A stretch of 64,000 bases of DNA, from NCBI GenBank assembly GCA_026003335.1, contig BPHB01000001.1, positions 1,758,591-1,822,590 of the forward strand, in the 5' to 3' direction. Position numbers and translations under genes: made by a program. Within the stretch, counting starts at the first letter, position 1. Each line of letters opens with the position of its first letter. Below, piece after piece: positions 1 through 64,000 of this stretch. This DNA is from Chitinophagales bacterium. Its GTDB lineage: Bacteria; Bacteroidota; Bacteroidia; Chitinophagales; CAIOSU01. The notes under the pieces were generated by a model. It was not told the DNA's origin and did not search any database. It saw only the letters and a list, made by a program, of their open reading frames with translations.

Positions 1-1
1 G

Positions 2-445
2 AGGTGCAATGAGGCTACCGGCCCGAATGCAGATCAGGGTGACGGACAGGGCTGCTATAACGCCCTCCGAACCAAACAGGCGGAGGCGCTTGCCCATTTT
101 GCCCATCATCTGTCAAAAGAGCTTACAGGCCTGTTGCTCATAGGCGATTTCAACAGCTATCACGAAGAGGATCCGCTAGATTTACTTAAAGCCTCGGGAT
201 TCAGGCTTCTTACACCCCATGACTACACCTTTATCGGCCAGAGTGGTGAAGCCGGCAGTCTGGATCATGTGCTTGTCTCGCCAGATTTATTACCGAACGT
301 AACAGGTGTACATGTTTGGCATATCAATGCTGATGAGCCTGCGGTGCTCAATTACCGATTGGAAAATCCACCTGCCCTCTATCAGCCGGATGCCTACCGT
401 AGTTCGGATCATGATCCGCTGATTATTTATTTAGAAATGGAATGA
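2..445 (+). CDS. Extracellular endonuclease/exonuclease/phosphatase-family nuclease, C-terminal part (5' end outside window)
   Basis: The frame is open from the window edge, so only about the last 147 residues are visible and the start is missing. The visible part begins with a Cys/Asn/Gly-rich stretch (CNEATG, GQGCYN) like that of ExeM/NucH-type secreted nucleases. It then has the EEP-fold metal/catalytic motif GDFNSY (about residues 48-53), a SLDHVL segment and the terminal catalytic motif SSDHDPL. EEP enzymes hydrolyse phosphodiester bonds with a divalent metal. ExeM-type members are exported and degrade extracellular DNA. The gene ends 17 bp before the convergent TonB-like gene. The family call is firm; secretion and the DNA substrate are inferred from the ExeM-like features because the N-terminus is not visible. 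Confidence 0.85.
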   Translation, partial: RCNEATGPNADQGDGQGCYNALRTKQAEALAHFAHHLSKELTGLLLIGDFNSYHEEDPLDLLKASGFRLLTPHDYTFIGQSGEAGSLDHVLVSPDLLPNVTGVHVWHINADEPAVLNYRLENPPALYQPDAYRSSDHDPLIIYLEME

Positions 446-462
446 AAAATTCAGCCCTCCGG

Positions 463-885
463 CTATCGGGGGCTTATGGTATAGGTGTAAGACGCAGCAT
501 CGTTCTTTTTCTCCACGTAAGTATAAACCAGTTGTGTTGGCGGTTCTTCAGCAGAACGACTACCCGGCAGGCTGAACCGGATGTTTATTGTTTTATGGAA
601 TGTCACACGCAAGCCGCGATGCCGTACCTTACCGAACTTCAGCAGGCGCACCAGCCGCAGAGCCTCTTCATCACAACCGTAGCCGATGCCGTTTTTCACT
701 GCCGCATGGATCACATTTCCGTTCTGATCCACCTCATACTTTACAGCCACTACTCCTTCGATTCCGTTTTTCAAGGCTTCCTCAGGATAGCGCAGATTTT
801 CACGGATAAATTTTCGCATAGCATGGTTACCTCCGGGATAGCCGGGATGGCGTATAAAATGTTCCGGCTTTTTTTCCTTTTTCAC
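463..885 (-). CDS. TonB C-terminal-domain protein without a membrane anchor
   Basis: A 140-residue protein that is almost entirely a TonB C-terminal domain. After a short charged N-terminus, YPGGNHAMRKFI and NLRYPEEALKNGIEG (about residues 16-44) match the start of the domain, followed by a V-x-V-KYEVDQNGNV strand pair. Known TonB proteins use this domain to contact outer-membrane receptors and pass energy from ExbB/ExbD. This protein shows neither the N-terminal transmembrane anchor nor a clear signal peptide, so it may be a soluble or partner-dependent variant. It lies 10 bp after the Na+/H+ antiporter gene on the same strand and is probably the last gene of that operon. Domain identity is confident; the role in energy transduction is not established. 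Confidence 0.8.
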   Translation of the reverse strand: MKKEKKPEHFIRHPGYPGGNHAMRKFIRENLRYPEEALKNGIEGVVAVKYEVDQNGNVIHAAVKNGIGYGCDEEALRLVRLLKFGKVRHRGLRVTFHKTINIRFSLPGSRSAEEPPTQLVYTYVEKKNDAASYTYTISPR

Positions 886-895
886 TTCAGGCGAG

Positions 896-2401
896 TTAAA
901 CGGCTATTCCCCAGTGAATGAATATGAGCCATGTTAAAATTAAAACAGGAAAGAGAAAAGGTATGGTATAACGTATTACATAGCCAACAAAGGAAGGCAT
1001 CTCAATACCTGCTTGCTCGGCAATAGATTTCACCATGAAGTTGGGTGCATTGCCAATGTAGGTGCAGGCACCGAAAAATACAGCCGATATGGAAATGGCA
1101 ATCAGCTCGCGGATAGTTTCTGCTGAGCTGGCAAAGAGTCGCACGTCTGCCTTGTTCATAATACTCAGACCGGAATCACCTAACCCGGCTGCCAGAAAAT
1201 TCAGATACGTGGGGGCATTATCCAGCACGCTGGATAACAGGCCGGTAGCCCAGTACAAAGTGTCTTCTGTTACTGCAGCCTGGTGGCCTTGTGCATATGT
1301 ACTGATGAGCTGCAGGGCAGGCATCATAGTGGCGAAAATGCCTATGAACAAATATGCCACTTCACGGATGGGTTCAAAGTTGAATTCATTCTTCTTCAGA
1401 CACACAGCATCAGAAGTGCGATAGGCCAGATAAGCTGTCAACAGCATAATGGCTTCCCGGAGGAATGAAATCCTGTCGCCATGATAAGGGATGGCCGGCA
1501 GCCAGGGAAAAATACCCGGATCCAGAAATACGGCCCCTATAGTAACGACCAGCCAGAAAATGTTTTTACTCCCCTTGAAGACTATCCTCCCTGTAAAATT
1601 TTCTTCACTACTTCCGGATTTGCTGTAATGGTAGCGATCCAGAAAATAAAAAACCACAGCCAGCAATCCTATACCAAAAAACCATTTGATCCACAAATGC
1701 TGAAGCGTCCAGAAAAAGGGCACTCCTTTGAGGAAGCCAAGAAACAAAGGCGGATCACCGATAGGAGTAAGGCAGCCCCCCACGTTGCTTACCATGAAGA
1801 TGAAAAAGACAATATGATAAGCTCTGATGTGGTCTTTGTTCAGGCGGATGTATGGACGAATCAGCAGCATGGAAGCTCCGGTGGTACCGATGATGTTGGC
1901 AATAGCAGCTCCCGTTACCAGTATAATCACATTAACCCAGGGCACACCCTTGTAATCAATCTCAATCAATATACCTCCGGAAGCGACAAATAAAGCCGTC
2001 AGCAGGGAGATAAATGAAACGTATTCAGCCAGCGAATGCACCGGATGATGATAGTCGTGCAGAAAAGCCAGATAATACACCACAACAATGCTTCCCAGCG
2101 CAATGGCTATCAAGGGATAGAAACGATGCCAGAAGTGTGGATAAAAAAGCGGTCCGGTGGCAATCATCAGCAGCAGGATGACAAACGGTGCAACCGACCA
2201 GATAGCCGGCTCACCAGAAACATGCTCTCCGGCACCACCATGTGCTTCTACGTCAAAGTGAACCGCAGCAGCCAATGTATCGTCCTGTACTGCCTCAGCC
2301 GGGCTAGCACAAGCATTACTACTGCACACAAGACTATAAAAGACAAAAGCTGCGCTGATGAGAAAACGCAAAACACCGGTCAACGGAAACTGGGGAGCCA
2401 A
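896..2401 (-). CDS. NhaD-like sodium:proton antiporter (ion-transporter superfamily)
   Basis: A 501-residue polytopic membrane protein. After a hydrophobic leader (about residues 10-30) and a variable His/Glu-containing segment there are about ten transmembrane helices. The conserved core includes NIIGTTGASMLLIRPYIRLN-type sequence (about 165-185) and SNVGGCLTPIGDPPLFLG (about 205-222). A second GACTYIGNAPNFM motif near residue 445 is the symmetrical partner typical of the arsenite/NhaD/citrate transporter superfamily. Members exchange Na+ for H+ across the inner membrane. The start lies 5 bp after the dehydrogenase stop and the stop 10 bp before the TonB-domain gene, suggesting a three-gene operon. 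The ion specificity is inferred from family resemblance. Confidence 0.85.
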   Translation of the reverse strand: MAPQFPLTGVLRFLISAAFVFYSLVCSSNACASPAEAVQDDTLAAAVHFDVEAHGGAGEHVSGEPAIWSVAPFVILLLMIATGPLFYPHFWHRFYPLIAIALGSIVVVYYLAFLHDYHHPVHSLAEYVSFISLLTALFVASGGILIEIDYKGVPWVNVIILVTGAAIANIIGTTGASMLLIRPYIRLNKDHIRAYHIVFFIFMVSNVGGCLTPIGDPPLFLGFLKGVPFFWTLQHLWIKWFFGIGLLAVVFYFLDRYHYSKSGSSEENFTGRIVFKGSKNIFWLVVTIGAVFLDPGIFPWLPAIPYHGDRISFLREAIMLLTAYLAYRTSDAVCLKKNEFNFEPIREVAYLFIGIFATMMPALQLISTYAQGHQAAVTEDTLYWATGLLSSVLDNAPTYLNFLAAGLGDSGLSIMNKADVRLFASSAETIRELIAISISAVFFGACTYIGNAPNFMVKSIAEQAGIEMPSFVGYVIRYTIPFLFPVLILTWLIFIHWGIAV

Positions 2402-2406
2402 GGGTA

Positions 2407-3642
2407 TCAGGAAATTAGTTTTTTCAAAGCAATATCCAGGGCGTTACGGGTAATGTGCGTCAAACTACCGGAAAGCCGCTGCACTTCGCACAGCGCCCGA
2501 TGAATGGTGTCAGAGATATCATTAAAGATGGCTTCATCACTGATTTCTACTTTGGCAGCATTCATCAGATAAGCAAAAACCCGCGCCATCCCGCAATTGG
2601 CAATAAAATCAGGTATCAGACTGATGCGTTCATCCACATAACGGGTTGTCTTACCAAAAAACACATCGTCCTCAATAAACGGAGCATTAGCCCCGCACGC
2701 CACTACCTTTAATCCCTTGCCGATGAGTTTTTCCATATTAGCACAGGAAACCAGTCTGGAGGCAGCCCCCGGTATGAAGATATCGCTTGAAATATCCCAG
2801 AATTTTTCTTCCATTTGATCATTGGACAACAGGTTTTTCCGTGGCAGGTGATTGGCTTCCCTATGAAGAAAAAGCTGCTTTATCTCATCAAAGCCAAAGC
2901 CCTCCCGCCGGATGAGCCCTCCATGGCGGTCTTTGATGGCAATGATCCGTACGCCTTCCTGCGCTAAATAAAAAGCTGCAGCGGCAGCTACATTACCCCA
3001 GCCTTGAATGATGGCTGTTTTGTTTTCCAGAGTTTCTTTTCTGAAAAGAGCATAGAAATGTTTTACAGCCACAGCCGTGCCATAGCCGGTAGCCATATCT
3101 GCCACGGCATATTTGCGGGTGATATCGGGAGAATAGCGCGGGTCCTCCAGCTTTTTGGCAACGCCCTGGCGTAATTGTCCGATACGCAGAATCTTTTCTC
3201 TTTCGGTAGGCTGAAAGTGTCCGTTTACTATGCCCTCCTGAGGGTGCCAGATACCATAGTTTTCAGTAAGCGGAATAACTTCTTTTACTTCATCTACATT
3301 CAGGTCACCACCGGTTCCGTAATATCGCTTCAGCAAGGGAGAAACCACGCGAAACCAGCGATCCAGCACCTGTTCTTTACGCGGGTCATTCGGGTCAAAG
3401 TTGATACCTGACTTGGCTCCGCCTATGGCCGGACCCGACACGGTAAATTTGATTTCCATGATTTTTGCAAGTGTCTCCACCTCCCGCTCATCAAGCCCCT
3501 GACGCATCCGTGTGCCCCCTCCGGCAGCTCCGTTACGCAGAGAATTAATCACCACCCATCCTTCCGCTTCCGTAAGTGTATCTCGCCACCTGAAAACTAT
3601 TTCCGGAGGTTTGCTTTTAAATCGCTCCAGGAGTTCATTCAT
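2407..3642 (-). CDS. Glu/Leu/Phe/Val-type amino-acid dehydrogenase
   Basis: A 411-residue NAD(P)-dependent amino-acid dehydrogenase catalysing reversible oxidative deamination to a 2-oxo acid. The substrate domain carries NGAAGGGTRMRQG (about 37-49) and the Lys-containing GPAIGGAKSGI (about 70-80). GGDLNVDE (about 111-118) takes the place of the catalytic-Asp loop. The Rossmann part has QGWGNVAAAAAFYLA. The ATG at 3642 is preferred because homology starts at once, while a longer frame reaching 3864 adds about 74 residues of non-homologous sequence; a purine-rich AAGAGAG lies just upstream. The motifs do not decide between glutamate and branched-chain substrates. It is divergent from the arginase-fold gene across a 233-bp intergenic stretch. 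Confidence 0.88.
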   Translation of the reverse strand: MNELLERFKSKPPEIVFRWRDTLTEAEGWVVINSLRNGAAGGGTRMRQGLDEREVETLAKIMEIKFTVSGPAIGGAKSGINFDPNDPRKEQVLDRWFRVVSPLLKRYYGTGGDLNVDEVKEVIPLTENYGIWHPQEGIVNGHFQPTEREKILRIGQLRQGVAKKLEDPRYSPDITRKYAVADMATGYGTAVAVKHFYALFRKETLENKTAIIQGWGNVAAAAAFYLAQEGVRIIAIKDRHGGLIRREGFGFDEIKQLFLHREANHLPRKNLLSNDQMEEKFWDISSDIFIPGAASRLVSCANMEKLIGKGLKVVACGANAPFIEDDVFFGKTTRYVDERISLIPDFIANCGMARVFAYLMNAAKVEISDEAIFNDISDTIHRALCEVQRLSGSLTHITRNALDIALKKLIS

Positions 3643-3875
3643 GAGAAGCTCTCTTTTTAGGGCAACTGGCAGATACGTTTTTTTAAAACAGCCGTAAAGG
3701 TAGCAACTCCATTTAACTATAAAATGATTCCGGCAGGGCTTTAACATTCTCTTGCTCAGACCGTCTCGGAAAAGAAAAAATATTTGACAGCCCGGACAAC
3801 TTTCTGTTGAAATGTTCAAAAGCAAGCTATCTTCCCTCTGGCGGGCAGGTCTAATTTTTCCCAAAAAATAAAAAC

Positions 3876-5045
3876 ATGATTGAAGACCTTTTAACTCCCC
3901 TTCCGTGGAGCCAGATAGAAGGATACAAATCCCTGCCCGCCAATCGCTGGGGTCATCGTGTTGAATTCTTTACCGGTGACCTCCCGCCACTGGATAATTT
4001 TCACCTCGCCCTCCTTTTTGTAAAAGAAGACCGTGGCGCTAAAGACAACGAGGGCTGCTATGATGCTACCCATGCCATCAGAAATCAACTCTATAATCTG
4101 GTAAGTCATCATCAATCCCTTAAAATCATTGACCTGGGTGATATCCAAAAAGGCAGTCAGCTTTCAGACACCTATTTTGCTGTAACTACGGTAACCGAAA
4201 AGCTGCTCAAAGAAAAGGTGATTCCCATAATTATTGGAGGCAGCCATGACCTGTGCTATGCGCAATTTAAGGGCTATAGCAGTTTTGAAAACGATATTAA
4301 CATGACCATCGTAGATGAACGGGTAGATCTGGACGATATGAACGGTGAAATGTCTGACTTCAATTTTCTGTCAAGAATCATCACCGGCAACCCACCCTTT
4401 CTTGGCAACTTAACCATGTTAGGGTATCAATCACACTTCAGCGATCCCCGCGCCATTGAAACTCTGGAAAAACTTGGTTTTGACTGCATGCGCCTCGGAG
4501 CACTACGCAACGACCTGAGCGAAGCCGAGCCTTATTTGCGCGATTCAGACCTGGTAAGTATAGACATCTCCAGCATCCGCCTTGCGGATGCTCCGGCCGT
4601 GAAGGGCGCCACTCCCAACGGTTTGATCGGTGAAGAAATCTGTCAGATCTGCCGCTATAGCGGACTCAGTGACCGCCTCTCCTCTTTTGGCATTTACAGC
4701 TATAATCCGGTTTTTGACCGTAATGATCAAACTGCCCAGCTCATTGCCCAGATGATCTGGTACTTCACCGATGGATTTTACAACCGGAAAGATGATCGTC
4801 TCACGTTAAACGAAAAGGATTTTTACCGCTACATCGTCCACCTGGAAGAAGGGCAGCACGATCTGTATTTCTGGAAAAGCCGTAAAAGCGACCGCTGGTG
4901 GCTTGAAGTATCCGTGCCGCAACTGGGTAAAAAGAAAAACAAACCGATATTAGTACCCTGTTCGTATGCCGACTACAAGCTTGCTTCCAGTGGCGAGCTC
5001 CCGGAGCGCTGGATTAAAGCACAGCTCAAGGCTTCATCTATCTGA
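3876..5045 (+). CDS. Arginase/ureohydrolase-fold protein (formimidoylglutamase-like) with altered metal site
   Basis: A 389-residue protein of the arginase/agmatinase/formimidoylglutamase fold. The first metal motif, GGSHD, is intact at residues 121-125. The second, normally DAHxD, reads DERVD (147-151), and the third, normally SxDxDxxDP, reads SIDISS near residue 228. At least two Mn ligands are therefore replaced. My recollection is that Bacteroidota carry a family of this length with the same degenerate pattern, usually labelled formimidoylglutamase. The last 80 residues have an Arg/Lys/Trp-rich segment (FWKSRKSDRWWLEV). Catalysis of formimidoylglutamate hydrolysis is doubtful; a structural or regulatory role is possible. 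It is monocistronic. Confidence 0.8.
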   Translation: MIEDLLTPLPWSQIEGYKSLPANRWGHRVEFFTGDLPPLDNFHLALLFVKEDRGAKDNEGCYDATHAIRNQLYNLVSHHQSLKIIDLGDIQKGSQLSDTYFAVTTVTEKLLKEKVIPIIIGGSHDLCYAQFKGYSSFENDINMTIVDERVDLDDMNGEMSDFNFLSRIITGNPPFLGNLTMLGYQSHFSDPRAIETLEKLGFDCMRLGALRNDLSEAEPYLRDSDLVSIDISSIRLADAPAVKGATPNGLIGEEICQICRYSGLSDRLSSFGIYSYNPVFDRNDQTAQLIAQMIWYFTDGFYNRKDDRLTLNEKDFYRYIVHLEEGQHDLYFWKSRKSDRWWLEVSVPQLGKKKNKPILVPCSYADYKLASSGELPERWIKAQLKASSI

Positions 5046-5249
5046 CTCCTTCGCTCCTCAGACAAAACAGGTTGCCCCTGTACAGCCATAAGCCTTTGTG
5101 GTTTCGCTTCCTTTGCATGATATAGCATCCCTAACCGTTGACATGATGTTCGGGGCATAACGTGTTTTTACCCTATACAGCTCCGGCAGAAAAACTGCCA
5201 ACAAATCATACAGCAGGATAACTGTTTTTAAAACTATCGGTAATCTGAT

Positions 5250-5286
5250 CAGCCTTAAGCTTATTCTGCAGGCTGTTCCTTTTTTT
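5250..5286 (+). terminator. Candidate intrinsic terminator after the arginase-fold gene
   Basis: CAGCCT (5250-5255) and AGGCTG (5270-5275) form a 6-bp stem with a 14-nt loop, followed by TTCC and a run of seven T. It lies in the 294-bp gap between the arginase-fold gene and the mutase small-subunit gene. I saw no other gene or RNA in that gap. The stem is short, so support is moderate. Confidence 0.4.
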
Positions 5287-5339
5287 GTATTCTTAATTGT
5301 TAATCTCAACTTTACGCTACAGTTTCCTGTATCATCCCC

Positions 5340-6338
5340 ATGACCGGTAAGCAAAAAGAAAACCTTTGCAGCGGCTTTGCCCCCGTAACCCCTGCACAAT
5401 GGAAGCAAAAAATTATACAAGAGCTCAAAGGAAGACCTTATGACGAGTTAATCTGGCATAGCGAAGAAGGATTTGAAATAAAACCGTTTTACACGGCCGA
5501 AGATCTGGAGGAGGTACACCTTCCGGATTTCACAAGTAAAGAAGCAGGCTGGGAAATCCAGCAGGATATCACAGTAAAAAATACAAAGGAGGCCAACCGG
5601 AAAGCGAAAGAAGCGTTGGCCGGCGGTGCAGAAAGTATCGGCTTGCTTCTGGCGGGACGTTGTCCGTCTGCTAACAGCTTACATCATTTACTCAACGACA
5701 TAGCAACAGGAGACCATCCGCTTCACTTTAGCGGCATACCTCTACAATGTGCAGATCAGCTGCTGTCAGTGATCCCCGGAAAAATATCCGGCTCGGTTGC
5801 ATTCCAGGATATGCAACCACAGCATCTGCCTGAACTCATTTCCCGCTCCAAGCATTTCCCTGCTATTTGTTTGCTCACTTTTCACCTCACCGATGTCCTG
5901 CAATTTTTTCCAATACCCCGTACTTCAGGCAACAAAATCAGGCTGGTTGTTTCTCTTTCGGCAGATTTTTTTTCCGAAATAGCCCGACTGCGCGCGCTGC
6001 GTGCTCTCTTTTCAGAAAAACACATTCCTTTACATCTTCACGCGGAATACCGGCCCCAAAAGATTGCTAGCGGGGAAGAGCATTATGCCATCCTGCGCGC
6101 CACAACCAGCGCCATGGCAGCCATAGCGGGCGGATGCGACAGCCTGAGCCTGCATGCCCACCCCCTTGCGGGTAAATCCAACGCTTCATCGGAAAGAATT
6201 TTCCGCAACATTCAGCTTATCCTGAAATATGAATCGCATTTTGACAACCTGACGGATGTTGCAGCAGGTAGCTATTATCTGGAACTACTCACGCAAAAGT
6301 TTTATGATTTTTTTACATCGCAAATCAAATTTCAGTAA
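5340..6338 (+). CDS. mutA: Methylmalonyl-CoA mutase small-subunit homologue, C-terminally short
   Basis: A 332-residue homologue of the MutA (beta) subunit. N-terminal landmarks are APVTPAQWKQKI, DELIWHSEEGFEIKPFYTAEDL (about 33-55) and a TIM-barrel core ending in the family block ILRATTSAMAAIAGGCDSL and NLTDVAAGSYYLELLTQKF (about 255-322). Bacteroidota MutA proteins I know of continue for a hundred or more residues and some carry a cobalamin-binding domain; here the frame stops just after the SYYLE block. MutA normally pairs with MutB to interconvert methylmalonyl-CoA and succinyl-CoA in propionate metabolism. The last 35 bp overlap the start of the following secreted protein. The large subunit lies 2 kb downstream, after an unrelated gene. 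It may be a shortened but stable subunit or a decaying gene. Confidence 0.78.
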   Translation: MTGKQKENLCSGFAPVTPAQWKQKIIQELKGRPYDELIWHSEEGFEIKPFYTAEDLEEVHLPDFTSKEAGWEIQQDITVKNTKEANRKAKEALAGGAESIGLLLAGRCPSANSLHHLLNDIATGDHPLHFSGIPLQCADQLLSVIPGKISGSVAFQDMQPQHLPELISRSKHFPAICLLTFHLTDVLQFFPIPRTSGNKIRLVVSLSADFFSEIARLRALRALFSEKHIPLHLHAEYRPQKIASGEEHYAILRATTSAMAAIAGGCDSLSLHAHPLAGKSNASSERIFRNIQLILKYESHFDNLTDVAAGSYYLELLTQKFYDFFTSQIKFQ

Positions 6339-8118
6339 TACCGTGGTGTTTGCGCTATTGATTGTCCTGCTGCCGCGGGGCAGCAATGCGCAATGGAGCG
6401 ATACCGTTCAGCTGCCACTTATTATGCCTACCTCCTACTCAGTTTATCTCAGCGAAACGGGCAACGACTCTGGCCCGGGCGACAGCCTGCTGCCGGTTGC
6501 AACTTTCTCCACGGCCCTGAACAGAATAGACTCGCTGAGCTCCGGGCAAAACGGTGATGTATATGCTGAAGTGGTAATTTATCCCGGAACCTACCGCTTT
6601 GCACTCCTGCAACGTGTGAATCAATTTCAAATCGGACCGAAGAAGCTCCACGTAAGCGTACGTGGTATTGGGAATGTAATTCTGGACGGAACCGGACTTT
6701 CTCTGACAGGAGGAGAGGGCATGGTAAGACTTATGGGTAACCACATCTATGTTAAAAACATACACATTCTTTATAGCCCTTCCGATGGTATTCGGTTTGG
6801 ATTTGACTACATGGGCACTGTGATTAACCCGCATGATATTCTGATAGAAAACGTTGAAGTATCACAAACCGCCGGGCATGGTATTTTATGCGGCATCGGA
6901 CCTTTAAACACGGCCAACCCGCTGGCAATTACTCCCTTTGCGGAAAGATTTCTGGTAAAAAACTGCTACGTCCACCATACTGTAAACTTTAATCAGCCCC
7001 AACCACAGTGGGGGTCGGCCATTAAACTGCACAATGTTCGGCATGGCACAGTTACCGGCTGCCTCGTACACGACAATGCAGGGGAGGGTATTGATATAGA
7101 TTTTGGTGAATACATCGCTATTTCGGGAAATACGCTGTTTGATAATTATGCCAATATCTATGTGGACAAGGGAGAATATATTGCCATACGCAACAATTTC
7201 ATCTACACAACTCATCGCAGAAAAGTAGGCATCCTGCTTGGTATTGAACCCTTTTCAAGCCTGATGACCAATCACTATGTGCGGCATGTTTTTATTGCCA
7301 ATAATATCATCCTGAATACCCCAATGGCTATTTCCATCTGGCAGGGCTCTTACTCCGGTCTGCAAAACGGATACTTTTCAGATATTCAAATTCTGCACAA
7401 CACCCTTATCGGTAAATCTTCCAGTACCGGTGGACTTATCGGATTTTCCTATGTCACCTCTCTCGGGCAACCTGCTCCTAATGTTTTTTTCTCAAATCTG
7501 GTAATAAAAAACAATATCCTCAGCGGGCATCCTGACAGCATTCAGAACAATAACCTGATAGATGCTCCCCTGAATCCGCAGCCCGCACTTACCACCGAAT
7601 ATAATCTCTGGAACATTCTTCCCGCCTCAGGCTTTGACAGTACTAATAGCGTAAATTCCCTTTTACCATCCTTTGCTGATCCGCTAAAAATTGAGTCGTT
7701 AGTGCCGCATGCCGACAGCAATACTGCCTTTGTTTTTGCAGTGCCCCGCGTGGATTTTGTGGACGATGATTTTAACCATACCGCACGCTTCCCTGCTTAT
7801 ACCAATGCCGGAGCATTGGAACTGGATACAACCACTTCATCCCTTTCCACCGTAACGCTGAACGATAGGAACGTGCACTACGCATTACAAGCTTTTCCAA
7901 ACCCATTTACAGACTATACCACCATTCCTCTTTCTGATTTACCGACACAGGAGGTGCAGGTTCAGCTTTATGACATCAATGGAAGAAACATGGCTATATC
8001 GCTGCAGCGTCAGCAACACGCAGTTGTTATGCATCGCGGCAACCTGCAACGTGGCATGTATATTTATTGCATCACTACTCCAAAAACCATATCGTGCAAA
8101 AAGCTGATAGTGCAATAG
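6304..8118 (+). CDS. Secreted right-handed beta-helix protein with type IX (type A) sorting domain
   Basis: A 604-residue protein predicted to be exported. The ATG at 6304 gives a good signal peptide: basic n-region (HRKSN), hydrophobic VVFALLIVLL, and cleavage near SNA-Q. The body (about 40-480) has repeated short strands such as HIYVKNIHILYS, DILIENVEVSQT, FLVKNCYVHHT and YIAISGNTLFDN. This is the pattern of right-handed parallel beta-helix (pectate-lyase-like) proteins that often act on or bind polysaccharide. The last 80 residues (ALQAFPNPFTDYTTIPL ... LYDINGR ... GMYIYCI ... KKLIVQ) match the type A C-terminal sorting domain of the type IX secretion system. The start overlaps the upstream gene by 35 bp. 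Enzyme activity and substrate are unknown. Confidence 0.85.
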   Translation: MIFLHRKSNFSNTVVFALLIVLLPRGSNAQWSDTVQLPLIMPTSYSVYLSETGNDSGPGDSLLPVATFSTALNRIDSLSSGQNGDVYAEVVIYPGTYRFALLQRVNQFQIGPKKLHVSVRGIGNVILDGTGLSLTGGEGMVRLMGNHIYVKNIHILYSPSDGIRFGFDYMGTVINPHDILIENVEVSQTAGHGILCGIGPLNTANPLAITPFAERFLVKNCYVHHTVNFNQPQPQWGSAIKLHNVRHGTVTGCLVHDNAGEGIDIDFGEYIAISGNTLFDNYANIYVDKGEYIAIRNNFIYTTHRRKVGILLGIEPFSSLMTNHYVRHVFIANNIILNTPMAISIWQGSYSGLQNGYFSDIQILHNTLIGKSSSTGGLIGFSYVTSLGQPAPNVFFSNLVIKNNILSGHPDSIQNNNLIDAPLNPQPALTTEYNLWNILPASGFDSTNSVNSLLPSFADPLKIESLVPHADSNTAFVFAVPRVDFVDDDFNHTARFPAYTNAGALELDTTTSSLSTVTLNDRNVHYALQAFPNPFTDYTTIPLSDLPTQEVQVQLYDINGRNMAISLQRQQHAVVMHRGNLQRGMYIYCITTPKTISCKKLIVQ

Positions 8119-8317
8119 TATCTTTCTAAAAAAGCCGTCTATGCAGCGTCAATTTTACTTTACTTTAAAAAGGAAATCTGTTTAAGAATTAAGTGGCCAG
8201 GCGGATGCTTAAAAGAGGTTTTGTTTTTCCTTTGTGTAACGGTTCTCCGGCACGCAGGATAAGTTTTCCTATAATTTTAGGAACAGGAAACAGAATAACC
8301 TTATCGTGGCTGGAACC

Positions 8318-10338
<2,021 letters not shown>

Positions 10339-10342
<4 letters not shown>

Positions 10343-11328
10343 AAAAAGGGAAAAGCCCATCCCTGGCGCAGCAGCTTCTTGCAGGCGACCGCATAGCGCT
10401 TGCCAAAGCCATTACCCTGGCAGAAAGCACCTCGCCACGCCATCAGAAGGAAGCGCAAAAAATTCTGGATACCATACTGCCCCACACGGGTAAATCCCTG
10501 CGCATAGGAATTACCGGAGTGCCCGGTGCCGGAAAAAGCACCTTCATAGAAACCTTAGGCAATTATCTCATCCGAAAAAAAAACAAAAAAGTGGCTGTAC
10601 TGGCCGTGGACCCCTCCAGTCCGGTAAGCGGTGGCAGCATCTTGGGCGATAAAACCCGCATGCATACACTTGCTCGCAATCAGCATGCTTTCATCCGGCC
10701 ATCACCGGCCTCTGCGGTCTCCGGCGGTGTAGGCCTACACACCCGTGAAGCCATATTGCTTTGCGAAGCTGCCGGCTACGACATAGTTATAGTTGAAACC
10801 ATAGGCGTAGGTCAGTCGGAAACTGCGGTGCATGACCTGGTGGACTTCCTCTTGCTGCTTCTGCTGCCGGGTGCCGGGGATGAACTACAAGGCATTAAGC
10901 GTGGCATTATTGAACTTGCTGACCTGCTGGCAGTAAACAAAGCCGATGGCGACAATGAGGATAGGGCGCACCAGGCACAGGTAGCCTATTTTCGTGCCAT
11001 GCAATTATTTCCCTCTCACGAAAGCGGTTGGAAACCTCCCGTGCTCACCTGCTCGGCTCTTACCGGCAAGGGTATTGAAAACATCTGGAAGCAAGTGGAG
11101 TCTTTTGAAAATCTTACCCGAAACAACGGCTTCTTTGACAGGCAAAGGCAACTTCAACGTAAAAGCTGGCTTCAGCAATTACTCACCACCCTTATCATCC
11201 GAAAGTTTTATGCAAACCGTAAAGTGAGGAAAAGCTATGAAGCGCTGCAACAACTGGCCGTAGAGGGCAAAATCAGCGTGCCGGCTGCTGCCTCCCGGTT
11301 GGTAAAACTGCAACGGCTCACCGCCTAA
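10339..11328 (+). CDS. meaB: Methylmalonyl-CoA mutase-associated GTPase MeaB
   Basis: A 329-residue P-loop GTPase of the MeaB/ArgK group, which gates cobalamin loading and protects methylmalonyl-CoA mutase from inactivation. It shows Walker [10 protein letters not shown] (about 57-65), [24 protein letters not shown] (about 84-107), the switch segment [10 protein letters not shown] and the base-recognition motif AVNKADGDN. The C-terminal helices mediate dimerisation in known members. It overlaps mutB by 4 bp, so the two products are very likely made in fixed ratio and act together. No cobalamin riboswitch was recognised upstream of mutB. Confidence 0.96.
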
Positions 11329-11445
11329 AAATTGTTAAACCTGAGAGCCAACGCAAACTTCCATACCTCATTTTCGTTTCATACCACTGCCAGTTAAATA
11401 ATGTTAAACCGGCAATGCCGCGCACTGCCGGGAAGTAAATTTGAA

Positions 11446-13077
11446 ATGATGAACAAAAAGCTGGTTATCCTTCTGGTGGCGGTGATGACCGCGATTCTTG
11501 CAGGATTGGTCTCTATTCAGTTCTACTGGATCAGAAATGCCCTTGCACTCAGAGAGCAGCAGTTTGACCAAAACGTCACCGAGGCACTCAACCTTGTGGC
11601 CAAAAATCTGGAAAGACAAGATGCCGCCAGTTTTCTTTTCAATGATTTTTTCAGCGGCATCGCGCATGATAAAAATTTTGAACGAAAAATCCAGCTATTG
11701 CAAAGCCGGCTGAACCAAACCCTTGATCCCCACCCCGATTTATTATTTGAAAGCAGATCTTCTGCTTTTTGGGTAGCCCTGGAACATGCTTCTCATAACG
11801 AGTCAGGACTGCAGATTATTCCCGATTCAAGCGTAGTCATTGTAGATACTGCCCCAAAAGGCTCGTACAGCGGAACCATCAGCATTCAGGTGGCCGACTC
11901 GGTGTGTAAGATCCATCTCAGCGCGCGTAGCAAAGAGCAGCTGCTCCGGTCAGTGAACGAACAGATTCAGAAATTGAATCAGCGCAAAAGCTTAATCAAC
12001 GACATCTTCTTTCAGTTTTTCAGCAACGATCGTTCTATCCACGAACGGATACCAGCCGACAAGATGGAAGAAATCATCCGCGATGCCCTCAATAACGAGG
12101 GCATTGACGCACCATTTGAATATCTGGTAACCAATCAGTTTGGCACAAGAATAGCTGCAAGCCGCAATTTTGAAACCTCCCGCATACAGGACGCGCACCG
12201 GGTAGTGCTGTTCCCCAACGACCTTTTTTCCGAGCCCAATTACCTGCTGGTGCAGTTTCCTTCCAAACAAAAATATATTCTCAGGAGCCTGGGAGTCATG
12301 TCGCTTTCCTCCATTGGTTTGATTCTTGCTGTATCTCTGGGATTTGCATACACCATTTTTGTGATTTTGCAGCAAAAGAAGCTCTCCGATATGAAAACGG
12401 ATTTTGTCAACAACATGACCCATGAGCTGAAAACCCCTATATCTACCATTTCCCTGGCCAGCGAAATGCTGCGGGATAGCAGAATAAGCGAAGACCCCAG
12501 GAAAATACAGAAATATGCCGCAGTAATTCATGAAGAAAACAAACGTCTGGGCGCTCATGTGGAAAAGGTTCTGCAAATGGCTGTGCTGGACCGTGGGGAG
12601 CTGAAACTCAAAAAGTCAAAGCTGAATATCCATAATCTGATACAGAAGGCCATAGATAAGATGGCTTTGCAGATGGAGGAGCGCAACGGCATTCTGCACA
12701 CACAGCTCCAGGCCTCCTACCCGGAAGTTTCAGTAGATGAGACCCATTTCATCAATATCATTACTAATCTGCTGGATAATGCAATCAAATACTCCTCCGG
12801 CAAACCCGAAATACTCATTGCCACCCACGATACAGACGGAGGGGTCATTATCCTCGTTTCTGACAAAGGCATAGGCATGTCCAGGGATGTACAGAAAAAA
12901 GTGTTTGATAAATTTTATCGCGTACCCACCGGCAATGTACATAATGTAAAAGGGTTCGGTCTGGGACTCAGCTACGTGAAAGCCATGGTGGATGCCCATG
13001 GCGGCACCATACGGCTGAAAAGTGAACCACAAAAAGGCACAACTTTTGAGATATTTATTCCGCATGCAGAAGCATAG
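11446..13077 (+). CDS. Membrane sensor histidine kinase
   Basis: A 543-residue two-component sensor. The start at ATG 11446 (or the adjacent ATG 11449) places NKKLVILLVAVMTAILAGLVSIQFYW directly as the first transmembrane helix. An extracytoplasmic domain of roughly 250 residues follows, then a second helix (SLSSIGLILAVSLGFAYTIFVIL, about 285-307). The HisKA H-box reads NNMTHELKTPIST with the phosphoacceptor His near 326. The ATPase domain has the N box (NIITNLLDNAIKYSS), G1 (VSDKGIGMS) and G2 (VKGFGLGLSYV). It is followed after 33 bp by an OmpR-type response regulator, almost certainly its partner. The sensed signal is not evident; no named sensor domain was recognised in the periplasmic region. 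Confidence 0.93.
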   Translation: MMNKKLVILLVAVMTAILAGLVSIQFYWIRNALALREQQFDQNVTEALNLVAKNLERQDAASFLFNDFFSGIAHDKNFERKIQLLQSRLNQTLDPHPDLLFESRSSAFWVALEHASHNESGLQIIPDSSVVIVDTAPKGSYSGTISIQVADSVCKIHLSARSKEQLLRSVNEQIQKLNQRKSLINDIFFQFFSNDRSIHERIPADKMEEIIRDALNNEGIDAPFEYLVTNQFGTRIAASRNFETSRIQDAHRVVLFPNDLFSEPNYLLVQFPSKQKYILRSLGVMSLSSIGLILAVSLGFAYTIFVILQQKKLSDMKTDFVNNMTHELKTPISTISLASEMLRDSRISEDPRKIQKYAAVIHEENKRLGAHVEKVLQMAVLDRGELKLKKSKLNIHNLIQKAIDKMALQMEERNGILHTQLQASYPEVSVDETHFINIITNLLDNAIKYSSGKPEILIATHDTDGGVIILVSDKGIGMSRDVQKKVFDKFYRVPTGNVHNVKGFGLGLSYVKAMVDAHGGTIRLKSEPQKGTTFEIFIPHAEA

Positions 13078-13110
13078 CTTTTTATTTGGGAACAAACATA
13101 TTCAACACTT

Positions 13111-13842
13111 ATGAACAACAGTCAAACCTCGAAAATCCTGCTCCTGGAAGATGACCCTAATCTGGGTTTCGTACTGACCGAATTTCTGGAGCATAAGGGC
13201 TACCAGGTCATTCATCGTGAAGATGGCGAGGAAGGGCTCAAGGCCTTTCATAAAGAGCCGTTTGACATTTGCATCGTGGACGTGATGATGCCCAAAATGG
13301 ATGGCTTTACGTTTACCCGCCAGGTCAGAAAAACCGACCAGAAAACACCCATCATCTTTCTCACCGCCAAATCCATGAAGGAAGATAAAATTGAAGGATT
13401 TCGGCTGGGAGGTGATGATTACATCACCAAGCCCTTCAGTATGGAGGAGCTGGAGGCCCGTGTGGAAGCCGTGCTGAAACGAACAGGTAAGACAAAAGGC
13501 AATGAATCTGCCAAAAATACATTTACCATCGGCAAATTCACCTTTGATTACCCCACTCAAACCCTTACCTTCAACGGCAATACAAAAAAACTAACCACCA
13601 AAGAAGCGGAACTTCTGAAACTCCTTTGCCTGAACGCTAATCAAATTCTTGAACGTGAAATTGCACTCAAACTGGTATGGGGAAACGATAATTACTTCAC
13701 CGGCAGAAGCATGGATGTTTATATAACCAAACTGCGCAAATACCTCAAAGACGACCCCACTCTTGAAATCATGAATATACACGGCATTGGGTATAAACTC
13801 CGCGTGCCGCAGGACTCAGCAATCCCTACTTCCTCTGCCTGA
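13111..13842 (+). CDS. OmpR/PhoB-family response regulator
   Basis: A 243-residue DNA-binding response regulator. The receiver domain (about 7-120) has the acidic pair LLEDDP, the phosphoacceptor Asp in CIVDVMMPKMDGF (near residue 53), the Thr in IIFLTAKS and the Lys in YITKPFSMEEL. The C-terminal winged-helix domain (about 140-236) has LTTKEAELLKLL, ILEREIALKLVWG, the recognition-helix region RSMDVYITKLRKYL and the wing IHGIGYKL. It is the downstream partner of the preceding histidine kinase. Target genes are not indicated by the sequence. It ends 14 bp before the convergent fasciclin gene. Confidence 0.95.
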   Translation: MNNSQTSKILLLEDDPNLGFVLTEFLEHKGYQVIHREDGEEGLKAFHKEPFDICIVDVMMPKMDGFTFTRQVRKTDQKTPIIFLTAKSMKEDKIEGFRLGGDDYITKPFSMEELEARVEAVLKRTGKTKGNESAKNTFTIGKFTFDYPTQTLTFNGNTKKLTTKEAELLKLLCLNANQILEREIALKLVWGNDNYFTGRSMDVYITKLRKYLKDDPTLEIMNIHGIGYKLRVPQDSAIPTSSA

Positions 13843-13856
13843 GCACACTGTCCTCA

Positions 13857-14432
13857 TTATTGAGGTGGCATCAATACCCGGTCTATTACGTGGATGATGC
13901 CGTTTGAAGCAGGTACGGAAGCAACCACAGTAGCGTCATTGATTTTTACTACTTCGCCTTCCACGCTTATGTGGGCATTCTGCCCGTTCACCATACCCAG
14001 TTGCTGTCCGTTTTTTAATGCAGCAGCTTTATAAACCCCGGGGGTGACGTGGTACTGAAGAATGTTTTTCAGCCTATCGGCATTTTCAGGTTTTAGCAAA
14101 TCATCCACTGTTCCGGCCGGCAACTTATCAAAAGCTGCGTTGGAAGGGGCAAACACCGTAAAGGGTCCCGCATTGGCCAGCGCATCAACCAGGCCCGCTG
14201 CTTTGAGTGCCGTTACCAAAGTAGTATGGTCTGAAGAACCGCTGGCAATCTTTACAATATTTGCCTGCGACTCGTTATCAGCCACACTTGCCTGGCCCGC
14301 ACTCGCAGGTGCAGCAGTTGTTGGCCTGACTGTTTCGGTGTCGGCTTTAGATGCAGGCTGCTCAGACCCGCTGCATCCGCAGAGAAACAAAACAATGAGG
14401 ACTGCGGGAAGTGTGCACAATGCGCATTTCAT
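13857..14432 (-). CDS. Fasciclin (FAS1)-domain lipoprotein
   Basis: A 191-residue lipoprotein with one FAS1 domain. The ATG at 14432 gives a lipoprotein signal peptide (MKCALCTLPAVLIVLFLCGC) with lipobox L-C-G-C; a longer frame has no signal sequence at its start, so it was not used. After a low-complexity Ala/Thr/Glu linker, the FAS1 domain (about 62-190) shows TALKAAGLVDALANAGPFTVFAPSNAAFDKLP and the C-terminal GIIHVIDRVLMPP. FAS1 domains mediate adhesion or protein interaction in known proteins. The product is probably anchored in the outer or inner membrane. It is transcribed toward the response regulator and away from the helicase gene; the 218-bp divergent gap shows no further feature I could support. 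Confidence 0.88.
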   Translation of the reverse strand: MKCALCTLPAVLIVLFLCGCSGSEQPASKADTETVRPTTAAPASAGQASVADNESQANIVKIASGSSDHTTLVTALKAAGLVDALANAGPFTVFAPSNAAFDKLPAGTVDDLLKPENADRLKNILQYHVTPGVYKAAALKNGQQLGMVNGQNAHISVEGEVVKINDATVVASVPASNGIIHVIDRVLMPPQ

Positions 14433-14650
14433 ATGTGTCGTATTTATGGAGTGAAAAAAGTGCATCCAAAATATGCCCTGTGTAAGGTTGCAATGATGAT
14501 TTTTGTTATTCTCATCTATGAGATAAATCACCCTAAAAAACCTTGCTGTATTCTCATCCCGAAAAAACCTGTTCATTAAAAGTTCCCCGTAGGAAAATGA
14601 CAACTCTTTCTATTTTCCTAAATTGAAAAACATCCCGGAAGCAAGACCGG

Positions 14651-17600
14651 ATGATTTTGAAACCAGATCGTATGGAATTATTTTCACAGGAATTCAGAAT
14701 AATGCAAACACCCTCCGATCAGCAACCCGCACCTGATTACCGCCAGAATTTTCAGCTTGAACTCAGAAAGCTCAATAAAGCCCAACTTCAGGCGGTTCAA
14801 ACCATTGAAGGGCCGGTAATGGTAATTGCAGGTCCCGGTACAGGAAAAACCCAAGTGCTCAGCGCACGCATAGGCTATATTCTGGAAAATACAGACGCCC
14901 GGGCAGAAAATATTTTGTGCCTTACCTACACCGATTCAGGAGCCCTTGCCATGAGAAAGCGGCTTCTGCAATTAATCGGAGCGGACGCCTATCGTCTGAA
15001 CATTAGCACGTTCCACTCCTTCTGCAATAACGTCATTCAGGCTAACCTGGACTATTTCGGCATGGATGAACTCCAACTGATCTCCGAGCTGGAAGTAAAT
15101 GAACTGCTTCGCGAAATGATTGACAGTTTGCCCATCGAACATCCACTGAAACGCATCTCCTATGACCCCTACCTGGCCAGACGCCCCATGTATAACCTCT
15201 TCCGCCTAATGAAAAATGAAGGCTGGACACCCGACTATCTCTGTGCTCAGGCCGATGCCTACATTCAGTCTCTCCCCGACCGGGAAAATTTTCAATATAA
15301 AAGAGACAACAGCACAAAAGGCATAAAAAAGGGGGACCCCAAAATCCTGGATATTCAGAAAGAAACCGACCGGATGGAACAGCTGAAAGCAGCAGCCCGC
15401 CAATTCCCCCGATACTTGGAACTCATGCGGCAGCGAAAAAGATATGATTTTGACGATATGCTGCTATGGGTACATGATGCCTTTGAGAAACATCCCGACT
15501 TACTGCTGAACTATCAGGAGCAATTTCTTTATGTTCTGGTAGACGAATACCAGGATACCAACGGTATTCAAAACAAATTACTCCACCAACTAACAGGATA
15601 CTGGGAAAATCCCAACGTATTTGTGGTGGGCGATGATGATCAATCCATCTACAGGTTTCAGGGCGCCAACGTAGAAAACCTCCTGGAGTTCAAAGAAAAG
15701 TATGCAAAAAGTTTACACGTGGTGGTATTGGAAGAAAACTATCGTTCCAGCCAGAAAATACTGGACGCAGCAAAGGCATTGATTGAAAATAACCGTGAGC
15801 GGCTCATTTACGCCTTTCAAGACCTCCGCAAGAATCTGATCGCTAAAGGAGAAAATGCCTCTGTATCGGAAGACCCGCAAATCAGAGAATATCTGAATCC
15901 TGATTGCGAAACGCTGCATATCGCAAAGGAAATCATGCGTCTTAGGGATCAGGGGATACAACTGAATGAAGTAGCTGTGCTGTATCGCAGACATAGCCAG
16001 GTGGAAGACCTTTATCGCTACCTGACCATCCTAAACATCCCCATAGATATCAAAAGGCGCGCTAACGTACTGGATGCAACGCTGATCCGGCATCTGATTA
16101 AAATTTTTGCATACATCCATGCGGAAACCTCCTCTCCGGGCAGCGGAGAACACCTGCTTTTTGAAATCCTGCATTTTGACTGGTTTAAAATTCAACCGCT
16201 GGTGATCGCCCGTCTGGCAATGGACATCAAAAACCGCAGGCGTAAGAATAATAAAAACATCTTCTGGCGTGAAGAACTACGCAATGCCTGGCGAACCATA
16301 CAAAGAGACTTGTTTGAGCACAATCCTGATGAACAACACAGTTACCTTGCCCTGAAAAAACTGGGCGAAGATCTGGAATATTGGATAGCAGAAGCCGGAA
16401 ACATCACCTTGCAAAACCTGCTGGAAAAAATTGTTACCCGCGGAGGCATACTGAACAATATCCTGCAATCACCGGAAAAAATGTGGTTGCTGGAAGAGCT
16501 ATCCACGTTTTTTGACTTCGTTAAAAGCGAAACGGCCAAGAACCCCCGGCTGGATGTGGGCGGACTACTCGCTATTCTGCAAACCATGGAGCAGGACCGT
16601 ATTGAACTACCGGTAAACAAAATATCCAGTATGGAAAATGGTGTCAGACTGATTACTGCCCATTCAGCCAAAGGACTGGAGTTTGATTATGTCTTTCTTA
16701 TGGGGTGCAACCGAGATGTATGGGAAACCAAAGTCACAGGCAATGACTATCGTCTCCCGGACAATCTGGTAAGGCACATTGTGCCTGCTGAAAACAACGA
16801 TCTGGAAGAAGCCAGACGATTATTCTATGTAGCCATGACCCGTGCCAGAAAAAGTCTTTGCTTGAGCTATTCCCTCTCCGATAAGAAAATGAAAGAACAG
16901 CAGGAATGCAGATTCATCGGTGAAATCACTGCAGCCACAGGCATCCAACCTCAGCGCATTACCCTAAGTGAGGAAGACCTGATGCTTTACCATCAACAAA
17001 TGATGACTGAAATAACCCTTCCCCAACTGACTATGATTGAGGATACCCTCATAAGAAAATCACTGGAAAACTACTCCCTTAGTGTAACCCACCTCAACGA
17101 ATATCTGCGCTGCCCCATCAGCTTCTATTTTAAATATATTCTATCCATACCCACAGCCAAAAACGAATATCTTGCCTTTGGCAATGCCATGCATGAAGCT
17201 CTTGAACGGTTCACCAAGACCCTGCTCAATGAGAAAACCCTGCCACCACCGGAAACCCTGCTGCATTACTTTGATCACGCTCTTAAGACCCAGGAAGAAG
17301 CATTTACTATCAGTCAGTATCAACGCAGACTGGAGTACGGCAGAAAAATACTAACTGATTATTACCATCAACATATCGTCAACTGGAATCGCAATGTGCT
17401 CACCGAAACCAGAATCAATCAGGTTGAACTGGATGGCATTCCCCTCAACGGGCGCATAGACAAAATGGAGTTTGAAGGGAAAAGGGTAACGGTGATAGAT
17501 TACAAAACCGGAAAGCCACAAAATGCGCAAAAAAAACTTTTACCCCCTGACGGGGAATACTGGAGGCAGGCCGTCTTTTACCGCATCCTCATCGAACGCT

Positions 17601-17860
17601 CACGCAAGCAAGACTGGATCTTTGCATCCGCAGTAATTGAATTTTTGGAACCCGATGATAAAGGCACTTTCCTGAAAATACCCTTCACTGTCAGTGATGA
17701 AGATGTACAGATACTCACCGGGCAGATAAAAACGGTCTACAACAATATCATGCAATTGCAGTTTAACACCGGCTGCAATGACCCGTCCTGCGAATGGTGT
17801 AACTTTGCAAAATCACACTATCAGAGTGTGCCACCTGAACTGAAAGAAGCCGAACAATAA
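14651..17860 (+). CDS. UvrD/PcrA-family helicase fused to a RecB-like Fe-S nuclease domain
   Basis: A 1069-residue SF1A helicase-nuclease. Helicase motifs: AGPGTGKTQ (Walker A, about 60), TFHSFCN (Ia), VLVDEYQDTNG (Walker B, about 296), VVGDDDQSIYRFQGA (III), EENYRSS (IV), TAHSAKGLEFDYV (V, about 670) and EEARRLFYVAMTRAR (VI). The last 270 residues are a PD-(D/E)XK nuclease of RecB/AddB type with the His in GNAMHEALERF, GRIDKMEF and VIDYKTGKP. Four cysteines, one in YLRCPISFYFKY and three in CNDPSCEWC, are placed as in Fe-S cluster nucleases of AddB/AdnA. The role is inferred to be ATP-driven DNA unwinding and end processing in repair. ATGs at 14672 and 14702 are alternative starts. No second AddAB subunit is next to it. 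Confidence 0.9.
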   Translation: MILKPDRMELFSQEFRIMQTPSDQQPAPDYRQNFQLELRKLNKAQLQAVQTIEGPVMVIAGPGTGKTQVLSARIGYILENTDARAENILCLTYTDSGALAMRKRLLQLIGADAYRLNISTFHSFCNNVIQANLDYFGMDELQLISELEVNELLREMIDSLPIEHPLKRISYDPYLARRPMYNLFRLMKNEGWTPDYLCAQADAYIQSLPDRENFQYKRDNSTKGIKKGDPKILDIQKETDRMEQLKAAARQFPRYLELMRQRKRYDFDDMLLWVHDAFEKHPDLLLNYQEQFLYVLVDEYQDTNGIQNKLLHQLTGYWENPNVFVVGDDDQSIYRFQGANVENLLEFKEKYAKSLHVVVLEENYRSSQKILDAAKALIENNRERLIYAFQDLRKNLIAKGENASVSEDPQIREYLNPDCETLHIAKEIMRLRDQGIQLNEVAVLYRRHSQVEDLYRYLTILNIPIDIKRRANVLDATLIRHLIKIFAYIHAETSSPGSGEHLLFEILHFDWFKIQPLVIARLAMDIKNRRRKNNKNIFWREELRNAWRTIQRDLFEHNPDEQHSYLALKKLGEDLEYWIAEAGNITLQNLLEKIVTRGGILNNILQSPEKMWLLEELSTFFDFVKSETAKNPRLDVGGLLAILQTMEQDRIELPVNKISSMENGVRLITAHSAKGLEFDYVFLMGCNRDVWETKVTGNDYRLPDNLVRHIVPAENNDLEEARRLFYVAMTRARKSLCLSYSLSDKKMKEQQECRFIGEITAATGIQPQRITLSEEDLMLYHQQMMTEITLPQLTMIEDTLIRKSLENYSLSVTHLNEYLRCPISFYFKYILSIPTAKNEYLAFGNAMHEALERFTKTLLNEKTLPPPETLLHYFDHALKTQEEAFTISQYQRRLEYGRKILTDYYHQHIVNWNRNVLTETRINQVELDGIPLNGRIDKMEFEGKRVTVIDYKTGKPQNAQKKLLPPDGEYWRQAVFYRILIERSRKQDWIFASAVIEFLEPDDKGTFLKIPFTVSDEDVQILTGQIKTVYNNIMQLQFNTGCNDPSCEWCNFAKSHYQSVPPELKEAEQ

Positions 17861-17975
17861 ATTTTCCCGGCTGTTTTTCTGCATTTAGTACTATATTATA
17901 AAGGCGCAACAGCAAACCCCAAAAGACTTTAAAATACTTTTTCTACTTTCGCCTTTAAAGCAATAAAAATTCAAT

Positions 17976-19331
17976 ATGGCCCGCATTCTGATTATTGATG
18001 ACGAAAAAGCCATCCGCAAAACGATTCGCGAAATACTGGAATATGAAGGATACCAGGTTGATGAAGCCGAAAACGGGATGGATGGCCTGAAAATGCTTCA
18101 GAACGACCATTACGATATTCTGTTGCTAGACATCAAAATGCCCAAAATGGACGGCATGGAAGTGCTGGAAGAAGCGTTGAAGCTGGTGCCTGATCTTCCG
18201 GTAGTGATGATATCCGGTCACGGCACCATTGAAAACGCAGTGGAAGCCGTTAAAAAAGGCGCATACGATTTCATCTCCAAACCCCCCGATCTCAACCGCC
18301 TGCTGATTACCCTGCGTAATGCTCTGGATAAATCTTCTCTGATTACCGAAACCAAAGTGCTGCGCAGAAAGGTATCTAAAACCCGGGAAATCATCGGTGA
18401 ATCGCCCTCCATAAAAAGAATCAAAGAAACCATAGAACGTGTTGCCCCCACGGATGCACGGGTGCTTATTACCGGTGAAAATGGCACCGGCAAAGAGCTC
18501 GTTGCGCGGTGGATTCACGAAAAAAGCCAGCGCGCAAAATATCCGCTGGTGGAAGTAAACTGTGCTGCCATTCCTTCCGAATTGATAGAAAGTGAGCTCT
18601 TCGGTCATGAGAAGGGAGCCTTCACTTCCGCCATCAAACAACGCATCGGTAAGTTTGAGCAAGCCAATGGAGGAACTCTCTTCCTGGATGAAATTGGCGA
18701 TATGAGTCTCTCGGCTCAGGCCAAAGTGTTGCGTGCCCTTCAGGAAAATAAAATCACCCGCGTAGGCGGTGAAAAAGAAATCCCGATTGATGTACGCGTA
18801 ATAGCCGCAACCAACAAAGATCTGGTCAAGGAAATTGAAAAGGGCACTTTTCGGATGGACCTTTATCACAGGCTTGGCGTCATCCTTATTCACGTACCCA
18901 CACTAAACGAGCGTATTGAAGACATACCCCTGCTGGCAGAAATATTTGTAAAGGAAATCTGCGAAGACTATAGCATCCCCAAAAAGACGATCACGCCCAA
19001 AGCCCTGCAGGCCTTACAAAAAATAAAGTGGACCGGCAACATTCGCGAGCTGCGCAACATCATTGAAAGGCTCGTCATTCTCAGTGAAAACAAGATCACT
19101 GAAGAGGAGGTGAAAAATTTTGTTCCCTCTGTACAAACCAAGCTGGATCCCACAGACCTCTTTGAACAGTTTAGTAAATTTCAGAGCTTTAAAGATTACA
19201 TGGAAAAACTGTTTATTGAACACAAGCTCAGAAAAAACAACTGGAACGTCTCCAAAACCGCTGAAGAGATTGACATTCAGCGCAGCCACCTTTATAATAA
19301 AATTGAGAAGTACGAGTTGCAGAGAAACTGA
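17976..19331 (+). CDS. NtrC-family sigma-54-dependent response regulator
   Basis: A 451-residue activator. The receiver domain (1-120) has LIIDDEKA, phosphoacceptor Asp in LLLDIKMPKMDGM (near 53) and Lys in DFISKPPD. The AAA+ domain (about 145-375) has Walker A TGENGTGKE, the sigma-54 contact loop FGHEKGAFTSA, Walker B GGTLFLDEIGDM and the arginine region DLYHRLGVI. The C-terminal Fis-type helix-turn-helix (NNWNVSKTAEEIDIQRSHLY) binds DNA. The usual GAFTGA loop reads GAFTSA here. No histidine kinase is adjacent, so it is an orphan regulator in this window. It lies 115 bp after the helicase gene with its own likely promoter region. Confidence 0.95.
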   Translation: MARILIIDDEKAIRKTIREILEYEGYQVDEAENGMDGLKMLQNDHYDILLLDIKMPKMDGMEVLEEALKLVPDLPVVMISGHGTIENAVEAVKKGAYDFISKPPDLNRLLITLRNALDKSSLITETKVLRRKVSKTREIIGESPSIKRIKETIERVAPTDARVLITGENGTGKELVARWIHEKSQRAKYPLVEVNCAAIPSELIESELFGHEKGAFTSAIKQRIGKFEQANGGTLFLDEIGDMSLSAQAKVLRALQENKITRVGGEKEIPIDVRVIAATNKDLVKEIEKGTFRMDLYHRLGVILIHVPTLNERIEDIPLLAEIFVKEICEDYSIPKKTITPKALQALQKIKWTGNIRELRNIIERLVILSENKITEEEVKNFVPSVQTKLDPTDLFEQFSKFQSFKDYMEKLFIEHKLRKNNWNVSKTAEEIDIQRSHLYNKIEKYELQRN

Positions 19332-19382
19332 TTGCTCCAAGCCAATCCGGACACATCTGCAACATATATGAAGTCCTCCGGT

Positions 19383-20318
19383 TCAAAGGCCGTGTATATC
19401 TTTAAGCCACTCCAGAACAGGAGGCAGCACTTCATCTACGTTTTCGTGCAGCATGGCATGGTCTAACCCCTCATAAAGCTGCAACTTCTTCTTACAGGTA
19501 AGCCGCTCATGCAGCCATGTGGTGTAACTTACCGGAAAGATATGATCAGCCGTACCTGTAATAGTCATCACCGGTACCTGAATCTCTTCCACCGGGCGTG
19601 GTATAGGCGTAGAAGCCAGCGACCGTAAAGCCCTCAAAGAAATAGATTTCAATGCCAGCGGATCCATTTCCAAAAATCGCTGAGCCGTCCCGAAATAACT
19701 CACTTTAATTTTCTCCAGATCAATATAGGAGGTTACCGGTATCTGCCTGCTGTCACTGCCCAGTTTCATCAGCACGGGCTTCAGCAACCGCGTAAGATTG
19801 GGATATTTAACCAGATTGAGGGTTTCCGGTGCAGTCAGATCTGCGATATTCTGACAGATCACCGATCTGAGGCGGGTGTCTTTTGCCGCCATATAGAAAG
19901 CGATAATGCCACCCTGACTGCTGCCTACCAGAGATACCTCGCGATTAAACCGATCAATGGCATAGGAAACCGCCTGTGCGGCATCCCGCATAAGCTCCTC
20001 AACCGAGTAATCGCCCCGCTGGCCTTCACTGCGCCCATGCCCACGGGGATCCAGGCCCACTATGTTAAAACCCGCCAGGCCAAGTTTGTACAGAAACTGC
20101 CCGTAGCATAGGGCATAGATGCCTGTTCCTGGTAAAAACACGACAGTAGGAGCATCCTTGCCTGCTTCATATATGTCCAGGTGCAGGCGCAGACCATCCG
20201 ACTCAATCCAATCCTCCGTGAAATAACGGTATATCGGAGGATAATTCAACTCGTGGGTGATAAACTCAAAGTATTCCTGAGCAGAACCAAAAACTTTATC
20301 CTTAACTTTTAAAACCAT
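19383..20318 (-). CDS. Alpha/beta-fold hydrolase
   Basis: A 311-residue hydrolase with a complete catalytic triad. The nucleophile elbow is LVGSSQGGII (Ser near 173), the acid is in TITGTADHIFP and the His in GLDHAMLHE. An oxyanion-hole segment VVFLPGTGIY and the GLDPRGHGRSEG motif are typical of lysophospholipase or carboxylesterase-like members. There is no signal peptide, so it is cytoplasmic. Substrate cannot be inferred. It stands alone on the minus strand, convergent with the sigma-54 regulator and divergent from the phasin-like gene. Confidence 0.88.
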   Translation of the reverse strand: MVLKVKDKVFGSAQEYFEFITHELNYPPIYRYFTEDWIESDGLRLHLDIYEAGKDAPTVVFLPGTGIYALCYGQFLYKLGLAGFNIVGLDPRGHGRSEGQRGDYSVEELMRDAAQAVSYAIDRFNREVSLVGSSQGGIIAFYMAAKDTRLRSVICQNIADLTAPETLNLVKYPNLTRLLKPVLMKLGSDSRQIPVTSYIDLEKIKVSYFGTAQRFLEMDPLALKSISLRALRSLASTPIPRPVEEIQVPVMTITGTADHIFPVSYTTWLHERLTCKKKLQLYEGLDHAMLHENVDEVLPPVLEWLKDIHGL

Positions 20319-20487
20319 ATTACAACCTTATTGTGCAGCTTTGATACGGATTTCCGACAGGCAAGGTTAATCATTATTTGCTTACACAATGACAGCCTGA
20401 TATGTCAGAACTACACTACCCGGAGCACATCAGGCGACATTTTTTCAGCAAAGTAGGCACAAAAAACCCCATACGCCCTTTGCAAGG

Positions 20488-20516
20488 TTGTGGCATGATT
20501 CCTGATCATAAATATG
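20488..20516 (+). promoter_or_regulatory. Candidate Bacteroidota-type promoter of the phasin-like gene
   Basis: A -33-like TTG at 20488-20490 is followed after 18 nt by TAAATATG at 20509-20516, one mismatch from the TAnnTTTG consensus. It lies 34 bp before the ATG at 20551. The rest of the 232-bp divergent gap shows no other feature. Confidence 0.4.
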
Positions 20517-20550
20517 CACCATTTTTTAAAAACCCAAAAACGCATTACAA

Positions 20551-20883
20551 ATGGATCCATTTAAGAAGTTCCTTTACGCAGGAGTGGACCTGGTTGCTGA
20601 CACTTCTGAAAAGTTTACCAAAACCGTACATGAACTGGTAGACAAAGGAAAGATTTCAAGCACCGAAGGCAAAAAACTCGTTGACGAGTGGATTGAGAAA
20701 GCCGAAAATGCAAAGGAAGAGTTTGAACAAAGAGTAAAAGAGCTCTCCCAGAAATTCGGCTTCACCGAAACATCCGAAGAAGAAGAGCTGGAAAAGCTCA
20801 GAAAACGGGTAAGCGAGCTGGAAGCCAAGCTGGGTAAAACAACGACTTCTTCCAGTAAGAAAGAAAAAGCTTCTGCAGCCTGA
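20551..20883 (+). CDS. Phasin-like small helical protein
   Basis: A 110-residue acidic/basic helical protein with no signal peptide. MDPFKKFLYAGVDLVADTSEKFTKTVHELVDKGKIS resembles the amphipathic helix of PhaF/phasin-like proteins (polyhydroxyalkanoate granule family). A segment EGKKLVDEWIEKAENAKEEFEQRVKEL (heptad-like), a short coiled coil (about 78-96) and an Ala/Lys/Ser tail (SSKKEKASAA) follow. Phasins coat storage granules or act as stress chaperones. No PHA synthase is seen nearby, so the family call is tentative. It is a single-gene unit with its own promoter-like site and a strong terminator directly after it. Confidence 0.72.
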   Translation: MDPFKKFLYAGVDLVADTSEKFTKTVHELVDKGKISSTEGKKLVDEWIEKAENAKEEFEQRVKELSQKFGFTETSEEEELEKLRKRVSELEAKLGKTTTSSSKKEKASAA

Positions 20884-20905
20884 CCGGTCTCGCAGGTCCG
20901 AAAAC

Positions 20906-20946
20906 AAATGCCGGGTATTCGTATAGGATCCCGGCATTTTTATTTT
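20906..20946 (+). terminator. Intrinsic terminator after the phasin-like gene
   Basis: A perfect 10-bp stem, AAATGCCGGG (20906-20915) with CCCGGCATTT (20930-20939), encloses a 14-nt loop. It is followed by a T-rich tail (TTATTTT). It separates the phasin-like gene from the ABC1 kinase gene. Confidence 0.85.
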
Positions 20947-20995
20947 AATCTTTTTCGTCTACCCTAAATGATTTTTACAGGGAAACTTATTTAAA

Positions 20996-21003
20996 TACCT
21001 TTG
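20996..21003 (+). promoter_or_regulatory. -7 element of the ABC1 kinase promoter
   Basis: TACCTTTG matches the Bacteroidota -7 consensus TAnnTTTG exactly and lies 29 bp before the GTG start at 21033. A TTTTT run sits where the -33 TTTG would be, so only half of the promoter is canonical. Its position just after a terminator supports it. Confidence 0.45.
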
Positions 21004-21032
21004 CAATGCCGTAAGCAGGTGTTTTCCAGGCT

Positions 21033-22721
21033 GTGATTTTCAATCAGACTTTCAGAAATATCAACCGAACACGTGAAATTATTGCCGTATTGATCAAATA
21101 CGGCTTTGAAGACATCATAGCCAATTCCACGCTGCGCAATTTTGTCCCCGAACGGATGCGGCTGTCCTGGATACGGCAAGACAAACCCGCCCTGGAATAT
21201 ACCCGGTATGAACGCATTCGCATGGTTGCCGAAGAGCTTGGCCCCACCTTTATTAAGCTGGCTCAGGTGCTCAGCAACCGGCCGGACATGCTCCCGGAAG
21301 CCCTTATCAAGGAACTGGAAAAGCTGCAGGACAATGTGCCGCCTTTCCCTTATGAACAAGTGCGTGAAATCATTCACACAGAGATGGGAGGCGAGCTGGA
21401 AGAATTCTTTGAAAATTTTTCACAAAAACCCATAGCCTCGGCATCCATAGGGCAGGTGCATCTGGCCAGTCTGAAAAACGGGCAGAAGGTAGTAGTCAAA
21501 GTACAGCGCCCTGACGTGCGCGAAACGGTAGATCAGGATATCTCTATTATAAAAGAGATTGTGTCACGCACCGAGCGCTATTTGCAACGTCAGGGCATCA
21601 TCAATGCGATGGACGTAGTGCTCGCTTTTGAACGCAGCATGCACAAGGAGATGGATTATCGCAACGAGGCCCGCAACATTGAACGTTGCCGGCAGCTCTA
21701 CCAGAATTATAAAAATTTTTACATCCCAAAGGCTTTCCGCGAGTACTCCACCGACAAGGTGCTGGTCATTGAATTTACCGATGGCTGCAAAATATCCGAT
21801 GTACAGCAGATGCGGGCATGGGGCCTTGATCCGGCAAAGGTTGCTGAAAACGGCATGAGCATTTACCTGACTATGATTTTTGAACACGGGTTTTTTCATG
21901 CTGACCCTCATCCGGGAAATGTTTTTGTTCGTCAGGATGGCGTCATTGCCCTGATAGATTTCGGCATGGTGGGCCAGCTCACCACACAAGATAAATTCAA
22001 TTTTGCAGGCATCTTCATCAGCTTTGCCAAGCAGGATGCACGCCAGATGGCCATGTATATGCGCAGGCTTTCACTGGAAGACCAGATTACTGATGACCGC
22101 CAGTTTGAATATGACCTGAACGACCTGATTGATGACTTCGCCACGCTGGATGTCAGCGAAAGCAACATCGCTGACATGATATCACGCTTGCAGAAAATTA
22201 TGTATGACTATAAAATGCGGTTCCCCGGAGGTGTGTTTTTAATTTTCCGGGCTTTTGCCATCCTGGAAGGCATTGGCAAGCAACTACATCCGCATTTTAA
22301 TACCTACGAATTTATAAAGCCCTATGGCGCCAAGCTGCTCCGGGAGCGGCTTAAACCCAAATACCTTCTTTCGGAACTGGATTATCGCATCTCTGCCATT
22401 ACGTCTTTTCTCAACACATTTCCGGGCGAAATCAGAGAGATAGTTACAAAAACCAATCGTGGGAAGCTGCATTTTGAAATTGAACATCAGGGCTATGGCT
22501 ATCTGCTGAAGAAGCTTGACAGTATCACCAACCGCATTGCCATAACGCTTATTATCGTTGCGCTGATCATCGGCTCATCTATCATCATGCTAGCCGACCT
22601 GCCGCCCCAGCTGATATCGCCATCGGGGTATCCCTATATGAGCTTGATAGGCTTATTTTCTGCTGCCGGATTATTTATCCTGCTTGCCTATGCTATTCTG
22701 CGCAGAAGGAAATATAAATAA
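21033..22721 (+). CDS. ubiB: ABC1/AarF/UbiB-family atypical kinase
   Basis: A 562-residue protein of the ABC1 family, atypical protein-kinase-like proteins linked to isoprenoid quinone synthesis. It has the signature GPTFIKLAQVLSNRPDMLP (about 70-88), the Ala-rich nucleotide loop PIASASIGQVHLA, the catalytic Lys region VVVKVQRPDVRE, the metal and catalytic motifs GFFHADPHPGNVFV (about 287-300) and LIDFGMVGQL. Two hydrophobic helices near the C-terminus (about 500-555) anchor it in the membrane. The start is GTG; no in-frame ATG precedes the conserved region. It is probably involved in menaquinone biosynthesis or homeostasis. The stop lies 1 bp before the convergent DUF445 gene end. Confidence 0.9.
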   Translation: MIFNQTFRNINRTREIIAVLIKYGFEDIIANSTLRNFVPERMRLSWIRQDKPALEYTRYERIRMVAEELGPTFIKLAQVLSNRPDMLPEALIKELEKLQDNVPPFPYEQVREIIHTEMGGELEEFFENFSQKPIASASIGQVHLASLKNGQKVVVKVQRPDVRETVDQDISIIKEIVSRTERYLQRQGIINAMDVVLAFERSMHKEMDYRNEARNIERCRQLYQNYKNFYIPKAFREYSTDKVLVIEFTDGCKISDVQQMRAWGLDPAKVAENGMSIYLTMIFEHGFFHADPHPGNVFVRQDGVIALIDFGMVGQLTTQDKFNFAGIFISFAKQDARQMAMYMRRLSLEDQITDDRQFEYDLNDLIDDFATLDVSESNIADMISRLQKIMYDYKMRFPGGVFLIFRAFAILEGIGKQLHPHFNTYEFIKPYGAKLLRERLKPKYLLSELDYRISAITSFLNTFPGEIREIVTKTNRGKLHFEIEHQGYGYLLKKLDSITNRIAITLIIVALIIGSSIIMLADLPPQLISPSGYPYMSLIGLFSAAGLFILLAYAILRRRKYK

Positions 22722-22722
22722 A

Positions 22723-23325
22723 TCAAATAAGCACCAGCCCGATCTGTATCAACCCAATCACAAAGCCGATTGCCGCACCGATTAATTCAATAAAACGGAA
22801 TTCCCTCTCCAGCACTTGCATGATGAGGCGTTCCAGCCGCTGCGGGGAAAGGTTAGAAATTTTTTCTACAATGATTTTTTCTATATCCAATTTACCTTCC
22901 ATATTGGCAATGTACTGAGCCACGATTTGCGGAGCAAGCTCATCGACCTCTTCCAGAAAATCATTTTTGAGTTTTTCTTTTGTTTTTTTTCTGATAAAAA
23001 GTGCCATCCAGGGATAATTGGCAGGGAAGGTGGTGCTCAGATAATCTTCTATCTTGGATTCAATTTTTCTGTTAATCATCTGAATATTCTCCGGATGACT
23101 GATTTGCTCCTTAATATCATGCAGGGAAAGCAGCTCTTCTGATACCAACCTCCCGATTTTTTCAGCCACAAGCTGCTGCCTTTTGGGGAAAATTCCCTGA
23201 ACTACCAATGGCCCTATTCGCACGGGGCGATATGGCCGGAACAGCATTTTCACCGCTATGTAATTGGTAAACCATCCGATAATAGCAGCTATCAGGGGTA
23301 ATGTTATTATCAGTGGGTTTGTCAT
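22723..23325 (-). CDS. DUF445-family membrane protein
   Basis: A 200-residue protein starting at ATG 23325, which overlaps the YhhN stop as ATGA; a longer upstream frame inside yhhN was rejected. Landmarks are an N-terminal transmembrane helix followed by the DUF445 signature GWFTNYIAVKMLFRPYRPV (about 17-35), then QGIFPKRQQLVAEKIG. A long helical central region (about 60-165) and a C-terminal hydrophobic helix (FIELIGAAIGFVIGLIQIGLVLI) follow. It is a membrane protein of unknown biochemical role, apparently translationally coupled to the YhhN gene. Confidence 0.88.
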   Translation of the reverse strand: MTNPLIITLPLIAAIIGWFTNYIAVKMLFRPYRPVRIGPLVVQGIFPKRQQLVAEKIGRLVSEELLSLHDIKEQISHPENIQMINRKIESKIEDYLSTTFPANYPWMALFIRKKTKEKLKNDFLEEVDELAPQIVAQYIANMEGKLDIEKIIVEKISNLSPQRLERLIMQVLEREFRFIELIGAAIGFVIGLIQIGLVLI

Positions 23326-23999
23326 CTTATTGCTTGCGCACTTCCTTTGGCAATCAAAAACTGGCCGGAAATATAGAGTGTCATAATAAAAAAGTCTGCC
23401 TGCCACAGGTGCCCTTTAAAGTAAAAGCGGTCCAAAGCAATCAAACTGTCTGAAATCATAAATAACATTGCTCCGAGCAGCACAGACTGAAAACTTCTGT
23501 AATCCACATTGCCATAACGCGCAATGGCCATGATAACCATAACCGTTATGACCAGCGCATACACTACCACCGGCAGTTTCATAGAAGCCTCCAGATGGTT
23601 AAAGATTAAAATTATCATCCCAGCGGTTAAACCTATAAATGGTAAAGCCAGCCAGGGCTTTCGCTTGAGAATCATGTCGCGCCCAGCTTCTTTGACTTCT
23701 TTGGTGAAAACACCGATATAAAGCAGATGCGTTATCAGAAAAGCACCGAGTCCGCCAAGCAAAAACAACTCATCTTTCTTCATGAGCAAAACATCTCCCA
23801 CCCATGAAAATACAAATGCACCTGTCATGATGTAATGTAATTGCGAGCGATGCCCACGGGTTGCCGATAAATACCACAGAATGAGCACCGGCATGAGCAA
23901 TGGCTTGGTAACAGAAGAGAGTATGTCATATACCAGCAATAGAGAAGCCAGGTGCAGCACCGCGACAAGAAGGTATATTTTCTGAAAAGCAGTTGTCAT
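23322..23999 (-). CDS. YhhN-family membrane protein (lysoplasmalogenase-like)
   Basis: A 225-residue polytopic protein with about eight hydrophobic helices. VTKPLLMPVLILWY (about 31-44), FSWVGDVLLM and LGAMLFMISDSLIALDRF correspond to the conserved K-P, GD and FxxSD positions of the YhhN/TMEM86 family. Known members hydrolyse the vinyl-ether bond of lysoplasmalogens; in bacteria the substrate is mostly untested. It is coupled to the DUF445 gene by a 4-bp overlap and follows gldH on the same strand after 55 bp. Confidence 0.88.
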   Translation of the reverse strand: MTTAFQKIYLLVAVLHLASLLLVYDILSSVTKPLLMPVLILWYLSATRGHRSQLHYIMTGAFVFSWVGDVLLMKKDELFLLGGLGAFLITHLLYIGVFTKEVKEAGRDMILKRKPWLALPFIGLTAGMIILIFNHLEASMKLPVVVYALVITVMVIMAIARYGNVDYRSFQSVLLGAMLFMISDSLIALDRFYFKGHLWQADFFIMTLYISGQFLIAKGSAQAIR

Positions 24000-24054
24000 A
24001 ACCCGTGTCTTTTCAATGATTTTTTAGGTGTAACTTTTTTGCATTGCCCATAAA

Positions 24055-24597
24055 TCAATTAACCGGCCTTTCGCCTGAAGTTTCCAACCGCAAACCAATA
24101 CTCATTACCGCTGGTAATTCATCCATGCGCATGATCTGCTTTATCCTGAACATATACTCTCCGGTTTTATTGAAATAGGCTCTCTCCTGAATGGGCACCT
24201 GCAGGTCACAGATATCTCCCAGACAGGTGCCATACCACCGTCCATTCTTGTCGGCAAGGGGCAGCTCTACTCTTTTCTGCAATTCCAAACCATCAGGAAA
24301 ACGCGTAGTGATATTTACCCACAGATTACTGTAAGGATAGTAGCGTGTATGCCTGATGTTGATATAGACATTATAAAGCCGGGTTGTATCTGTTATTGTC
24401 ACATGAAACTCCGGTTCGTACTTCACATTCCATGTGTATTTGGGAATATCCAGGTTCTGGTCAAAGACCTGGTTGGAATCACATGCCCAAAACAGTGAGC
24501 AGCATATATAAAATGGGAGCACTCCCCGAAGGAAGGGCTTCACAGGAAGTATTATTTTGTAAGTATTCTTAAGCATATTTAACGCAGGAAGCGTCAT
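24055..24597 (-). CDS. gldH: Gliding motility lipoprotein GldH
   Basis: A 180-residue lipoprotein. The ATG at 24597 overlaps the ricT stop (ATGA), favouring that start; ATG 24576 is the alternative and fits a shorter signal peptide. The leader ends at SLFWAC-DSN, a non-classical lipobox with Phe at -3. The mature region starts VFDQNLDIPKYTWN, the GldH family signature. It continues with a strand-rich domain (HVTITDTTRLYNVYINIRHT, NLWVNITTRFPDG). In Flavobacterium johnsoniae GldH is required for gliding and for type IX secretion-dependent functions. The holB-ricT-gldH order is one I recall from other Bacteroidota. Confidence 0.88.
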   Translation of the reverse strand: MTLPALNMLKNTYKIILPVKPFLRGVLPFYICCSLFWACDSNQVFDQNLDIPKYTWNVKYEPEFHVTITDTTRLYNVYINIRHTRYYPYSNLWVNITTRFPDGLELQKRVELPLADKNGRWYGTCLGDICDLQVPIQERAYFNKTGEYMFRIKQIMRMDELPAVMSIGLRLETSGERPVN

Positions 24598-25817
24598 GAG
24601 CCGAGATTGTTCCTTTTGTTTTTGCCTTTCCTGCGATGCCCGCCCTGATTATTGCCTGTCAGAGAGTTTCTCTCCCCGTGATTAGCCGGACGCTGCTGTT
24701 TGCGGGCTTGTTTTTTCTTTCGTCTTTTGCCAGTTGTTTGCTCCAAGGATTCCAGAGAAATATGCCCGACCAATTCATCCTGGGCACCGGAAAGGTCTTC
24801 TTTGCCTGATGTATCAGTAACCAGATCTTCCGGTTTTTCGCCTCTGGCATTCATCGCCAGGATTTCCTTTACCTGATCGAGGGTAAGGGTGTATATCTTT
24901 GAATCCTCGCGATAGGCATACATCATCAGCCGCTTCAGAATATCGGTTTTTTGCAGAAAGGCAGTGCCCTTAATGGTTTCCAGGCGATCGGCATTTTTCG
25001 GAAACTCATCAAGAGCTTCCAGATAGGTGTCTAGCTCATAATTCAAACAGCATTTCAAACGTCCGCACTGGCCGGAGAGTTTTTCCAGGTTAAGGGAAAG
25101 ATTCTGATAACGGGCAGCAGCCGTGGATACGGACTTAAACTCAGTGAGCCAGGTGGAGCAACATAATTCTCTTCCACAATCACCAATACCACCTAGGCGA
25201 CCGGCTTCCTGGCGGGCTCCGATCTGCCGCATTTCTATTTTCATTTTGAATTCCCGGGCATAGACCTTAATCAGCTCACGAAAGTCAACCCGTTCACCTG
25301 CCGTGTAATAAAAGGTAACCTTTTTATGGTCTGCCTGTATTTCCACATCGGAGACTTTCATATCCAGCTTCATATTGCGGGCAATAGCGCGGGCGCGCAT
25401 CATGATGTCGTGTTCCCGGCTGCGGGCAGCCTTCAGATTGTCCATATCCTTTTCGGAAGCTTTGGCGATAATGTTCTTCAGCTCCGAGCGGTCGCGCACA
25501 TGCTTCTTTTTCATCTGCAGCATTACCAGTTCACCGGAGAGCGTAACCTCCCCCACATCGGTCCCCATAGCTGTTTCTACCACAACAAAATCGCCCGTTT
25601 CTATAGGCAGGCCTTTTTCGTTTTTAAAAAAACCTTTGCGGCTGCCATTTTTAAAGCTCACTTCGTGGTAGTTATATTCTTCAAAGGCTGGCAAAACAGG
25701 CAGATCGGCTAGCCAGTCAAATGTGTTGAGTTTATTGCAACTGCCCGTGCGGCAGTATCCGTTATTGCGACATCCTCTCGGCAATCCGTTGCTGTCCTGA
25801 CATCCATAGCAGCCCAT
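24594..25817 (-). CDS. ricT: PSP1-domain protein RicT
   Basis: A 407-residue protein with the PSP1 C-terminal domain of RicT. In Bacillus this is a subunit of the Fe-S RicA/F/T (Y) complex that influences RNase Y-dependent RNA processing. The first 30 residues carry five cysteines (MGCYGCQ, RGCRNNGYCRTGSCNKLN). The PSP1 core (about 95-260) includes VVVETAMGTDVGEV, KVTFYYTAGERVDFREL, GGIGDCGRELCCSTWL and QCGRLKCCLNYEL, adding further conserved Cys pairs. The last 45 residues are a basic, low-complexity tail (RRKKKQARKQQR), possibly RNA-binding. It overlaps gldH by 4 bp and follows holB after 57 bp, so these genes are probably one transcript. Confidence 0.93.
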   Translation of the reverse strand: MGCYGCQDSNGLPRGCRNNGYCRTGSCNKLNTFDWLADLPVLPAFEEYNYHEVSFKNGSRKGFFKNEKGLPIETGDFVVVETAMGTDVGEVTLSGELVMLQMKKKHVRDRSELKNIIAKASEKDMDNLKAARSREHDIMMRARAIARNMKLDMKVSDVEIQADHKKVTFYYTAGERVDFRELIKVYAREFKMKIEMRQIGARQEAGRLGGIGDCGRELCCSTWLTEFKSVSTAAARYQNLSLNLEKLSGQCGRLKCCLNYELDTYLEALDEFPKNADRLETIKGTAFLQKTDILKRLMMYAYREDSKIYTLTLDQVKEILAMNARGEKPEDLVTDTSGKEDLSGAQDELVGHISLESLEQTTGKRRKKKQARKQQRPANHGERNSLTGNNQGGHRRKGKNKRNNLGS

Positions 25818-25874
25818 AGCGCATCAGCTTTAAAAAATTATTATCCGATTTATCCAAAAACTTTGCTTCCTGCA

Positions 25875-27020
25875 TCAGGCTAAAGTTACTTTATTCTGTT
25901 TTAACCGTCTTGCTACCCGCAGAGATAAACTCATGAGGAGTATTTTAGAATGCGCATTTCTTTCCGCATGGAAATGTGCCTGATTGGCCATAGCATACAG
26001 ATCGGCTATGGTTTGATGGTCGGCTATTTGCAGCAATTGCCCGGCAAGCGCTGCTTCCTCCGCATTCCATACAGGTGCAGGAGTTCCAGTGGCTTGCATA
26101 AGCAGCACCTCATGCAGAAAATGCATAAAGTGTTTAAAGAAATTTTTTTGATTCTCTCGTCCTGTGGCCGCCAGACGCTCAATCCAGTTCACTACATCCA
26201 GAGATTTTCCCGGATAGCTGCCAGGTAAACACAGCTTCATCCACTGGATAAAAAGCTGCTGTGTTTCCCCGGACAGGCGTTGAAGAAAGTGCAGGGCATC
26301 ATTGTAGTTGCCATGTGCCTGATGGGCTAAACGATGTGCTTCTTCGGCATCTACTTCATGGCATTGCTGCAAGGCTCGGGCAAGAGCTTGCGCATCCAGG
26401 GGCGGTATCTTCAAAATCTGAGTGCGGGAAACTATCGTGGGCAGAAGCAGCTCTGCGTTTTCTGCAATGAGAATGAAGACCGTTCCTTCTGAAGGCTCTT
26501 CAATCATTTTCAGCAGTGCGTTGCCTTCCCTACCCAGATATTCAGCCAACCAAATAATCACCACTTTGTAGGATGACTCAAAAGCGCGCAGGCTGAGTTT
26601 ACGAAGTATATCATGACACTCACGGATGGTGATATTAGGCTGCTTATTTTCGGCATCAAACCGCGCCATCCAGCCGGGCAAATCCAAATAAGGGTTACTC
26701 AAGACCGCCTCCCGCCAGTCGGTGATAAATTCATCACAGCGCTCCCTCTTATCTATGCGGGGAAAAGGAAAAGAGAAGTGTACATCCGGATGAATAAGCT
26801 TACGGGTCTTGTTGCAGGAAGCACATTGCCCGCAGGAGTCCGTATCACCCTGATTTTCACAAAACAGATACTGGCTAAAAGCCAATGCCAGAGGTAAAGT
26901 CCCATACCCGGCTTGCCCCAGAAAAAGCAGCGCATGAGGCACGTGCTGATTACGCACATCAGCAACAAGTTTTTGCTTCAGGGTTTCCTGCCCTATAACT
27001 TCCCCGAATAACATGAGCAT
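25875..27020 (-). CDS. holB: DNA polymerase III delta' subunit-like clamp-loader protein
   Basis: A 381-residue AAA+ clamp-loader subunit. It starts MLMLFGEVIGQETLKQKL (an in-frame ATG at 27014 is the alternative) and shows HALLFLGQAGYGTLPLALAF (about 30-48), where the P-loop lacks the Lys-Ser/Thr. A Cys4 zinc module (CENQGDTDSCGQCASC) and the conserved KVVIIWLAEYLGREGNALLKMIEEP and SRTQILKI segments follow. Delta' normally does not hydrolyse ATP, so the degenerate P-loop fits. It helps load the beta clamp at the replication fork. It is first of the holB-ricT-gldH group and divergent from queD across 102 bp. Confidence 0.92.
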   Translation of the reverse strand: MLMLFGEVIGQETLKQKLVADVRNQHVPHALLFLGQAGYGTLPLALAFSQYLFCENQGDTDSCGQCASCNKTRKLIHPDVHFSFPFPRIDKRERCDEFITDWREAVLSNPYLDLPGWMARFDAENKQPNITIRECHDILRKLSLRAFESSYKVVIIWLAEYLGREGNALLKMIEEPSEGTVFILIAENAELLLPTIVSRTQILKIPPLDAQALARALQQCHEVDAEEAHRLAHQAHGNYNDALHFLQRLSGETQQLFIQWMKLCLPGSYPGKSLDVVNWIERLAATGRENQKNFFKHFMHFLHEVLLMQATGTPAPVWNAEEAALAGQLLQIADHQTIADLYAMANQAHFHAERNAHSKILLMSLSLRVARRLKQNKVTLA

Positions 27021-27122
27021 ATGTGCTTTTAAACACCCGGGCCTGCGATGATGTCACACAGATTTTCCCGCACGCACCGGATGGGGTGAAATTACGAGAT
27101 TTGTCAGTCAAACTATGGATGT

Positions 27123-27530
27123 ATGAAAGTATCCGTTTTCCGGAAAGCCCGCTTTAATGCAGCTCATCGCCTGTATAATACAAGCTGGAGTTTTGAGCAA
27201 AACCAAAAGGTTTTTGGCCTGTGCAACAATCCGAATTTTCACGGACATAATTATGAGTTGATCGTAAGAGTTACCGGTGAAATTGATCCGGAAACCGGCT
27301 ATGTCATAGACCTGAAAATTCTCAAGGACATTATCCAGGAAGAGGTGATTGAACGCTTTGACCACCGCAATCTCAATCTGGATACTGAAGAATTTAAGCA
27401 GCTTATCCCTACGGTGGAAAACATTGCAGTAGTTATATACAATCTCCTTCGTAAACGTCTGGATAAGAAATTTGAACTTCAGATAAGGCTTTACGAAACA
27501 GAGCGCAATTTTGTGGAATATCCGGCCTGA
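27123..27530 (+). CDS. queD: 6-pyruvoyl-tetrahydropterin synthase / QueD family protein
   Basis: A 135-residue T-fold enzyme. The zinc ligands appear as the His in FNAAHRLY (near 18) and the HGHNYEL pair (about 40-46). The catalytic Cys is in GLCNNPNFHGHNY, and DHRNLNLD and PTVENIA complete the signature. The family converts dihydroneopterin triphosphate to 6-carboxytetrahydropterin (queuosine/7-deazaguanine pathway) or to 6-pyruvoyl-tetrahydropterin. The Cys spacing alone does not separate the two. No other queuosine gene lies in the window. It ends 3 bp before the convergent reductase gene. Confidence 0.92.
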   Translation: MKVSVFRKARFNAAHRLYNTSWSFEQNQKVFGLCNNPNFHGHNYELIVRVTGEIDPETGYVIDLKILKDIIQEEVIERFDHRNLNLDTEEFKQLIPTVENIAVVIYNLLRKRLDKKFELQIRLYETERNFVEYPA

Positions 27531-27533
27531 ATT

Positions 27534-28418
27534 TTATTTTGCAGAGATGCCTTGCAACTGGCGGAATGCCAGCAGCTCTTCCTCTATAGGCATAGGAATA
27601 AAACCGGCTGCGCAAGCCTTATCCGAATTAAGAGACACATCAGCCGGACGAGGCGCCAGCAACTGCAGGTCGCTCTGACGCACCGGCTCCAGCTTAGTGA
27701 GCGGAATGCCCATTACTGAAGCAATTTTTACTCCTAACGCATAGCGGGACATCCGCTGCCGGCCTCCAAGATGATATATGCCTCTGAACTTTTCAGCAGC
27801 CAACAATAATCCTTCAGCTGCGGAAATACATCCCAGCGGACTGCGAAACTCGTCCACAAACAACTTAAAAGAACCTCCTTGCTTTACCGTATTCAACAAG
27901 GCGTGCAGATGTCCCTTACTATTGCCCAGCCCTATCAGCAGTGGCAACCGGCATATAGCTGCCTGCGGATATCTTTCCCTTATTGCCCTCTCTGCTTCAG
28001 CTTTTTGTGCGCCATAATAACTGAGCGGATTTACCTCATCTTCTTCCATATAGTTTCCCTTCTGTCCGTCAAAAACCAAATCTGAGGAGGTAAAAACAAA
28101 AGGAATATCTTTTTCTGCACAAAGACCGGCTATCAAAACAGCAGCCGCAACGTTTATCTTATACGATTCTTCGGGGTGCTGCTGGCAGTAACCTGCTTCT
28201 GATATGGCTGCAGTGTGGATGACTGCCTGAGGACTTATAGCATTGAAAAGGGACTGTACTTCAGCCGGACGGGTCAGATCGGCTTTATGCAGCACCACAC
28301 CCTTGTGGTCAAAGGCTGTCTTATGCACGATTCCATGAATGCGCCATCTCCCAGCGGCAAGGTTACATATATGGCGCCCCAGCAATCCGCTGGCTCCCGT
28401 TAACATCAACCTTTTCAT
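27534..28418 (-). CDS. RmlD-like NAD(P)-dependent sugar-nucleotide reductase/epimerase
   Basis: A 294-residue extended short-chain dehydrogenase. The Rossmann motif is LTGASGLLGRHIC (GxxGxxG, about 6-18). Further landmarks are DLTRPAEVQSLF, VIHTAAISEAGYCQQHPEES, SSDLVFDGQKG and the catalytic YYGAQKAEAE (YxxxK, about 133-142). It resembles dTDP-4-dehydrorhamnose reductase (RmlD), but no other rhamnose genes are nearby, so the substrate is open. It is followed on the same strand by queD only in convergent orientation, and lies 7 bp after a lipoprotein-like gene with which it may be co-transcribed. Confidence 0.88.
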   Translation of the reverse strand: MKRLMLTGASGLLGRHICNLAAGRWRIHGIVHKTAFDHKGVVLHKADLTRPAEVQSLFNAISPQAVIHTAAISEAGYCQQHPEESYKINVAAAVLIAGLCAEKDIPFVFTSSDLVFDGQKGNYMEEDEVNPLSYYGAQKAEAERAIRERYPQAAICRLPLLIGLGNSKGHLHALLNTVKQGGSFKLFVDEFRSPLGCISAAEGLLLAAEKFRGIYHLGGRQRMSRYALGVKIASVMGIPLTKLEPVRQSDLQLLAPRPADVSLNSDKACAAGFIPMPIEEELLAFRQLQGISAK

Positions 28419-28425
28419 CCGTGCA

Positions 28426-28980
28426 TTAAACCGGATTTGACCTCTCTACAAGGTCAAAATAACCCCGGTCACATTTGTAATACCGCAATATACCATATTG
28501 TTTGCTAAAGTATACTTCACAAACGATTGAATCTGCGGTAGTGCTGGGTTCCCTAAAGACATAAACCTGCTGATATACTCTGCCATTTATACGTACTGAA
28601 TCCAGCGGGCGGGAAAGGTCAAAGGAACGATAAACATCGTTGAGCATAAAAAACTTACGGATGTCCTGCTTGTCTTTAATGAGGTAAATGCGGAAGTGCT
28701 CCTGGAGTTCCGGACTTTTTATCTCAACCTCTGCCTCCAGGGGATATTGCCTGCGCCCCTCAGAAAAATCAGAATGATATCGCACATACAGACGATGTAC
28801 TTGTCCGGCTTCGTCCGTAAAGACAAGGGTATCATTATCCCGATATACCAGCCACGAGAGCTCTTCGGAAGTAAACCCTTCCGGTGCCGGTGCACTGCAG
28901 GAGGAATACAGCATTCCACAAACAATAATGCTCCATGCTATAGCCGTTATGATCTTGCATCTTTTCTTCTTGCTTGCCAT
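28426..28980 (-). CDS. Hypothetical exported or lipoprotein-like protein
   Basis: A 184-residue protein I do not recognise. It has a basic N-terminus (MASKKKRCKI), a hydrophobic stretch (ITAIAWSIIVCGMLY) and a Cys at SSC-SAP that could be lipidated, although Tyr at -3 makes the lipobox poor. The mature region is rich in charged beta-strand-like sequence (DNDTLVFTDEAGQVHRLYVRYHS, DSVRINGRVYQQVYVF) and ends in a short domain with two more cysteines (IVCEVYF, YYKCDRGY). It precedes the RmlD-like gene on the same strand by 7 bp. No function is proposed. Confidence 0.75.
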   Translation of the reverse strand: MASKKKRCKIITAIAWSIIVCGMLYSSCSAPAPEGFTSEELSWLVYRDNDTLVFTDEAGQVHRLYVRYHSDFSEGRRQYPLEAEVEIKSPELQEHFRIYLIKDKQDIRKFFMLNDVYRSFDLSRPLDSVRINGRVYQQVYVFREPSTTADSIVCEVYFSKQYGILRYYKCDRGYFDLVERSNPV

Positions 28981-29057
28981 CGCCAGCCTGGGGAAAATAT
29001 ACTCTTAGGCGCAAAGATAATACTACGTATTTACACCTAATTAGGTTTTCTGAAATA

Positions 29058-29939
29058 TCAGGGTTGAGTATAAACAGGTCGCAATTGATAAGCCATTTTC
29101 CTGAGCAGTGCAATCAGCCCGTTTTCACCGGGCAGATGGAGGGCTCCCACTGCTATAAAGGTGGGTTGCATAGAAATTATAGAGTCAATGCGCTCAGCCA
29201 TACGCAGGTTACGCTGCACCACCAGCGCCTCATTAAACCTATCAGGATATTCAGCTTCCCTATAAAGCTCATACAAGGCTTCCAGATCCTGCTGCAGGTA
29301 GTAGCGCATAAGCTTCTCCAGCATAAGAGAATCTTCTCCTGTGTCATCCATCTGGGCAACAAGCATCCTCGCCTGATCTTTCAGGCTGATGGCCTTAAGG
29401 GCATTCAACTGTTCTTCTACCGACTCCAGGCCAATCAATTTTTTACCCTCTTCGGTAGCCTGTTGTTCAAAAAAAGCATCCATGGTGAATAGTACATCTC
29501 TTTGCATAGACTGTTTCATAAATAATGAAGCTGTAAAAACTGGCATGATGTAATCTATCACACCCGCATACATACCCAGATGAGAGGAGGCATAATCCTT
29601 TACTTTTTTATAATCTTCTTCGCTGAGAAGCATGTCCAGAGTGGTGTCTTGCATGGTAATTAATTCAATTAAGGAAAACGGGTTGTCCATAAGGGCACTT
29701 GTGAGTACTTCTACGGCTACAGCATTGCAGGCATGGAATTTTATCATTACCGAGTCCGGAAAATCATGTACCCGCTGATCACGCGTATGTATAGTGCCGT
29801 AGAGATAGGAGGGTGCCGATAAATGCGGAGCATGAATTTCCCACAGCAAGGAGGCGGGCTGGGAAATTGCCGGACATACCCACAAGGCCAGCAATATTGC
29901 AAGGCTATGTTTGATCATGGCATACCTTTTTTCTTTCAT
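29058..29939 (-). CDS. TraB/GumN-family protein
   Basis: A 293-residue exported protein. A signal peptide (IKHSLAILLALWVCPAISQ) follows an ATG at 29939 or, more simply, at 29918. The mature domain begins LLWEIHAPHLSAPSYLYGTIHTRD (the GTxH motif of the TraB/GumN family) and ends with the second conserved element FIAVGALHLPGENGLIALL. The two GxxH motifs are thought to form a metal-dependent hydrolase-like site related to the Tiki fold; activity in bacteria is largely untested. It is a single gene, divergent from prs across 223 bp. Confidence 0.88.
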   Translation of the reverse strand: MKEKRYAMIKHSLAILLALWVCPAISQPASLLWEIHAPHLSAPSYLYGTIHTRDQRVHDFPDSVMIKFHACNAVAVEVLTSALMDNPFSLIELITMQDTTLDMLLSEEDYKKVKDYASSHLGMYAGVIDYIMPVFTASLFMKQSMQRDVLFTMDAFFEQQATEEGKKLIGLESVEEQLNALKAISLKDQARMLVAQMDDTGEDSLMLEKLMRYYLQQDLEALYELYREAEYPDRFNEALVVQRNLRMAERIDSIISMQPTFIAVGALHLPGENGLIALLRKMAYQLRPVYTQP

Positions 29940-30112
29940 AAGCCGGAAGCTACAAGCCCGGATACTTCTGATGGCAGAAGGAAATAAAACATCGCGGTAA
30001 AACTAAAATTAGCCGAAGAACTCAGAAACCCGCCTCAGGCGACCATCTAAAAACTTAAATACCGTATAAAAGTTTCACTATTGCACTTTACGGAAAATAT
30101 GTCTCCGGCCAA

Positions 30113-30142
30113 TTGCCTTGCCGGGAAATTTCTATAAATTTG
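30113..30142 (+). promoter_or_regulatory. Bacteroidota-type promoter of prs
   Basis: TTG at 30113-30115 (-33 element) and TAAATTTG at 30135-30142 (perfect -7 TAnnTTTG) are separated by 19 nt, the expected spacing. The GTG start of prs lies 20 bp downstream, so the leader would be only about 14 nt. Confidence 0.7.
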
Positions 30143-30162
30143 CAATCCCTTAAAAACCCCGG

Positions 30163-31107
30163 GTGGACCCTTCAATCAAAATATTTTCCGGCAGTGCATC
30201 GCGCTACCTGGCCAAAAAAATTGCCGCCTGCTACGGGCAGCCGCTGGGCAATCTCACCATTCAGCGGTTCAGTGACGGAGAGTTTCAGCCTATCATTACT
30301 GAAAATGTGAGAGGCTCCTTCTTCTTCATCATTCAGTCCACCTTCGCCCCATTTGACAATCTGATGGAGTTGCTGATGATTATTGACGCTGCCAAGCGGG
30401 CCTCAGCCGATTACATCGTAGCCGTGATTCCTTATTTCGGGCTGGCCCGGCAGGATCGCAAAGACCGTCCCAGAGTATCTATAGGAGCCAAACTGGCTGC
30501 CAATCTGATTACGGCTGCCGGGGCTAATCGTGTCATGACCATGGATTTGCATGCCGGACAGATTCAGGGTTTCTTTGATATACCCGTTGACCATCTTAAC
30601 AGTTCAGCTATTTTCATACCCTACATTGAAACCCTAGGCCTCTCCAACATTACGTTTGCATCACCGGATGTGGGCAGCACGGCTCGTGCGCGTTCGTATG
30701 CCCAGCACTTTAATGCCGATCTGGTGATCTGCGATAAATATAGGGTGCGCGCCAATGAAATAGCCCAAATGACAGTAATAGGTGATGTGACCGGCAAAAA
30801 TGTAATCCTGGTGGACGACATCATTGACACAGCCGGCACCATCTGCAATGCAGCATCCATTCTTATAGAAAAAGGAGCTGAAAGTGTAAGAGCATTCTGC
30901 ACCCATCCGGTGCTTTCAGGAAATGCCTATGAAAGAATACAAAACTCCAAGCTCACCGAACTGGTGGTGTGTGATACTATTCCGATAAGAGACGAAAAAC
31001 CTCATGATAAGATCAAGGTGCTATCGGTAGACGAAATTTTTGCTACGGCCATAAGGCGCACCCATGAACATAAATCCATCACTTCTTTATTTATAAATCC
31101 TTACTAA
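30163..31107 (+). CDS. prs: Ribose-phosphate pyrophosphokinase
   Basis: A 314-residue PRPP synthetase making phosphoribosyl pyrophosphate from ribose-5-phosphate and ATP for nucleotide, His and Trp synthesis. Landmarks are IKIFSGSASRYLAKKIA, RFSDGEFQP (about 37-45), the flexible-loop region YFGLARQDRKDRPRVSIGAK (about 88-107), MDLHAGQIQGFFDIPVDHL (about 127-145) and the PRPP-binding VILVDDIIDTAGT (about 212-224). The start is GTG at 30163, directly followed by conserved sequence. It is probably co-transcribed with rplY 15 bp downstream. Confidence 0.97.
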   Translation: MDPSIKIFSGSASRYLAKKIAACYGQPLGNLTIQRFSDGEFQPIITENVRGSFFFIIQSTFAPFDNLMELLMIIDAAKRASADYIVAVIPYFGLARQDRKDRPRVSIGAKLAANLITAAGANRVMTMDLHAGQIQGFFDIPVDHLNSSAIFIPYIETLGLSNITFASPDVGSTARARSYAQHFNADLVICDKYRVRANEIAQMTVIGDVTGKNVILVDDIIDTAGTICNAASILIEKGAESVRAFCTHPVLSGNAYERIQNSKLTELVVCDTIPIRDEKPHDKIKVLSVDEIFATAIRRTHEHKSITSLFINPY

Positions 31108-31122
31108 AAGCAATCTTGAATT

Positions 31123-31767
31123 ATGAAATCACTAACTCTGGAAGGCACGCTGCGCGAAGAAACCGGCACAAGAAAAGCCCGCAAATACAGAAGAGAAGGT
31201 TTCGTTCCCTGTGCCATTTACGGGCGTGGTGAAACGTTACATTTTTACGCCCCATACAATGCATTTCAGAAAATTATTTATACCCCTGAATTTTTCACCG
31301 TTACGGTGAAAATCGGGGCTAAAGAGTACAACACCATACTCCGGGAGGCTCAGTTCCACCCAGTAACTGACCGCTTATTGCATGCGGATTTTCTGGAGCT
31401 GGAACAAACCAGAAAAGTCACCACGGAAGTCCCTGTAAAGCTGGTGGGACAGCCGGCAGGGGTAAAGGCAGGAGGCAAATTAGACCAGAAAATGAGAAAA
31501 CTAAAAATCAGGGCTCTGCCTCAGCATCTGTTAGAGTATATCGAAGTCAACGTGGAGCCGCTGGAAGTGGGAAAATCCATCCGGGTTCAGGATATTAAAA
31601 TGCCCAATATAGAAATTCTCAATGCGGGATATCTGCCTGTTGCAACGGTCTATGCTACCCGCACAGCTGACAAGGCCGGGGCCCCCGCATCAGCCACACC
31701 GGCAGCTGGTGCGGCTAATGCCGCTGCTGGGGAGAAAAAGGCAGAAGTTAAAACAGAAAAGAAATAA
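31123..31767 (+). CDS. rplY: 50S ribosomal protein bL25 (CTC form)
   Basis: A 214-residue member of the long bL25/CTC type. The N-terminal L25 domain (1-90), with EGTLREETGTRKARKYRREG and FVPCAIYGRGE, binds 5S rRNA in known ribosomes. The second beta-barrel CTC domain (about 95-185) starts TTEVPVKLVGQPAGVKAGG. The last 30 residues are an Ala/Lys/Glu-rich tail (ASATPAAGAANAAAGEKK) that is probably disordered. It follows prs after 15 bp and precedes pth. Confidence 0.95.
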   Translation: MKSLTLEGTLREETGTRKARKYRREGFVPCAIYGRGETLHFYAPYNAFQKIIYTPEFFTVTVKIGAKEYNTILREAQFHPVTDRLLHADFLELEQTRKVTTEVPVKLVGQPAGVKAGGKLDQKMRKLKIRALPQHLLEYIEVNVEPLEVGKSIRVQDIKMPNIEILNAGYLPVATVYATRTADKAGAPASATPAAGAANAAAGEKKAEVKTEKK

Positions 31768-31831
31768 AGTACCTGCCAGCTGCGACCATGGTCTCTTCCA
31801 TGTGCCGGTAGGTTAACGACCTGAATTCTGC

Positions 31832-32386
31832 GTGAAATTTCTCATTGCTGGTCTGGGAAACATTGGTGACGAATATGTAAATACCCGTCACAACATAGGT
31901 TTTCAGATTGTGGACCGTCTGGCCGGTGAAATCCCTGGTTTTACTTCCGGAAGGCTGGCTTATCATTGCAGCGTCAAATACAAAGGGCGTACCCTCTATC
32001 TGATTAAACCCACCACCTACATGAATCTGAGCGGCAAGGCAGTCAAATACTGGCTAGACAATCTAAGAATGCCTCTTGAACACCTTTTGGTAGTTACCGA
32101 TGATATCGCCTTACCCTTTGGCAAGCTGAGAATCAGAAAAAGCGGCAGCGATGGGGGGCACAATGGCCTCAAAAGCATTATAGAAGCCTTAGGCACCAAC
32201 GCCTTCCCCCGCCTGCGTTTTGGCATCGGCAGTAATTTCCCCAAAGGATACCAAACCGAATATGTGTTGGGCACATGGACGCCTGAAGAACAAAAGATGC
32301 TTGCTGAAAAAATTGATTATGCCTGTGAAGCCATCCGAAGTTTTACGACCCTCGGTATTGATCGCACCATGAATCTTTTCAACTAA
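31832..32386 (+). CDS. pth: Peptidyl-tRNA hydrolase
   Basis: A 184-residue Pth that frees tRNA from prematurely released peptidyl-tRNA. It starts with GTG (FLIAGLGNIGDEYVNTRHNIGF follows at once). The catalytic His is in NTRHNIGF (near 21), YLIKPTTYMNLSG and TDDIALPFGKLRIRKSGSDGGHNGLKSI complete the signature. The rplY-pth pairing is common in bacteria. Its stop codon lies inside the outer arm of the attC-like palindrome described below. Confidence 0.96.
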   Translation: MKFLIAGLGNIGDEYVNTRHNIGFQIVDRLAGEIPGFTSGRLAYHCSVKYKGRTLYLIKPTTYMNLSGKAVKYWLDNLRMPLEHLLVVTDDIALPFGKLRIRKSGSDGGHNGLKSIIEALGTNAFPRLRFGIGSNFPKGYQTEYVLGTWTPEEQKMLAEKIDYACEAIRSFTTLGIDRTMNLFN

Positions 32387-32511
32387 CGGTGTGTATAAGC
32401 GTAGTGCGGGTTTCGGATCGGTTCACTATCCACCGACACTAATGATTTTTTAAATGATAAAAGCCTCACTTTTACCTTTTCAGCCCGCATTACGCTTATA
32501 CTTTGTTGTGT
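32381..32511 (-). other. attC-like imperfect palindrome downstream of the restriction-modification genes
   Basis: GTATAAGCGTAGTGCGGG (32393-32410) and CCCGCATTACGCTTATAC (32484-32501) form an 18-bp stem with one G-T/C-A position around a 73-nt variable centre. Read on the minus strand, ACACAAC (32511-32505) precedes the stem and GTTAGTT (32387-32381) follows it. Each matches the integron core consensuses RYYYAAC and GTTRRRY at six of seven positions. The site lies just 3' of the endonuclease stop, where a cassette attC is expected. No integrase is in the window. It could instead be another mobile repeat or a long terminator-like hairpin. Confidence 0.45.
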
Positions 32512-32527
32512 TTTAGTTGCGCCCCTT
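32505..32527 (+). repeat. Left imperfect inverted repeat bounding the restriction-modification unit
   Basis: This 23-nt sequence starts GTTGTGTTT and ends CGCCCCTT. Its reverse complement recurs at 34293-34314, with 20 of 23 positions matching (two substitutions and one gap). It sits 5 bp before the endonuclease stop codon. Confidence 0.65.
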
Positions 32528-32532
32528 TTTTC

Positions 32533-33318
32533 TTATTTTATTTCTGTCACTTCTTCATATAAGACCGGCAGCTTATCTTGCCTCATTCTGAATTTTGTTC
32601 CATGATTATGACCTGTCCGCGCGTCAAAGTCCACTAGAATGTAATTTTTTTCTATAGCTTCTACAAACTTCTCAATGGACAACTTTTTAAGCATCAAAAT
32701 TTTGTTATAATGGTAGTATTCTTCTCCCTCTATTCGCTTCACTTGTGCTTGTACATAAAAACAGTTGTGTAGCTTGGTTCCGGCTTTATGTAACAAGTCA
32801 TCAAAACCCCAATAAGGTTGAGGATCAAGTTCTCCCAGTCCTATTCTTTCTTTAACTGTTTTTAGCCAATTTGCATGTCTCTCCGCTACGGCTGAAGCAT
32901 CAAATGAAATCAATACCTTTTTTTGTTTTCTGTCAACGATTACCATAAATCCTCTATCGCTTCTATTTCGACCGCCTATTGTTTGTCTGAAACTCATTTC
33001 ATTGTCAGGATATTTTGAGCCAGCTTCTTGATGAGTCCAACCATATCTAAGTAGAAAAATTTGAGGTACGAATTTTAATGCTCTTGGAGATGGCTCCATG
33101 TGAAACAATGTAGTGAGGGAAGATGTGTTTTCTCTTTGACATTTTAATTCCCATTCTGCGGCATTTGGAATTGGTAAATTGTTTTCTTCTATGCCAAGCA
33201 AATCTTCAAGCGTATTCCCAATACCACCAGAATTTCCTGGGCGTGCATTTTTAACCCAACCCATTGCTCTTATCTTTTTTAACTCGTTAATGAGTTGTTC
33301 TTTTGTGTATATTTTCAT
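32533..33318 (-). CDS. MvaI/BcnI-family type II restriction endonuclease
   Basis: A 261-residue protein matching the MvaI/BcnI family. The N-terminus (KIYTKEQLINELKKIRAMGW) leads into GGIGNTLEDLLGIEENN (about 31-47) and NAAEWELKCQR (about 52-62), which has the E-x-K end of a PD-(D/E)xK site. HMEPSPRALKFVPQIFLLRYGW and NEMSFRQTIGGRNRSDRGFMV follow. Characterised members cut short CC(W/S)GG sites, MvaI as a monomer; the target here is inferred only. The gene is AT-rich compared with its neighbours. It starts 2 bp after the methyltransferase stop, so the two are co-transcribed. Confidence 0.85.
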   Translation of the reverse strand: MKIYTKEQLINELKKIRAMGWVKNARPGNSGGIGNTLEDLLGIEENNLPIPNAAEWELKCQRENTSSLTTLFHMEPSPRALKFVPQIFLLRYGWTHQEAGSKYPDNEMSFRQTIGGRNRSDRGFMVIVDRKQKKVLISFDASAVAERHANWLKTVKERIGLGELDPQPYWGFDDLLHKAGTKLHNCFYVQAQVKRIEGEEYYHYNKILMLKKLSIEKFVEAIEKNYILVDFDARTGHNHGTKFRMRQDKLPVLYEEVTEIK

Positions 33319-33320
33319 TC

Positions 33321-34274
33321 TTATTTCTTCTTTATCGGGGGCTTCCAGAAATCCAAAAGATACTCAAATGTTGTCCCCATTGTTATATAGTTGCTTGGCC
33401 ATCCAAAAATTCCAATATTGTTAACAATATTTCTTCTGTCCCAAATAATAATATTACGTAATTCATAACCTCTTTTTCTTAATTCTTCTACAAGTGCAAT
33501 GTGTAATGTTATTCTTTGGTTTTCCCACCACATGTCCGATACGTTGATAACACAATGTCCTTTTTCTTTGAGTAATGGCAGTAAATCTTCAAAAATGTCT
33601 CCCATTGCCTCTTCCCACTTGTCAATTTCATAAGTGCCTAAATCTCTTTCATCTTGTGAATATTGCTCAACTTTTAAATATTGGTCATTTTTCCTATCTC
33701 GCCTTGATTTGTTTTTTCTTTTTCTGTTAAGCAAGTTAGCATAAGGGGGTGAAGTCCATATTAAACTTATAGTTTCTTTGTCCAAGTATTCTTTAATATT
33801 TCTTGCATCGTCTTGAATTGCTAACTGCTTAGAATTGTTAAACATATTCTGATTAGTTAGTCGAGAACTGCAGAGCTTGATATAGTTAGGGTTTAGGTCA
33901 AAACCTACTGCATTTCTATTTGTGTCTTGTGCTGCCACAAGAGTTGTCCCACTTCCGACAAATGGGTCAAGCACAATCTCTCCCTCATGAGTGAATAATT
34001 CAATGACTTTCCGTGCTAATGAAATTGGAAATGTTGCAGGATGGAGATTTTTATCTCGGATGTCTCTATTTTCATAAAAGAACTCCCAAACTCCTAATTG
34101 TGATTTTAACCAGTCCTTAGCAGTCATACAGTTGATATGTGTCGGGCCACAATCACACGTCTTTTTGTAATTAAGTCCAAGTTTTTTGTTTTCTTTCTTA
34201 GCATTTTTTGTGTCTTTTTCTACTGTGATTTCTTTCATTTTTTTAATATTATATAATTGTTCAAAGGTCGTCAT
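33321..34274 (-). CDS. DNA (N4-cytosine or N6-adenine) methyltransferase of the restriction-modification unit
   Basis: A 317-residue amino-methyltransferase. The AdoMet motif DPFVGSGTTLVAA (about 103-115) is preceded by HPATFPISLARKVIELF (motif X region). The catalytic motif TSPPYAN lies later at about 174-180. TSPPY is typical of N4-cytosine enzymes, which fits an MvaI/BcnI partner. Many related enzymes have TSPPY before the AdoMet motif, so the order here is permuted. Three Cys occur near the N-terminus (CDCGPTHINC). ATG 34274 is chosen; an upstream ATG at 34325 would overlap the divergent gene. It modifies host DNA to protect it from the paired endonuclease. Confidence 0.87.
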   Translation of the reverse strand: MTTFEQLYNIKKMKEITVEKDTKNAKKENKKLGLNYKKTCDCGPTHINCMTAKDWLKSQLGVWEFFYENRDIRDKNLHPATFPISLARKVIELFTHEGEIVLDPFVGSGTTLVAAQDTNRNAVGFDLNPNYIKLCSSRLTNQNMFNNSKQLAIQDDARNIKEYLDKETISLIWTSPPYANLLNRKRKNKSRRDRKNDQYLKVEQYSQDERDLGTYEIDKWEEAMGDIFEDLLPLLKEKGHCVINVSDMWWENQRITLHIALVEELRKRGYELRNIIIWDRRNIVNNIGIFGWPSNYITMGTTFEYLLDFWKPPIKKK

Positions 34275-34292
34275 TTTATTTGTTTTCTTTTT

Positions 34293-34314
34293 AAGGGGCG
34301 AAATTAAACACAAC
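34293..34314 (-). repeat. Right imperfect inverted repeat bounding the restriction-modification unit
   Basis: This 22-nt sequence starts AAGGGGCG and ends ACACAAC directly against the ATG of the fumarylacetoacetase-family gene at 34315. It is the inverted partner of 32505-32527. On the minus strand its outer end reads GTTGTGT, six of seven positions of the GTTRRRY core consensus. Confidence 0.6.
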
Positions 34315-34926
34315 ATGAAAGTCATTTGTGTCGGAAGAAATTATGCCGAGCATGCCCGGGAACTGAAGAATGCTGTTCCCGATGAACCGGTCATCTTCAT
34401 GAAACCTTCTACTGCCCTCATCCGCAACAACAAAGTGCTTTTTTATCCGCAATTTACCCGGCAGCTTCATTATGAAGGGGAACTGGTACTTAAAATCTGT
34501 AAAAACGGAAAAAGCATTGAGGAGCGGTTTGCCCATCGCTATTTTGATGAAATCACCGTAGGCATTGACTTTACAGCACGCGATATTCAGGCACAGAGCA
34601 AAACAAAGGGGTTGCCCTGGGAAACTGCCAAAGCATTTGATGGCTCCGCAGCAGTAGGCAACTTTGTACCTTTGCATCAGCTACCCGATCTTAATAACAT
34701 TCACTTTTCCTTGCTGCAAAACGGCAAAGAGGTACAAAAAGGCACCTCAGCAGATATGCTTTTTAGCTTTACACAGCTGCTTAGCTACATCTCCCGTTAC
34801 TTTACTTTACTGAAAGGCGACCTTCTTTTTACCGGAACACCTGCCGGAGTGGGCGAAGCGCACATACATGACACGTTTGAAGGCTATCTGGAAGGAACAA
34901 AGGTTTTGACCTGCAAAGTGAAATAG
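34315..34926 (+). CDS. Fumarylacetoacetate hydrolase-family protein
   Basis: A 203-residue FAH-fold protein. It begins KVICVGRNYAEHARELKN, shows the metal-binding Glu pair in LHYEGELVLKI (near 53-55), VGIDFTARDIQ and KAFDGSAAVG, and ends with the conserved LLFTGTPAGVG. Known members include acylpyruvases, oxaloacetate tautomerases and 2-hydroxyhepta-2,4-diene-1,7-dioate isomerases; the short single-domain form is most like acylpyruvase or oxaloacetate-tautomerase-type proteins. ATG 34315 is chosen because conserved sequence begins there. Its upstream DNA coincides with the edge of the restriction-modification unit, so its native promoter may have been displaced. Confidence 0.9.
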   Translation: MKVICVGRNYAEHARELKNAVPDEPVIFMKPSTALIRNNKVLFYPQFTRQLHYEGELVLKICKNGKSIEERFAHRYFDEITVGIDFTARDIQAQSKTKGLPWETAKAFDGSAAVGNFVPLHQLPDLNNIHFSLLQNGKEVQKGTSADMLFSFTQLLSYISRYFTLLKGDLLFTGTPAGVGEAHIHDTFEGYLEGTKVLTCKVK

Positions 34927-34964
34927 CTTCTCCCCTCCCCTTCATTTTTTAGATACTTTAAAAG

Positions 34965-35364
34965 CAAGGTTACAGGCCTGTAAGCCGGGTTCTGTTTTTC
35001 GCACGAAGACGAAACGTCTATCATTTATCTGGTCCTGCTGTCACCAACAGGATCTTTCAGCCAACCCCCCGGGGCTCCGCATTCCTGCGGATTGAGCGAG
35101 CAACCCTGTCCTGAACATTTTCAGGGCCCCGGTATATTTGGCCTTTCGGCTTGCAAGGTTTGCCCCACCGATGAGTTGCCCCATCGGAGCGTGAGCTCTT
35201 ACCTCACGTTTTCACCCTCATCCGCCAATGGCGGACAGTTATTTTCTGTGGCACTTTCTGTTCCTGCCCGAAAGCAGGACCCTCCCGTTAGGAGGTGCAA
35301 TGCTCTGTGCCGCCCGGACTTTCCTCCTGCCTTGTGGCAGGCGATAGACCAGCCTGCAACCCTG
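34965..35364 (-). ncRNA. rnpB: RNase P RNA
   Basis: Read on the minus strand, this 400-nt segment contains the universal 5' block GAGGAAAGTCCGGGC (near 35320-35306) and the 3' block ACAGAACCCGGCTTA (near 34995-34981). A 13-bp P1 helix pairs CAGGGTTGCAGGC (35364-35352) with GCCTGTAACCTTG (34977-34965), including two G-T wobbles, and this sets the ends. It is the catalytic RNA that matures tRNA 5' ends. It lies 53 bp downstream of the Smr gene on the same strand. No terminator was recognised after it. Confidence 0.95.
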
Positions 35365-35417
35365 ATTTTAAAGAACATCTGCCTGATTTAACGCGGATTC
35401 CTCCGTTATGATTCCTT

Positions 35418-35804
35418 TTATTTGAAAGTGATCTCTGTTGCCCCGCCATGATATTTCCTGTCTGTAAGAAGCCGCATATTTTTTATATGCGGGTGGCCTT
35501 CCAGCGTCCGGTAAACTGCCTCTCTAAGCCGGTTTTTGCCTTTCCCATGTATGACAATCAGCCTGCTGCATCCCGCTGCCAGTGCCTGATCCAATTGACG
35601 GTTCAGATGATCAAGCTGGACGAGAAGCTTCTCTGTGTCGTCTGCTTGCGGACTGGCGGTTGTCGTTTCATCCAGATGCAGATCCACTTCGGCTATACCG
35701 GAAAAGGCATGTCTGTCTTTAACTTCAACACCTCCCAGCATGAAATGCCTGATCATTTGGACTTGTTCCTCAAAAAAGGTATCTGTCTTTTTCCTTTTGG
35801 CCAT
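35418..35804 (-). CDS. Smr-domain protein
   Basis: A 128-residue protein consisting of a short N-terminal extension and a C-terminal Smr domain. EVDLHLDE (near 39-46) and VIHGKGKNRLREAVYRTL (about 84-101), with the HGKG motif, are diagnostic. A charged helix (TEKLLVQLDHLNRQLDQAL) lies between them. Smr domains of MutS2 and stand-alone proteins are nucleases acting on branched DNA or on mRNA in stalled-ribosome rescue. This one is too short to tell which. It is upstream of rnpB and divergent from the dehydratase gene by 60 bp. Confidence 0.88.
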   Translation of the reverse strand: MAKRKKTDTFFEEQVQMIRHFMLGGVEVKDRHAFSGIAEVDLHLDETTTASPQADDTEKLLVQLDHLNRQLDQALAAGCSRLIVIHGKGKNRLREAVYRTLEGHPHIKNMRLLTDRKYHGGATEITFK

Positions 35805-35864
35805 TTTAGGATAAAATTAAGCCCTGCCGGGGGATTGTGCTTATTTTGGCAGAAGCAAAATCAC

Positions 35865-36815
35865 ATGCACTCCGAATTTACACCGCAAAAACTACTGCAG
35901 GCAGCTAACCGCATAGCCTCTTTTATCCATCAGACACCTGTATTCACCTGCTCATCCCTGAACCACATGAGCGAGGCCAAGTTGTTTTTCAAATGTGAAC
36001 ATTTTCAGAAAGGCGGAGCCTTCAAAATACGGGGTGCCACAAATGCAGGATTACAGCTCAGCCCCCAACAGCGCCAAAGGGGTCTGGCTACACATTCTTC
36101 GGGTAACCATGCGCAGGCTGTAGCCCTGATAGCAAAAAGACTGGGTGTAGCGGCCCACATTGTCATGCCGGAAAACTCCACCGCGGTGAAAGTACAGGCT
36201 GTTGCGGAATATGGAGGACACATTCATTTCTGCAAACCCACCCTGCAGGCCAGGGAGGAAAAACTGGCTGAGATACTTCAGCAGACAGGGGCAGCTTTTA
36301 TTCCGCCCTATAATGACGAGCGGGTTATCATTGGACAGTCTACAGTGGCACAGGAGCTGTTTCATACCGTTACAGACCTGGACATGGTGATTGCTCCGGT
36401 AGGAGGCGGAGGTTTGCTGAGTGGTACTTCGCTGGCCGCACATTTTTTCTCACCGCACACACGGGTGTACGGGGCTGAGCCCGCAGGAGCTGATGATGCA
36501 TGGCAGTCGCTGCGGGCCGGTAGCATTCAACCGGTTGGCCAACCACAAACCATTGCAGACGGCCTGCTCGCCACCCTGGGCAACATTACCTTTGCCGTAA
36601 TTCAAAAATATAGCACAGGAATCCTGGTAGTTTCCGAGGAAGAAATTATACATGCCCTGCGGCTGATATGGGAGCGTATGAAACTCGTTGTTGAACCTTC
36701 CGCAGCCGTAGCGCTCGCTGCTGTGCTGAAAAACAAAAGCCTCTTTAAGAAGAAGCGTGTGGGAATCATTCTCAGCGGTGGTAATGTGGACCTCACCCGC
36801 CTTCCCTTTCACTGA
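35865..36815 (+). CDS. PLP-dependent serine/threonine dehydratase (or serine racemase-like)
   Basis: A 316-residue fold-type II PLP enzyme. The Schiff-base Lys is in FQKGGAFKIRGATNA (near 53), HSSGNHAQAVAL is the Asn loop, and APVGGGGLLSG (about 180-190) binds the PLP phosphate. The C-terminus has GIILSGGNVDL. There is no ACT regulatory domain, so it is the short catabolic or racemase-like form. ATG 35865 is chosen because homology starts there; the frame remains open far upstream through the Smr gene without similarity. It deaminates Ser/Thr through a reactive enamine, and it abuts the ridA gene tail to tail with no intervening base. Confidence 0.9.
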   Translation: MHSEFTPQKLLQAANRIASFIHQTPVFTCSSLNHMSEAKLFFKCEHFQKGGAFKIRGATNAGLQLSPQQRQRGLATHSSGNHAQAVALIAKRLGVAAHIVMPENSTAVKVQAVAEYGGHIHFCKPTLQAREEKLAEILQQTGAAFIPPYNDERVIIGQSTVAQELFHTVTDLDMVIAPVGGGGLLSGTSLAAHFFSPHTRVYGAEPAGADDAWQSLRAGSIQPVGQPQTIADGLLATLGNITFAVIQKYSTGILVVSEEEIIHALRLIWERMKLVVEPSAAVALAAVLKNKSLFKKKRVGIILSGGNVDLTRLPFH

Positions 36816-37202
36816 TTATTTGATGGCAATAGCCGATATTTCCACATGCACATCTTTAGGCAGATGGGCAACCTGGACGGTTTCGCGTGCCGGTGCTGTT
36901 GTCTCATCAAAATACTGTCCATACACCTCGTTGACCACCGGAAAACTGGACATGTCCGTAAGATAGATGGTAGCCTTGACCACATGCGAAAAATTCAGAC
37001 CCGCTGCCTCCAGTATGGCGCCAATATTTTCCATTACCTGTTTGGTCTCGGTGTGAATGTCATCAGTCATCAGCTTGCCTGTATCGGGATGCAGGGCAAT
37101 CTGACCGGAAATAAAAAGCAGATTATCCCACATTACAGCCTGATTGTAGGGTCCGATGGGAAGCGGTGCGCGGTCGGTACGGATAATATGCTTGTCTGCC
37201 AT
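36816..37202 (-). CDS. ridA: RidA-family enamine/imine deaminase
   Basis: A 128-residue YjgF/YER057c/UK114 protein. The signature includes PIGPYNQAV (about 15-23), LLFISGQIALHPDTG, QVMENIGAILEAAG and the substrate Arg in PARETVQVAHLP (near 105). RidA hydrolyses reactive enamine/imine intermediates such as 2-aminoacrylate produced by PLP Ser/Thr dehydratases. Its position end to end with such a dehydratase gene fits that role. It is divergent from the next gene by 39 bp. Confidence 0.95.
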   Translation of the reverse strand: MADKHIIRTDRAPLPIGPYNQAVMWDNLLFISGQIALHPDTGKLMTDDIHTETKQVMENIGAILEAAGLNFSHVVKATIYLTDMSSFPVVNEVYGQYFDETTAPARETVQVAHLPKDVHVEISAIAIK

Positions 37203-37241
37203 GTTCTTATCTTTATTGCATCAAAAATATTAAATGCGGCC

Positions 37242-37922
37242 ATGAATATAGTTGTTGTTGGTGAGCAAAAACGATTAGATGAACTCCGGTTGCATCTGCC
37301 TGAAGAAAAGGTGCGCATCACTTCTTTATTGTGTGCATTGCACGATAAGAAATCTCTTGCTGAAGCCGATGTCATTTTTGACCTTAATCTGGACGAGGAG
37401 CCTGAACGCCTGGCTGATTATGCCGAGCTTGACAATACACCTGTGGTAGCCTGTGCCGTAAAGAAAAGCCTTGCCCGCATGGTGCATGACTGTGGCAAAG
37501 AGGTGCATTGTAATTTAATCGGGATAAACTGCCTGCCCACTTTTCTTGACCGGAATGTAGCCGAGTTGAGCCTTTACGGAAAAGACCACGAACCCGCCGA
37601 AGCCCTGATGCAGGCACTCGGATGGCAATATCGCATTGTAACGGACCGCGCCGGTATGGTTACTCCCCGAATTCTTTGCATGATTATCAACGAAGCTTGT
37701 TATACACTGCAGGAAGGCACAGCTACAATGGAAGATATAGATACAGCTATGAAACTGGGCACCAATTATCCGTATGGACCCTTTGAATGGGCTGATCGCA
37801 TAGGCATCAGAAACGTCTTTGAGGTATTACATGCCGTTTATCAGGAAACCACAGACGAGCGGTACAAAATCTGCCCCCTGCTGCACTCCAAATACCTGCG
37901 TGATGAATCGTTTTATTTTTAA
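37242..37922 (+). CDS. Reduced 3-hydroxyacyl-CoA dehydrogenase homologue
   Basis: A 226-residue homologue of 3-hydroxybutyryl/acyl-CoA dehydrogenase. The C-terminal domain is well conserved (DRAGMVTPRILCMIINEACYTL and MKLGTNYPYGPFEWADRIG, about 138-195). The N-terminal Rossmann half is shortened: the start MNIVVVGEQKRLDE lacks the GxGxxG dinucleotide loop. The segment normally carrying the catalytic His (HFFNP) reads INCLPTFLDRNVAEL, without His. It is likely catalytically altered or inactive. The ATG at 37242 is chosen; the open frame upstream runs antisense through ridA. Confidence 0.82.
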   Translation: MNIVVVGEQKRLDELRLHLPEEKVRITSLLCALHDKKSLAEADVIFDLNLDEEPERLADYAELDNTPVVACAVKKSLARMVHDCGKEVHCNLIGINCLPTFLDRNVAELSLYGKDHEPAEALMQALGWQYRIVTDRAGMVTPRILCMIINEACYTLQEGTATMEDIDTAMKLGTNYPYGPFEWADRIGIRNVFEVLHAVYQETTDERYKICPLLHSKYLRDESFYF

Positions 37923-37944
37923 TGAACACAGTGATTTTTATCAT

Positions 37945-37975
37945 TTTGCAGTCTAATGGCACTCGTGTAACTTTG
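37945..37975 (+). promoter_or_regulatory. Strong Bacteroidota-type promoter of the small Cys-protein cluster
   Basis: TTTG (37945-37948) and TAACTTTG (37968-37975) match the -33 and -7 consensuses exactly with 19-nt spacing. The ATG at 37986 lies 10 bp after the -7 element, so the leader would be only a few nucleotides, and no Shine-Dalgarno sequence is present. Confidence 0.75.
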
Positions 37976-37985
37976 GTGCCGATCC

Positions 37986-38357
37986 ATGAAAAGCGCAGTT
38001 TCCATATTCCTGCTGGCGATAATAAATTGGCAAATATGTCTGAAAGGAGGAATCATAGGCTACTATGTTCTTAATCAGAACTACATTGCCACCACGCTGT
38101 GTGAAAACCGCCTGAAGCCAGAGTTACACTGTAACGGAAAATGCTATCTGAAAAAGCAGCTCAAAAAGTCTGATGCCGCAGAAGAAAACAACCGGCAGCT
38201 TCCGCTTTCATTGAAAAACATGCATGATTTGCAGCCCTTCATTGAACCCACCCCTATCCGGTTCTCACTGTTTTCAGTATCTGAGGTAATGTTTAAGGCT
38301 TTTGCGTTTGCCAAAGAACTTTCATACACCCCGAACATCTTTCATCCTCCGGCATAA
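37986..38357 (+). CDS. Small membrane-anchored Cys-motif protein of unknown function
   Basis: A 123-residue protein. The N-terminus is hydrophobic (VSIFLLAIINWQICL) and could be a signal anchor. NQNYIATTLCENRLKPELHCNGKCYLKKQLKK follows in segments (about 31-62), giving three closely spaced cysteines, two of them as HCNGKC. I recall similar small proteins in Bacteroidota near metal-related and TonB loci, but the role is unknown. The Cys/His pattern suggests metal or thiol chemistry at the cell envelope. It is the first gene behind a strong promoter and is followed by an outer-membrane-like barrel and a DUF4625 lipoprotein. Confidence 0.75.
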   Translation: MKSAVSIFLLAIINWQICLKGGIIGYYVLNQNYIATTLCENRLKPELHCNGKCYLKKQLKKSDAAEENNRQLPLSLKNMHDLQPFIEPTPIRFSLFSVSEVMFKAFAFAKELSYTPNIFHPPA

Positions 38358-38414
38358 CTGCAGCCTGCATCCTGCCGAATTGAGCTTTATTTTTTCACTG
38401 TAAAATTTTTTGTT

Positions 38415-39314
38415 ATGCGTCTGCTAGCAGTAGTGCTGGTCTTGCTGGGGACGTGGGTAAATGCAGCTTATGCCTGCTCCTGCGGTGCAGCCAGTGGAGG
38501 CGGAAATTTCCCTGGCATAATACCCCAGTTTCACCAAAACACGATAGGTCTGCGGTGGAACCATGCGGGTTCGGATGTAACCATATTGACTGATGGCCGA
38601 AGAATTGCCCGGCATGATTACAATAGTGTTGAACTATGGGTACGTTATTATCCGGTCAGGCGGCTTCAGTTGATGCTATCCCTACCCGCTATATTCAACC
38701 GGAAAACAGACCGTGACGTTACCGAAGGTGTTAACGGCATAGGAGATCTTCTGCTGGAGGGAAGATATATGCTTGCCCGAAGTTCAGACAGCTCCTGCTC
38801 TCCCTGGAAGCATGTTCTGCTGGTTGGCGGAGGCATCAAGGTGCCCACCGGACGCCATGACCTTAAAAGCGGAGGAGAGCTGATCAGTCCTGCCTTGCAA
38901 CCCGGCAGCGGAAGTGTTGACTTCACTGTCAACACGACCTATACCATACGGTACCGCCAGCTCGGAATGCAGGCTGATTTTAGCTACAGGGTCAACCTCC
39001 CTAACCGTCTGGACTACCGCTACGGCAATCGGCTGGGAAGCGCTCTACAGTTGTTTTACTGGATACGGGCTGGTCGCATGGCTATTTTGCCGAATGCCGG
39101 TGTATTTGCCGAATACTTTAGAAAAGATCGGCAAAAGGATGTGCTGAAATACAACAGCGGAGGCAGCATGATCTATGCAACCAGCGGAGCAGACCTTTAC
39201 TATGGCAGAATTGCCCTGGGATTTACTTTCCGCCAGCCGGTTTTTCAGAAACAGGCGTACGGAGAAGTACAAAGCAAAGCAAGCTGGCAATTACATGCTT
39301 CTGTTTTCTTTTAA
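38415..39314 (+). CDS. Predicted outer-membrane beta-barrel protein
   Basis: A 299-residue protein with a signal peptide (RLLAVVLVLLGTWVNAAYA) and a mature N-terminus containing CSCGAASGGG. The rest has alternating amphipathic strands with aromatic girdles (VELWVRYYPVRRLQLMLSLP, ADFSYRVNLPNRLDYRYG, WQLHASVFF) and ends in Phe-Phe, as outer-membrane barrels do. IPQFHQNTIGLRW and IKVPTGRHDLK resemble the transporter/MetA-like barrel families of Bacteroidota. The cargo is unknown; the CxCG start may bind metal. It is the second gene of the 38-39.8 kb cluster, 57 bp after the Cys-motif gene. Confidence 0.8.
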   Translation: MRLLAVVLVLLGTWVNAAYACSCGAASGGGNFPGIIPQFHQNTIGLRWNHAGSDVTILTDGRRIARHDYNSVELWVRYYPVRRLQLMLSLPAIFNRKTDRDVTEGVNGIGDLLLEGRYMLARSSDSSCSPWKHVLLVGGGIKVPTGRHDLKSGGELISPALQPGSGSVDFTVNTTYTIRYRQLGMQADFSYRVNLPNRLDYRYGNRLGSALQLFYWIRAGRMAILPNAGVFAEYFRKDRQKDVLKYNSGGSMIYATSGADLYYGRIALGFTFRQPVFQKQAYGEVQSKASWQLHASVFF

Positions 39315-39363
39315 CTGTTTTCTTTTAACTGAGATTTTTTCATTCACACAAAAAAGACAACTC

Positions 39364-39795
39364 ATGAAATACATTAAAATGCTTTTTTCAACTTTACTGA
39401 TGATTTCTATTTTTTGCTTTACCGCGGTGACCTTCACCGGGTGTGATAAAAAGGATGATGACCATCATAGCGGTCCTGACACGCAGGCTCCGGTATTTAA
39501 TATCACATCTCCGACACCTATGCAGGTTTTTAATAATGGAGATACCGTCTTTCTCAGAGGAACACTCACGGATGACAAAAGCCTGCATGATCTGGAAATC
39601 CTGATTAAAAATGCCGATAATGACAGCACCCTCTTTTCATTATCACAGAGTGTGCACGACCTTACCTCCTATAACATTGATTTCTTCTGGAAATCATCGG
39701 TAAGTGACCACACAAATGCGCACGTCATTTTCATGGCTGAAGATCATGGCGGCAATATCGGGAGAGACACCGTGCACATCCACATCATGCCCTGA
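39364..39795 (+). CDS. DUF4625-like lipoprotein
   Basis: A 143-residue lipoprotein. The ATG at 39364 gives a signal peptide ending in the lipobox F-T-G-C (near 27), followed by a charged, His/Asp-rich spacer (DKKDDDHHSGPD). The domain TQAPVFNITSPTPMQVFNNG and DTVFLRGTLTDDKSLHDLEI matches DUF4625, an Ig-like fold common in Bacteroidota, and it ends with HDLT ... FMAEDHGGNIGRDTV. The His/Asp spacer could bind metal. It is the third gene of the cluster and is followed by a strong bidirectional terminator. Confidence 0.82.
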   Translation: MKYIKMLFSTLLMISIFCFTAVTFTGCDKKDDDHHSGPDTQAPVFNITSPTPMQVFNNGDTVFLRGTLTDDKSLHDLEILIKNADNDSTLFSLSQSVHDLTSYNIDFFWKSSVSDHTNAHVIFMAEDHGGNIGRDTVHIHIMP

Positions 39796-39814
39796 AGCGA
39801 CATGTATGGAGCAC

Positions 39815-39848
39815 AAAAAGCATGGGTAATACCCATGCTTTTTTTTTC
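39815..39848. terminator. Bidirectional intrinsic terminator
   Basis: A perfect stem AAAAAGCATGGGT / ACCCATGCTTTTT (39815-39843) has a 3-nt loop, flanked by an A-run on one side and a T-run on the other. It lies between the convergent DUF4625 and DinB genes and can stop transcription from both. Confidence 0.9.
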
Positions 39849-39862
39849 ATGTACAATATACC

Positions 39863-40417
39863 TTATCGTGTATTACCGGTCGGAAATCCGGATGACGCTG
39901 CAATCCTGTCTATCTGCTTTTCGTGGTGCCGTATGTGTTCTTCTATGAAGGAGAGAGTCTGATGGATATTAAACCGACCGGCTATCGGATGACGGAAAAT
40001 GAGCTTCCGGGCGCTTGCTGCATCGAGGTGGTTCAGAAATGCATGCATCTGCTGCCGCACCTGGTCCCATTCAGCACGGAGATTTTCAAAAATGTAGACC
40101 TCTTCCTGATGGGGCAGTGCAGCCTTCGGGGCTTTGAATCGGAAAGGGGAGCGCAAAGCGCTGTTTAAAATAAACAAGCGGATTCTGGAGCCTGCTCCGG
40201 ATTTCGGTATGGAATTTACCGCAAGGATTTTTTTATCCAGATATTTTACCGTGTTGGCTTCTGCATAAATGAGATGGTTAAGCACCTGTAACATGCTCCA
40301 GGCTTGTGGTGCAGGGCGGTAGTTTTGCTGCTCATGAGAAAAACCGGCTATGCGTGACAGCAGCTTTTTTCGCTGAGTCTCCAGAGCATTAAATTGCTTT
40401 TCAAGGGAAACGATCAT
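39863..40417 (-). CDS. DinB-family (YfiT-like) protein
   Basis: A 184-residue four-helix-bundle protein of the DinB/YfiT superfamily. NYRPAPQAWSMLQVLNHLIYAE (about 32-53) carries the first metal His, and the C-terminal helix FIEEHIRHHEKQIDRI carries the second pair. Family members use a bound metal for thiol-dependent transfer reactions (bacillithiol, mycothiol) or are of unknown function. It is a single gene, 71 bp downstream of the amidohydrolase run. Confidence 0.87.
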   Translation of the reverse strand: MIVSLEKQFNALETQRKKLLSRIAGFSHEQQNYRPAPQAWSMLQVLNHLIYAEANTVKYLDKKILAVNSIPKSGAGSRIRLFILNSALRSPFRFKAPKAALPHQEEVYIFENLRAEWDQVRQQMHAFLNHLDAASARKLIFRHPIAGRFNIHQTLSFIEEHIRHHEKQIDRIAASSGFPTGNTR

Positions 40418-40488
40418 GCGTTTAAAATAAGAAAAATACCGTTCAGCAAAGCCATAATGAATGAAACAGTCCTTATTGGGTAAGATTT

Positions 40489-41808
40489 TTATTCGTAGCG
40501 AGACCTGAATTTGCGGTACAGGGCTTTATGCGGATCATCCAAATCAATCTGTCTTCCCTGGATAAAAGCCATTTCCACATTACTGCTTTTTATATCCAGA
40601 ATATCCCCCGATGCGATAATGAGGGTTGCGTCTTTACCGGGCTGCAGTGTGCCGGTTGTTGCGTCTATGCCCAGAATTTTTGCTGCCCGGCTGGTAATAG
40701 TTGCCAGCGCATCTTCTTTACTCAGCCCATATGCCGCAGCTGCACCCGCAACAAAAGGCAGAGAGCGCTGCTCCCAACTCCCATAAACTCCGATACAGAA
40801 CTCCACACCGGCATTCTGAAGCAGGAAAGGCAGACGATACCCTTCATCCGTATCATCATCGGCACGATCAGGCAACTCAAATACTGCCAGCACAATCACC
40901 GGTATATTTTCAGCTCTCAGACGTTCAGCTACCAGATGCGTGTCACGACCGCCCACTATAACCATCTTCACTCCGTAACGCTTACAGAAGTCTATCGCTT
41001 CTAGTATTTCAGATGCACGGTCCACATGCACAAAAAGTTTTTTCTGCTGATTAAACAGGCCACGCATGGACTCAAAGCGAAGATTCTTTTCCGATGGGGA
41101 ATGGTTTTCTGCATAGGCTTTTGCCTGAGCAAAAAAATCATGTAGCCGCCTTATATCTTCTCCATATTTTTCATTGGCTTTGAGCGGGCCAGGCTCACCC
41201 CACCAGCCTGTAGTAAGCAGTCTGGAGGGCCAGCGCACATGTATGCCTATGTCTGTTTTGTAGGCCGCATCTTCCCAGTTCCAGGCATCAAGCTGCACCA
41301 CCGAAGACATGCCGGAGAGGAGTCCTCCGGATGGAGTAATCTGCGCCAGCAGAATACCATTGGAGCGTACCGTAGGAATGATTCGCGAGTCGGTGTTGTA
41401 AGCGATAATCGTGCGTACGTTCGGATTAAACTCACCGGTTTCCATAAAGTCACGGGTAGCTCTTACGGCATCAATTTCCGTCAGTCCAAGAGTGGTGTTA
41501 ACCGCAATCAGGCCCGGATACACATGCTTACCCGCAGCATCAATTTCTATTGTAATATCATCGGGCATCACAAGCCCGGCCTGACCTACAGCCGTTATTT
41601 TACCGTTTTCAAAACGCAACACTCCATTTTCAATAACATCACCGTTGCCTGTATGGATGGTAGCTCCGCGGATGACAACCGGTTTATTTTGGGGTGGTGC
41701 GGGTGTGGGCACCTGTGCAGAACCGGATAAAAACAGAAAGGCAGAACAAAAGAATACACCCACTGACCATAACCAGGTGCAGAACATCTTACCACTGAAA
41801 ACCAACAT
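40489..41808 (-). CDS. Amidohydrolase-superfamily protein lacking the HxH motif
   Basis: A 439-residue exported protein. ATG 41808 is preferred because it starts a signal peptide (CTWLWSVGVFFCSAFLFLSGSAQ); frames from 41889 overlap the upstream gene. It has the amidohydrolase beta-sandwich (VIRGATIHTGNGDVIENGVL) and the C-terminal LGIDATTGTLQPGKDATLII. The usual GLIDxHxH at the barrel entrance reads YPGLIAVNTTLGL, so both metal-binding His are missing. It may be a pseudoenzyme partner of the adjacent large amidohydrolase. It starts 52 bp after that gene's stop and is probably in its operon. Confidence 0.82.
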   Translation of the reverse strand: MLVFSGKMFCTWLWSVGVFFCSAFLFLSGSAQVPTPAPPQNKPVVIRGATIHTGNGDVIENGVLRFENGKITAVGQAGLVMPDDITIEIDAAGKHVYPGLIAVNTTLGLTEIDAVRATRDFMETGEFNPNVRTIIAYNTDSRIIPTVRSNGILLAQITPSGGLLSGMSSVVQLDAWNWEDAAYKTDIGIHVRWPSRLLTTGWWGEPGPLKANEKYGEDIRRLHDFFAQAKAYAENHSPSEKNLRFESMRGLFNQQKKLFVHVDRASEILEAIDFCKRYGVKMVIVGGRDTHLVAERLRAENIPVIVLAVFELPDRADDDTDEGYRLPFLLQNAGVEFCIGVYGSWEQRSLPFVAGAAAAYGLSKEDALATITSRAAKILGIDATTGTLQPGKDATLIIASGDILDIKSSNVEMAFIQGRQIDLDDPHKALYRKFRSRYE

Positions 41809-41860
41809 CCTTTTTTTGTTTACCCAGGGGAGTATAATGCCATGCATGTTTGCCGTTCCT

Positions 41861-44113
41861 TTAATCCCGATAACCTTCCAAATCATCACAATGATAAATG
41901 CGCTGTTGCGCTGATGCTACCTTTTGCGTTTTTTCTCCCGCTTTTTTTACTTCCAGCATTTTCTGTATCAGTCGGGCCCGCTCCTGCGCTATCTCTTGCC
42001 GAAGGATTTTATCTTTTTCAATATCATAAAAGCATATTCCATCCACAAAGGTTTTTTCCGCCTTTGTATATACCGAGAGCGGATGATCTGACCATATCAC
42101 GATATCGGCATCTTTGCCGGGTTTTATGCTGCCGGTACGGTTATCAATATGCAGCATGCGGGCAGGATAGAGGGTTACGGTTTTCCATGCCTCCTCTTCC
42201 GACAGGCCGCCATATTTGATGGTTTTAGCTGCTTCCTGATTCAGCCTGCGGCCCATCTCGGCATCATCGGAGTTGATGGCGGTTTCCACTCCGCTTTTTA
42301 TCAACAGGGCTGCATTATAGGGAATGGCATCAATGACCTCGTATTTATACGCCCACCAGTCAGAAAAGGTGGAGGCTTTTGCTCCGTGTGCCTTCATTTT
42401 GTCGGCTACTTTATATCCTTCCAGAATATGCGTAAAGGTGTTTACCCGAAAACCCAGCCGCTCAGCCAGACGCATAAGCATAACAATTTCAGACTGCACG
42501 TATGAATGGCAGGTTATAAAACGCTTGCCTGCAAGCACTTCAGCAAGGGCTTCCATTTCCAGATCTCTGCGGGGCGTAATTATATCAGCTTTGGTTTTTG
42601 ACGGTCGGCCTGGCTGAGCACCCTGCAGGCGCAGATATTCCTTGGCACGGGTGAAGTAGTCTTCAAAAATCTGCTCCACACCCATGCGGCTTTGCGGATA
42701 GCGCAGATACGGCTGTTCCCAGTTGGAGCGCTTTACATTTTCTCCCAGGGCAAACTTGATAAACTGCGGAGCGTTTTCCAGCTTCATTTTTTCAGGGGGA
42801 AATCCCCAACGCAGTTTGATGATCTGCGATTGCCCGCCAATAGGGTTGGCTGAGCCATGCAGCAGCTGCGCTACTACCACTCCTCCTGCTAGTTGACGGT
42901 AAATATTGATGTCTTCGGAATTCACCACGTCACCAATGCGTACCTCAGCTGAGCTGGCATGCGAGCCTTCATTTACTCCTCCGCTGATGGCAATATGGGA
43001 ATGCTCGTCTATAATGCCGGAAGTAACATGTTTTCCGGTGGCATCAATGACGCGCACAGCAGCATCCGACAGACCTATGCCGACAGCAGCAATTTTACCG
43101 TCTTTTATCAGCACATCTGCATGCTGCAATATACCTTCCTTTTCGTTCGTCCATACGGTTGCATTCTTAATCAATACGGTTTCCTGTCGGGGATATTCTG
43201 TGTAGCCATAGGCAGTAAAGGGGTAAAAAACTTTTCCGGGTTGCGCTGGTGCGGGGGATGGCGATTTTTTCTCTTTTTTCTCCGGGGCTTTCTCCAGAGT
43301 AGCTTCCCAGTTCACCCAGCTTCCGTCAGGGAGTTGTCCCCTACCCGACCACTTTTTTTCTTCCATTAATCCGGAGAGGCGTATGATGCGGGTGGAATCT
43401 TTTGAAGCGGAGGCGTTGAATACAAGCGTTACAAGGTTGTCTTTGCGGGAAAACTGTACTTCATTTTTTACCGAATCATTTATCACCACCTGTGCCTTCG
43501 TTTTAAACGGACTGCCTTCAATAAGCATTTTAAACGGGAGGCTGCCGGCCTGCAGGCGATAAGTGCCATCTATGTTATCGGGGCGGGTATCGTTTACAAC
43601 ATATTTGCGGCCCTGAATCCAGTTTTCAAGAATGGCGGTTTCCTCGTCAAAGATGTCTCCGCTGGTAATGATAAAATTTGCCAGACTCCCTTCGGTTAAC
43701 GACCCCAGCTTATCGCTTACCCCCAGCAGGTGGGCCGGTGTGTAAGTAAGTGCTTTCAAAGCTGCTTCTTTGGGCAATCCGTTTTTGACAGCTTTTCGCA
43801 CGTGGGGAAGAAAATCATTCCTGTCTTTTAGTCCGGTTGCCGTAAGGGAAAAAGTTATGCCGGCCGCATGCAGGATTGCAGGATTGTAAGGGGCCAGCTC
43901 CCAGTGTTTCATATCGGCAAGATTTACGTTGAGTGCATCAAAGGGGTCTTCCACGTCATAGGCTTCCGGATAGTTTACCGGAATGACAAGAGCGGCACCG
44001 GTGGCCCGCACTTCAGCTACGCGCTGATACTCATCGCCTGCTCCCTTGATGATGTATTGAACTCCAAATTCATTGCCTATTTTGTCGGCTCTTAGTAAAG
44101 GAAAGCACATCAT
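41861..44113 (-). CDS. Large amidohydrolase, C-terminal part after a frameshift
   Basis: About 750 residues of a protein that appears to have been about 1000 residues long. This part starts in the overlap (RADKIGNEFGVQYIIKGAG) and completes the first amidohydrolase domain. A beta-rich linker (about 260-380) and a second, apparently intact amidohydrolase domain follow, with metal ligands in GIIDEHSHIA, FITCHSYVQ, NTFTHILEG and AINSDDAEM. The end has RTGSIKPGKDADIVIW and a charged tail. The first domain continues upstream in the other frame (44070-44873). One extra base near 44097-44103 explains the break. The protein is probably periplasmic; the substrate is unknown (peptidase- or imidazolonepropionase-like). 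Confidence 0.75.
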   Translation of the reverse strand: MMCFPLLRADKIGNEFGVQYIIKGAGDEYQRVAEVRATGAALVIPVNYPEAYDVEDPFDALNVNLADMKHWELAPYNPAILHAAGITFSLTATGLKDRNDFLPHVRKAVKNGLPKEAALKALTYTPAHLLGVSDKLGSLTEGSLANFIITSGDIFDEETAILENWIQGRKYVVNDTRPDNIDGTYRLQAGSLPFKMLIEGSPFKTKAQVVINDSVKNEVQFSRKDNLVTLVFNASASKDSTRIIRLSGLMEEKKWSGRGQLPDGSWVNWEATLEKAPEKKEKKSPSPAPAQPGKVFYPFTAYGYTEYPRQETVLIKNATVWTNEKEGILQHADVLIKDGKIAAVGIGLSDAAVRVIDATGKHVTSGIIDEHSHIAISGGVNEGSHASSAEVRIGDVVNSEDINIYRQLAGGVVVAQLLHGSANPIGGQSQIIKLRWGFPPEKMKLENAPQFIKFALGENVKRSNWEQPYLRYPQSRMGVEQIFEDYFTRAKEYLRLQGAQPGRPSKTKADIITPRRDLEMEALAEVLAGKRFITCHSYVQSEIVMLMRLAERLGFRVNTFTHILEGYKVADKMKAHGAKASTFSDWWAYKYEVIDAIPYNAALLIKSGVETAINSDDAEMGRRLNQEAAKTIKYGGLSEEEAWKTVTLYPARMLHIDNRTGSIKPGKDADIVIWSDHPLSVYTKAEKTFVDGICFYDIEKDKILRQEIAQERARLIQKMLEVKKAGEKTQKVASAQQRIYHCDDLEGYRD

Positions 44114-44873
44114 CCACTTCAAAAATCTGCGGAACAGACTGTATTCTGTTCCATGCATCCAGAGAAATATTATAGGGCACCGCACCTCGGGAAGCAGCAT
44201 ACCATTGGGCATCCAGGTAGCTTTGCCGCAATAATGCTATGGCTCCCATAAGAGAAGTAGGATAATCCTGCAGGGATGAGCCTTTATCAAAGGCGTAATG
44301 GGCTGAAGCAATCCCTTTTACAATTTCTTCATTTTCGCGTCTGTTACCCAAGGTCACAAGTACTCCTGATCCGCGGGCAATGCCATCGTGCAAGTGGGTG
44401 AGCACGGCCCCAAATCCCTGCTTGCGATAGTCGGCTGCCGTTTTTTCATCGGTTCTCCAGAGTTCATCGGCTCGTGTTTCAGGGTGGATGGCTTCATTCC
44501 AACCATAAGCTCCCTTCCGGGAAGACTCAAAACGTGCCTTGCTCCAGCGTTCTTCCCGTGCCGGCATGGAAGGAGCCTGTATACCATAGTCGGAAAATAA
44601 ATCAATGAATGACGGATAAATATGTGCTCCCCGCACATCAATCACCACGGCATCCGGAGGAATATGCACATTGTTGCCGGCAGCTACTACCTTGCCCTTA
44701 CTGATCAGTAAGGTAGAGGCATTGAGGGTGGATTGATAATCCAGGTGAATGACCGCATGGGTGAAGGCAAAACTTTCAGGGCGCTTGTCGCTGATATCAT
44801 TAACGGGAAACATTTCCTGCGCCACCAGCAAGCAGGGTAGCAGCAGAAAAACCATGCTGAATATCTTGTTCAT
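44070..44873 (-). CDS. Large amidohydrolase, N-terminal part before a frameshift
   Basis: 267 residues beginning at ATG 44873 with a signal peptide (KIFSMVFLLLPCLLVAQ). The amidohydrolase beta-sandwich (LLISKGKVVAAGNNVHIPP) and barrel entrance follow. That entrance reads YPSFIDLFSDYGI, without the HxH pair, so the first domain looks non-catalytic. After EVDDVLSF the frame runs into non-homologous residues and a stop, while the sequence expected next (LRADKIGNEF) is in the neighbouring frame. This and the previous entry are most likely one broken or mis-sequenced gene. It is divergent from an alpha/beta hydrolase gene by 46 bp. Confidence 0.75.
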   Translation of the reverse strand: MNKIFSMVFLLLPCLLVAQEMFPVNDISDKRPESFAFTHAVIHLDYQSTLNASTLLISKGKVVAAGNNVHIPPDAVVIDVRGAHIYPSFIDLFSDYGIQAPSMPAREERWSKARFESSRKGAYGWNEAIHPETRADELWRTDEKTAADYRKQGFGAVLTHLHDGIARGSGVLVTLGNRRENEEIVKGIASAHYAFDKGSSLQDYPTSLMGAIALLRQSYLDAQWYAASRGAVPYNISLDAWNRIQSVPQIFEVDDVLSFTKSRQNRQ

Positions 44874-44887
44874 TCCTGAGCAGCGCC

Positions 44888-44916
44888 CGAATTTACATAA
44901 TTTAGCTCCGTCCAAA
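44888..44916 (-). promoter_or_regulatory. Candidate promoter of the amidohydrolase run
   Basis: On the minus strand, TTTG (44916-44913) and TAAATTCG (44895-44888) are spaced by 17 nt. The -7 element differs from TAnnTTTG at one position. The ATG lies 14 bp downstream at 44873. The site overlaps the 46-bp divergent gap and the first bases of nothing else. Confidence 0.4.
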
Positions 44917-44919
44917 GCT

Positions 44920-45711
44920 ATGGAAAAGACTTTTACCTTCAACAAGATTACCGGATACTATCAGGATAGGGGCAGTGGGTTGCCCGTTGTGCTTTTGCAC
45001 GGATTTGGAGAAGATGGAGCCGTATGGGACTATGTAGCCGAACATTTGCAATCCGATTGCCGGGTGATTATCCCCGACCTGCCCGGCTACAGGCATAGCG
45101 CTCTACCCAGCGAACAGATGAGCATAGAATGGATGGCGGATTTTGTGTTTGCCATACTTGAAAACGAGCGGCTCTTTAATCCGGTGATTATCGGGCATTC
45201 CATGGGAGGGTATGTCACCCTGGCACTCACCGAAAAGCACCCTGATTTACCTTCTAAGATTGGTCTTTTTCATTCCCATGCCTTTGCCGATGACGAAGAA
45301 AAGAAGAAATCTCGCCAAAGAGCCATTGAACTTATTCAGCAAAAGGGCACAGAACCGTTTATTGACGAACTCTACAATAACCTTTTCAGCCCCCGATATG
45401 TTGTCCAAAATGCGGACAAGGTGACACAGATGAAAAAGCGGGCATACCTGTGTCCTGCCGAAACACTTACGGGCGGATTACGAGCCATGATGCAGCGGCC
45501 CGACCGCATCCACGTACTGCAATCATTTCATAAACCGATTCTTTTCATTCTCGGGAAGCAGGATAAAGCTATACCGTATGAAAAGAGCCTGCAACAGTGC
45601 CAGTATGCCCGCGTTTCACAAGTACACCTGTTTGAAGAATCAGGCCACATGGGCATGCTGGAGGAGCCGGATAAAGCAGTGCAGGTCACCCGGGAATTTA
45701 TTAACTTGTAA
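44920..45711 (+). CDS. Alpha/beta-fold hydrolase
   Basis: A 263-residue hydrolase starting at ATG 44920. The oxyanion region is VVLLHGFGEDGAVWD (about 24-38), the nucleophile elbow VIIGHSMGGYVTL (Ser near 92), the acid in LFILGKQDKAIPY and the His in FEESGHMGMLEEP. There is no signal peptide. It resembles small cytoplasmic esterases or hydrolases of the MhpC type; the substrate is unknown. It is divergent from the amidohydrolase run and followed after 34 bp by a large secreted protein gene. Confidence 0.9.
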   Translation: MEKTFTFNKITGYYQDRGSGLPVVLLHGFGEDGAVWDYVAEHLQSDCRVIIPDLPGYRHSALPSEQMSIEWMADFVFAILENERLFNPVIIGHSMGGYVTLALTEKHPDLPSKIGLFHSHAFADDEEKKKSRQRAIELIQQKGTEPFIDELYNNLFSPRYVVQNADKVTQMKKRAYLCPAETLTGGLRAMMQRPDRIHVLQSFHKPILFILGKQDKAIPYEKSLQQCQYARVSQVHLFEESGHMGMLEEPDKAVQVTREFINL

Positions 45712-45745
45712 ATCACCCCCATGCACTCGCACGGGCATATGAATT

Positions 45746-48598
45746 ATGTTGCAGAGGTTATTATGCCTGATCATTATTGGTAGTCTTGCGTTCCACACGG
45801 AAGCAGCGCATATCGTAGGAGGCGACATGTACTATGCTTGCCTGGGCAACAACACCTACCGTATCACACTGAAAATCTATCGCGACTGCAACGCCTCGGG
45901 GCCCAATGTAGCCGGATTTGACGACCCGGCCTACATCGCCATTTACGATGCAAGTGGTTTTGTAGTTGAAGTGGTGGAAGCTTCTCTCACTTCCGGGCCT
46001 GTGCGCATACCCCCTGAAACACAAAACCCCTGTCTGCAGGCTCCGGCCAACGTCTGCGTGGAAGAGGGCACCTATTCCTTTGACCGTTATCTGCCCCCCT
46101 CTGCCGGAGGTTATGATGTAGTATATATCCGGTGTTGCCGCAATGCGACTATTTTGAACATACAGACTCCAGATGAGGTGGGAGCCACCTACACTGTGCA
46201 TATACCCGGTACAAACGGAGTAGCTTGCAACAGCAGTCCATATTTCTCCAACTTTCCCCCTATCGTAATCTGTGTAAACGAACCTATTGATTTTAATCAT
46301 TCAGCAATAGATCCGGATGGCGACAGTTTGGTATATAGCTTATGTACTCCTTATTCCGGAGCCAGCTCTTCAGATCCACAGCCTTATCCATCCACCATTC
46401 GGGGACCCCTCGGTTTTGTAAACTATCATCCGGGTTATAGCTCCTCTAATGCTCTGGGCGGTAATCCTCCGCTTACCATCAGCTCCAGTGGCCGCCTTAC
46501 CGGCTTGCCCTCCCGGCAAGGGCAATTTGTGGTGGGGGTTTGTGTCACCGAATATCGCAATGGAGTAAGGATAGGAGAAATCAAGCGTGACTTTCAGTTC
46601 AATGTGGTGCAATGCGGCTCCAATGTGCTGGCCAAAATTCCGGTGGTAGACACCAGCGGGGCCTCTGCAAGCAGAACATCGGGTGTATTTATATACCAGT
46701 GTCAGGGATTTTTTGTGCAATTCATCAACCAGAGCATTAATGCCACTACATACTATTGGGATTTTGGTGATCCCACCACTACAGCAGACACCTCGCTTGC
46801 CTTTCAGCCGTCCTATACTTATCCTGACTCGGGGGTATATCGTGTACAGCTTATTGTAAACAGGGGCTACCCCTGCGCTGACACTACCGCTGTGTTAGTG
46901 AAAATTTACCCCACCTTTGAGGCAGATTTTAATTTCCTTGCAGGATGTGCAAATGAACCAGTAGTATTCAGTGACCAGAGCAGCACAACCTATGGCAGCA
47001 TAGTGGACTGGAGTTGGGATTTTGGTGACGGTGTGCAAAGTACTCTTCCTAACCCGACCCACCTGTACACGCAGGGGGGGCAATTTATGGTTACCTTGCG
47101 CGCTCGCTCCGACAAAGGCTGCTCAGACAGCCAAACCAAGGTGGTAAGCGTAAAACCCCTGCCCCAGGCTGACTTTAGCTTTACTCCAAGCTGCATCAAT
47201 ACTCCGGTTACTTTTTCAGATAACTCCACAATTACTTTCGGCCGCATTGCCTCCCGCAACTGGTATTTTGACGGCTCCCCCGTCAATACTGATGCTGTAT
47301 TTACACACACTTTTTCCAGCCTGAGCACCATACAGGTTACCCTGATTAGTATATCGGCTGACGGCTGCACAGATACCGTCATGAAGCCAGTAACCATCCA
47401 TCCGTTACCCACAGCCACTGTACGTGCGGACACAGCCCTTTGTGCAGGTGAAAATGTTTTACTTTGGGCCCGGGGAGGCACACGCTACCAGTGGCAGCCC
47501 CCCACCGGCTTGAATGACCCAACCATTGCCAATCCCCTGGCCACACCGGCTATATCCACAACTTATGAGGTGACCGTAACAGACTCCAATCAGTGCTCTG
47601 ACCGGGCAAGGGTTACGATTACCGTTTATCCTCTGCCCGCTGCAGATGCAGGACCAGATGACTATCTGTGTGAAGGGGACTCCTATCAGCTCAATGGCGC
47701 TGGCGGCACGACCTATCTGTGGTCACCCGGCATCTGGCTAAACGATTCCGCCATTGCCAACCCTGTAGCTTCTCCAACGGACACAACAATTTTTGTTATG
47801 ACGGCTTTTAACCAATATGGTTGTCAAAAAAAAGACAGCATAACCCTATCGGTACAACATCCAATACTTCTGAATCTGGATGAAGACCAAGATGTATGCA
47901 GAGGTGAATATCTTACAATTACTGCCTCAGGAGGATTGTATTACCAATGGCTCCCTGCCGGGGGCCAGCCTCATAATCAGGGGCCTTCCTACACAGTATC
48001 ACCGCCCTATTCCACTACCTATACCGTATATGTTTCAAACGACTGCTTTGCAGACACCGGCTTCATCCATGTCACAGTGCATGACCTGCCCTTTGTAGAG
48101 GCAGGCAGTGATGACAGCATGCTGCGGGATGAGTTTGTTTATCTCAATGGCACTGCATCCGGCATCCGCTCCTACTGGACCCCGCCTGATGGCCTGGAAG
48201 ATCCCTTTTCGTTGAGCACTCGGGCCAGTCCATTCAATACGATCACATATATGCTGACCACTATCAGCGCATACGGATGTACAGCCACAGATTCGGTCAG
48301 AATAGCGGTGCAGGTAATTAATCTGCTGCTTATTCCTACGGCTTTCTCCCCTAATGGGGACGGAGTAAATGATGTGTACAAAATCATTAAAACCCTGAAC
48401 GTAGAAAAGCTGCTGGATTTTAAAATATTTAACCGATGGGGAGAAATAGTATTTGCCACGCAGGATATTTCTGCCGGCTGGGACGGCACTTACAAAGGAC
48501 GTGAACAGGAAATGGGGGTTTATGCCTTTTATATAAAAGCTCTTACGCGGGATGGGGACATTATCTTGAAAAACGGAAACATCACGCTGGTAAGATAA
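45746..48598 (+). CDS. Large secreted PKD-repeat protein with type IX (type B) sorting domain
   Basis: A 950-residue secreted protein. The signal peptide is LQRLLCLIIIGSLAFHTEAAH. The N-terminal region (about 20-300) begins HIVGGDMYYACLGNNTYRIT, a start shared by many Bacteroidota surface proteins. Three PKD-like Ig domains follow (about 310-555), marked by YYWDFGDP, WSWDFGDG and RNWYFDG, then three further Ig-like units with LWARGGTRYQWQPP and YLWSPG. The last 90 residues (IPTAFSPNGDGVNDVYKI, FKIFNRWGEIVF, WDGTYKG, ALTRDGDIILKNGNITLVR) are the CHU_C-type B sorting domain recognised by the type IX system. It probably acts at the cell surface in adhesion or gliding, but no catalytic domain is seen. 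Confidence 0.9.
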   Translation: MLQRLLCLIIIGSLAFHTEAAHIVGGDMYYACLGNNTYRITLKIYRDCNASGPNVAGFDDPAYIAIYDASGFVVEVVEASLTSGPVRIPPETQNPCLQAPANVCVEEGTYSFDRYLPPSAGGYDVVYIRCCRNATILNIQTPDEVGATYTVHIPGTNGVACNSSPYFSNFPPIVICVNEPIDFNHSAIDPDGDSLVYSLCTPYSGASSSDPQPYPSTIRGPLGFVNYHPGYSSSNALGGNPPLTISSSGRLTGLPSRQGQFVVGVCVTEYRNGVRIGEIKRDFQFNVVQCGSNVLAKIPVVDTSGASASRTSGVFIYQCQGFFVQFINQSINATTYYWDFGDPTTTADTSLAFQPSYTYPDSGVYRVQLIVNRGYPCADTTAVLVKIYPTFEADFNFLAGCANEPVVFSDQSSTTYGSIVDWSWDFGDGVQSTLPNPTHLYTQGGQFMVTLRARSDKGCSDSQTKVVSVKPLPQADFSFTPSCINTPVTFSDNSTITFGRIASRNWYFDGSPVNTDAVFTHTFSSLSTIQVTLISISADGCTDTVMKPVTIHPLPTATVRADTALCAGENVLLWARGGTRYQWQPPTGLNDPTIANPLATPAISTTYEVTVTDSNQCSDRARVTITVYPLPAADAGPDDYLCEGDSYQLNGAGGTTYLWSPGIWLNDSAIANPVASPTDTTIFVMTAFNQYGCQKKDSITLSVQHPILLNLDEDQDVCRGEYLTITASGGLYYQWLPAGGQPHNQGPSYTVSPPYSTTYTVYVSNDCFADTGFIHVTVHDLPFVEAGSDDSMLRDEFVYLNGTASGIRSYWTPPDGLEDPFSLSTRASPFNTITYMLTTISAYGCTATDSVRIAVQVINLLLIPTAFSPNGDGVNDVYKIIKTLNVEKLLDFKIFNRWGEIVFATQDISAGWDGTYKGREQEMGVYAFYIKALTRDGDIILKNGNITLVR

Positions 48599-48678
48599 CC
48601 GTCCATACCCTTAGCAGGAATGCAACATCAAAAGCTGAGACATTCTGCTTCCCTTTCAAACTAAGGGACTGAAAGTCT

Positions 48679-48692
48679 GAACACGCGTGTTC
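48679..48692. promoter_or_regulatory. Perfect 14-bp palindrome in the gap after the PKD protein
   Basis: GAACACGCGTGTTC is a perfect palindrome in the 195-bp gap between the PKD-protein gene and a small membrane-protein gene. It could be an operator or a weak hairpin. A 6-bp stem GCCTGA/TCAGGC also occurs near 48751-48765. No gene or RNA was recognised in the gap. Confidence 0.25.
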
Positions 48693-48793
48693 CTGAGTTG
48701 CCCTTTCGGCCCGGATAATTCAACTTAAACAAAAAAAACTTAGCTTAGTCTGGCCTGACCTTCAGGCGGAGGCAAGCGGAATGTACTAAACTT

Positions 48794-49162
48794 ATGATGT
48801 CTCCTTATAAAATCAATTTGATAAACTCGCTGGTCTTTATCAGCTGCGGCATTTTCGGATTTGCATCGCATTACCTGAAGCTGGGCGAATACCAACAGGA
48901 AGCACTAATTCCGCTTGTGCTGGGTTTACTGCTCCTGGTGATGACTCCCGGTTTGAGAGCCGGCAACGTAGTCATCCGAAAACTGGTTTCCTTCCTGACA
49001 TTGCTTTTCGGAATAATTGTGCTCTATCTGCTGATAAAAAGTGTAGGTACCGACCAAAGTTCAGCCAGAAAAATGATTGTGCTAACGCTAATAGCGCTGA
49101 GCTGTTTTGCCAGTTTTGGGGTATATCTGAGCTCCTGGATAGCCGAAAAGAAGAAAAATTAA
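48794..49162 (+). CDS. Small four-helix membrane protein, unknown
   Basis: A 122-residue protein with four predicted transmembrane helices (SLVFISCGIFGFASHYL, ALIPLVLGLLLLVMTPGL, LVSFLTLLFGIIVLYLLI, VLTLIALSCFASFGVYL) and a basic C-terminus (WIAEKKKN). I do not recognise the family. It lies 43 bp before the YebC-family gene on the same strand and may be co-transcribed with it. Confidence 0.75.
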   Translation: MMSPYKINLINSLVFISCGIFGFASHYLKLGEYQQEALIPLVLGLLLLVMTPGLRAGNVVIRKLVSFLTLLFGIIVLYLLIKSVGTDQSSARKMIVLTLIALSCFASFGVYLSSWIAEKKKN

Positions 49163-49205
49163 AGAACTTTGCGCAAGCAACTAACTCATTGAGATAAACG
49201 AGACG

Positions 49206-49913
49206 ATGGGACGCATATTTGAAAAGCGCAAATACAAAATGTTTGCACGTTATGACCGGATGGCAAAGGCCTTTACCCGCATTGGAAAGGAAATCGCCAT
49301 CGCGGTGAAACAGGGCGGGCCTAACCCAGAATACAACCCGCGGTTGAGGCTGGCTATTCAAAACGCCAAAGGCGCCAACATGCCCAAAGACCGTATTGAA
49401 GCGGCCATTAAAAGGGCTTCTTCCAAAGAAGAAAAAGACTATCAGGAAGTAACCTATGAAGGCTACGGCCCTCACGGGGTGGCTATCGTTGTGGAAACGG
49501 CTACTGACAACCCCACCCGTACGGTAGCTAACATCCGCATGCACTTCACTAAGAATAATGGGTCCCTGGGCAAAACGGGCTCCCTGGATTTCCTGTTTGA
49601 TCGCAAAGGCGTTTTCAAAGTACAAAAAGGGGACTTCAACATTGAAGAGCTGGAACTGGAGCTGATTGATGCGGGTCTGGAAGACCTGGCAGTTGACGAA
49701 CAGGAAATTTACATCTACACGGCTTTTTCAGATTTCGGCACCATGACCAAAGCACTGGAAGAACGGGGTCTGCATGTCATCCGTGCCGAAGTGCAGCGCA
49801 TTCCAAAAAATTATATAGAGCTGCCGGAAGAGCAGCAGGATGATGTGATCCGGCTTATTGAGAGCCTGGAGCAGGATGATGACGTACAGCATGTATTTCA
49901 CAATATGAAATGA
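49206..49913 (+). CDS. YebC/PmpR-family regulator
   Basis: A 235-residue member of the YebC/TACO1 family. The N-terminus (GRIFEKRKYKMFARYDRMAK) is the Bacteroidota variant of the usual GHSKW start. IAVKQGGPNPEYNPRLRLAI, NMPKDRIEAAIKRA (about 58-71), YEGYGPHGVAIVVE and LTDNPTRTVANIR-type sequence follow. Some members act as DNA-binding regulators; others promote translation of polyproline stretches. It ends directly against the stop of the convergent antiporter gene. Confidence 0.93.
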   Translation: MGRIFEKRKYKMFARYDRMAKAFTRIGKEIAIAVKQGGPNPEYNPRLRLAIQNAKGANMPKDRIEAAIKRASSKEEKDYQEVTYEGYGPHGVAIVVETATDNPTRTVANIRMHFTKNNGSLGKTGSLDFLFDRKGVFKVQKGDFNIEELELELIDAGLEDLAVDEQEIYIYTAFSDFGTMTKALEERGLHVIRAEVQRIPKNYIELPEEQQDDVIRLIESLEQDDDVQHVFHNMK

Positions 49914-52112
49914 TCACCGCTTATCCGTCCGTTCCGGATTGGTAAATATTCTGCGCAGCGATTCTCCCAAGCGATTCATCTGCTCCAATCCTGCTTCCAG
50001 CGGCATAGCTTCCAGGTCTTCTTCAGATATCATACTTTCCCGCAGTAAATGAGATACCTGCTCCGGGTAGATAATAATGAAGTTATGCTTCTTAAAGTAG
50101 CGCATCAGCTTACCGGGTATTTCATCCAGCACACTGGTATGCGAAATGGTGCTTTTGCGGGCGCTGACAACGATAAATAAATCTTCAGAGGTAATCTCAT
50201 GAGCCAGCGTAAGGAATTTATAGAGAAAATCATTGGAAGCATGTTCTATCCTTGCAGTTTGCTTTAGCGTTTTCTGTACCTGCACAAAGGCCTCAAAAGT
50301 TTTATCAGAGCAATATACCTTAACAGAAGCATTCAGTTGACCAGCCAGCTGAAGAATCTTTTCTACCCATATGGTAAACCCCTTTTCAAATTCCGCATTC
50401 ACCGGGGCAGCGATAATGATACGCTTCAACACATTCAGCGGCTGCTGAATGCGGCATACCCAAACCATTTGCGAGGAAGAGGCCAGCAGATTATCCAGTG
50501 TGGTACCCAGAATTTTGCCAATGGGTTTTACTTTTTCGCTCCATCCGAGAATGACCATGGTGGCCCCCAGTTCCTTTACAGCCCGCGTAATGCCGCTGGC
50601 GACATTAAGATCAACTCTTACCAGCACCTGCACCTTGGTATCCGTAGCCGCAGCGTGAATAATAGCCTTTTCCAGCATCTGGTTGCTTTCTTTTACTTTT
50701 TCCTGCACCTCCTCGTCATCATTGACTACTTTCAACACTGAAATAGGATCGGATGTGTTTTTTCGCTTTATTAAAATGGCCAGGTCAATGAGGGTTTCTA
50801 TCGTTGCCGGATTGGAAATAGGCACCAGAATCCTTTCAGAAGCCTTCGGCAAGCTGGGACGGATGGTTTCACTAACGGCCAGTTTTCGACCATAGGTTTC
50901 CGTAACAAATGAGCTGACCATGCATGTAATCAGTATCAGGATGATGGTTCCGTTCAACACTTCCTCGCTGATCAGGCGGATAGATTCCCCGGATGCCGTT
51001 TCCCCGATAACAATATTGTAGCCTACCAGTATCACCGCCAGGGTAGCGGCTGCATGTGCGCTACTCAATCCGAAAATGATTTGCTTTTGCACCGATGAAT
51101 AGCCAAAAGCTTTTTGCGTAATGTATGCAGCAACATATTTTCCAACCAGGGCTACCACTGTCAGGCTTGCTGCCACCGCAATAGCCTGATATCCCTCGAG
51201 CAATATCCGCAGGTCTACCAGCATACCCACACTGATGAGAAAAAAGGGGATAAACAGAGCATTGCCGACAAATTCAATGCGATTCATCAACGGAGAGGTA
51301 TGCGGAATCAAACGATTCAGTGCCAGTCCGGCCATAAAAGCCCCAATTATGGCTTCAAGACCGGCAAGGTTTGCCAGAAACGCTGCCAGAAAAAGCATTG
51401 CCAGCACAAAAATGTACTGCGAGCTCTTTTCTGCTTCCACATTTCTGAAGAACCAGCGGGCAACCGGTGGGAAGACATAAAAAACAATGAACATAAATAT
51501 TGCAAAAGACACACCCATGCGCAACCAGAACTGTACATTAAGCTCTCCACTCACGGACCCGGTGATAATAGCCAGAATAATCAACACCAGGGTATCTGTG
51601 ATGATGGTGCCTCCCACAGTAATCGCTACCGCCTCATTGCGCGATATGCCCAGTCGGCTTACTATAGGATAAGCTACCAGCGTGTGCGTGGCAAACATGC
51701 TTGCAATAAGAAGAGAAGACTTTACTTCATAGCCCAGCAGGTAAAGACATACGGGAAAACCAATGGCAATAGGCAGGCTGAAGGAAAAGAAACCGAATAA
51801 AATGCTCTTGTTCCGGTTTTTTCTAAATTCACTCATGTCCAGCTCCAGCCCTGCAACAAACATGATATACAGCAATCCTACCGTGCCGAAAAGCACGATA
51901 GCATCATTGCGCTCTAGCAAATTAAAGCCGTAAGGCCCTACAGCAACTCCGGATAAAATCAGTCCTATAATACCGGGAATACGGAACTTGCGCAGAATGA
52001 TAGGTGCCAGCAAAATAATAAACAACACCAAGGCAAATACCAGCACGGGATCACTCAATGGAAGAGTGAAATCCGGAAAACTGACGGTTAAAATTATTTT
52101 GCCTGGCATCAT
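49914..52112 (-). CDS. Kef/CPA2-type cation:proton antiporter with UspA-like cytoplasmic domains
   Basis: A 732-residue protein. Residues about 20-400 form a 12-13 helix CPA2 antiporter core, with IPGIIGLILSGVAVGPYGF, LGRLGISRNEAVA-like and EAIIGAFMAGLALNRL segments. The cytoplasmic half (about 430-680) has two universal-stress-like nucleotide-binding folds (ERILVPISNPATIETLIDLA ... ATMVILGWSEKVKPIGKILG; RIIIAAPVNAEFEKGF). Such proteins exchange K+ or Na+ for H+, and UspA domains usually regulate by nucleotide binding. The ion is not determined. It is a separate unit, 98 bp downstream of the aldehyde dehydrogenase gene. Confidence 0.9.
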   Translation of the reverse strand: MMPGKIILTVSFPDFTLPLSDPVLVFALVLFIILLAPIILRKFRIPGIIGLILSGVAVGPYGFNLLERNDAIVLFGTVGLLYIMFVAGLELDMSEFRKNRNKSILFGFFSFSLPIAIGFPVCLYLLGYEVKSSLLIASMFATHTLVAYPIVSRLGISRNEAVAITVGGTIITDTLVLIILAIITGSVSGELNVQFWLRMGVSFAIFMFIVFYVFPPVARWFFRNVEAEKSSQYIFVLAMLFLAAFLANLAGLEAIIGAFMAGLALNRLIPHTSPLMNRIEFVGNALFIPFFLISVGMLVDLRILLEGYQAIAVAASLTVVALVGKYVAAYITQKAFGYSSVQKQIIFGLSSAHAAATLAVILVGYNIVIGETASGESIRLISEEVLNGTIILILITCMVSSFVTETYGRKLAVSETIRPSLPKASERILVPISNPATIETLIDLAILIKRKNTSDPISVLKVVNDDEEVQEKVKESNQMLEKAIIHAAATDTKVQVLVRVDLNVASGITRAVKELGATMVILGWSEKVKPIGKILGTTLDNLLASSSQMVWVCRIQQPLNVLKRIIIAAPVNAEFEKGFTIWVEKILQLAGQLNASVKVYCSDKTFEAFVQVQKTLKQTARIEHASNDFLYKFLTLAHEITSEDLFIVVSARKSTISHTSVLDEIPGKLMRYFKKHNFIIIYPEQVSHLLRESMISEEDLEAMPLEAGLEQMNRLGESLRRIFTNPERTDKR

Positions 52113-52210
52113 CTGTATCGAGACCTGCTAAAGATATAAAAAACCATGACCGCAAATGAAAACCTATCTGCGGATCCCCTGCCGCCAGGCGCTTGTGCCA
52201 TCCTGTGCTC

Positions 52211-53584
52211 TTAGAAGGACAATGCCCTAAGATGATATGCCTTCGGACGAGTGAAGGCACGTATGCCCGCATAAGACAAGGTAGAGCCCAACCCCGAATG
52301 TTTCCTGCCTGACCAGGGCAGATAGGGGCTTACCCTATCGCAACAGTTCCAGTAAACCGTACCGGTATCCATCAGCTTGAGAATTGCCTCAGCCCGCTGC
52401 CGTTCATCGCAGTATACCGATGCAGTCAGACCATATTCGGTATCCAGCATCAGCTGAACGGCTTCTGCATCATCTTTTACTTTCTGAATGCCTATGACCG
52501 GGCCAAACGACTCCTCCTTCATGACAAGCATATCATGGCTGACATCTGTCAGCACGGTTGGCTCAAAAAAGTTACCGGGACCCTGAAGTTTCTTACCACC
52601 AATCAGCAGGCGTGCTCCTTTGCTGATGGCATCTTCCACCTGTCGTTGAAGTACCTCTAAGTGCTGGGGCCGGGTAATTGCCCCGATGTAAGTAGACTCC
52701 TCTTCCGGATTACCGAGTTTAAAGTTTTTCACTTCCTCCACAAAGTAGCGCACAAATGCATCATACACTTTTTCATGCACATAGATGCGCTCCACTGCGC
52801 AACAGCTCTGACCGGTATTATAAAAGGCCCCGTCCGCTGCAGCAGCGGCTACTGCTTTCAGATTGCTGTTATTATCCGGCACATATAACGGATCTTTGCC
52901 TCCCAGCTCAAGCTGGCAAGGCACCATGCGGGCCGCTACGCGCTGACTGATAAAACGCCCCGTGGCATATGAGCCGGTAAAAAAGTAACCGTCCAGTGGC
53001 AGGTCCAGCAATGCTTCCCCTGTCTGGCGTCCACCGATTATGACCTGAAAAATATCAGCCGGCACGCCCGCCTCCTCAAGCAGCCTTCCGATGGCAACAC
53101 CCGTGAGTGTGCTGTATTCTGAAGGTTTATACATTACAGCATTGCCGGCAATCAGCGCGGGTATGATTACGTTTACACCCACCAGATAAGGATAATTCCA
53201 TGCCGAGATGTTGGCAATCACACCCAAAGGTTCATATACAATTTTCTCGGTGAGCCCCTCTTCCTGATGCACTATTTCTTCGGAAAGCCACCTTTCGGAG
53301 TGTTTTATGAAAAATCCGATTCGCTGGCGCGCACCCTTGATTTCATTATACGACTGGCGGATTGGTTTACCTACTTCCTGGGTCAGCGTGCGTGCCAGTT
53401 CATCTCGGTTTTGCTCCAGTAGGGCGTCAAACCGTTCTATTATGGCAATGCGTCTCCGCAGAGGCTCATCTGCCCATCGCGGCTGGGCCGTCCTGGCTTT
53501 TTTATACTTCTGATGAATGGTTTCTGCCGAATCTTCCTCTATCTCCTGAATAACGGCACCGGTTGCCGGATTGATAATCTTCAT
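52211..53584 (-). CDS. Aldehyde dehydrogenase family protein
   Basis: A 457-residue NAD(P)-dependent aldehyde dehydrogenase. Motifs are GVIANISAWNYPYLVGVNV (about 119-137), VMYKPSEYSTLT, FFTGSYATGRFI (NAD loop), the catalytic Glu in CQLELGGKDPLYV (near 228) and the catalytic Cys in NTGQSCCAVERIYV (near 260). It resembles succinate-semialdehyde dehydrogenase-type members. The neighbouring gene upstream encodes a class-I glutamine-amidotransferase-like hydrolase, the pair found in gamma-glutamylated polyamine catabolism (PuuC/PuuD-like), but no puuA or puuB is here, so that role is only suggested. Confidence 0.92.
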   Translation of the reverse strand: MKIINPATGAVIQEIEEDSAETIHQKYKKARTAQPRWADEPLRRRIAIIERFDALLEQNRDELARTLTQEVGKPIRQSYNEIKGARQRIGFFIKHSERWLSEEIVHQEEGLTEKIVYEPLGVIANISAWNYPYLVGVNVIIPALIAGNAVMYKPSEYSTLTGVAIGRLLEEAGVPADIFQVIIGGRQTGEALLDLPLDGYFFTGSYATGRFISQRVAARMVPCQLELGGKDPLYVPDNNSNLKAVAAAAADGAFYNTGQSCCAVERIYVHEKVYDAFVRYFVEEVKNFKLGNPEEESTYIGAITRPQHLEVLQRQVEDAISKGARLLIGGKKLQGPGNFFEPTVLTDVSHDMLVMKEESFGPVIGIQKVKDDAEAVQLMLDTEYGLTASVYCDERQRAEAILKLMDTGTVYWNCCDRVSPYLPWSGRKHSGLGSTLSYAGIRAFTRPKAYHLRALSF

Positions 53585-53660
53585 TTTTATGCTGGGTTAT
53601 GTAAAAAAACTATTTAAGAAAAGCCGTTGTGCGGTATCTATTTGCACAACACCACACAGG

Positions 53661-54416
53661 TTAGGGTTCATCACCACGGCAGAAGGATAAAAACTTTTCA
53701 TACACCTTATCCCCATCAATCAATCTGCCCCTTTTGTAGTTATAAAAAAACTCAGGGTGCCACTGAATAGCCATCACCCTTCCCTCTTCAGCTCCTTTCC
53801 ACATGAATGATTCAATAATCTGATCCAAAGGAGAAATCGCCATTACTTCCAAATCTTTTCCCAAATCCTTTACCGCCTGATGATGAGCCGAATTCACTAC
53901 CTTCTCCGTTTCCTCATGGTAAAGCCGATCCAGCAATGTGCCTTTCAGAAAAGCAATGTCGTGTGAGAGTTGGTCGTATTGCACGGCATCGCGATGAACC
54001 AGCGCATCGGGCCGCTGAGTCTTGATATCCTGATATAGAGTGCCTCCGAAATACACGTTTATCAGTTGCAGTCCCCGACATATACCTAACACAGGCTTAT
54101 GATGGCGGATGGCGTAATCCAGTATTGCCATTTCGTATTCATCACGGTACTTGTCGCCTGTCCATGGCCCGATGGGTTGCTCTCCATAAGTTTGCGGTGC
54201 CAGGTCTGTGCCTCCCTGAAAGACAAACCCATCCATGTGGTCAAGAAAATCTTTCATACTATCAGCCGGAAGGTCAGGAATCAGCACTGGTATCACTCCG
54301 GGGCGTGTCAGGAAGTTGGCCATATCTTTCTCAATGTAACAGAGGGTTTTGGGTCCGAACACCTTTCGCTCCGGATCCGGATAAAAAAAGGAAGAAGAAA
54401 CTCCGATTTTAATCAT
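53661..54416 (-). CDS. Gamma-glutamyl-GABA hydrolase-like (peptidase C26) protein
   Basis: A 251-residue class-I glutamine-amidotransferase-fold hydrolase. ATG 54416 starts IKIGVSSSFF; the longer frame lacks homology. GFVFQGGTDLAPQTYGE (about 70-86), the nucleophile elbow VLGICRGLQLINV (Cys near 112) and the His-x-Glu of IQWHPEFFY complete the triad. Family members hydrolyse gamma-glutamyl-gamma-aminobutyrate (PuuD). It lies 76 bp before the aldehyde dehydrogenase on the same strand and is probably in its operon. Confidence 0.88.
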   Translation of the reverse strand: MIKIGVSSSFFYPDPERKVFGPKTLCYIEKDMANFLTRPGVIPVLIPDLPADSMKDFLDHMDGFVFQGGTDLAPQTYGEQPIGPWTGDKYRDEYEMAILDYAIRHHKPVLGICRGLQLINVYFGGTLYQDIKTQRPDALVHRDAVQYDQLSHDIAFLKGTLLDRLYHEETEKVVNSAHHQAVKDLGKDLEVMAISPLDQIIESFMWKGAEEGRVMAIQWHPEFFYNYKRGRLIDGDKVYEKFLSFCRGDEP

Positions 54417-54599
54417 CTGTGATGTGCCCGTGCAGCAAAGATATTTTAAATCACCCGTACGGCAGGCAAAGCAAGCGGCACTATTTTTTTCAAAGGAGTG
54501 CTCTCCTTGCGGCCGGCTTAAATGTTTAGGGTCTCTTTTGTAAAAATTAGCCGGTTTCCTATATTTATGGTACCACACGCTGATTTGCCGCCATTCACG

Positions 54600-54989
54600 A
54601 TGAAAACACTATTGCACTGCGGAATGCTATGGATTGCATGCTTGCAGATAGCTGGTTGTGCTGACGGTAATCACGATCAGCCCACCTGTGTAGGAATAAC
54701 AGCTTTCACCGGCAAATGGCATGTAGTGGAAACCTGCAGTGGTAATAATTACCAGAACGAGATTACCATTACGGAGCAATCTGGAGGTATCATTATCAGC
54801 AATCTTGGCGGAGGTGGAAGCAATAGTGCTGTAACCGCCACTGTTAGCGGTAATGATTTCACCATTCCGCCTCAAACAGTGCAGGGAATCGTGATGTCCG
54901 GTAGCGGTCGCCTGCATGCGGGCTGTGATACGCTTTCATTTATCTGGAGCGGGTTTAAGGGCGACTGCTCGGCCACAGCAACAAAATAG
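54600..54989 (+). CDS. Small lipoprotein, unknown
   Basis: A 129-residue lipoprotein starting at ATG 54600. The signal peptide ends in the lipobox I-A-G-C (TLLHCGMLWIACLQIAGC). The mature domain is a compact beta-rich segment (FTGKWHVVETCSGNNYQNEI, GIVMSGSGRLHAGCDTL, FIWSGFKGDCSATATK) with four cysteines that may form disulfides. It resembles lipocalin- or META-like small domains only loosely. It lies 11 bp before the second large PKD-protein gene and may be co-transcribed and surface-associated with it. Confidence 0.75.
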   Translation: MKTLLHCGMLWIACLQIAGCADGNHDQPTCVGITAFTGKWHVVETCSGNNYQNEITITEQSGGIIISNLGGGGSNSAVTATVSGNDFTIPPQTVQGIVMSGSGRLHAGCDTLSFIWSGFKGDCSATATK

Positions 54990-55000
54990 TCTTTGGTGGT

Positions 55001-58000
55001 ATGCTTACCCGAAGGTTATGCCTTTTCTTTCCCTTTTGCATACTGGCATCCGTTAGCGGGCAATCGCAGTGCATACCGCCTCAGCCTCAGAACCTGCAGG
55101 CAACATTGAATCCGTTCACCGGCAATGTTACCGTGCAATGGCGTGTGCCCTGTCCGTCACCTTGCAATAACAGCGCCTCTACCTCCACACTTTTTTTCAT
55201 CGGTTTTTATTCGCAGCAGTCGGCTGCACCGAACTCGCTGGACGGAGAATACGGCTTCACCACCTTTGTGGCAGTTGGATGCCCTTATACCGAATTGTGG
55301 GACGGCTTTTACCGCGATCCTACCTCTACAGCTGACCCCAAACGCTCGCCCTGTGTGTGGACCCTCATGGGCCAGGATGTCAACCCGCTCACCCCCGGCT
55401 TTGAAAAATCATTCAGCCTGCAAGACATCTGCAACAACGCCTATGGCTACGGAGCAGGCATCATGCAGGCCGTATTTCCGGCTTATGCTTTCTGCAGTGG
55501 CGTTACCTATGATGTGAAGGTGTGGACTATTGAGATTGACGTGCCTCCCAATGGAAACGTCACTTCCCAGACCATTGCCTGCAATGACCTCTATCTGGAT
55601 GAATCCAGCCCTGCGGTAGTCACCAGCGCCTTCACCTATCCGGGGTTCATCGCGCCCATTGCTGCTCCGCTCATCACCATCACCGGTTCGGCCAGCAGTG
55701 ATGGGGTCTATCAGGGCGTAAATAACCGCATCCTCATTGACTGCACAGACACGTTTTCGTTTTCCTATCAGGTAACGCCCGGCTGCAATTTTACGGAATC
55801 GGTAGCAGCTTACTTCCAAATCAGTCCTACTTATACCTACGGTGCGGGAGTTTATAATCCTTCTGACTGGGGGCTGAATACTGATGACTGGTACATCTTT
55901 TTTGCCAACAATATTGTGGACCCCAATACAGGGCAGCCTCTGCAGTACGTGGGAAATAATCAGTTTGCCTCTTTTGTAGTGTCAGAAGATGTAGAGGTGT
56001 GTATCCTTACTCAGGACCCCTGCAATGGAAGTTCAGCAAAAACCTGCATTCAGTTTGATGCGGTGGACCTGGATACCGTGATTGCCGATTTTAGCTACAA
56101 CCTGGTATGGTCTAACAACTGTGATTCATTTCTGGTGGAGTTTGTGAACAACACTACCGGAGCCACTGATTATTACTGGGATTTTGGCGATGGTTCTTTT
56201 TCCACCGATTCCTCCCTGACTCATTTGTTTACCGGAGGCGGCCCCTTTGATGTGATGCTGGCAGCCATTCATACAGGCTGGTGCGGCAATAATGATACGG
56301 TTACACACACGCTGAGCTTCACTCCGGCAATTGATACCGCTCAGGCGGTTATCAGTTTCTTTTCACAGTTAACCCCCACCTGTGACTCCCTGATCGTTTC
56401 CTTTACCACGCAAACCGTCCAGAATGCTAACCTGCTGTGGGACTTTGGCAATGGGGTCACTTCTACACTGCTCAGTCCTACGGTGACCTATACCGTGCCG
56501 GATACCTATCAGGTTTCTCTAATAGTAATACCCTCCAGCTCATGCCTGCTGCCGGATACCTTCACGGAACAAATTGTATTTGCCCCTCCCCTTACCCATA
56601 CCCATGCGGAATTTGATTACAATCTGGTATGGACCAATAACTGTGATTCTTTTATGGTGGAGTTCATAAACCTTTCCACCGGAGCTTCCGCCTATTACTG
56701 GGACTTTGGCAACGGCAGTTTTTCATCCGATAGCAGCCTTACACAATTGTTCTCTTCCGGAGGCCCTTTCACGGTAACCCTTACGGCTCTTCACAGCGGA
56801 GCCTGCGGCACGGATGACTCCACCCAACGCGTGCTGACTTTTTCATCTGTTTTGGACACCTTACAGGCTGCATTCTCTTTTAACACATCCTATTCTCCTG
56901 CATGCGACTCCCTGCACGTAATTCTACAGGCCACCTCTGACAAGCCGGCCATCTATCTGTGGGACTTTGGTAACGGGCTCACCGCGACCGGACCCTCCGT
57001 ATCTGTTACCTACGCTGATAGCGGCTCTTATCCGGTGACACTCATTGCATCGCCCCTGTTAAATTGCACACTTGCTGACACGGTAAGCCAAAACATTTTC
57101 TTCAATCCGGTTTCTTACAACGCCACCGCCCGCTTCCGCGACTCCCTTCTTTACTCAAACCGTTGCGATTCATTCATAGTAGCCTTTATTAACCTGAGTT
57201 CCGGGGGGACGTCTTATTTCTGGGATTTTGGCAATGGACTCACCTCAACAGATACGGCTCCGGTTATGACTTACGCAGCCGGCAGCTACCAGGTCATGCT
57301 TCAGGTTAATGACCATCGGCAATGCGCCCGGGGCGACACCGCCTACCTGACCCTGCTCTTTACTCCCGAACCTGATACGGCAGAAGCCGTTTTCACATAT
57401 CAAATACATCCCGGATGTAATGCTGTGGAACTTACTATCGCAAATCTCAGTACGGGTAACTACACCTATCAGTGGACCATCGGCACCCAAAACCTAGGGG
57501 CATATCTGCCCAATGCCCCCTTTGTGTTTACAGAGCCGGATATGCTGCAGGTTACCCTCACAGCCTCCGGAAATACGGCCTGCGTGTCCGAAGATATACA
57601 CTCTGAAGTAATCGCCATACCCCAACCTTATGGCTATCCGATTGCGGCTTTCGGCATGCAGCCTCCCACACCCCATGTAATGCAGGAAATCGCATTCATT
57701 GATTCCTCCATTGGAGCCGCACCGGATTCCTACTACTGGAGCTTCGGTGATGGAAACTTTTCCACCGACACACATCCCAAGCATAGCTATCAGCAACCCG
57801 GAGAATATGAGATTTGCCTGTATCTGAGCAATACCCATGGATGTCCAGACAGCACTTGCAAACGTATTCAAATAGACGAGTCGGTAATCATTGACCTACC
57901 TACGGCTTTCTCTCCCAATGGTGATAATCACAATGATATCTTCCGCGTGCGCTATGATAAGCAAAGTGTTGAGCGGCTCAACCTGAAAATATTTAACCGA

Positions 58001-58162
58001 TGGGGCGAACTGGTGTTTGAAAGCAATGACCCCGATTATGGCTGGGATGGCACTTATAAAGAAGAACCTCAGGAGGTAGACGTGTACGTGTGGCTGCTGG
58101 AGGCAGCACTGAAAAACGGCAAAAACATTTTCCGAAAAGGCAATTTAACCTTGCTGAGATAA
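55001..58162 (+). CDS. Very large secreted PKD-repeat protein with type IX (type B) sorting domain
   Basis: A 1053-residue secreted protein with a signal peptide (LTRRLCLFFPFCILASVSGQ). A fibronectin-like N-terminal domain (about 25-100) and a Cys-rich region (about 100-350) are followed by seven PKD-like domains (about 355-965). These are marked by YYWDFGDG, LLWDFGNG, YYWDFGNG, YLWDFGNG, YFWDFGNG, YQWTIG and YYWSFGDG. The last 86 residues (LPTAFSPNGDNHNDIFRV, KIFNRWGELVF, WDGTYKEEPQEVDVYVW, RKGNLTLLR) are a type B sorting domain. Domains 1-2 and 3-4 are near-duplicates. Probable role is surface adhesion. PorP/SprF, the usual partner of type B cargo, is encoded next. Confidence 0.92.
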   Translation: MLTRRLCLFFPFCILASVSGQSQCIPPQPQNLQATLNPFTGNVTVQWRVPCPSPCNNSASTSTLFFIGFYSQQSAAPNSLDGEYGFTTFVAVGCPYTELWDGFYRDPTSTADPKRSPCVWTLMGQDVNPLTPGFEKSFSLQDICNNAYGYGAGIMQAVFPAYAFCSGVTYDVKVWTIEIDVPPNGNVTSQTIACNDLYLDESSPAVVTSAFTYPGFIAPIAAPLITITGSASSDGVYQGVNNRILIDCTDTFSFSYQVTPGCNFTESVAAYFQISPTYTYGAGVYNPSDWGLNTDDWYIFFANNIVDPNTGQPLQYVGNNQFASFVVSEDVEVCILTQDPCNGSSAKTCIQFDAVDLDTVIADFSYNLVWSNNCDSFLVEFVNNTTGATDYYWDFGDGSFSTDSSLTHLFTGGGPFDVMLAAIHTGWCGNNDTVTHTLSFTPAIDTAQAVISFFSQLTPTCDSLIVSFTTQTVQNANLLWDFGNGVTSTLLSPTVTYTVPDTYQVSLIVIPSSSCLLPDTFTEQIVFAPPLTHTHAEFDYNLVWTNNCDSFMVEFINLSTGASAYYWDFGNGSFSSDSSLTQLFSSGGPFTVTLTALHSGACGTDDSTQRVLTFSSVLDTLQAAFSFNTSYSPACDSLHVILQATSDKPAIYLWDFGNGLTATGPSVSVTYADSGSYPVTLIASPLLNCTLADTVSQNIFFNPVSYNATARFRDSLLYSNRCDSFIVAFINLSSGGTSYFWDFGNGLTSTDTAPVMTYAAGSYQVMLQVNDHRQCARGDTAYLTLLFTPEPDTAEAVFTYQIHPGCNAVELTIANLSTGNYTYQWTIGTQNLGAYLPNAPFVFTEPDMLQVTLTASGNTACVSEDIHSEVIAIPQPYGYPIAAFGMQPPTPHVMQEIAFIDSSIGAAPDSYYWSFGDGNFSTDTHPKHSYQQPGEYEICLYLSNTHGCPDSTCKRIQIDESVIIDLPTAFSPNGDNHNDIFRVRYDKQSVERLNLKIFNRWGELVFESNDPDYGWDGTYKEEPQEVDVYVWLLEAALKNGKNIFRKGNLTLLR
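56078..56335 (+). repeat. PKD repeat unit, first copy
   Basis: Encodes a PKD domain beginning ADFSYNLVWSNNCDSF. It is a paralogue of 56606-56861, with shared DNA stretches such as AACTGTGATTC and ATTACTGGGA. Confidence 0.55.
56606..56861 (+). repeat. PKD repeat unit, second copy
   Basis: Encodes AEFDYNLVWTNNCDSF, a paralogue of 56078-56335. Together with the following PKD domain it suggests duplication of a two-domain block. Confidence 0.55.
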
Positions 58163-58284
58163 GACAACAACCCATGCGCAAACCCAAGACCTGCCCTACA
58201 GCGACATTACACCCTGAATCAGTCCATCGGCAGCAAATGCCTGAACCATGCAACCCTGCACTGCATCTTACACGCGCAAGACGA

Positions 58285-59295
58285 ATGGCAAAAGTATTTC
58301 TGTATGCTGTACTGTTGATTATTGCTCCATCCGGTTTTACTCAGGATATTCACTTCTCGCAGTTTTATGCCTCCCCGCTCACACTTAATCCTGCCCTGAC
58401 AGGAAATTTTGATGGACTACTCCGTCTTGGCGCCAACTATCGCAACCAGTGGGCCAGTGTGACCATACCCTATCAAACATTTTCAGCTTATACAGATGTG
58501 AATATGCTCCGCGCCAAGCTCCGGGGAAACTGGTTCAGCATGGGCGTTTGTGCCGTGAACGACCATGCCGGTGATGGCAACCTCACTGTAAATAAAGCTT
58601 CTCTGTCAGCAGCCTACCACATCCGGCTTACCAAGTGGAGAAAACTTTACCTAAGTGTGGGCCTCTCGGGCATTTACGTACATAAAAAAATTGACTACTC
58701 CCGTCTTCTTTTTGACTCGCAGTGGAATGATGTGGGCTTCAGCAGCCAGATTGATCCGGGTGAACAATTCATCAGCAGCTCGGTAAGTTATCCGGATCTG
58801 CATGCTGGTATTTCCATGACTTACCAAATTCCCCGTATATTGACTTTAGAGGGAGGCGTGTCTATGATTCATATTACGTCTCCGCGTGAGTCCCTCTTGG
58901 ATGGAACCAACCGGGTACACAGACGGCCTGTTGCACATGCTTATGCCGATATTGCCGTAAAGAAATCACTATCTCTGCAACCGGGAGCCGTTTATATGTA
59001 TCAGCGCAAAGCTCAGGAAATCATCTTCGGAACCAATCTCAGCATCGTAAAAAAGCTTACATACTCCCGCAAATTCTATCTCATAACGGGTATATGGTAT
59101 CGGCATAAAGATGCTATTTTCCCGTTATTGGGGGGGCAGCTTCAGCAAACGCGCCTGCTGCTGACCTATGACACCAACCTCAGTAAGCTTGTGCCCGGCA
59201 GCCATACCATTGGCGCTTTTGAAATCTCCATAGTCCACATCATAGATAAAAAACAACCAGTGAACACGGTGCGCTATTGTCCGCGTATCTTCTGA
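58285..59295 (+). CDS. PorP/SprF-family type IX secretion membrane protein
   Basis: A 336-residue outer-membrane protein. ATG 58285 starts a signal peptide (AKVFLYAVLLIIAPSGFTQ) followed by the family hallmark DIHFSQFYASPLTLNPALTG (about 21-40). It continues RLGANYRNQWASVTIPYQTF, then amphipathic strands with KLYLSVGLSGIYVHKKIDYS and SVSYPDLHAGISMTY. Family members are linked to attachment or export of type B sorting-domain proteins, and the gene follows such a protein by 122 bp. Earlier ATGs at 58174 and 58237 add non-homologous, non-signal sequence. Confidence 0.92.
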   Translation: MAKVFLYAVLLIIAPSGFTQDIHFSQFYASPLTLNPALTGNFDGLLRLGANYRNQWASVTIPYQTFSAYTDVNMLRAKLRGNWFSMGVCAVNDHAGDGNLTVNKASLSAAYHIRLTKWRKLYLSVGLSGIYVHKKIDYSRLLFDSQWNDVGFSSQIDPGEQFISSSVSYPDLHAGISMTYQIPRILTLEGGVSMIHITSPRESLLDGTNRVHRRPVAHAYADIAVKKSLSLQPGAVYMYQRKAQEIIFGTNLSIVKKLTYSRKFYLITGIWYRHKDAIFPLLGGQLQQTRLLLTYDTNLSKLVPGSHTIGAFEISIVHIIDKKQPVNTVRYCPRIF

Positions 59296-59362
59296 CATTC
59301 TTTTTCGCTTTTAACTATTTTTACCCGCACACTATATTCTTATTCTTTAAACTTTACCAGGT

Positions 59363-61120
59363 ATGGAGAAAAAGGATGACTCGCTGGATTTAAGCACCAT
59401 GAGCAGGGAACAACTGGTGGCTACACTGGATACATTGCTCCACGAAAGTGAGGTGCAGGAAATTATGCCTGTGGTGGAAGAACTGGAATCCCTCTACCGC
59501 GATCGTACACGTGAACTGATAGAACAGGAACGCCAGTCTTTTATTGAAGACGGTGGCTATGCCCCGTATTTTGAATGGCAGAAAGACAAAACCGAAAGCC
59601 GTTTTACAGAACTCATCAACATTTATCACAGCCGCAAGGAAAAATACCTGGAGAAAAAGAAGCAAGAAGAAGAAGCCAATCTGCAAACCCGCAGGCAGAT
59701 TATTGAAGACCTGAAAATGCTCATTGAAAAAGGCGAGAGCATCGGTAAAGCTTTTCAGCAATTCCGTGAGCTAAGAGAAAAGTGGAAAAACACCGGTGAT
59801 GTAGCCGAAACCGCTGAAGAAAAACTCAACAGCGAATATCGCTATCAGGTTGAGCGGTTTTACAATCTGATACGCCTCACGCAAGGATTCAAGGAATACG
59901 ACCTGGAAAAACACTATGAGGCCAAAAACGCCCTCCTCCAGGAAATGGAAGCCTTGCTCCAGGAAAAAACCATCCGGAAAGTAGAAAAACTGCTCCGTAA
60001 ATATCATGATGAATGGTTTGACATAGGCCCCGTACCTGAATCAAAAAAAGAAGAAATTATCAGCCGATTCAATGAATTAACCCATCAAATCAGACAAAAA
60101 ATAAACGACCACTATGCTGCGCTGCTTCAGAAATATCAGGAAAATCTGAAAGCCAAGGAGGCTCTCTGCGAACAAGCTGAAGCCCTTGCTGCAGAAGACT
60201 ACCGGCACTTTAAAGTATGGTATCAGAAAACCAAGGAACTTCTGGGAAAACAAGAACAATGGCGTAAAATCGGACGCGTGCCCCGTGAGCATGCCGATCA
60301 GATCTGGGAACGCTTCAGGGCAGCATGCAACACTTTTTTTGAAAAGAAAAATGCATTCTTCCAGACGCTGAAAGCAACCTATGCCGAAAATCAAAAAGCC
60401 AAAGAGACCTTGTGTGCACAAGCCGAAGCTTTGCAGCACGATACTAACTGGGAGGAAACGGCTAAAAAGCTCATATCCCTGCAGCGCAAATGGGAAAAAA
60501 TCGGACCTGCAGGGGCAAAAGAAGACCGTCAACTATGGAAACGCTTCCGCACTGCCTGCGACACTTTCTTTGAAGCACGAAAACAATATATGGCTTCTCT
60601 GGAAGCTGAACGCTATCAGAACCTGAAGTCCAGAGAAGCCATCCTTGCCCGCCTCAATGAGCTGCTGCCCTCTATCTCTTCCGTGGACGCCCTCCCTGTT
60701 GTCAAAGCACTTGTAAGAGAGTGGGAATCGGCTGGCGAAGTGCCGGCATCGGCCCGGGAAGACCTTTTCAAACGCTTTACCCAAACCCTGGATGCCTGTT
60801 ATGATAAAATGGGACTGGATGAAGCTCAAAGAGAACTGCTGAAATACCAGAACAAAATTGATCGCCTCAAATCCAGACCCGATGCCTTTAAACTGTTGCA
60901 AGATGAAAGAAAATTTCTGCGCAACAAAATCAGGCAGCTGGAAGAAGAGGTCGTGAAAACTGAAAATAATATGGGTTTTTTTTCCAATGCAGACAAACTC
61001 AATGCTTTGCTGCAGGATGTCATCCGAAAACTGGAGCACAACAAACTGCAACTGACTGCGTGCAGAAAAAAACTGGAGCTGGTGGAAAAAAATATTCCTG
61101 AAAAAAAACAAATACGATAA
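59363..61120 (+). CDS. DUF349 repeat protein (coiled-coil)
   Basis: A 585-residue cytoplasmic, highly charged protein. It contains about four to five DUF349 repeats (about 130-480), each with an AEALA/KF-type helix pair and the recurring KWKNTGDV, EWFDIGPVP, QWRKIGRVP, KWEKIGPAG and EWESAGEVP strings. A C-terminal coiled coil follows (LKYQNKIDRLKSRPDAFKLL ... LRNKIRQLEEEVVKTENN). It has no enzyme motif. DUF349 proteins are widespread in Bacteroidota and of unknown function. It starts 67 bp after the PorP/SprF gene and ends 42 bp before the PAS kinase. Confidence 0.9.
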   Translation: MEKKDDSLDLSTMSREQLVATLDTLLHESEVQEIMPVVEELESLYRDRTRELIEQERQSFIEDGGYAPYFEWQKDKTESRFTELINIYHSRKEKYLEKKKQEEEANLQTRRQIIEDLKMLIEKGESIGKAFQQFRELREKWKNTGDVAETAEEKLNSEYRYQVERFYNLIRLTQGFKEYDLEKHYEAKNALLQEMEALLQEKTIRKVEKLLRKYHDEWFDIGPVPESKKEEIISRFNELTHQIRQKINDHYAALLQKYQENLKAKEALCEQAEALAAEDYRHFKVWYQKTKELLGKQEQWRKIGRVPREHADQIWERFRAACNTFFEKKNAFFQTLKATYAENQKAKETLCAQAEALQHDTNWEETAKKLISLQRKWEKIGPAGAKEDRQLWKRFRTACDTFFEARKQYMASLEAERYQNLKSREAILARLNELLPSISSVDALPVVKALVREWESAGEVPASAREDLFKRFTQTLDACYDKMGLDEAQRELLKYQNKIDRLKSRPDAFKLLQDERKFLRNKIRQLEEEVVKTENNMGFFSNADKLNALLQDVIRKLEHNKLQLTACRKKLELVEKNIPEKKQIR

Positions 61121-61162
61121 CTTCATGCTTCCATTCAGGGTATAATCCTGACGAATCCTTAT

Positions 61163-64000
61163 ATGGCATCCGCTTATCAAGAAGCAACTACTTTCGGTCG
61201 TGCAGTTGCTCAAAGTGCATTTCTTAAATCATTGATTGAGCACGTAGCCGATGGAATTGGAGTGATTGACTCCGAAGGAAACATTTTATACCACAACACC
61301 AGGGCCAATACGATTTTATGTATAAAAGATGAGGAGAAAGTTTACAACCTGACGCATCTGATTCACCCGGATGACCTGCCTGTTTTTAAAAATACACTCA
61401 GCCGGATCAGCAGATCAGGAGCTCCTGCAGAGACCGCATCCATGACCATGAAAATTCATTGTGGCAACAAATGGAAGCATGTTGCCCTGCGCATAACTCC
61501 GTGCCTGCATATACCCGAAATCAAAGGGCTGGTTGTCAGCTATCGTGACATTACAGAAAAATATACTGCCAATGAGCAATTGCGGCAGAACGAAGAACAC
61601 TTTCGCAGCCTGATTGAAAATGCTTTTGACGGCATTACCATTATTGATGCACAAGGCATAGTGAAATATCACAGTCCTGCGCTTCAAACCATTTTAGGTT
61701 ATGACCCGCAGCAAAGCACAGGCCAGAGCATCTTTTCCCTCATGCATCCCTCCAGTACAAAAAAAATCCAGGAAGCCCTTGAATCCATAAAAAGCCGGCC
61801 TGGAGCTTTTTATGCGGGTCTGGTGCATTTCCGCCACAAGCTTGGCTATTGGGTAACACTGGAGGCCCGCGCCCGTAACCTCATGCATCATCCGGCTATT
61901 GCAGGCATTATCGTCAACTACCGGGACATCACCGACCGTCTTGAAGCCGAAAGAAAGCTCCAACAAAGTGAAGAACGTTATCGCACTCTGATTGAAACAG
62001 CTCCTGAGGCAATCTTAACCGTTGACTTCGTCAACAACCGAATTGTTGACTGCAACCGAAGCGCCTGCCGCCTGCTGGGCTACAGTAAAAAGATCCTCCT
62101 CTCCCTAAGCCCTTATGACTTATTACCTAAACACCAACCGGATGGTAGCCCTTCAGACTACCTGGCCAGGCAAAAAACACGGCAAGTACTTAAAAACCAC
62201 AATCAGACCTTTGAATGGCTCTTTAAAAGAGCAGACAACACCACCTTCCCTGCAGAAGTACATCTCAGCCTGTTGCCGGCTCCACAAAAGACTCTGATTC
62301 GCTGTACCATTATTGACCTCACCCAGCGAAAAGAGCTGGAACAAAAAATGCGCAGGCGGGAAAAAGATTATTTCCATCTTGCGCTTGTCTCACCGGTAGG
62401 CATTTTTAAGTCTGACGTGAAAGGTCGATGTGTATATGTCAACAAAAACTGGTGCCTCATGGCCGGCATTCCCGCTGAAGATGCTCTGGGGCATAACTGG
62501 CTCAAGGCGGTTCATCCCGATGACCGAAAAAAAATACGCCTGGAATGGCAAAGAGCCATAAGGGAAAAATCTGTTTCCCGTGTGGAGTTCCGGTTTAAAG
62601 CTCCGAACGGCAAAATCACCTACGTTTACGGGCAGGCTGTTCCTGACTTTGACGATACAGGAAAGTTTACCGGTTTTGTGGGCTCCGTAACCGACATCTC
62701 CGAACGTGTCATTGCCGAGCAGGCCCTCCTGTATAGCGAGCAACAAAACCGTGCCCTCCTGCATGCTATACCTGATATGCTCCTGCGGGTATCCAAAAAA
62801 GGGATTTACCTTGATTTTAAACCTGCCGAATCCTTCCCACCTATCCTTAGCCCGGAGCAGTTCATTGGCAAACACATCCGGGATATTATGCCCCCGCAAA
62901 TTTCCAAACTGGCCATGCGGCTCATCCGCGAAGCACTCCAGACAAAAAACACCAAGGCCTTTGAATATGCCCTCACCGACCCCGTTAAGGGAGAAACTTT
63001 TTTTGAAGCGCGCATAACCCCCTACACCGATGATGAACTGCTTATTCTGGTACGCGATATCACAGCGCAAAGAAAAGCACAGAAAGCTCTGCGCGAGTCG
63101 GAGGAAAAATGGCGTTCGCTTGTCAACAGCGCACCTCAGTATATTGCCACCATTGATAAAAACGACCGCTTCACTTTTATCAATCATCTGTATATGTTAA
63201 AGCCTGAACAGGTGTTGGGGAAACACCTGCTGCAGATTATTCATCCGGGAGAAGAAAAAACCAAAGAGCTGCTCAAGCTGCTTAAACGTGCCAGAAAAAG
63301 CATGCCCGGCTCTATGGAACTTTCAACCATCACTCCCAAAGGAGACGTGGTTTGGTTTGACCTGAAGGTGGCTCCCCTCAAGAGCTCAGAAAAATCCGAT
63401 GAGCTCATCCTTATGGCATATGATATTACCGAACGGAAAAAAGCGCAGGAAGAAATTCAGCTGGCTCATGAAAAACTGAAAATGCTGTACATGCGCCTGG
63501 ATAAAATCCGGGAGGAAGAAAAAAGGAACATAGCTCTGGAGATTCATGATGAGCTGGGACAACAGCTTACCGCCATTCGTTTAGGTCTCTACTGGCTGCA
63601 ACAATATGCTGACCGTGACAACTGGGCCGTCACCCACCCTGAGGTTATTGAAAAAATCAAGACCCTCCTGGAAATTAACGCGGAGACGGTGGCTTCTGCC
63701 CGCAGGCTTGCACACCAACTCCGTCCTATCGTGCTGGACAAGCTTGGCCTCATTCCCGCCATTGAATGGCAGGTGAAAAATGTCACCGACTCCAGCCACA
63801 TCTCCTGCACCTTTACTCATCGTATACCCCACCTGAAGTTCAACCAGGAATTCATTGTGGCCCTGTTTCGCATCGTCCAAGAAGCGCTTACCAACGCCAT
63901 GAAACATTCCGAAGCTTCAGAAATCCTTATTGACCTGAGAACCAAGGCCCGGCATCTGATCCTGACAATACACGACAATGGCAAAGGAATCCGCAAGGAA
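61163..64000 (+). CDS. Multi-PAS sensor histidine kinase (HisKA_3/NarX-type), 3' end outside window
   Basis: The frame is open from ATG 61163 to the edge (946 residues visible), so the end is missing. There is no transmembrane helix or signal peptide; it is cytoplasmic. Six PAS domains lie at about 21-125, 147-255, 272-384, 402-509, 529-630 and 649-752, most ending in a Y/V-x-D-I-T-E/D motif. The dimerisation/phosphoacceptor region has EEEKRNIALEIHDELGQQL with His near 795, the HisKA_3 type. The start of the ATPase domain is visible as FRIVQEALTNAMKHSEASEI (N box) and HDNGKGI (G1). A LuxR-type response regulator is expected downstream. No sensed ligand is evident. Confidence 0.93.
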   Translation, partial: MASAYQEATTFGRAVAQSAFLKSLIEHVADGIGVIDSEGNILYHNTRANTILCIKDEEKVYNLTHLIHPDDLPVFKNTLSRISRSGAPAETASMTMKIHCGNKWKHVALRITPCLHIPEIKGLVVSYRDITEKYTANEQLRQNEEHFRSLIENAFDGITIIDAQGIVKYHSPALQTILGYDPQQSTGQSIFSLMHPSSTKKIQEALESIKSRPGAFYAGLVHFRHKLGYWVTLEARARNLMHHPAIAGIIVNYRDITDRLEAERKLQQSEERYRTLIETAPEAILTVDFVNNRIVDCNRSACRLLGYSKKILLSLSPYDLLPKHQPDGSPSDYLARQKTRQVLKNHNQTFEWLFKRADNTTFPAEVHLSLLPAPQKTLIRCTIIDLTQRKELEQKMRRREKDYFHLALVSPVGIFKSDVKGRCVYVNKNWCLMAGIPAEDALGHNWLKAVHPDDRKKIRLEWQRAIREKSVSRVEFRFKAPNGKITYVYGQAVPDFDDTGKFTGFVGSVTDISERVIAEQALLYSEQQNRALLHAIPDMLLRVSKKGIYLDFKPAESFPPILSPEQFIGKHIRDIMPPQISKLAMRLIREALQTKNTKAFEYALTDPVKGETFFEARITPYTDDELLILVRDITAQRKAQKALRESEEKWRSLVNSAPQYIATIDKNDRFTFINHLYMLKPEQVLGKHLLQIIHPGEEKTKELLKLLKRARKSMPGSMELSTITPKGDVVWFDLKVAPLKSSEKSDELILMAYDITERKKAQEEIQLAHEKLKMLYMRLDKIREEEKRNIALEIHDELGQQLTAIRLGLYWLQQYADRDNWAVTHPEVIEKIKTLLEINAETVASARRLAHQLRPIVLDKLGLIPAIEWQVKNVTDSSHISCTFTHRIPHLKFNQEFIVALFRIVQEALTNAMKHSEASEILIDLRTKARHLILTIHDNGKGIRKE

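What the first reader, a model, noticed from the sequence alone, without database searches (positions are those of the whole stretch)
32381..34314. Restriction-modification pair packaged like a gene cassette with an attC-like palindrome
Seen directly: an AT-rich, minus-strand endonuclease/methyltransferase pair is followed, 22 bp after the endonuclease stop, by a 131-nt element with an 18-bp near-perfect stem. On the minus strand its outer boxes ACACAAC and GTTAGTT each match the integron cores RYYYAAC and GTTRRRY at 6 of 7 positions, in the order and side expected for a cassette attC. The opposite edge, at 34308-34314, also reads GTTGTGT on the minus strand. Established: integron cassettes carry an attC downstream of the gene. 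Inference: this is a lone cassette inserted between pth and an FAH-family gene without an integrase nearby.
Basis: partly seen in the sequence, partly recalled or inferred. Interest (0 to 1): 0.72.

Follow-up and report, generated by a model that had tools for sequence, protein, structure and literature searches.

The report
Restriction-gene cassette from an unusual integron
A pair of bacterial defence genes appears to be a mobile gene cassette inserted between two housekeeping genes, and the same genome carries a cassette-collecting platform whose recombinase lacks a part described as necessary for such platforms.

Summary
An MvaI/BcnI-type endonuclease and an amino-methyltransferase form a 1,927-bp cassette (32387-34313) ending in a 131-nt attC. 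Removing it leaves pth-TAA-C-ATG-FAH; 11 of 27 relatives' FAH loci keep pth beside FAH, none with an attC. The cassette's start core pairs 7/7 with its R'' box. A covariance model trained without any site of this genome scores the element 85 bits.

It is not isolated. Related attCs form arrays elsewhere in this genome and occur in 137 of 198 genomes of the order; canonical IntI passes its cut-off in 1 of 198. Instead, arrays tend to lie just downstream of, and co-directional with, a XerA/IntI-like tyrosine recombinase lacking the IntI-specific domain, and begin at an attI-like GTT 43-257 nt after its stop. In this genome that site pairs with the first attC downstream. IntI loci of the same phylum are divergent where arrays were found (7 of 7).

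Best reading: an off-array (attG/SALIN-like) insertion from a Bacteroidota integron lineage with a non-canonical integrase. The insertion is near certain; that this recombinase does the work is strongly suggested, untested. My searches of open-access papers found no description of it.

The parts
32387..34313 (-). Mobile cassette unit (1,927 bp) in the integron sense, from the TT of its start core to the G of its attC R' box; excision would leave pth TAA-C-ATG FAH
   Evidence: Read from the sequence; empty-site join and relatives' junctions; unit length
32381..32511 (-). attC-type recombination site: R'' ACACAAC (32505-32511), arms 32484-32501 / 32393-32410, R' GTTAGTT (32381-32387)
   Evidence: 85 bits with R3, trained without this genome; 117 and 95 bits with R1 and R2, whose training sets include it; BLAST copies
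34308..34314 (-). 5' core of the cassette, GTTGTGT (G belongs to the target), 7/7 complementary to R''; with 32381-32387 it marks the two crossover points
   Evidence: (inverted repeat I3)
32533..33318 (-). Type II restriction endonuclease, MvaI/BcnI family (261 aa)
   Evidence: PF15515 E 7.7e-67; R.MvaI 1.1e-16 and R.BcnI 2.1e-10 in the PDB sequences
33321..34274 (-). DNA amino-methyltransferase (N4/N6 class, 317 aa), presumed partner of the endonuclease
   Evidence: PF01555 E 3.1e-32 (on the longer frame); PDB relatives include cytosine-N4 and adenine methyltransferases
31832..32386 (+). pth (peptidyl-tRNA hydrolase), left flank; its stop codon overlaps the target core
   Evidence: TIGR00447 over its cut-off
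34315..34926 (+). FAH-family hydrolase gene, right flank
   Evidence: PF01557 E 2.1e-49 (queried from 34318)

Best explanation
The restriction-modification pair is a genuine integron-type gene cassette, inserted alone at a secondary target (attG-like core GTTAGTT) in the pth-FAH junction. Expected mechanism: a tyrosine recombinase recognises the folded single strand of the cassette's attC, cuts between G and TT, and joins the circular cassette to a GTT core elsewhere. The cassette belongs to a Bacteroidota integron lineage present in this very genome: a ~386-aa recombinase without the IntI-specific domain, an attI-like site just after its stop codon, and co-directional cassette arrays. SHOWN here by sequence: cassette borders, empty junctions in relatives, attC family and arrays, linkage and orientation of the recombinase, the attI-like site, and one ~99% identical cassette in ten contigs with differing flanks. 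INFERRED: that this recombinase does the cutting, that it works on single strands, that the pair arrived in trans from the array or from outside, and that the pair restricts DNA.
For: Own-start/R'' complementarity: 60 of 82 cassettes perfect at core positions 4-7, against 1 of 76 for the next cassette's start. R3, trained without this genome, finds the window site at 85 bits and nothing in 32 control loci. The closest REase relative found, 73% identical (G209), also lies in a cassette between attC matches. R2 matches 137 of 198 genomes of the order. Recombinase: of its 30 best matches in the order (own included; ranked by E-value alone), 14 have >=2.5 kb of contig downstream; 10 of these 14 have R2 attCs downstream on the same strand, 0 have them upstream or opposite; 16 of 30 contigs end within 1.3 kb 3' of it, 0 of 30 on the 5' side. 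attI-like site to first attC: 10 of 17 loci score >=9 of 11 (own genome 10), mismatched-locus control mean 4.9, 2.9% >=8. Domain: GxKDR-to-HxxRH spacing 58-61 residues in the 39 of 43 family rows that could be measured, 100 in the one IntI measured (alignment). Ten copies of one cassette (mean 99.2% identity) start right after a G in all 10 and are followed by TT in 9 of 10.
Against: No experiment. Genome-level association is moderate: >=10 R2 hits in 26 of 72 genomes with the recombinase and 16 of 126 without (p 2e-4), and 15 of 72 with it have no R2 hit (at most 16 candidates per genome are scored). Four of the 14 eligible loci have no R2 attC (one, G036, has a weak R1 match). Outside the 30, G189 and G026 have arrays on the other side and G105 has an attC at the 5' side of its recombinase. 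A partial opposite-strand R2 hit in L198, whose recombinase is among the 30 but not among the 14, was left out of the counts. Of the 17 attI pairings 2 score 7 and 5 score <=6; several of the 17 loci were fetched because an array was known there. Canonical IntI is common in other classes of the phylum (98 of 365 genomes), so cassettes may also move by IntI in trans. R2 was trained on arrays from some of the tested loci.
Confidence: 0.85

Rival explanations
1. The cassette was moved by a canonical IntI (from another bacterium or a lost integron) acting in trans; the IntI-domain-less recombinase is unrelated to it.
For: Canonical IntI passes its cut-off in 98 of 365 genomes across the phylum, and IntI-linked arrays there show the same GTT borders and cassette-end complementarity.
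Against: Only 1 of 198 genomes in the order has IntI over the cut-off, and that genome has no R1 or R2 attC. In 20 IntI-centred loci R2 finds 5 weak hits (20.0-26.5 bits) and no strong one. The attI-like site at the own-genome recombinase pairs with its first attC.
Confidence: 0.12
2. The palindrome is an ordinary intergenic repeat or terminator next to an RM pair that arrived by another route.
For: It sits between convergent genes (pth and the endonuclease) and folds strongly.
Against: Precise empty site, 7/7 pairing with the far edge 1.9 kb away, related sites in tandem arrays with the same end logic, and a homologous REase in a cassette elsewhere.
Confidence: 0.02
3. The pair is an old array remnant: pth-FAH once bordered a cassette array and all but one cassette was lost.
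For: Arrays exist elsewhere in the genome.
Against: Removal of one unit restores a tight pth-FAH join with 1 bp between genes; no second attC in the 64-kb window; the 11 relatives with the adjacency show no attC there.
Confidence: 0.04

Closest known systems
Integron gene cassettes with attC sites (canonical integrons)
   Same: Gene(s) followed by a structured attC, G/TT borders, R''/R' complementarity of the circular form, tandem co-oriented arrays, attI-like first site
   Different: The linked recombinase lacks the IntI-specific domain; arrays lie at its 3' end, co-directional. Cassette-end pairing: positions 4-9 in 83-95% of cassettes, 51% at 10, 5% at 11, 67-78% at 12-15, against 73-94% over positions 4-11 and then near background in IntI-linked arrays
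SALIN / attG insertions (single attC lacking integrase; non-classical genomic sites)
   Same: Lone cassette at a GTT-containing chromosomal site far from an array
   Different: No IntI passes the cut-off in this genome. SALIN seen defined in passages of PMC12690207; the attG paper (Loot 2024) seen only as a title in its reference list (not held)
MvaI/BcnI type II restriction systems
   Same: Endonuclease family PF15515, matches R.MvaI and R.BcnI
   Different: Carried as an integron-type cassette; recognition sequence unknown. RM cassettes in integrons are known (recalled: pseudomonad super-integron work; not read here)
'Integron-like' subgroup of tyrosine recombinases (PMC8138268)
   Same: Passages read say the subgroup's insertion is not fully conserved, so relatives of this recombinase may already sit there
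   Different: The passages read do not link insertion-less members to attC arrays or to Bacteroidetes

Membership tests
Integron gene cassette (window element) | attC with R''/R' boxes and imperfect stem downstream of the gene | tested here: met
   Boxes 6 of 7 each against RYYYAAC/GTTRRRY (consensus recalled, as in the finding); 17/18 stem; folds beyond all 200 shuffles
Integron gene cassette (window element) | R'' complementary to the cassette's own start core (circular form) | tested here: met
   GTTGTGT / ACACAAC 7 of 7; family-wide test
Integron gene cassette (window element) | Precise insertion at G/TT | tested here: met
   Empty-site join restores both genes; one cassette in ten contigs shows the same borders, right side 9 of 10
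Integron gene cassette (window element) | Score with the published attC covariance model (IntegronFinder) | not testable with these tools
   Model not held; own models R1, R2 and R3 used instead
Integron gene cassette (window element) | Excision or integration by an integron integrase | not testable with these tools
   Needs an assay
SALIN / attG insertion | Single attC, no integrase or array nearby | tested here: met
   One R2 and one R3 match in the window; no TIGR02249 match in the window; nearest array seen about 270 kb away on the same contig
Canonical integron (this genome's platform) | IntI with the additional domain | tested here: not met
   TIGR02249 below cut-off; insert absent
Canonical integron (this genome's platform) | attI next to the integrase gene with the first cassette joined at GTT | tested here: met
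   By sequence only: L010 GTTACAGGCAAGCGT, 43 nt after the stop, pairs with the first attC found, 8.8 kb on
Canonical integron (this genome's platform) | Tandem attC array | tested here: met
   15 R2 matches in the genome; co-oriented sites at the end of C1 and on C15, one at the end of C2. That these contigs join is not shown
MvaI/BcnI type II RM system | Endonuclease of the family with a methyltransferase of matching specificity | tested here: inconclusive
   Family met; matching specificity not testable here

The most novel reading that the evidence does not exclude
Much of Bacteroidota carries a second kind of integron, sister to or older than the IntI lineage, in which a tyrosine recombinase without the IntI-specific domain shuffles attC cassettes through a co-directional attI. 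Surveys that require the IntI domain miss its integrase. The window shows its off-array insertion of a defence cassette.
Probability: 0.6. Interest if true: 0.88.

Novelty: new variant of a known kind. Interest (0 to 1): 0.76.

Why it matters
The IntI-specific domain is described as necessary for integron recombination (PMC9668308, passage, citing Messier and Roy, which was not held), and one genome survey admitted only integrases that have it (PMC2426708, passage). For Bacteroidetes, the passages I read of PMC9024848 report only array-less integrases in an earlier survey and name one complete integron, in Salinibacter ruber. If the linked recombinase works without that domain, both the distribution and the minimal machinery of integrons need revising, and cassette flow in a large environmental phylum becomes traceable. 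A lone RM cassette at pth would be a direct case of defence genes leaving the array.

Tried and rejected
Plain RM island or terminator palindrome: rejected (empty site, cassette-end pairing). Canonical IntI in this genome: rejected. Extended cassette-end palindrome as a hallmark of the new lineage: toned down, because the control with IntI-linked arrays (33 cassettes) shows pairing over 11 positions there too; only the mismatch at 11 and the pairing at 12-15 differ. Base-pair covariation in the first alignment: none (0 of 15 pairs); the loci were chosen by an exact arm, so it counts neither way. Recombinase matches in named contigs L050, L061, L072, L074 and L098 show no attI that I could see and were not used; L067, L080 and L085 do, by eye. 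A two-box pattern search for canonical attCs found nothing and was replaced by nhmmer, seeded from five weak R2 hits in three of the IntI loci. Rfam: a group II intron match in L048 only, of six loci. Script errors repeated.

Rows dropped before counts: near-duplicate sites before the first alignment (56 to 42), then four with changed 3' arms (38 aligned). In one search I passed 125 hand-copied matches of the 154 (count), leaving out most L224 rows (same DNA as L009), the L220:2143 row, the partial L198 hit, reverse-strand readings and weak tail rows; searches use the same subset. In one search, loci without a downstream attC were skipped; 17 remain. In one search, 4 of 43 family rows lacked a readable motif pair. 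Canonical IntI found by its KYP motif: 17 of 20 fetched loci plus G023 entered the tree; one family row (G161, broken frame) did not. REase relatives: 15 of 395 genomes, all 15 scanned in the flanks fetched; of five larger stretches L248 and L252 were rescanned with R2, and L249-L252 with R3.

Full report
1. The observation. The element, its coordinates and its boxes are as described. The minus-strand pair is an MvaI/BcnI-family endonuclease and a DNA amino-methyltransferase. Both strands of the 131-nt element fold better than all 200 shuffles. A second copy at 73% identity is in the same genome; two copies are in one genome of another genus, so 2 of 7 genomes of the family have matches, our own included.

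2. Cassette borders. Read on the minus strand, the cassette runs from G/TTGTGT (34314/34313) to CACCG/TTAGTT (32387/32386). Cutting between G and TT at both ends removes 1,927 bp and leaves pth TAA, one C, and the FAH ATG. Of 27 relatives' FAH loci (L016-L042), 11 have pth within the 1.5-kb flank fetched; in ten the gap is 5-86 nt, in one 536 nt with another reading frame (by eye). R2 and R3 find no attC in any of the 30 FAH loci fetched (one is our own, cut short of the attC, and two are paralogues).

3. An attC family. An exact 22-base arm occurs in 58 contigs of GTDB species genomes, nearly all titled as Bacteroidota or near relatives (Ignavibacteria, Balneolales, Caldithrix), one as a Tissierellia MAG. 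Model R1 (38 copies) matches 93 of 198 genomes of the order. The broader R2 (55 copies) matches 137 of 198 (at most 16 candidates per genome are scored). Both training sets include the window site. R3, built from 45 sites of other genomes only, finds the window site at 85 bits and no other match in the window, none in 32 control loci (30 FAH loci, two with other recombinases of our genome), and 13 further distinct sites in the own-genome array stretches (counted without overlaps). These lie on C1 (an array at the contig's end), C15 and the end of C2.

4. Integron logic. For 82 cassettes, counting the window's, the start core was compared with the complement of the cassette's own R''. Core positions 4-7 match fully in 60 of 82; against the next cassette's start, 1 of 76. 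Pairing is 83-95% at positions 4-9, 51% at 10, 5% at 11, and 67-78% at 12-15; shuffled pairs give 5-70% over the same positions. As a control I took 20 loci centred on canonical IntI from the same phylum; 33 cassettes there show 73-94% at positions 4-11 and 24-42% beyond. Long cassette-end pairing is therefore general, and only its fine pattern differs.

5. The recombinase. No TIGR02249 match in our genome passes the cut-off, and 1 of 198 genomes in the order has one. The best sub-cut-off match, 386 aa at L010:8238-9392, has the phage-integrase and SAM-like domains; among solved structures its best matches are XerC-like, XerA and IntI4 chains. Its relatives lack the IntI-specific insert: spacing 58-61 residues in the 39 of 43 rows measured, 100 in the IntI of G023. 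In a tree of 62 sequences the 42 such proteins and the 18 IntI form two separate groups, supports 90/81 (not starred by the tool) and 100/100, with only two Xer-like proteins as outgroup. Not all 42 are array-linked.

6. Linkage and polarity. Among the 30 best matches (ranked by E-value alone, own included), 16 have the contig end within 1.3 kb on the 3' side and 0 on the 5' side. Of the 14 with at least 2.5 kb downstream, 10 have R2 attCs there on the same strand, and none of the 14 has one elsewhere in the fetched stretch. Against this: G086, G122, G133 and G036 have none by R2; outside this set G189 and G026 have arrays on the other side, and G105 has an attC at the 5' side. Across genomes the association is moderate. 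Canonical IntI loci: 7 of the 7 with detected arrays (of 20 fetched) are divergent, the array at the 5' side of IntI; R2 finds only 5 weak matches in all 20.

7. attI. A GTT, preceded in many loci by a TATAAACAA-like stretch, lies soon after the recombinase stop. The first attC downstream pairs with it: 10 of 17 loci score at least 9 of 11 (positions 4-15 without 11), at 43-257 nt from the stop, against a mean of 4.9 with mismatched loci; 2 score 7 and 5 score 6 or less. In our genome GTTACAGGCAAGCGT pairs with the attC 8.8 kb on, which would make the first cassette unusually long, or hide lost or undetected sites.

8. Mobility by comparison. One cassette (10 full copies, mean identity 99.2%, minimum 96.4%) lies in contigs titled as eight named genera (two are Myroides) and one Chitinophagaceae MAG. 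Its left edge follows a G in all 10; after CCG the right flank begins TT in 9 of 10. Flanks mostly differ (L050 and L090 share the right one, L082 and L101 the left one). In Algoriphagus boseongensis (L067), and as an 11th copy cut by the contig end in a Bacteroidetes MAG (L080), it is the first cassette after the recombinase. So both attI-like and attC sites have taken the same cassette.

9. RM cassettes. The endonuclease search matches 15 of 395 genomes of the phylum, our own included. The closest relative found, 73% identical, lies in G209 between attC matches with the same end pairing and with a methyltransferase of another motif order (both read by eye). The other 13 show no R2 match in the flanks fetched.

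10. What is known. CALIN and SALIN definitions: passages of PMC9024848, PMC8618304 and PMC12690207. [quoted passage not shown] I saw no figure for CALINs in Bacteroidetes. PMC2426708 selected integrases by the additional domain (passage). PMC9668308 reports attI downstream of intI in Archaea (passage), so that placement alone is not new. I found no description of IntI-domain-less integrons in Bacteroidota in the listings; these cover open-access PMC papers only, no preprints and few subscription journals.

11. Limits. No activity was shown. R2 was trained in part on the tested loci; the pairing tests use it only to locate sites. The promoter of the RM pair was not resolved.

Noticed in passing
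L067 (Algoriphagus boseongensis contig), L050, L061, L071, L074, L081, L082, L090, L095, L101: A ~1,051-bp cassette, mean 99.2% identical in ten contigs, encodes a nucleotidyltransferase-like protein that by recall resembles lincosamide/aminoglycoside nucleotidyltransferases; family not tested.
   Followed up: partly
L010:9392-18310 (own genome, C2 end): The first cassette after the recombinase would span about 8.8 kb with a helicase-like protein, a methyltransferase, a TIR-like protein and an IS3-like pair (labels by eye), far beyond the usual cassette size.
   Followed up: no
L225 (G023:C40): The only genome of 198 in the order with canonical IntI over the cut-off has no R1 or R2 match.
   Followed up: partly
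L048:6279-6356: Group II intron match about 0.8 kb from an attC of this family whose far arm my pattern did not find, perhaps an intron inside an attC.
   Followed up: partly
L009 / C1 end of the own genome: The array carries a MarR-like regulator, a 376-aa protein that by eye resembles CRISPR-associated CARF-type proteins, and a HEPN-like protein; families not tested.
   Followed up: no
window 34960-35400: Structured G+C-rich stretch that by recall looks like RNase P RNA; not tested.
   Followed up: no
starts of many cassettes listed: After the paired end, many cassettes share an AAAACGAC-like stretch shortly before the gene start (by eye); meaning unknown.
   Followed up: no

Follow-up and report, generated by a model that had tools for sequence, protein, structure and literature searches.

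Three neighboring genes in the window, by which we mean the whole 64,000-nucleotide stretch of Chitinophagales DNA that was analyzed, are on balance probably a copper-handling operon of a type found widely in Bacteroidota, with the first gene, ORF1, as its sensor. The three look unrelated at first sight, and comparison with other genomes supports their membership of a copper-handling gene set that is conserved across Bacteroidota. By analogy with leader proteins described elsewhere, ORF1 appears to be a copper-responsive leader that acts while it is being made and controls the barrel and the lipoprotein encoded behind it, a proposal in which we infer the metal binding, the stalling and the regulation. 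Little is known about how Bacteroidota acquire copper across the outer membrane or regulate this uptake and, if this reading is right, a short leader gene present in more than one-third of the sampled genomes would mark copper operons directly.

The genes lie where an earlier reading, made from the sequence alone, had placed them, co-oriented on the + strand from 37986 to 39795 and separated by gaps of 57 and 49 nt. ORF1 (37986-38357, 123 aa), present in one copy in the window genome, encodes the HCNGKC protein, the likely leader of CruR/CutF-like design; ORF2 (38415-39314, 299 aa) encodes a predicted outer-membrane β-barrel of ∼12 strands; and ORF3 (39364-39795, 143 aa) encodes a lipoprotein with a DUF4625/Ig-like domain and semi-conserved histidines. 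The features that had drawn attention to the cluster, namely HCNGKC (ORF1 residues 48-53), the CSCG at the mature end of ORF2 (residues 21-24) and the His/Asp-rich spacer of ORF3 (DKKDDDHH), are all present, as is the strong terminator described for it, a 13-pair stem followed by a T-run (39815-39843, + strand) that closes the cluster.

The "perfect promoter" that had been proposed at the other end is of the Bacteroidetes type. An exact match to the Bacteroidetes-type consensus, TTTG-N19-TAACTTTG, is found at 37945-37975 (+ strand), 10 nt before the ORF1 ATG, a placement that would leave the transcript a 5′ leader of only a few nucleotides. There is no σ70 consensus at this position, and the pattern is not rare, with four occurrences in the window against 2.5 expected. 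What makes the promoter credible is its position together with the enrichment of a TAnnTTTG box before ORF1 homologues, 81 of 144 of which (56%) have one within 150 nt upstream, compared with 9-19% of other co-directional genes and 30% of divergent genes in four control classes. Overlapping the final codons and the stop of ORF1, a weak 5-pair hairpin followed by a T-rich stretch (38350-38377, + strand) is a possible attenuator element; it is not conserved, and among 63 relatives we found no conserved intrinsic terminator or hairpin between ORF1 and the next gene (20 have a weak one). Elsewhere in the window, two adjoining ORFs on the − strand (32533-34325) resemble, by eye, a restriction endonuclease and a DNA methyltransferase (DPFVGSGTT motif).

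Conserved motifs, spacing and position of ORF1

ORF1 starts with a hydrophobic helix (residues 1-29; 37986-38072, + strand), predicted to be an export signal or anchor and modeled by AlphaFold2 as helix with a pLDDT of >90 over residues 2-29. This is followed by the putative metal-ligand motif C39...C49-N-G-K-C53 (38100-38144, + strand), by a linker of 67 residues (38145-38345, + strand) and, one residue before the end of the protein, by F-H-P-P (38340-38351, + strand), which we propose as a translation-arrest motif. Cys-39, Cys-49, Gly-51, Cys-53, Pro-121 and Pro-122 are invariant in 63/63 ORF1 relatives, the first four also across a 59-sequence alignment, and the three-cysteine pattern common to the relatives is C-x9-C-x-G-x-C. 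Outside the Cys region, a majority residue occurs in the 63 relatives only at Phe-93 and in the I-F-H that precedes the prolines.

The C-terminal motif sets these proteins apart from their neighbors, with Pro-Pro falling within the last ten residues of 146 of the 148 relatives that carry the Cys motif, compared with 13/1,379 other genes. In the first set, where relatives and neighbor labels were in part drawn from shared loci, the counts are 63/63 against 6/717 other genes of those loci; in the second they are 83/85 against 7/662, and the 80 further loci, chosen by N-terminal motifs alone, test the C-terminus more independently. The usual form is F-[HR]-P-P, and the two exceptions carry FHPP slightly further in, where 11 and 22 residues follow it. 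Because the relatives are kin sequences, we also counted them by cluster: the 148 fall into 84 clusters at 50% identity, and the Cys motif and Pro-Pro occur across these 84.

The distance from the last cysteine to Pro-Pro is almost fixed, averaging 66.3 residues (SD 2.5) in the 63 relatives and 67.2 (SD 2.4) in the second set. Over the same family, identity is 26% in the linker versus 54% in the Cys core, and pN/pS is 0.33 versus 0.11, with synonymous sites near saturation. By these measures, the linker is about three times less constrained than the Cys core, its sequence being free and its length not. In the AlphaFold2 model, residues 1-71 form a helix-Cys loop-helix predicted with confidence, and from residue 72 the pLDDT is 60-70. 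ORF1 has no family match in Pfam or NCBIfam, a PDB sequence search returned nothing usable, and the model has no Foldseek match.

ORF1 relatives are present in 108/296 Bacteroidota genomes sampled across the phylum, and a scan of named genomes yielded the 80 further ORF1-type loci, among them Flavobacterium, Pedobacter, Chitinophaga, Dyadobacter and Spirosoma. Downstream there is, without exception, a co-directional gene, the median gap being 108 nt; the relatives lie immediately upstream of the operon genes, often with what looks like a promoter of their own. In some loci (L041, L044, L050, L056 and L057), the ORF1-type gene sits mid-operon with an upstream gap of 3-6 nt. Tandem HCNGKC genes head one operon in L031 (7472-8476), L153 and L210, and in several genomes two or three HCNGKC genes head different operons.

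These observations bear on a different reading of ORF1, as a stable periplasmic copper carrier anchored in the inner membrane, in which the protein would bind the metal through its three cysteines and act as a small chaperone together with the barrel, MbnP or SCO1, and Pro-Pro would serve folding, docking or turnover. A confident fold for residues 1-71 is also what a stable small protein would be expected to have, and the low pN/pS of the Cys core (0.11), which indicates strong purifying selection, and the mid-operon copies fit a carrier as well. However, a terminal Pro-Pro held at near-fixed spacing over a free linker is unexpected for such a protein, as is the constant place before a co-directional gene with a separate promoter, and ORF1 has neither a solved relative nor a fold match; we therefore regard the carrier as unlikely, at perhaps one chance among a few. 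The sequence-only reading had described ORF1 as a small anchored protein with potential metal ligands; a sensing leader explains ORF1 better than an anchored carrier of metal would.

Gene neighborhoods and the case for copper

We collected 40 ORF1 neighborhoods, clustered all of their genes all-against-all and labeled them with Pfam. The recurrent partners are MbnP (identified by PF20243, 180 bits), CCP_MauG di-haem peroxidases of the MbnH type, TonB-dependent receptors, SCO1/SenC, PepSY_TM, YtkA and the ORF2 barrel, relatives of which are found in 12 of the 40. A labeled family, meaning a copper-type gene or TonB receptor or one of the cassette's own families (MbnP, MbnH-like di-haem peroxidase, SCO1, PepSY_TM, TonB receptor, barrel or DUF4625 lipoprotein), lies within three genes downstream of 146/148 ORF1 relatives. 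Metal genes had been suggested as neighbors to look for, and MbnP, MbnH-like MauG, SCO1/SenC, PepSY_TM and TonB receptors are indeed near the relatives; copper, put forward before as a guess, is supported by this context. The window cluster itself contains no MbnP, MbnH, SCO1 or TonB receptor, and its own next genes, the barrel and the lipoprotein, are linked to copper only through their relatives, from which the support for copper at this locus derives.

The three genes are also neighbors elsewhere, a point that the sequence-only reading had proposed to check. ORF2 homologues occur in 27/60 order-level relatives, and in 17 of the 20 order-level ORF2 loci outside the window genome an ORF1 homologue lies beside the barrel or one gene off. 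At least 14 other loci repeat the order HCNGKC-barrel-DUF4625, in most cases with MbnP next: it is seen as in the window in L062, L105, L106 and L111, without MbnP next in L141, and as HCNGKC-barrel-DUF4625-MbnP in L134, L139, L140, L143, L150, L151, L177, L184 and L205. The same three genes with the lipoprotein displaced are found in L110, L113, L120, L122 and L124, and an HCNGKC-TonB receptor-PepSY_TM arrangement in L033, L036, L039, L059, L067 and others. The L150 contig, with its typical Bacteroidota cluster, is labeled Azovibrio restrictus (a betaproteobacterial MAG) and is probably mis-binned.

The MbnP/MbnH pair (PF20243 and a MauG-type di-haem peroxidase; PMC3621798) is joined to the ORF2 cassette in most relatives, MbnH often; both are absent from the window cluster and kept elsewhere in the window genome. 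That genome encodes MbnP and two MbnH-like proteins, all outside the cluster, with an MbnP-MauG-MauG set at G000:C1:∼0.93 Mb that is unlinked to it. A lone MbnP on C3 (L074, G000:C3:121000-137000, gene at 8018-8782) adjoins malate dehydrogenase. In L107, L117 and L121, the HCNGKC-barrel-MbnP cluster lies beside malate dehydrogenase (73-78% identity), and in L117, from a genome of the same family, the whole cluster starts beside it (75% identity). Given that malate dehydrogenase adjoins both the lone MbnP and the relatives' cluster, the cluster has probably been split in the window lineage.

The same architecture could in principle respond to iron, zinc, nickel or haem, or to a redox signal, a version to which we give an outside chance. 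TonB receptors, PepSY_TM and YtkA also accompany other metals, Fe/Mn superoxide dismutase is among the neighbors of ORF1 relatives, and some CutF-like clusters accompany nickel/cobalt genes (PMC9973294), but the recurrent partners here are MbnP, MbnH-like MauG and SCO1, and the putative ligands are cysteines, not histidines only. A chance grouping of three ordinary envelope genes, in which one promoter is shared by accident and the Cys and His residues are meaningless, might be suggested by the lack of a function for ORF1 and ORF2 from Pfam/NCBIfam and by a promoter pattern that, taken by itself, should occur 2.5 times in the window, but we rejected it as highly improbable given that the order is conserved in distant genomes that span many families and genera, and that the Cys and Pro-Pro are invariant.

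The barrel and the lipoprotein

ORF2 has CSCG at its mature N-terminus (AYA|CSCG; 38475-38486), where the family has C-x2-C-G-C, one of the three CxxCGC cysteines being lost in the window copy. Together with the three invariant cysteines of ORF1, this family motif bears out the conservation of Cys/His positions on which the idea of a metal module had been made to depend. The ORF2 model (pLDDT of 88.7) is a barrel of ∼12 strands that matches FapF by Foldseek (E of 4e-11, TM of 0.67), and a profile comparison also matches FapF (E of 5e-7). Its closest PDB structures are FapF and a COG4313 channel (Phenol_MetA_deg fold; 5o65 and 4rl8), and the same barrel type is predicted for ORF2. It differs from these channels in its low identity (14%), in having no match in Pfam or NCBIfam and in its N-terminal CSCG. 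PF13557 does not match the window ORF2 and matches 6/49 relatives at E ≤ 0.1, no amyloid genes are among the recurrent neighbors, and in one barrel of the ORF2 family a heavy-metal-binding domain (PF19335, E of 3.7e-7) is fused to the protein.

ORF3 has the lipobox FTGC with the lipid-bearing Cys-27, followed by DKKDDDHH, an acidic stretch that we take to resemble a Bacteroidota surface-export signal. It matches DUF4625 (PF15418) with 28.6 bits, above the cut-off of 27 (2e-6), and the Ig-like PF17957 at 3.5e-5, and PF15418 is matched by 8/10 cassette lipoproteins at E ≤ 0.1. Histidines common to the ORF3 relatives occur as LH, H-x-H and DH, part of which the window ORF3 keeps.

A proposed nascent-chain copper sensor

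In the mechanism that we propose, ORF1 would be exported with its N terminus leading. If ∼30 residues fill the ribosome tunnel and ∼17 span the membrane (figures used in PMC9973294), the 66-residue spacing would place C-x9-C-x-G-K-C outside the membrane while the ribosome, ∼66 codons further on, reads F-H-P-P before the stop. The presence or absence of copper on the Cys motif would then decide whether the ribosome stalls at FHPP and, through this, the expression of the downstream genes. Because most of these look like acquisition genes (TonB receptor with PepSY_TM, MbnP/MbnH and SCO1), we would expect the logic of CruR, in which the absence of copper leads to a stall and expression, and copper to release and shut-off. 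As for the relay from stalling to the next gene, a conserved terminator or hairpin did not turn up, which leaves Rho or translational coupling as candidates. ORF2 would be an outer-membrane channel with its Cys motif at the periplasmic end and ORF3 a His-bearing lipoprotein, probably surface-exposed, both, as we infer, serving copper capture.

The sequence-only reading had found no assigned function for any of the three genes, which holds for ORF1 and ORF2 as regards family matches but overlooked a close functional parallel in CruR and CutF. Each of the two carries an export signal and a Cys motif, with a Pro-rich motif following 45 residues later at the C terminus, and their genes come first in copper operons, those with MbnPH among them (PMC9426467, PMC9973294). 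CruR of Bordetella pertussis (DUF2946, PF11162) combines an export segment and a Cys motif with a C-terminal RAPP arrest motif at fixed spacing, CruR-type genes being first in operons with TonB receptors, PepSY_TM, SCO and MbnPH (PMC9426467), and ribosome arrest by CruR has been demonstrated in vitro (PMC12992588). The ORF1 family resembles this design, with a small protein encoded first whose hydrophobic N-terminal helix may serve export, a Cys motif, a C-terminal x-P-P near the stop, conserved spacing and a place directly upstream of copper genes, which in the relatives are again TonB receptor, PepSY_TM, SCO or MbnPH genes; the Bordetella operon cruR-crtA-crpH (PMC9426467, PMC12914433, PMC13038864) has the layout of HCNGKC-TonB receptor-PepSY_TM. 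In contrast to CruR, ORF1 has three cysteines (C-x9-C-x-G-K-C) in place of CXXC, F[HR]PP in place of RAPP, a spacing of 66 in place of 45 and, over residues 1-71, a confidently predicted fold, whereas CruR is reported to be poorly structured. CutF of Rhodobacter capsulatus, an exported nascent copper sensor with a CxxxC motif and a Pro-rich C terminus, is encoded upstream of a cuproprotein gene, the start of which is hidden by a stem-loop (PMC9973294); ORF1 is like it in its C terminus and, if the N-terminal helix serves export, in being an exported protein, but we found no conserved counterpart of the stem-loop in the ORF1 family.

Copper leaders of this general kind are already known. In the open-access literature, we found no paper that links the C-x9-C-x-G-K-C/F[HR]PP family, the barrel or DUF4625 to copper; DUF4625 goes unmentioned in the part searched, and CNGKC appears solely in a venom review on another subject. 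Copper leaders were reported to be missing in Bacteroidota by a survey that covered RAPP/RGPP motifs only (PMC12992588). The CutF-like list D of PMC9973294, picked by Pro-Pro near the C terminus and by a downstream gene, has many Bacteroidota proteins and may include the HCNGKC family. More broadly, and with slightly less assurance than we attach to the operon itself, the HCNGKC proteins could form a class of nascent-chain copper sensors that spans the phylum Bacteroidota, with a sensor motif (C-x9-C-x-G-K-C) and an arrest motif (F[HR]PP) of their own, unrelated in sequence to CruR and CutF and controlling TonB copper uptake, MbnP/MbnH and an unrecognized cassette of FapF-like barrel and DUF4625 lipoprotein. 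If so, nascent-chain metal sensing would extend to a second, apparently independent set of motifs, and functions would be suggested for unnamed TonB receptors, for the barrel family and for DUF4625 lipoproteins.

ORF1 does not match PF11162 (DUF2946) by hmmscan at E ≤ 1, and PF11162 is not among the matches listed for 59 ORF1 relatives, results that exclude a distant homology with DUF2946 at the level of hmmscan only. PF11162 does match other Bacteroidota proteins, and DUF2946-like proteins with CxxC and a C-terminal RGPP or RAPP are found in Bacteroidota apart from the HCNGKC family, in L125 (1387-1792) and L131 (1333-1755).
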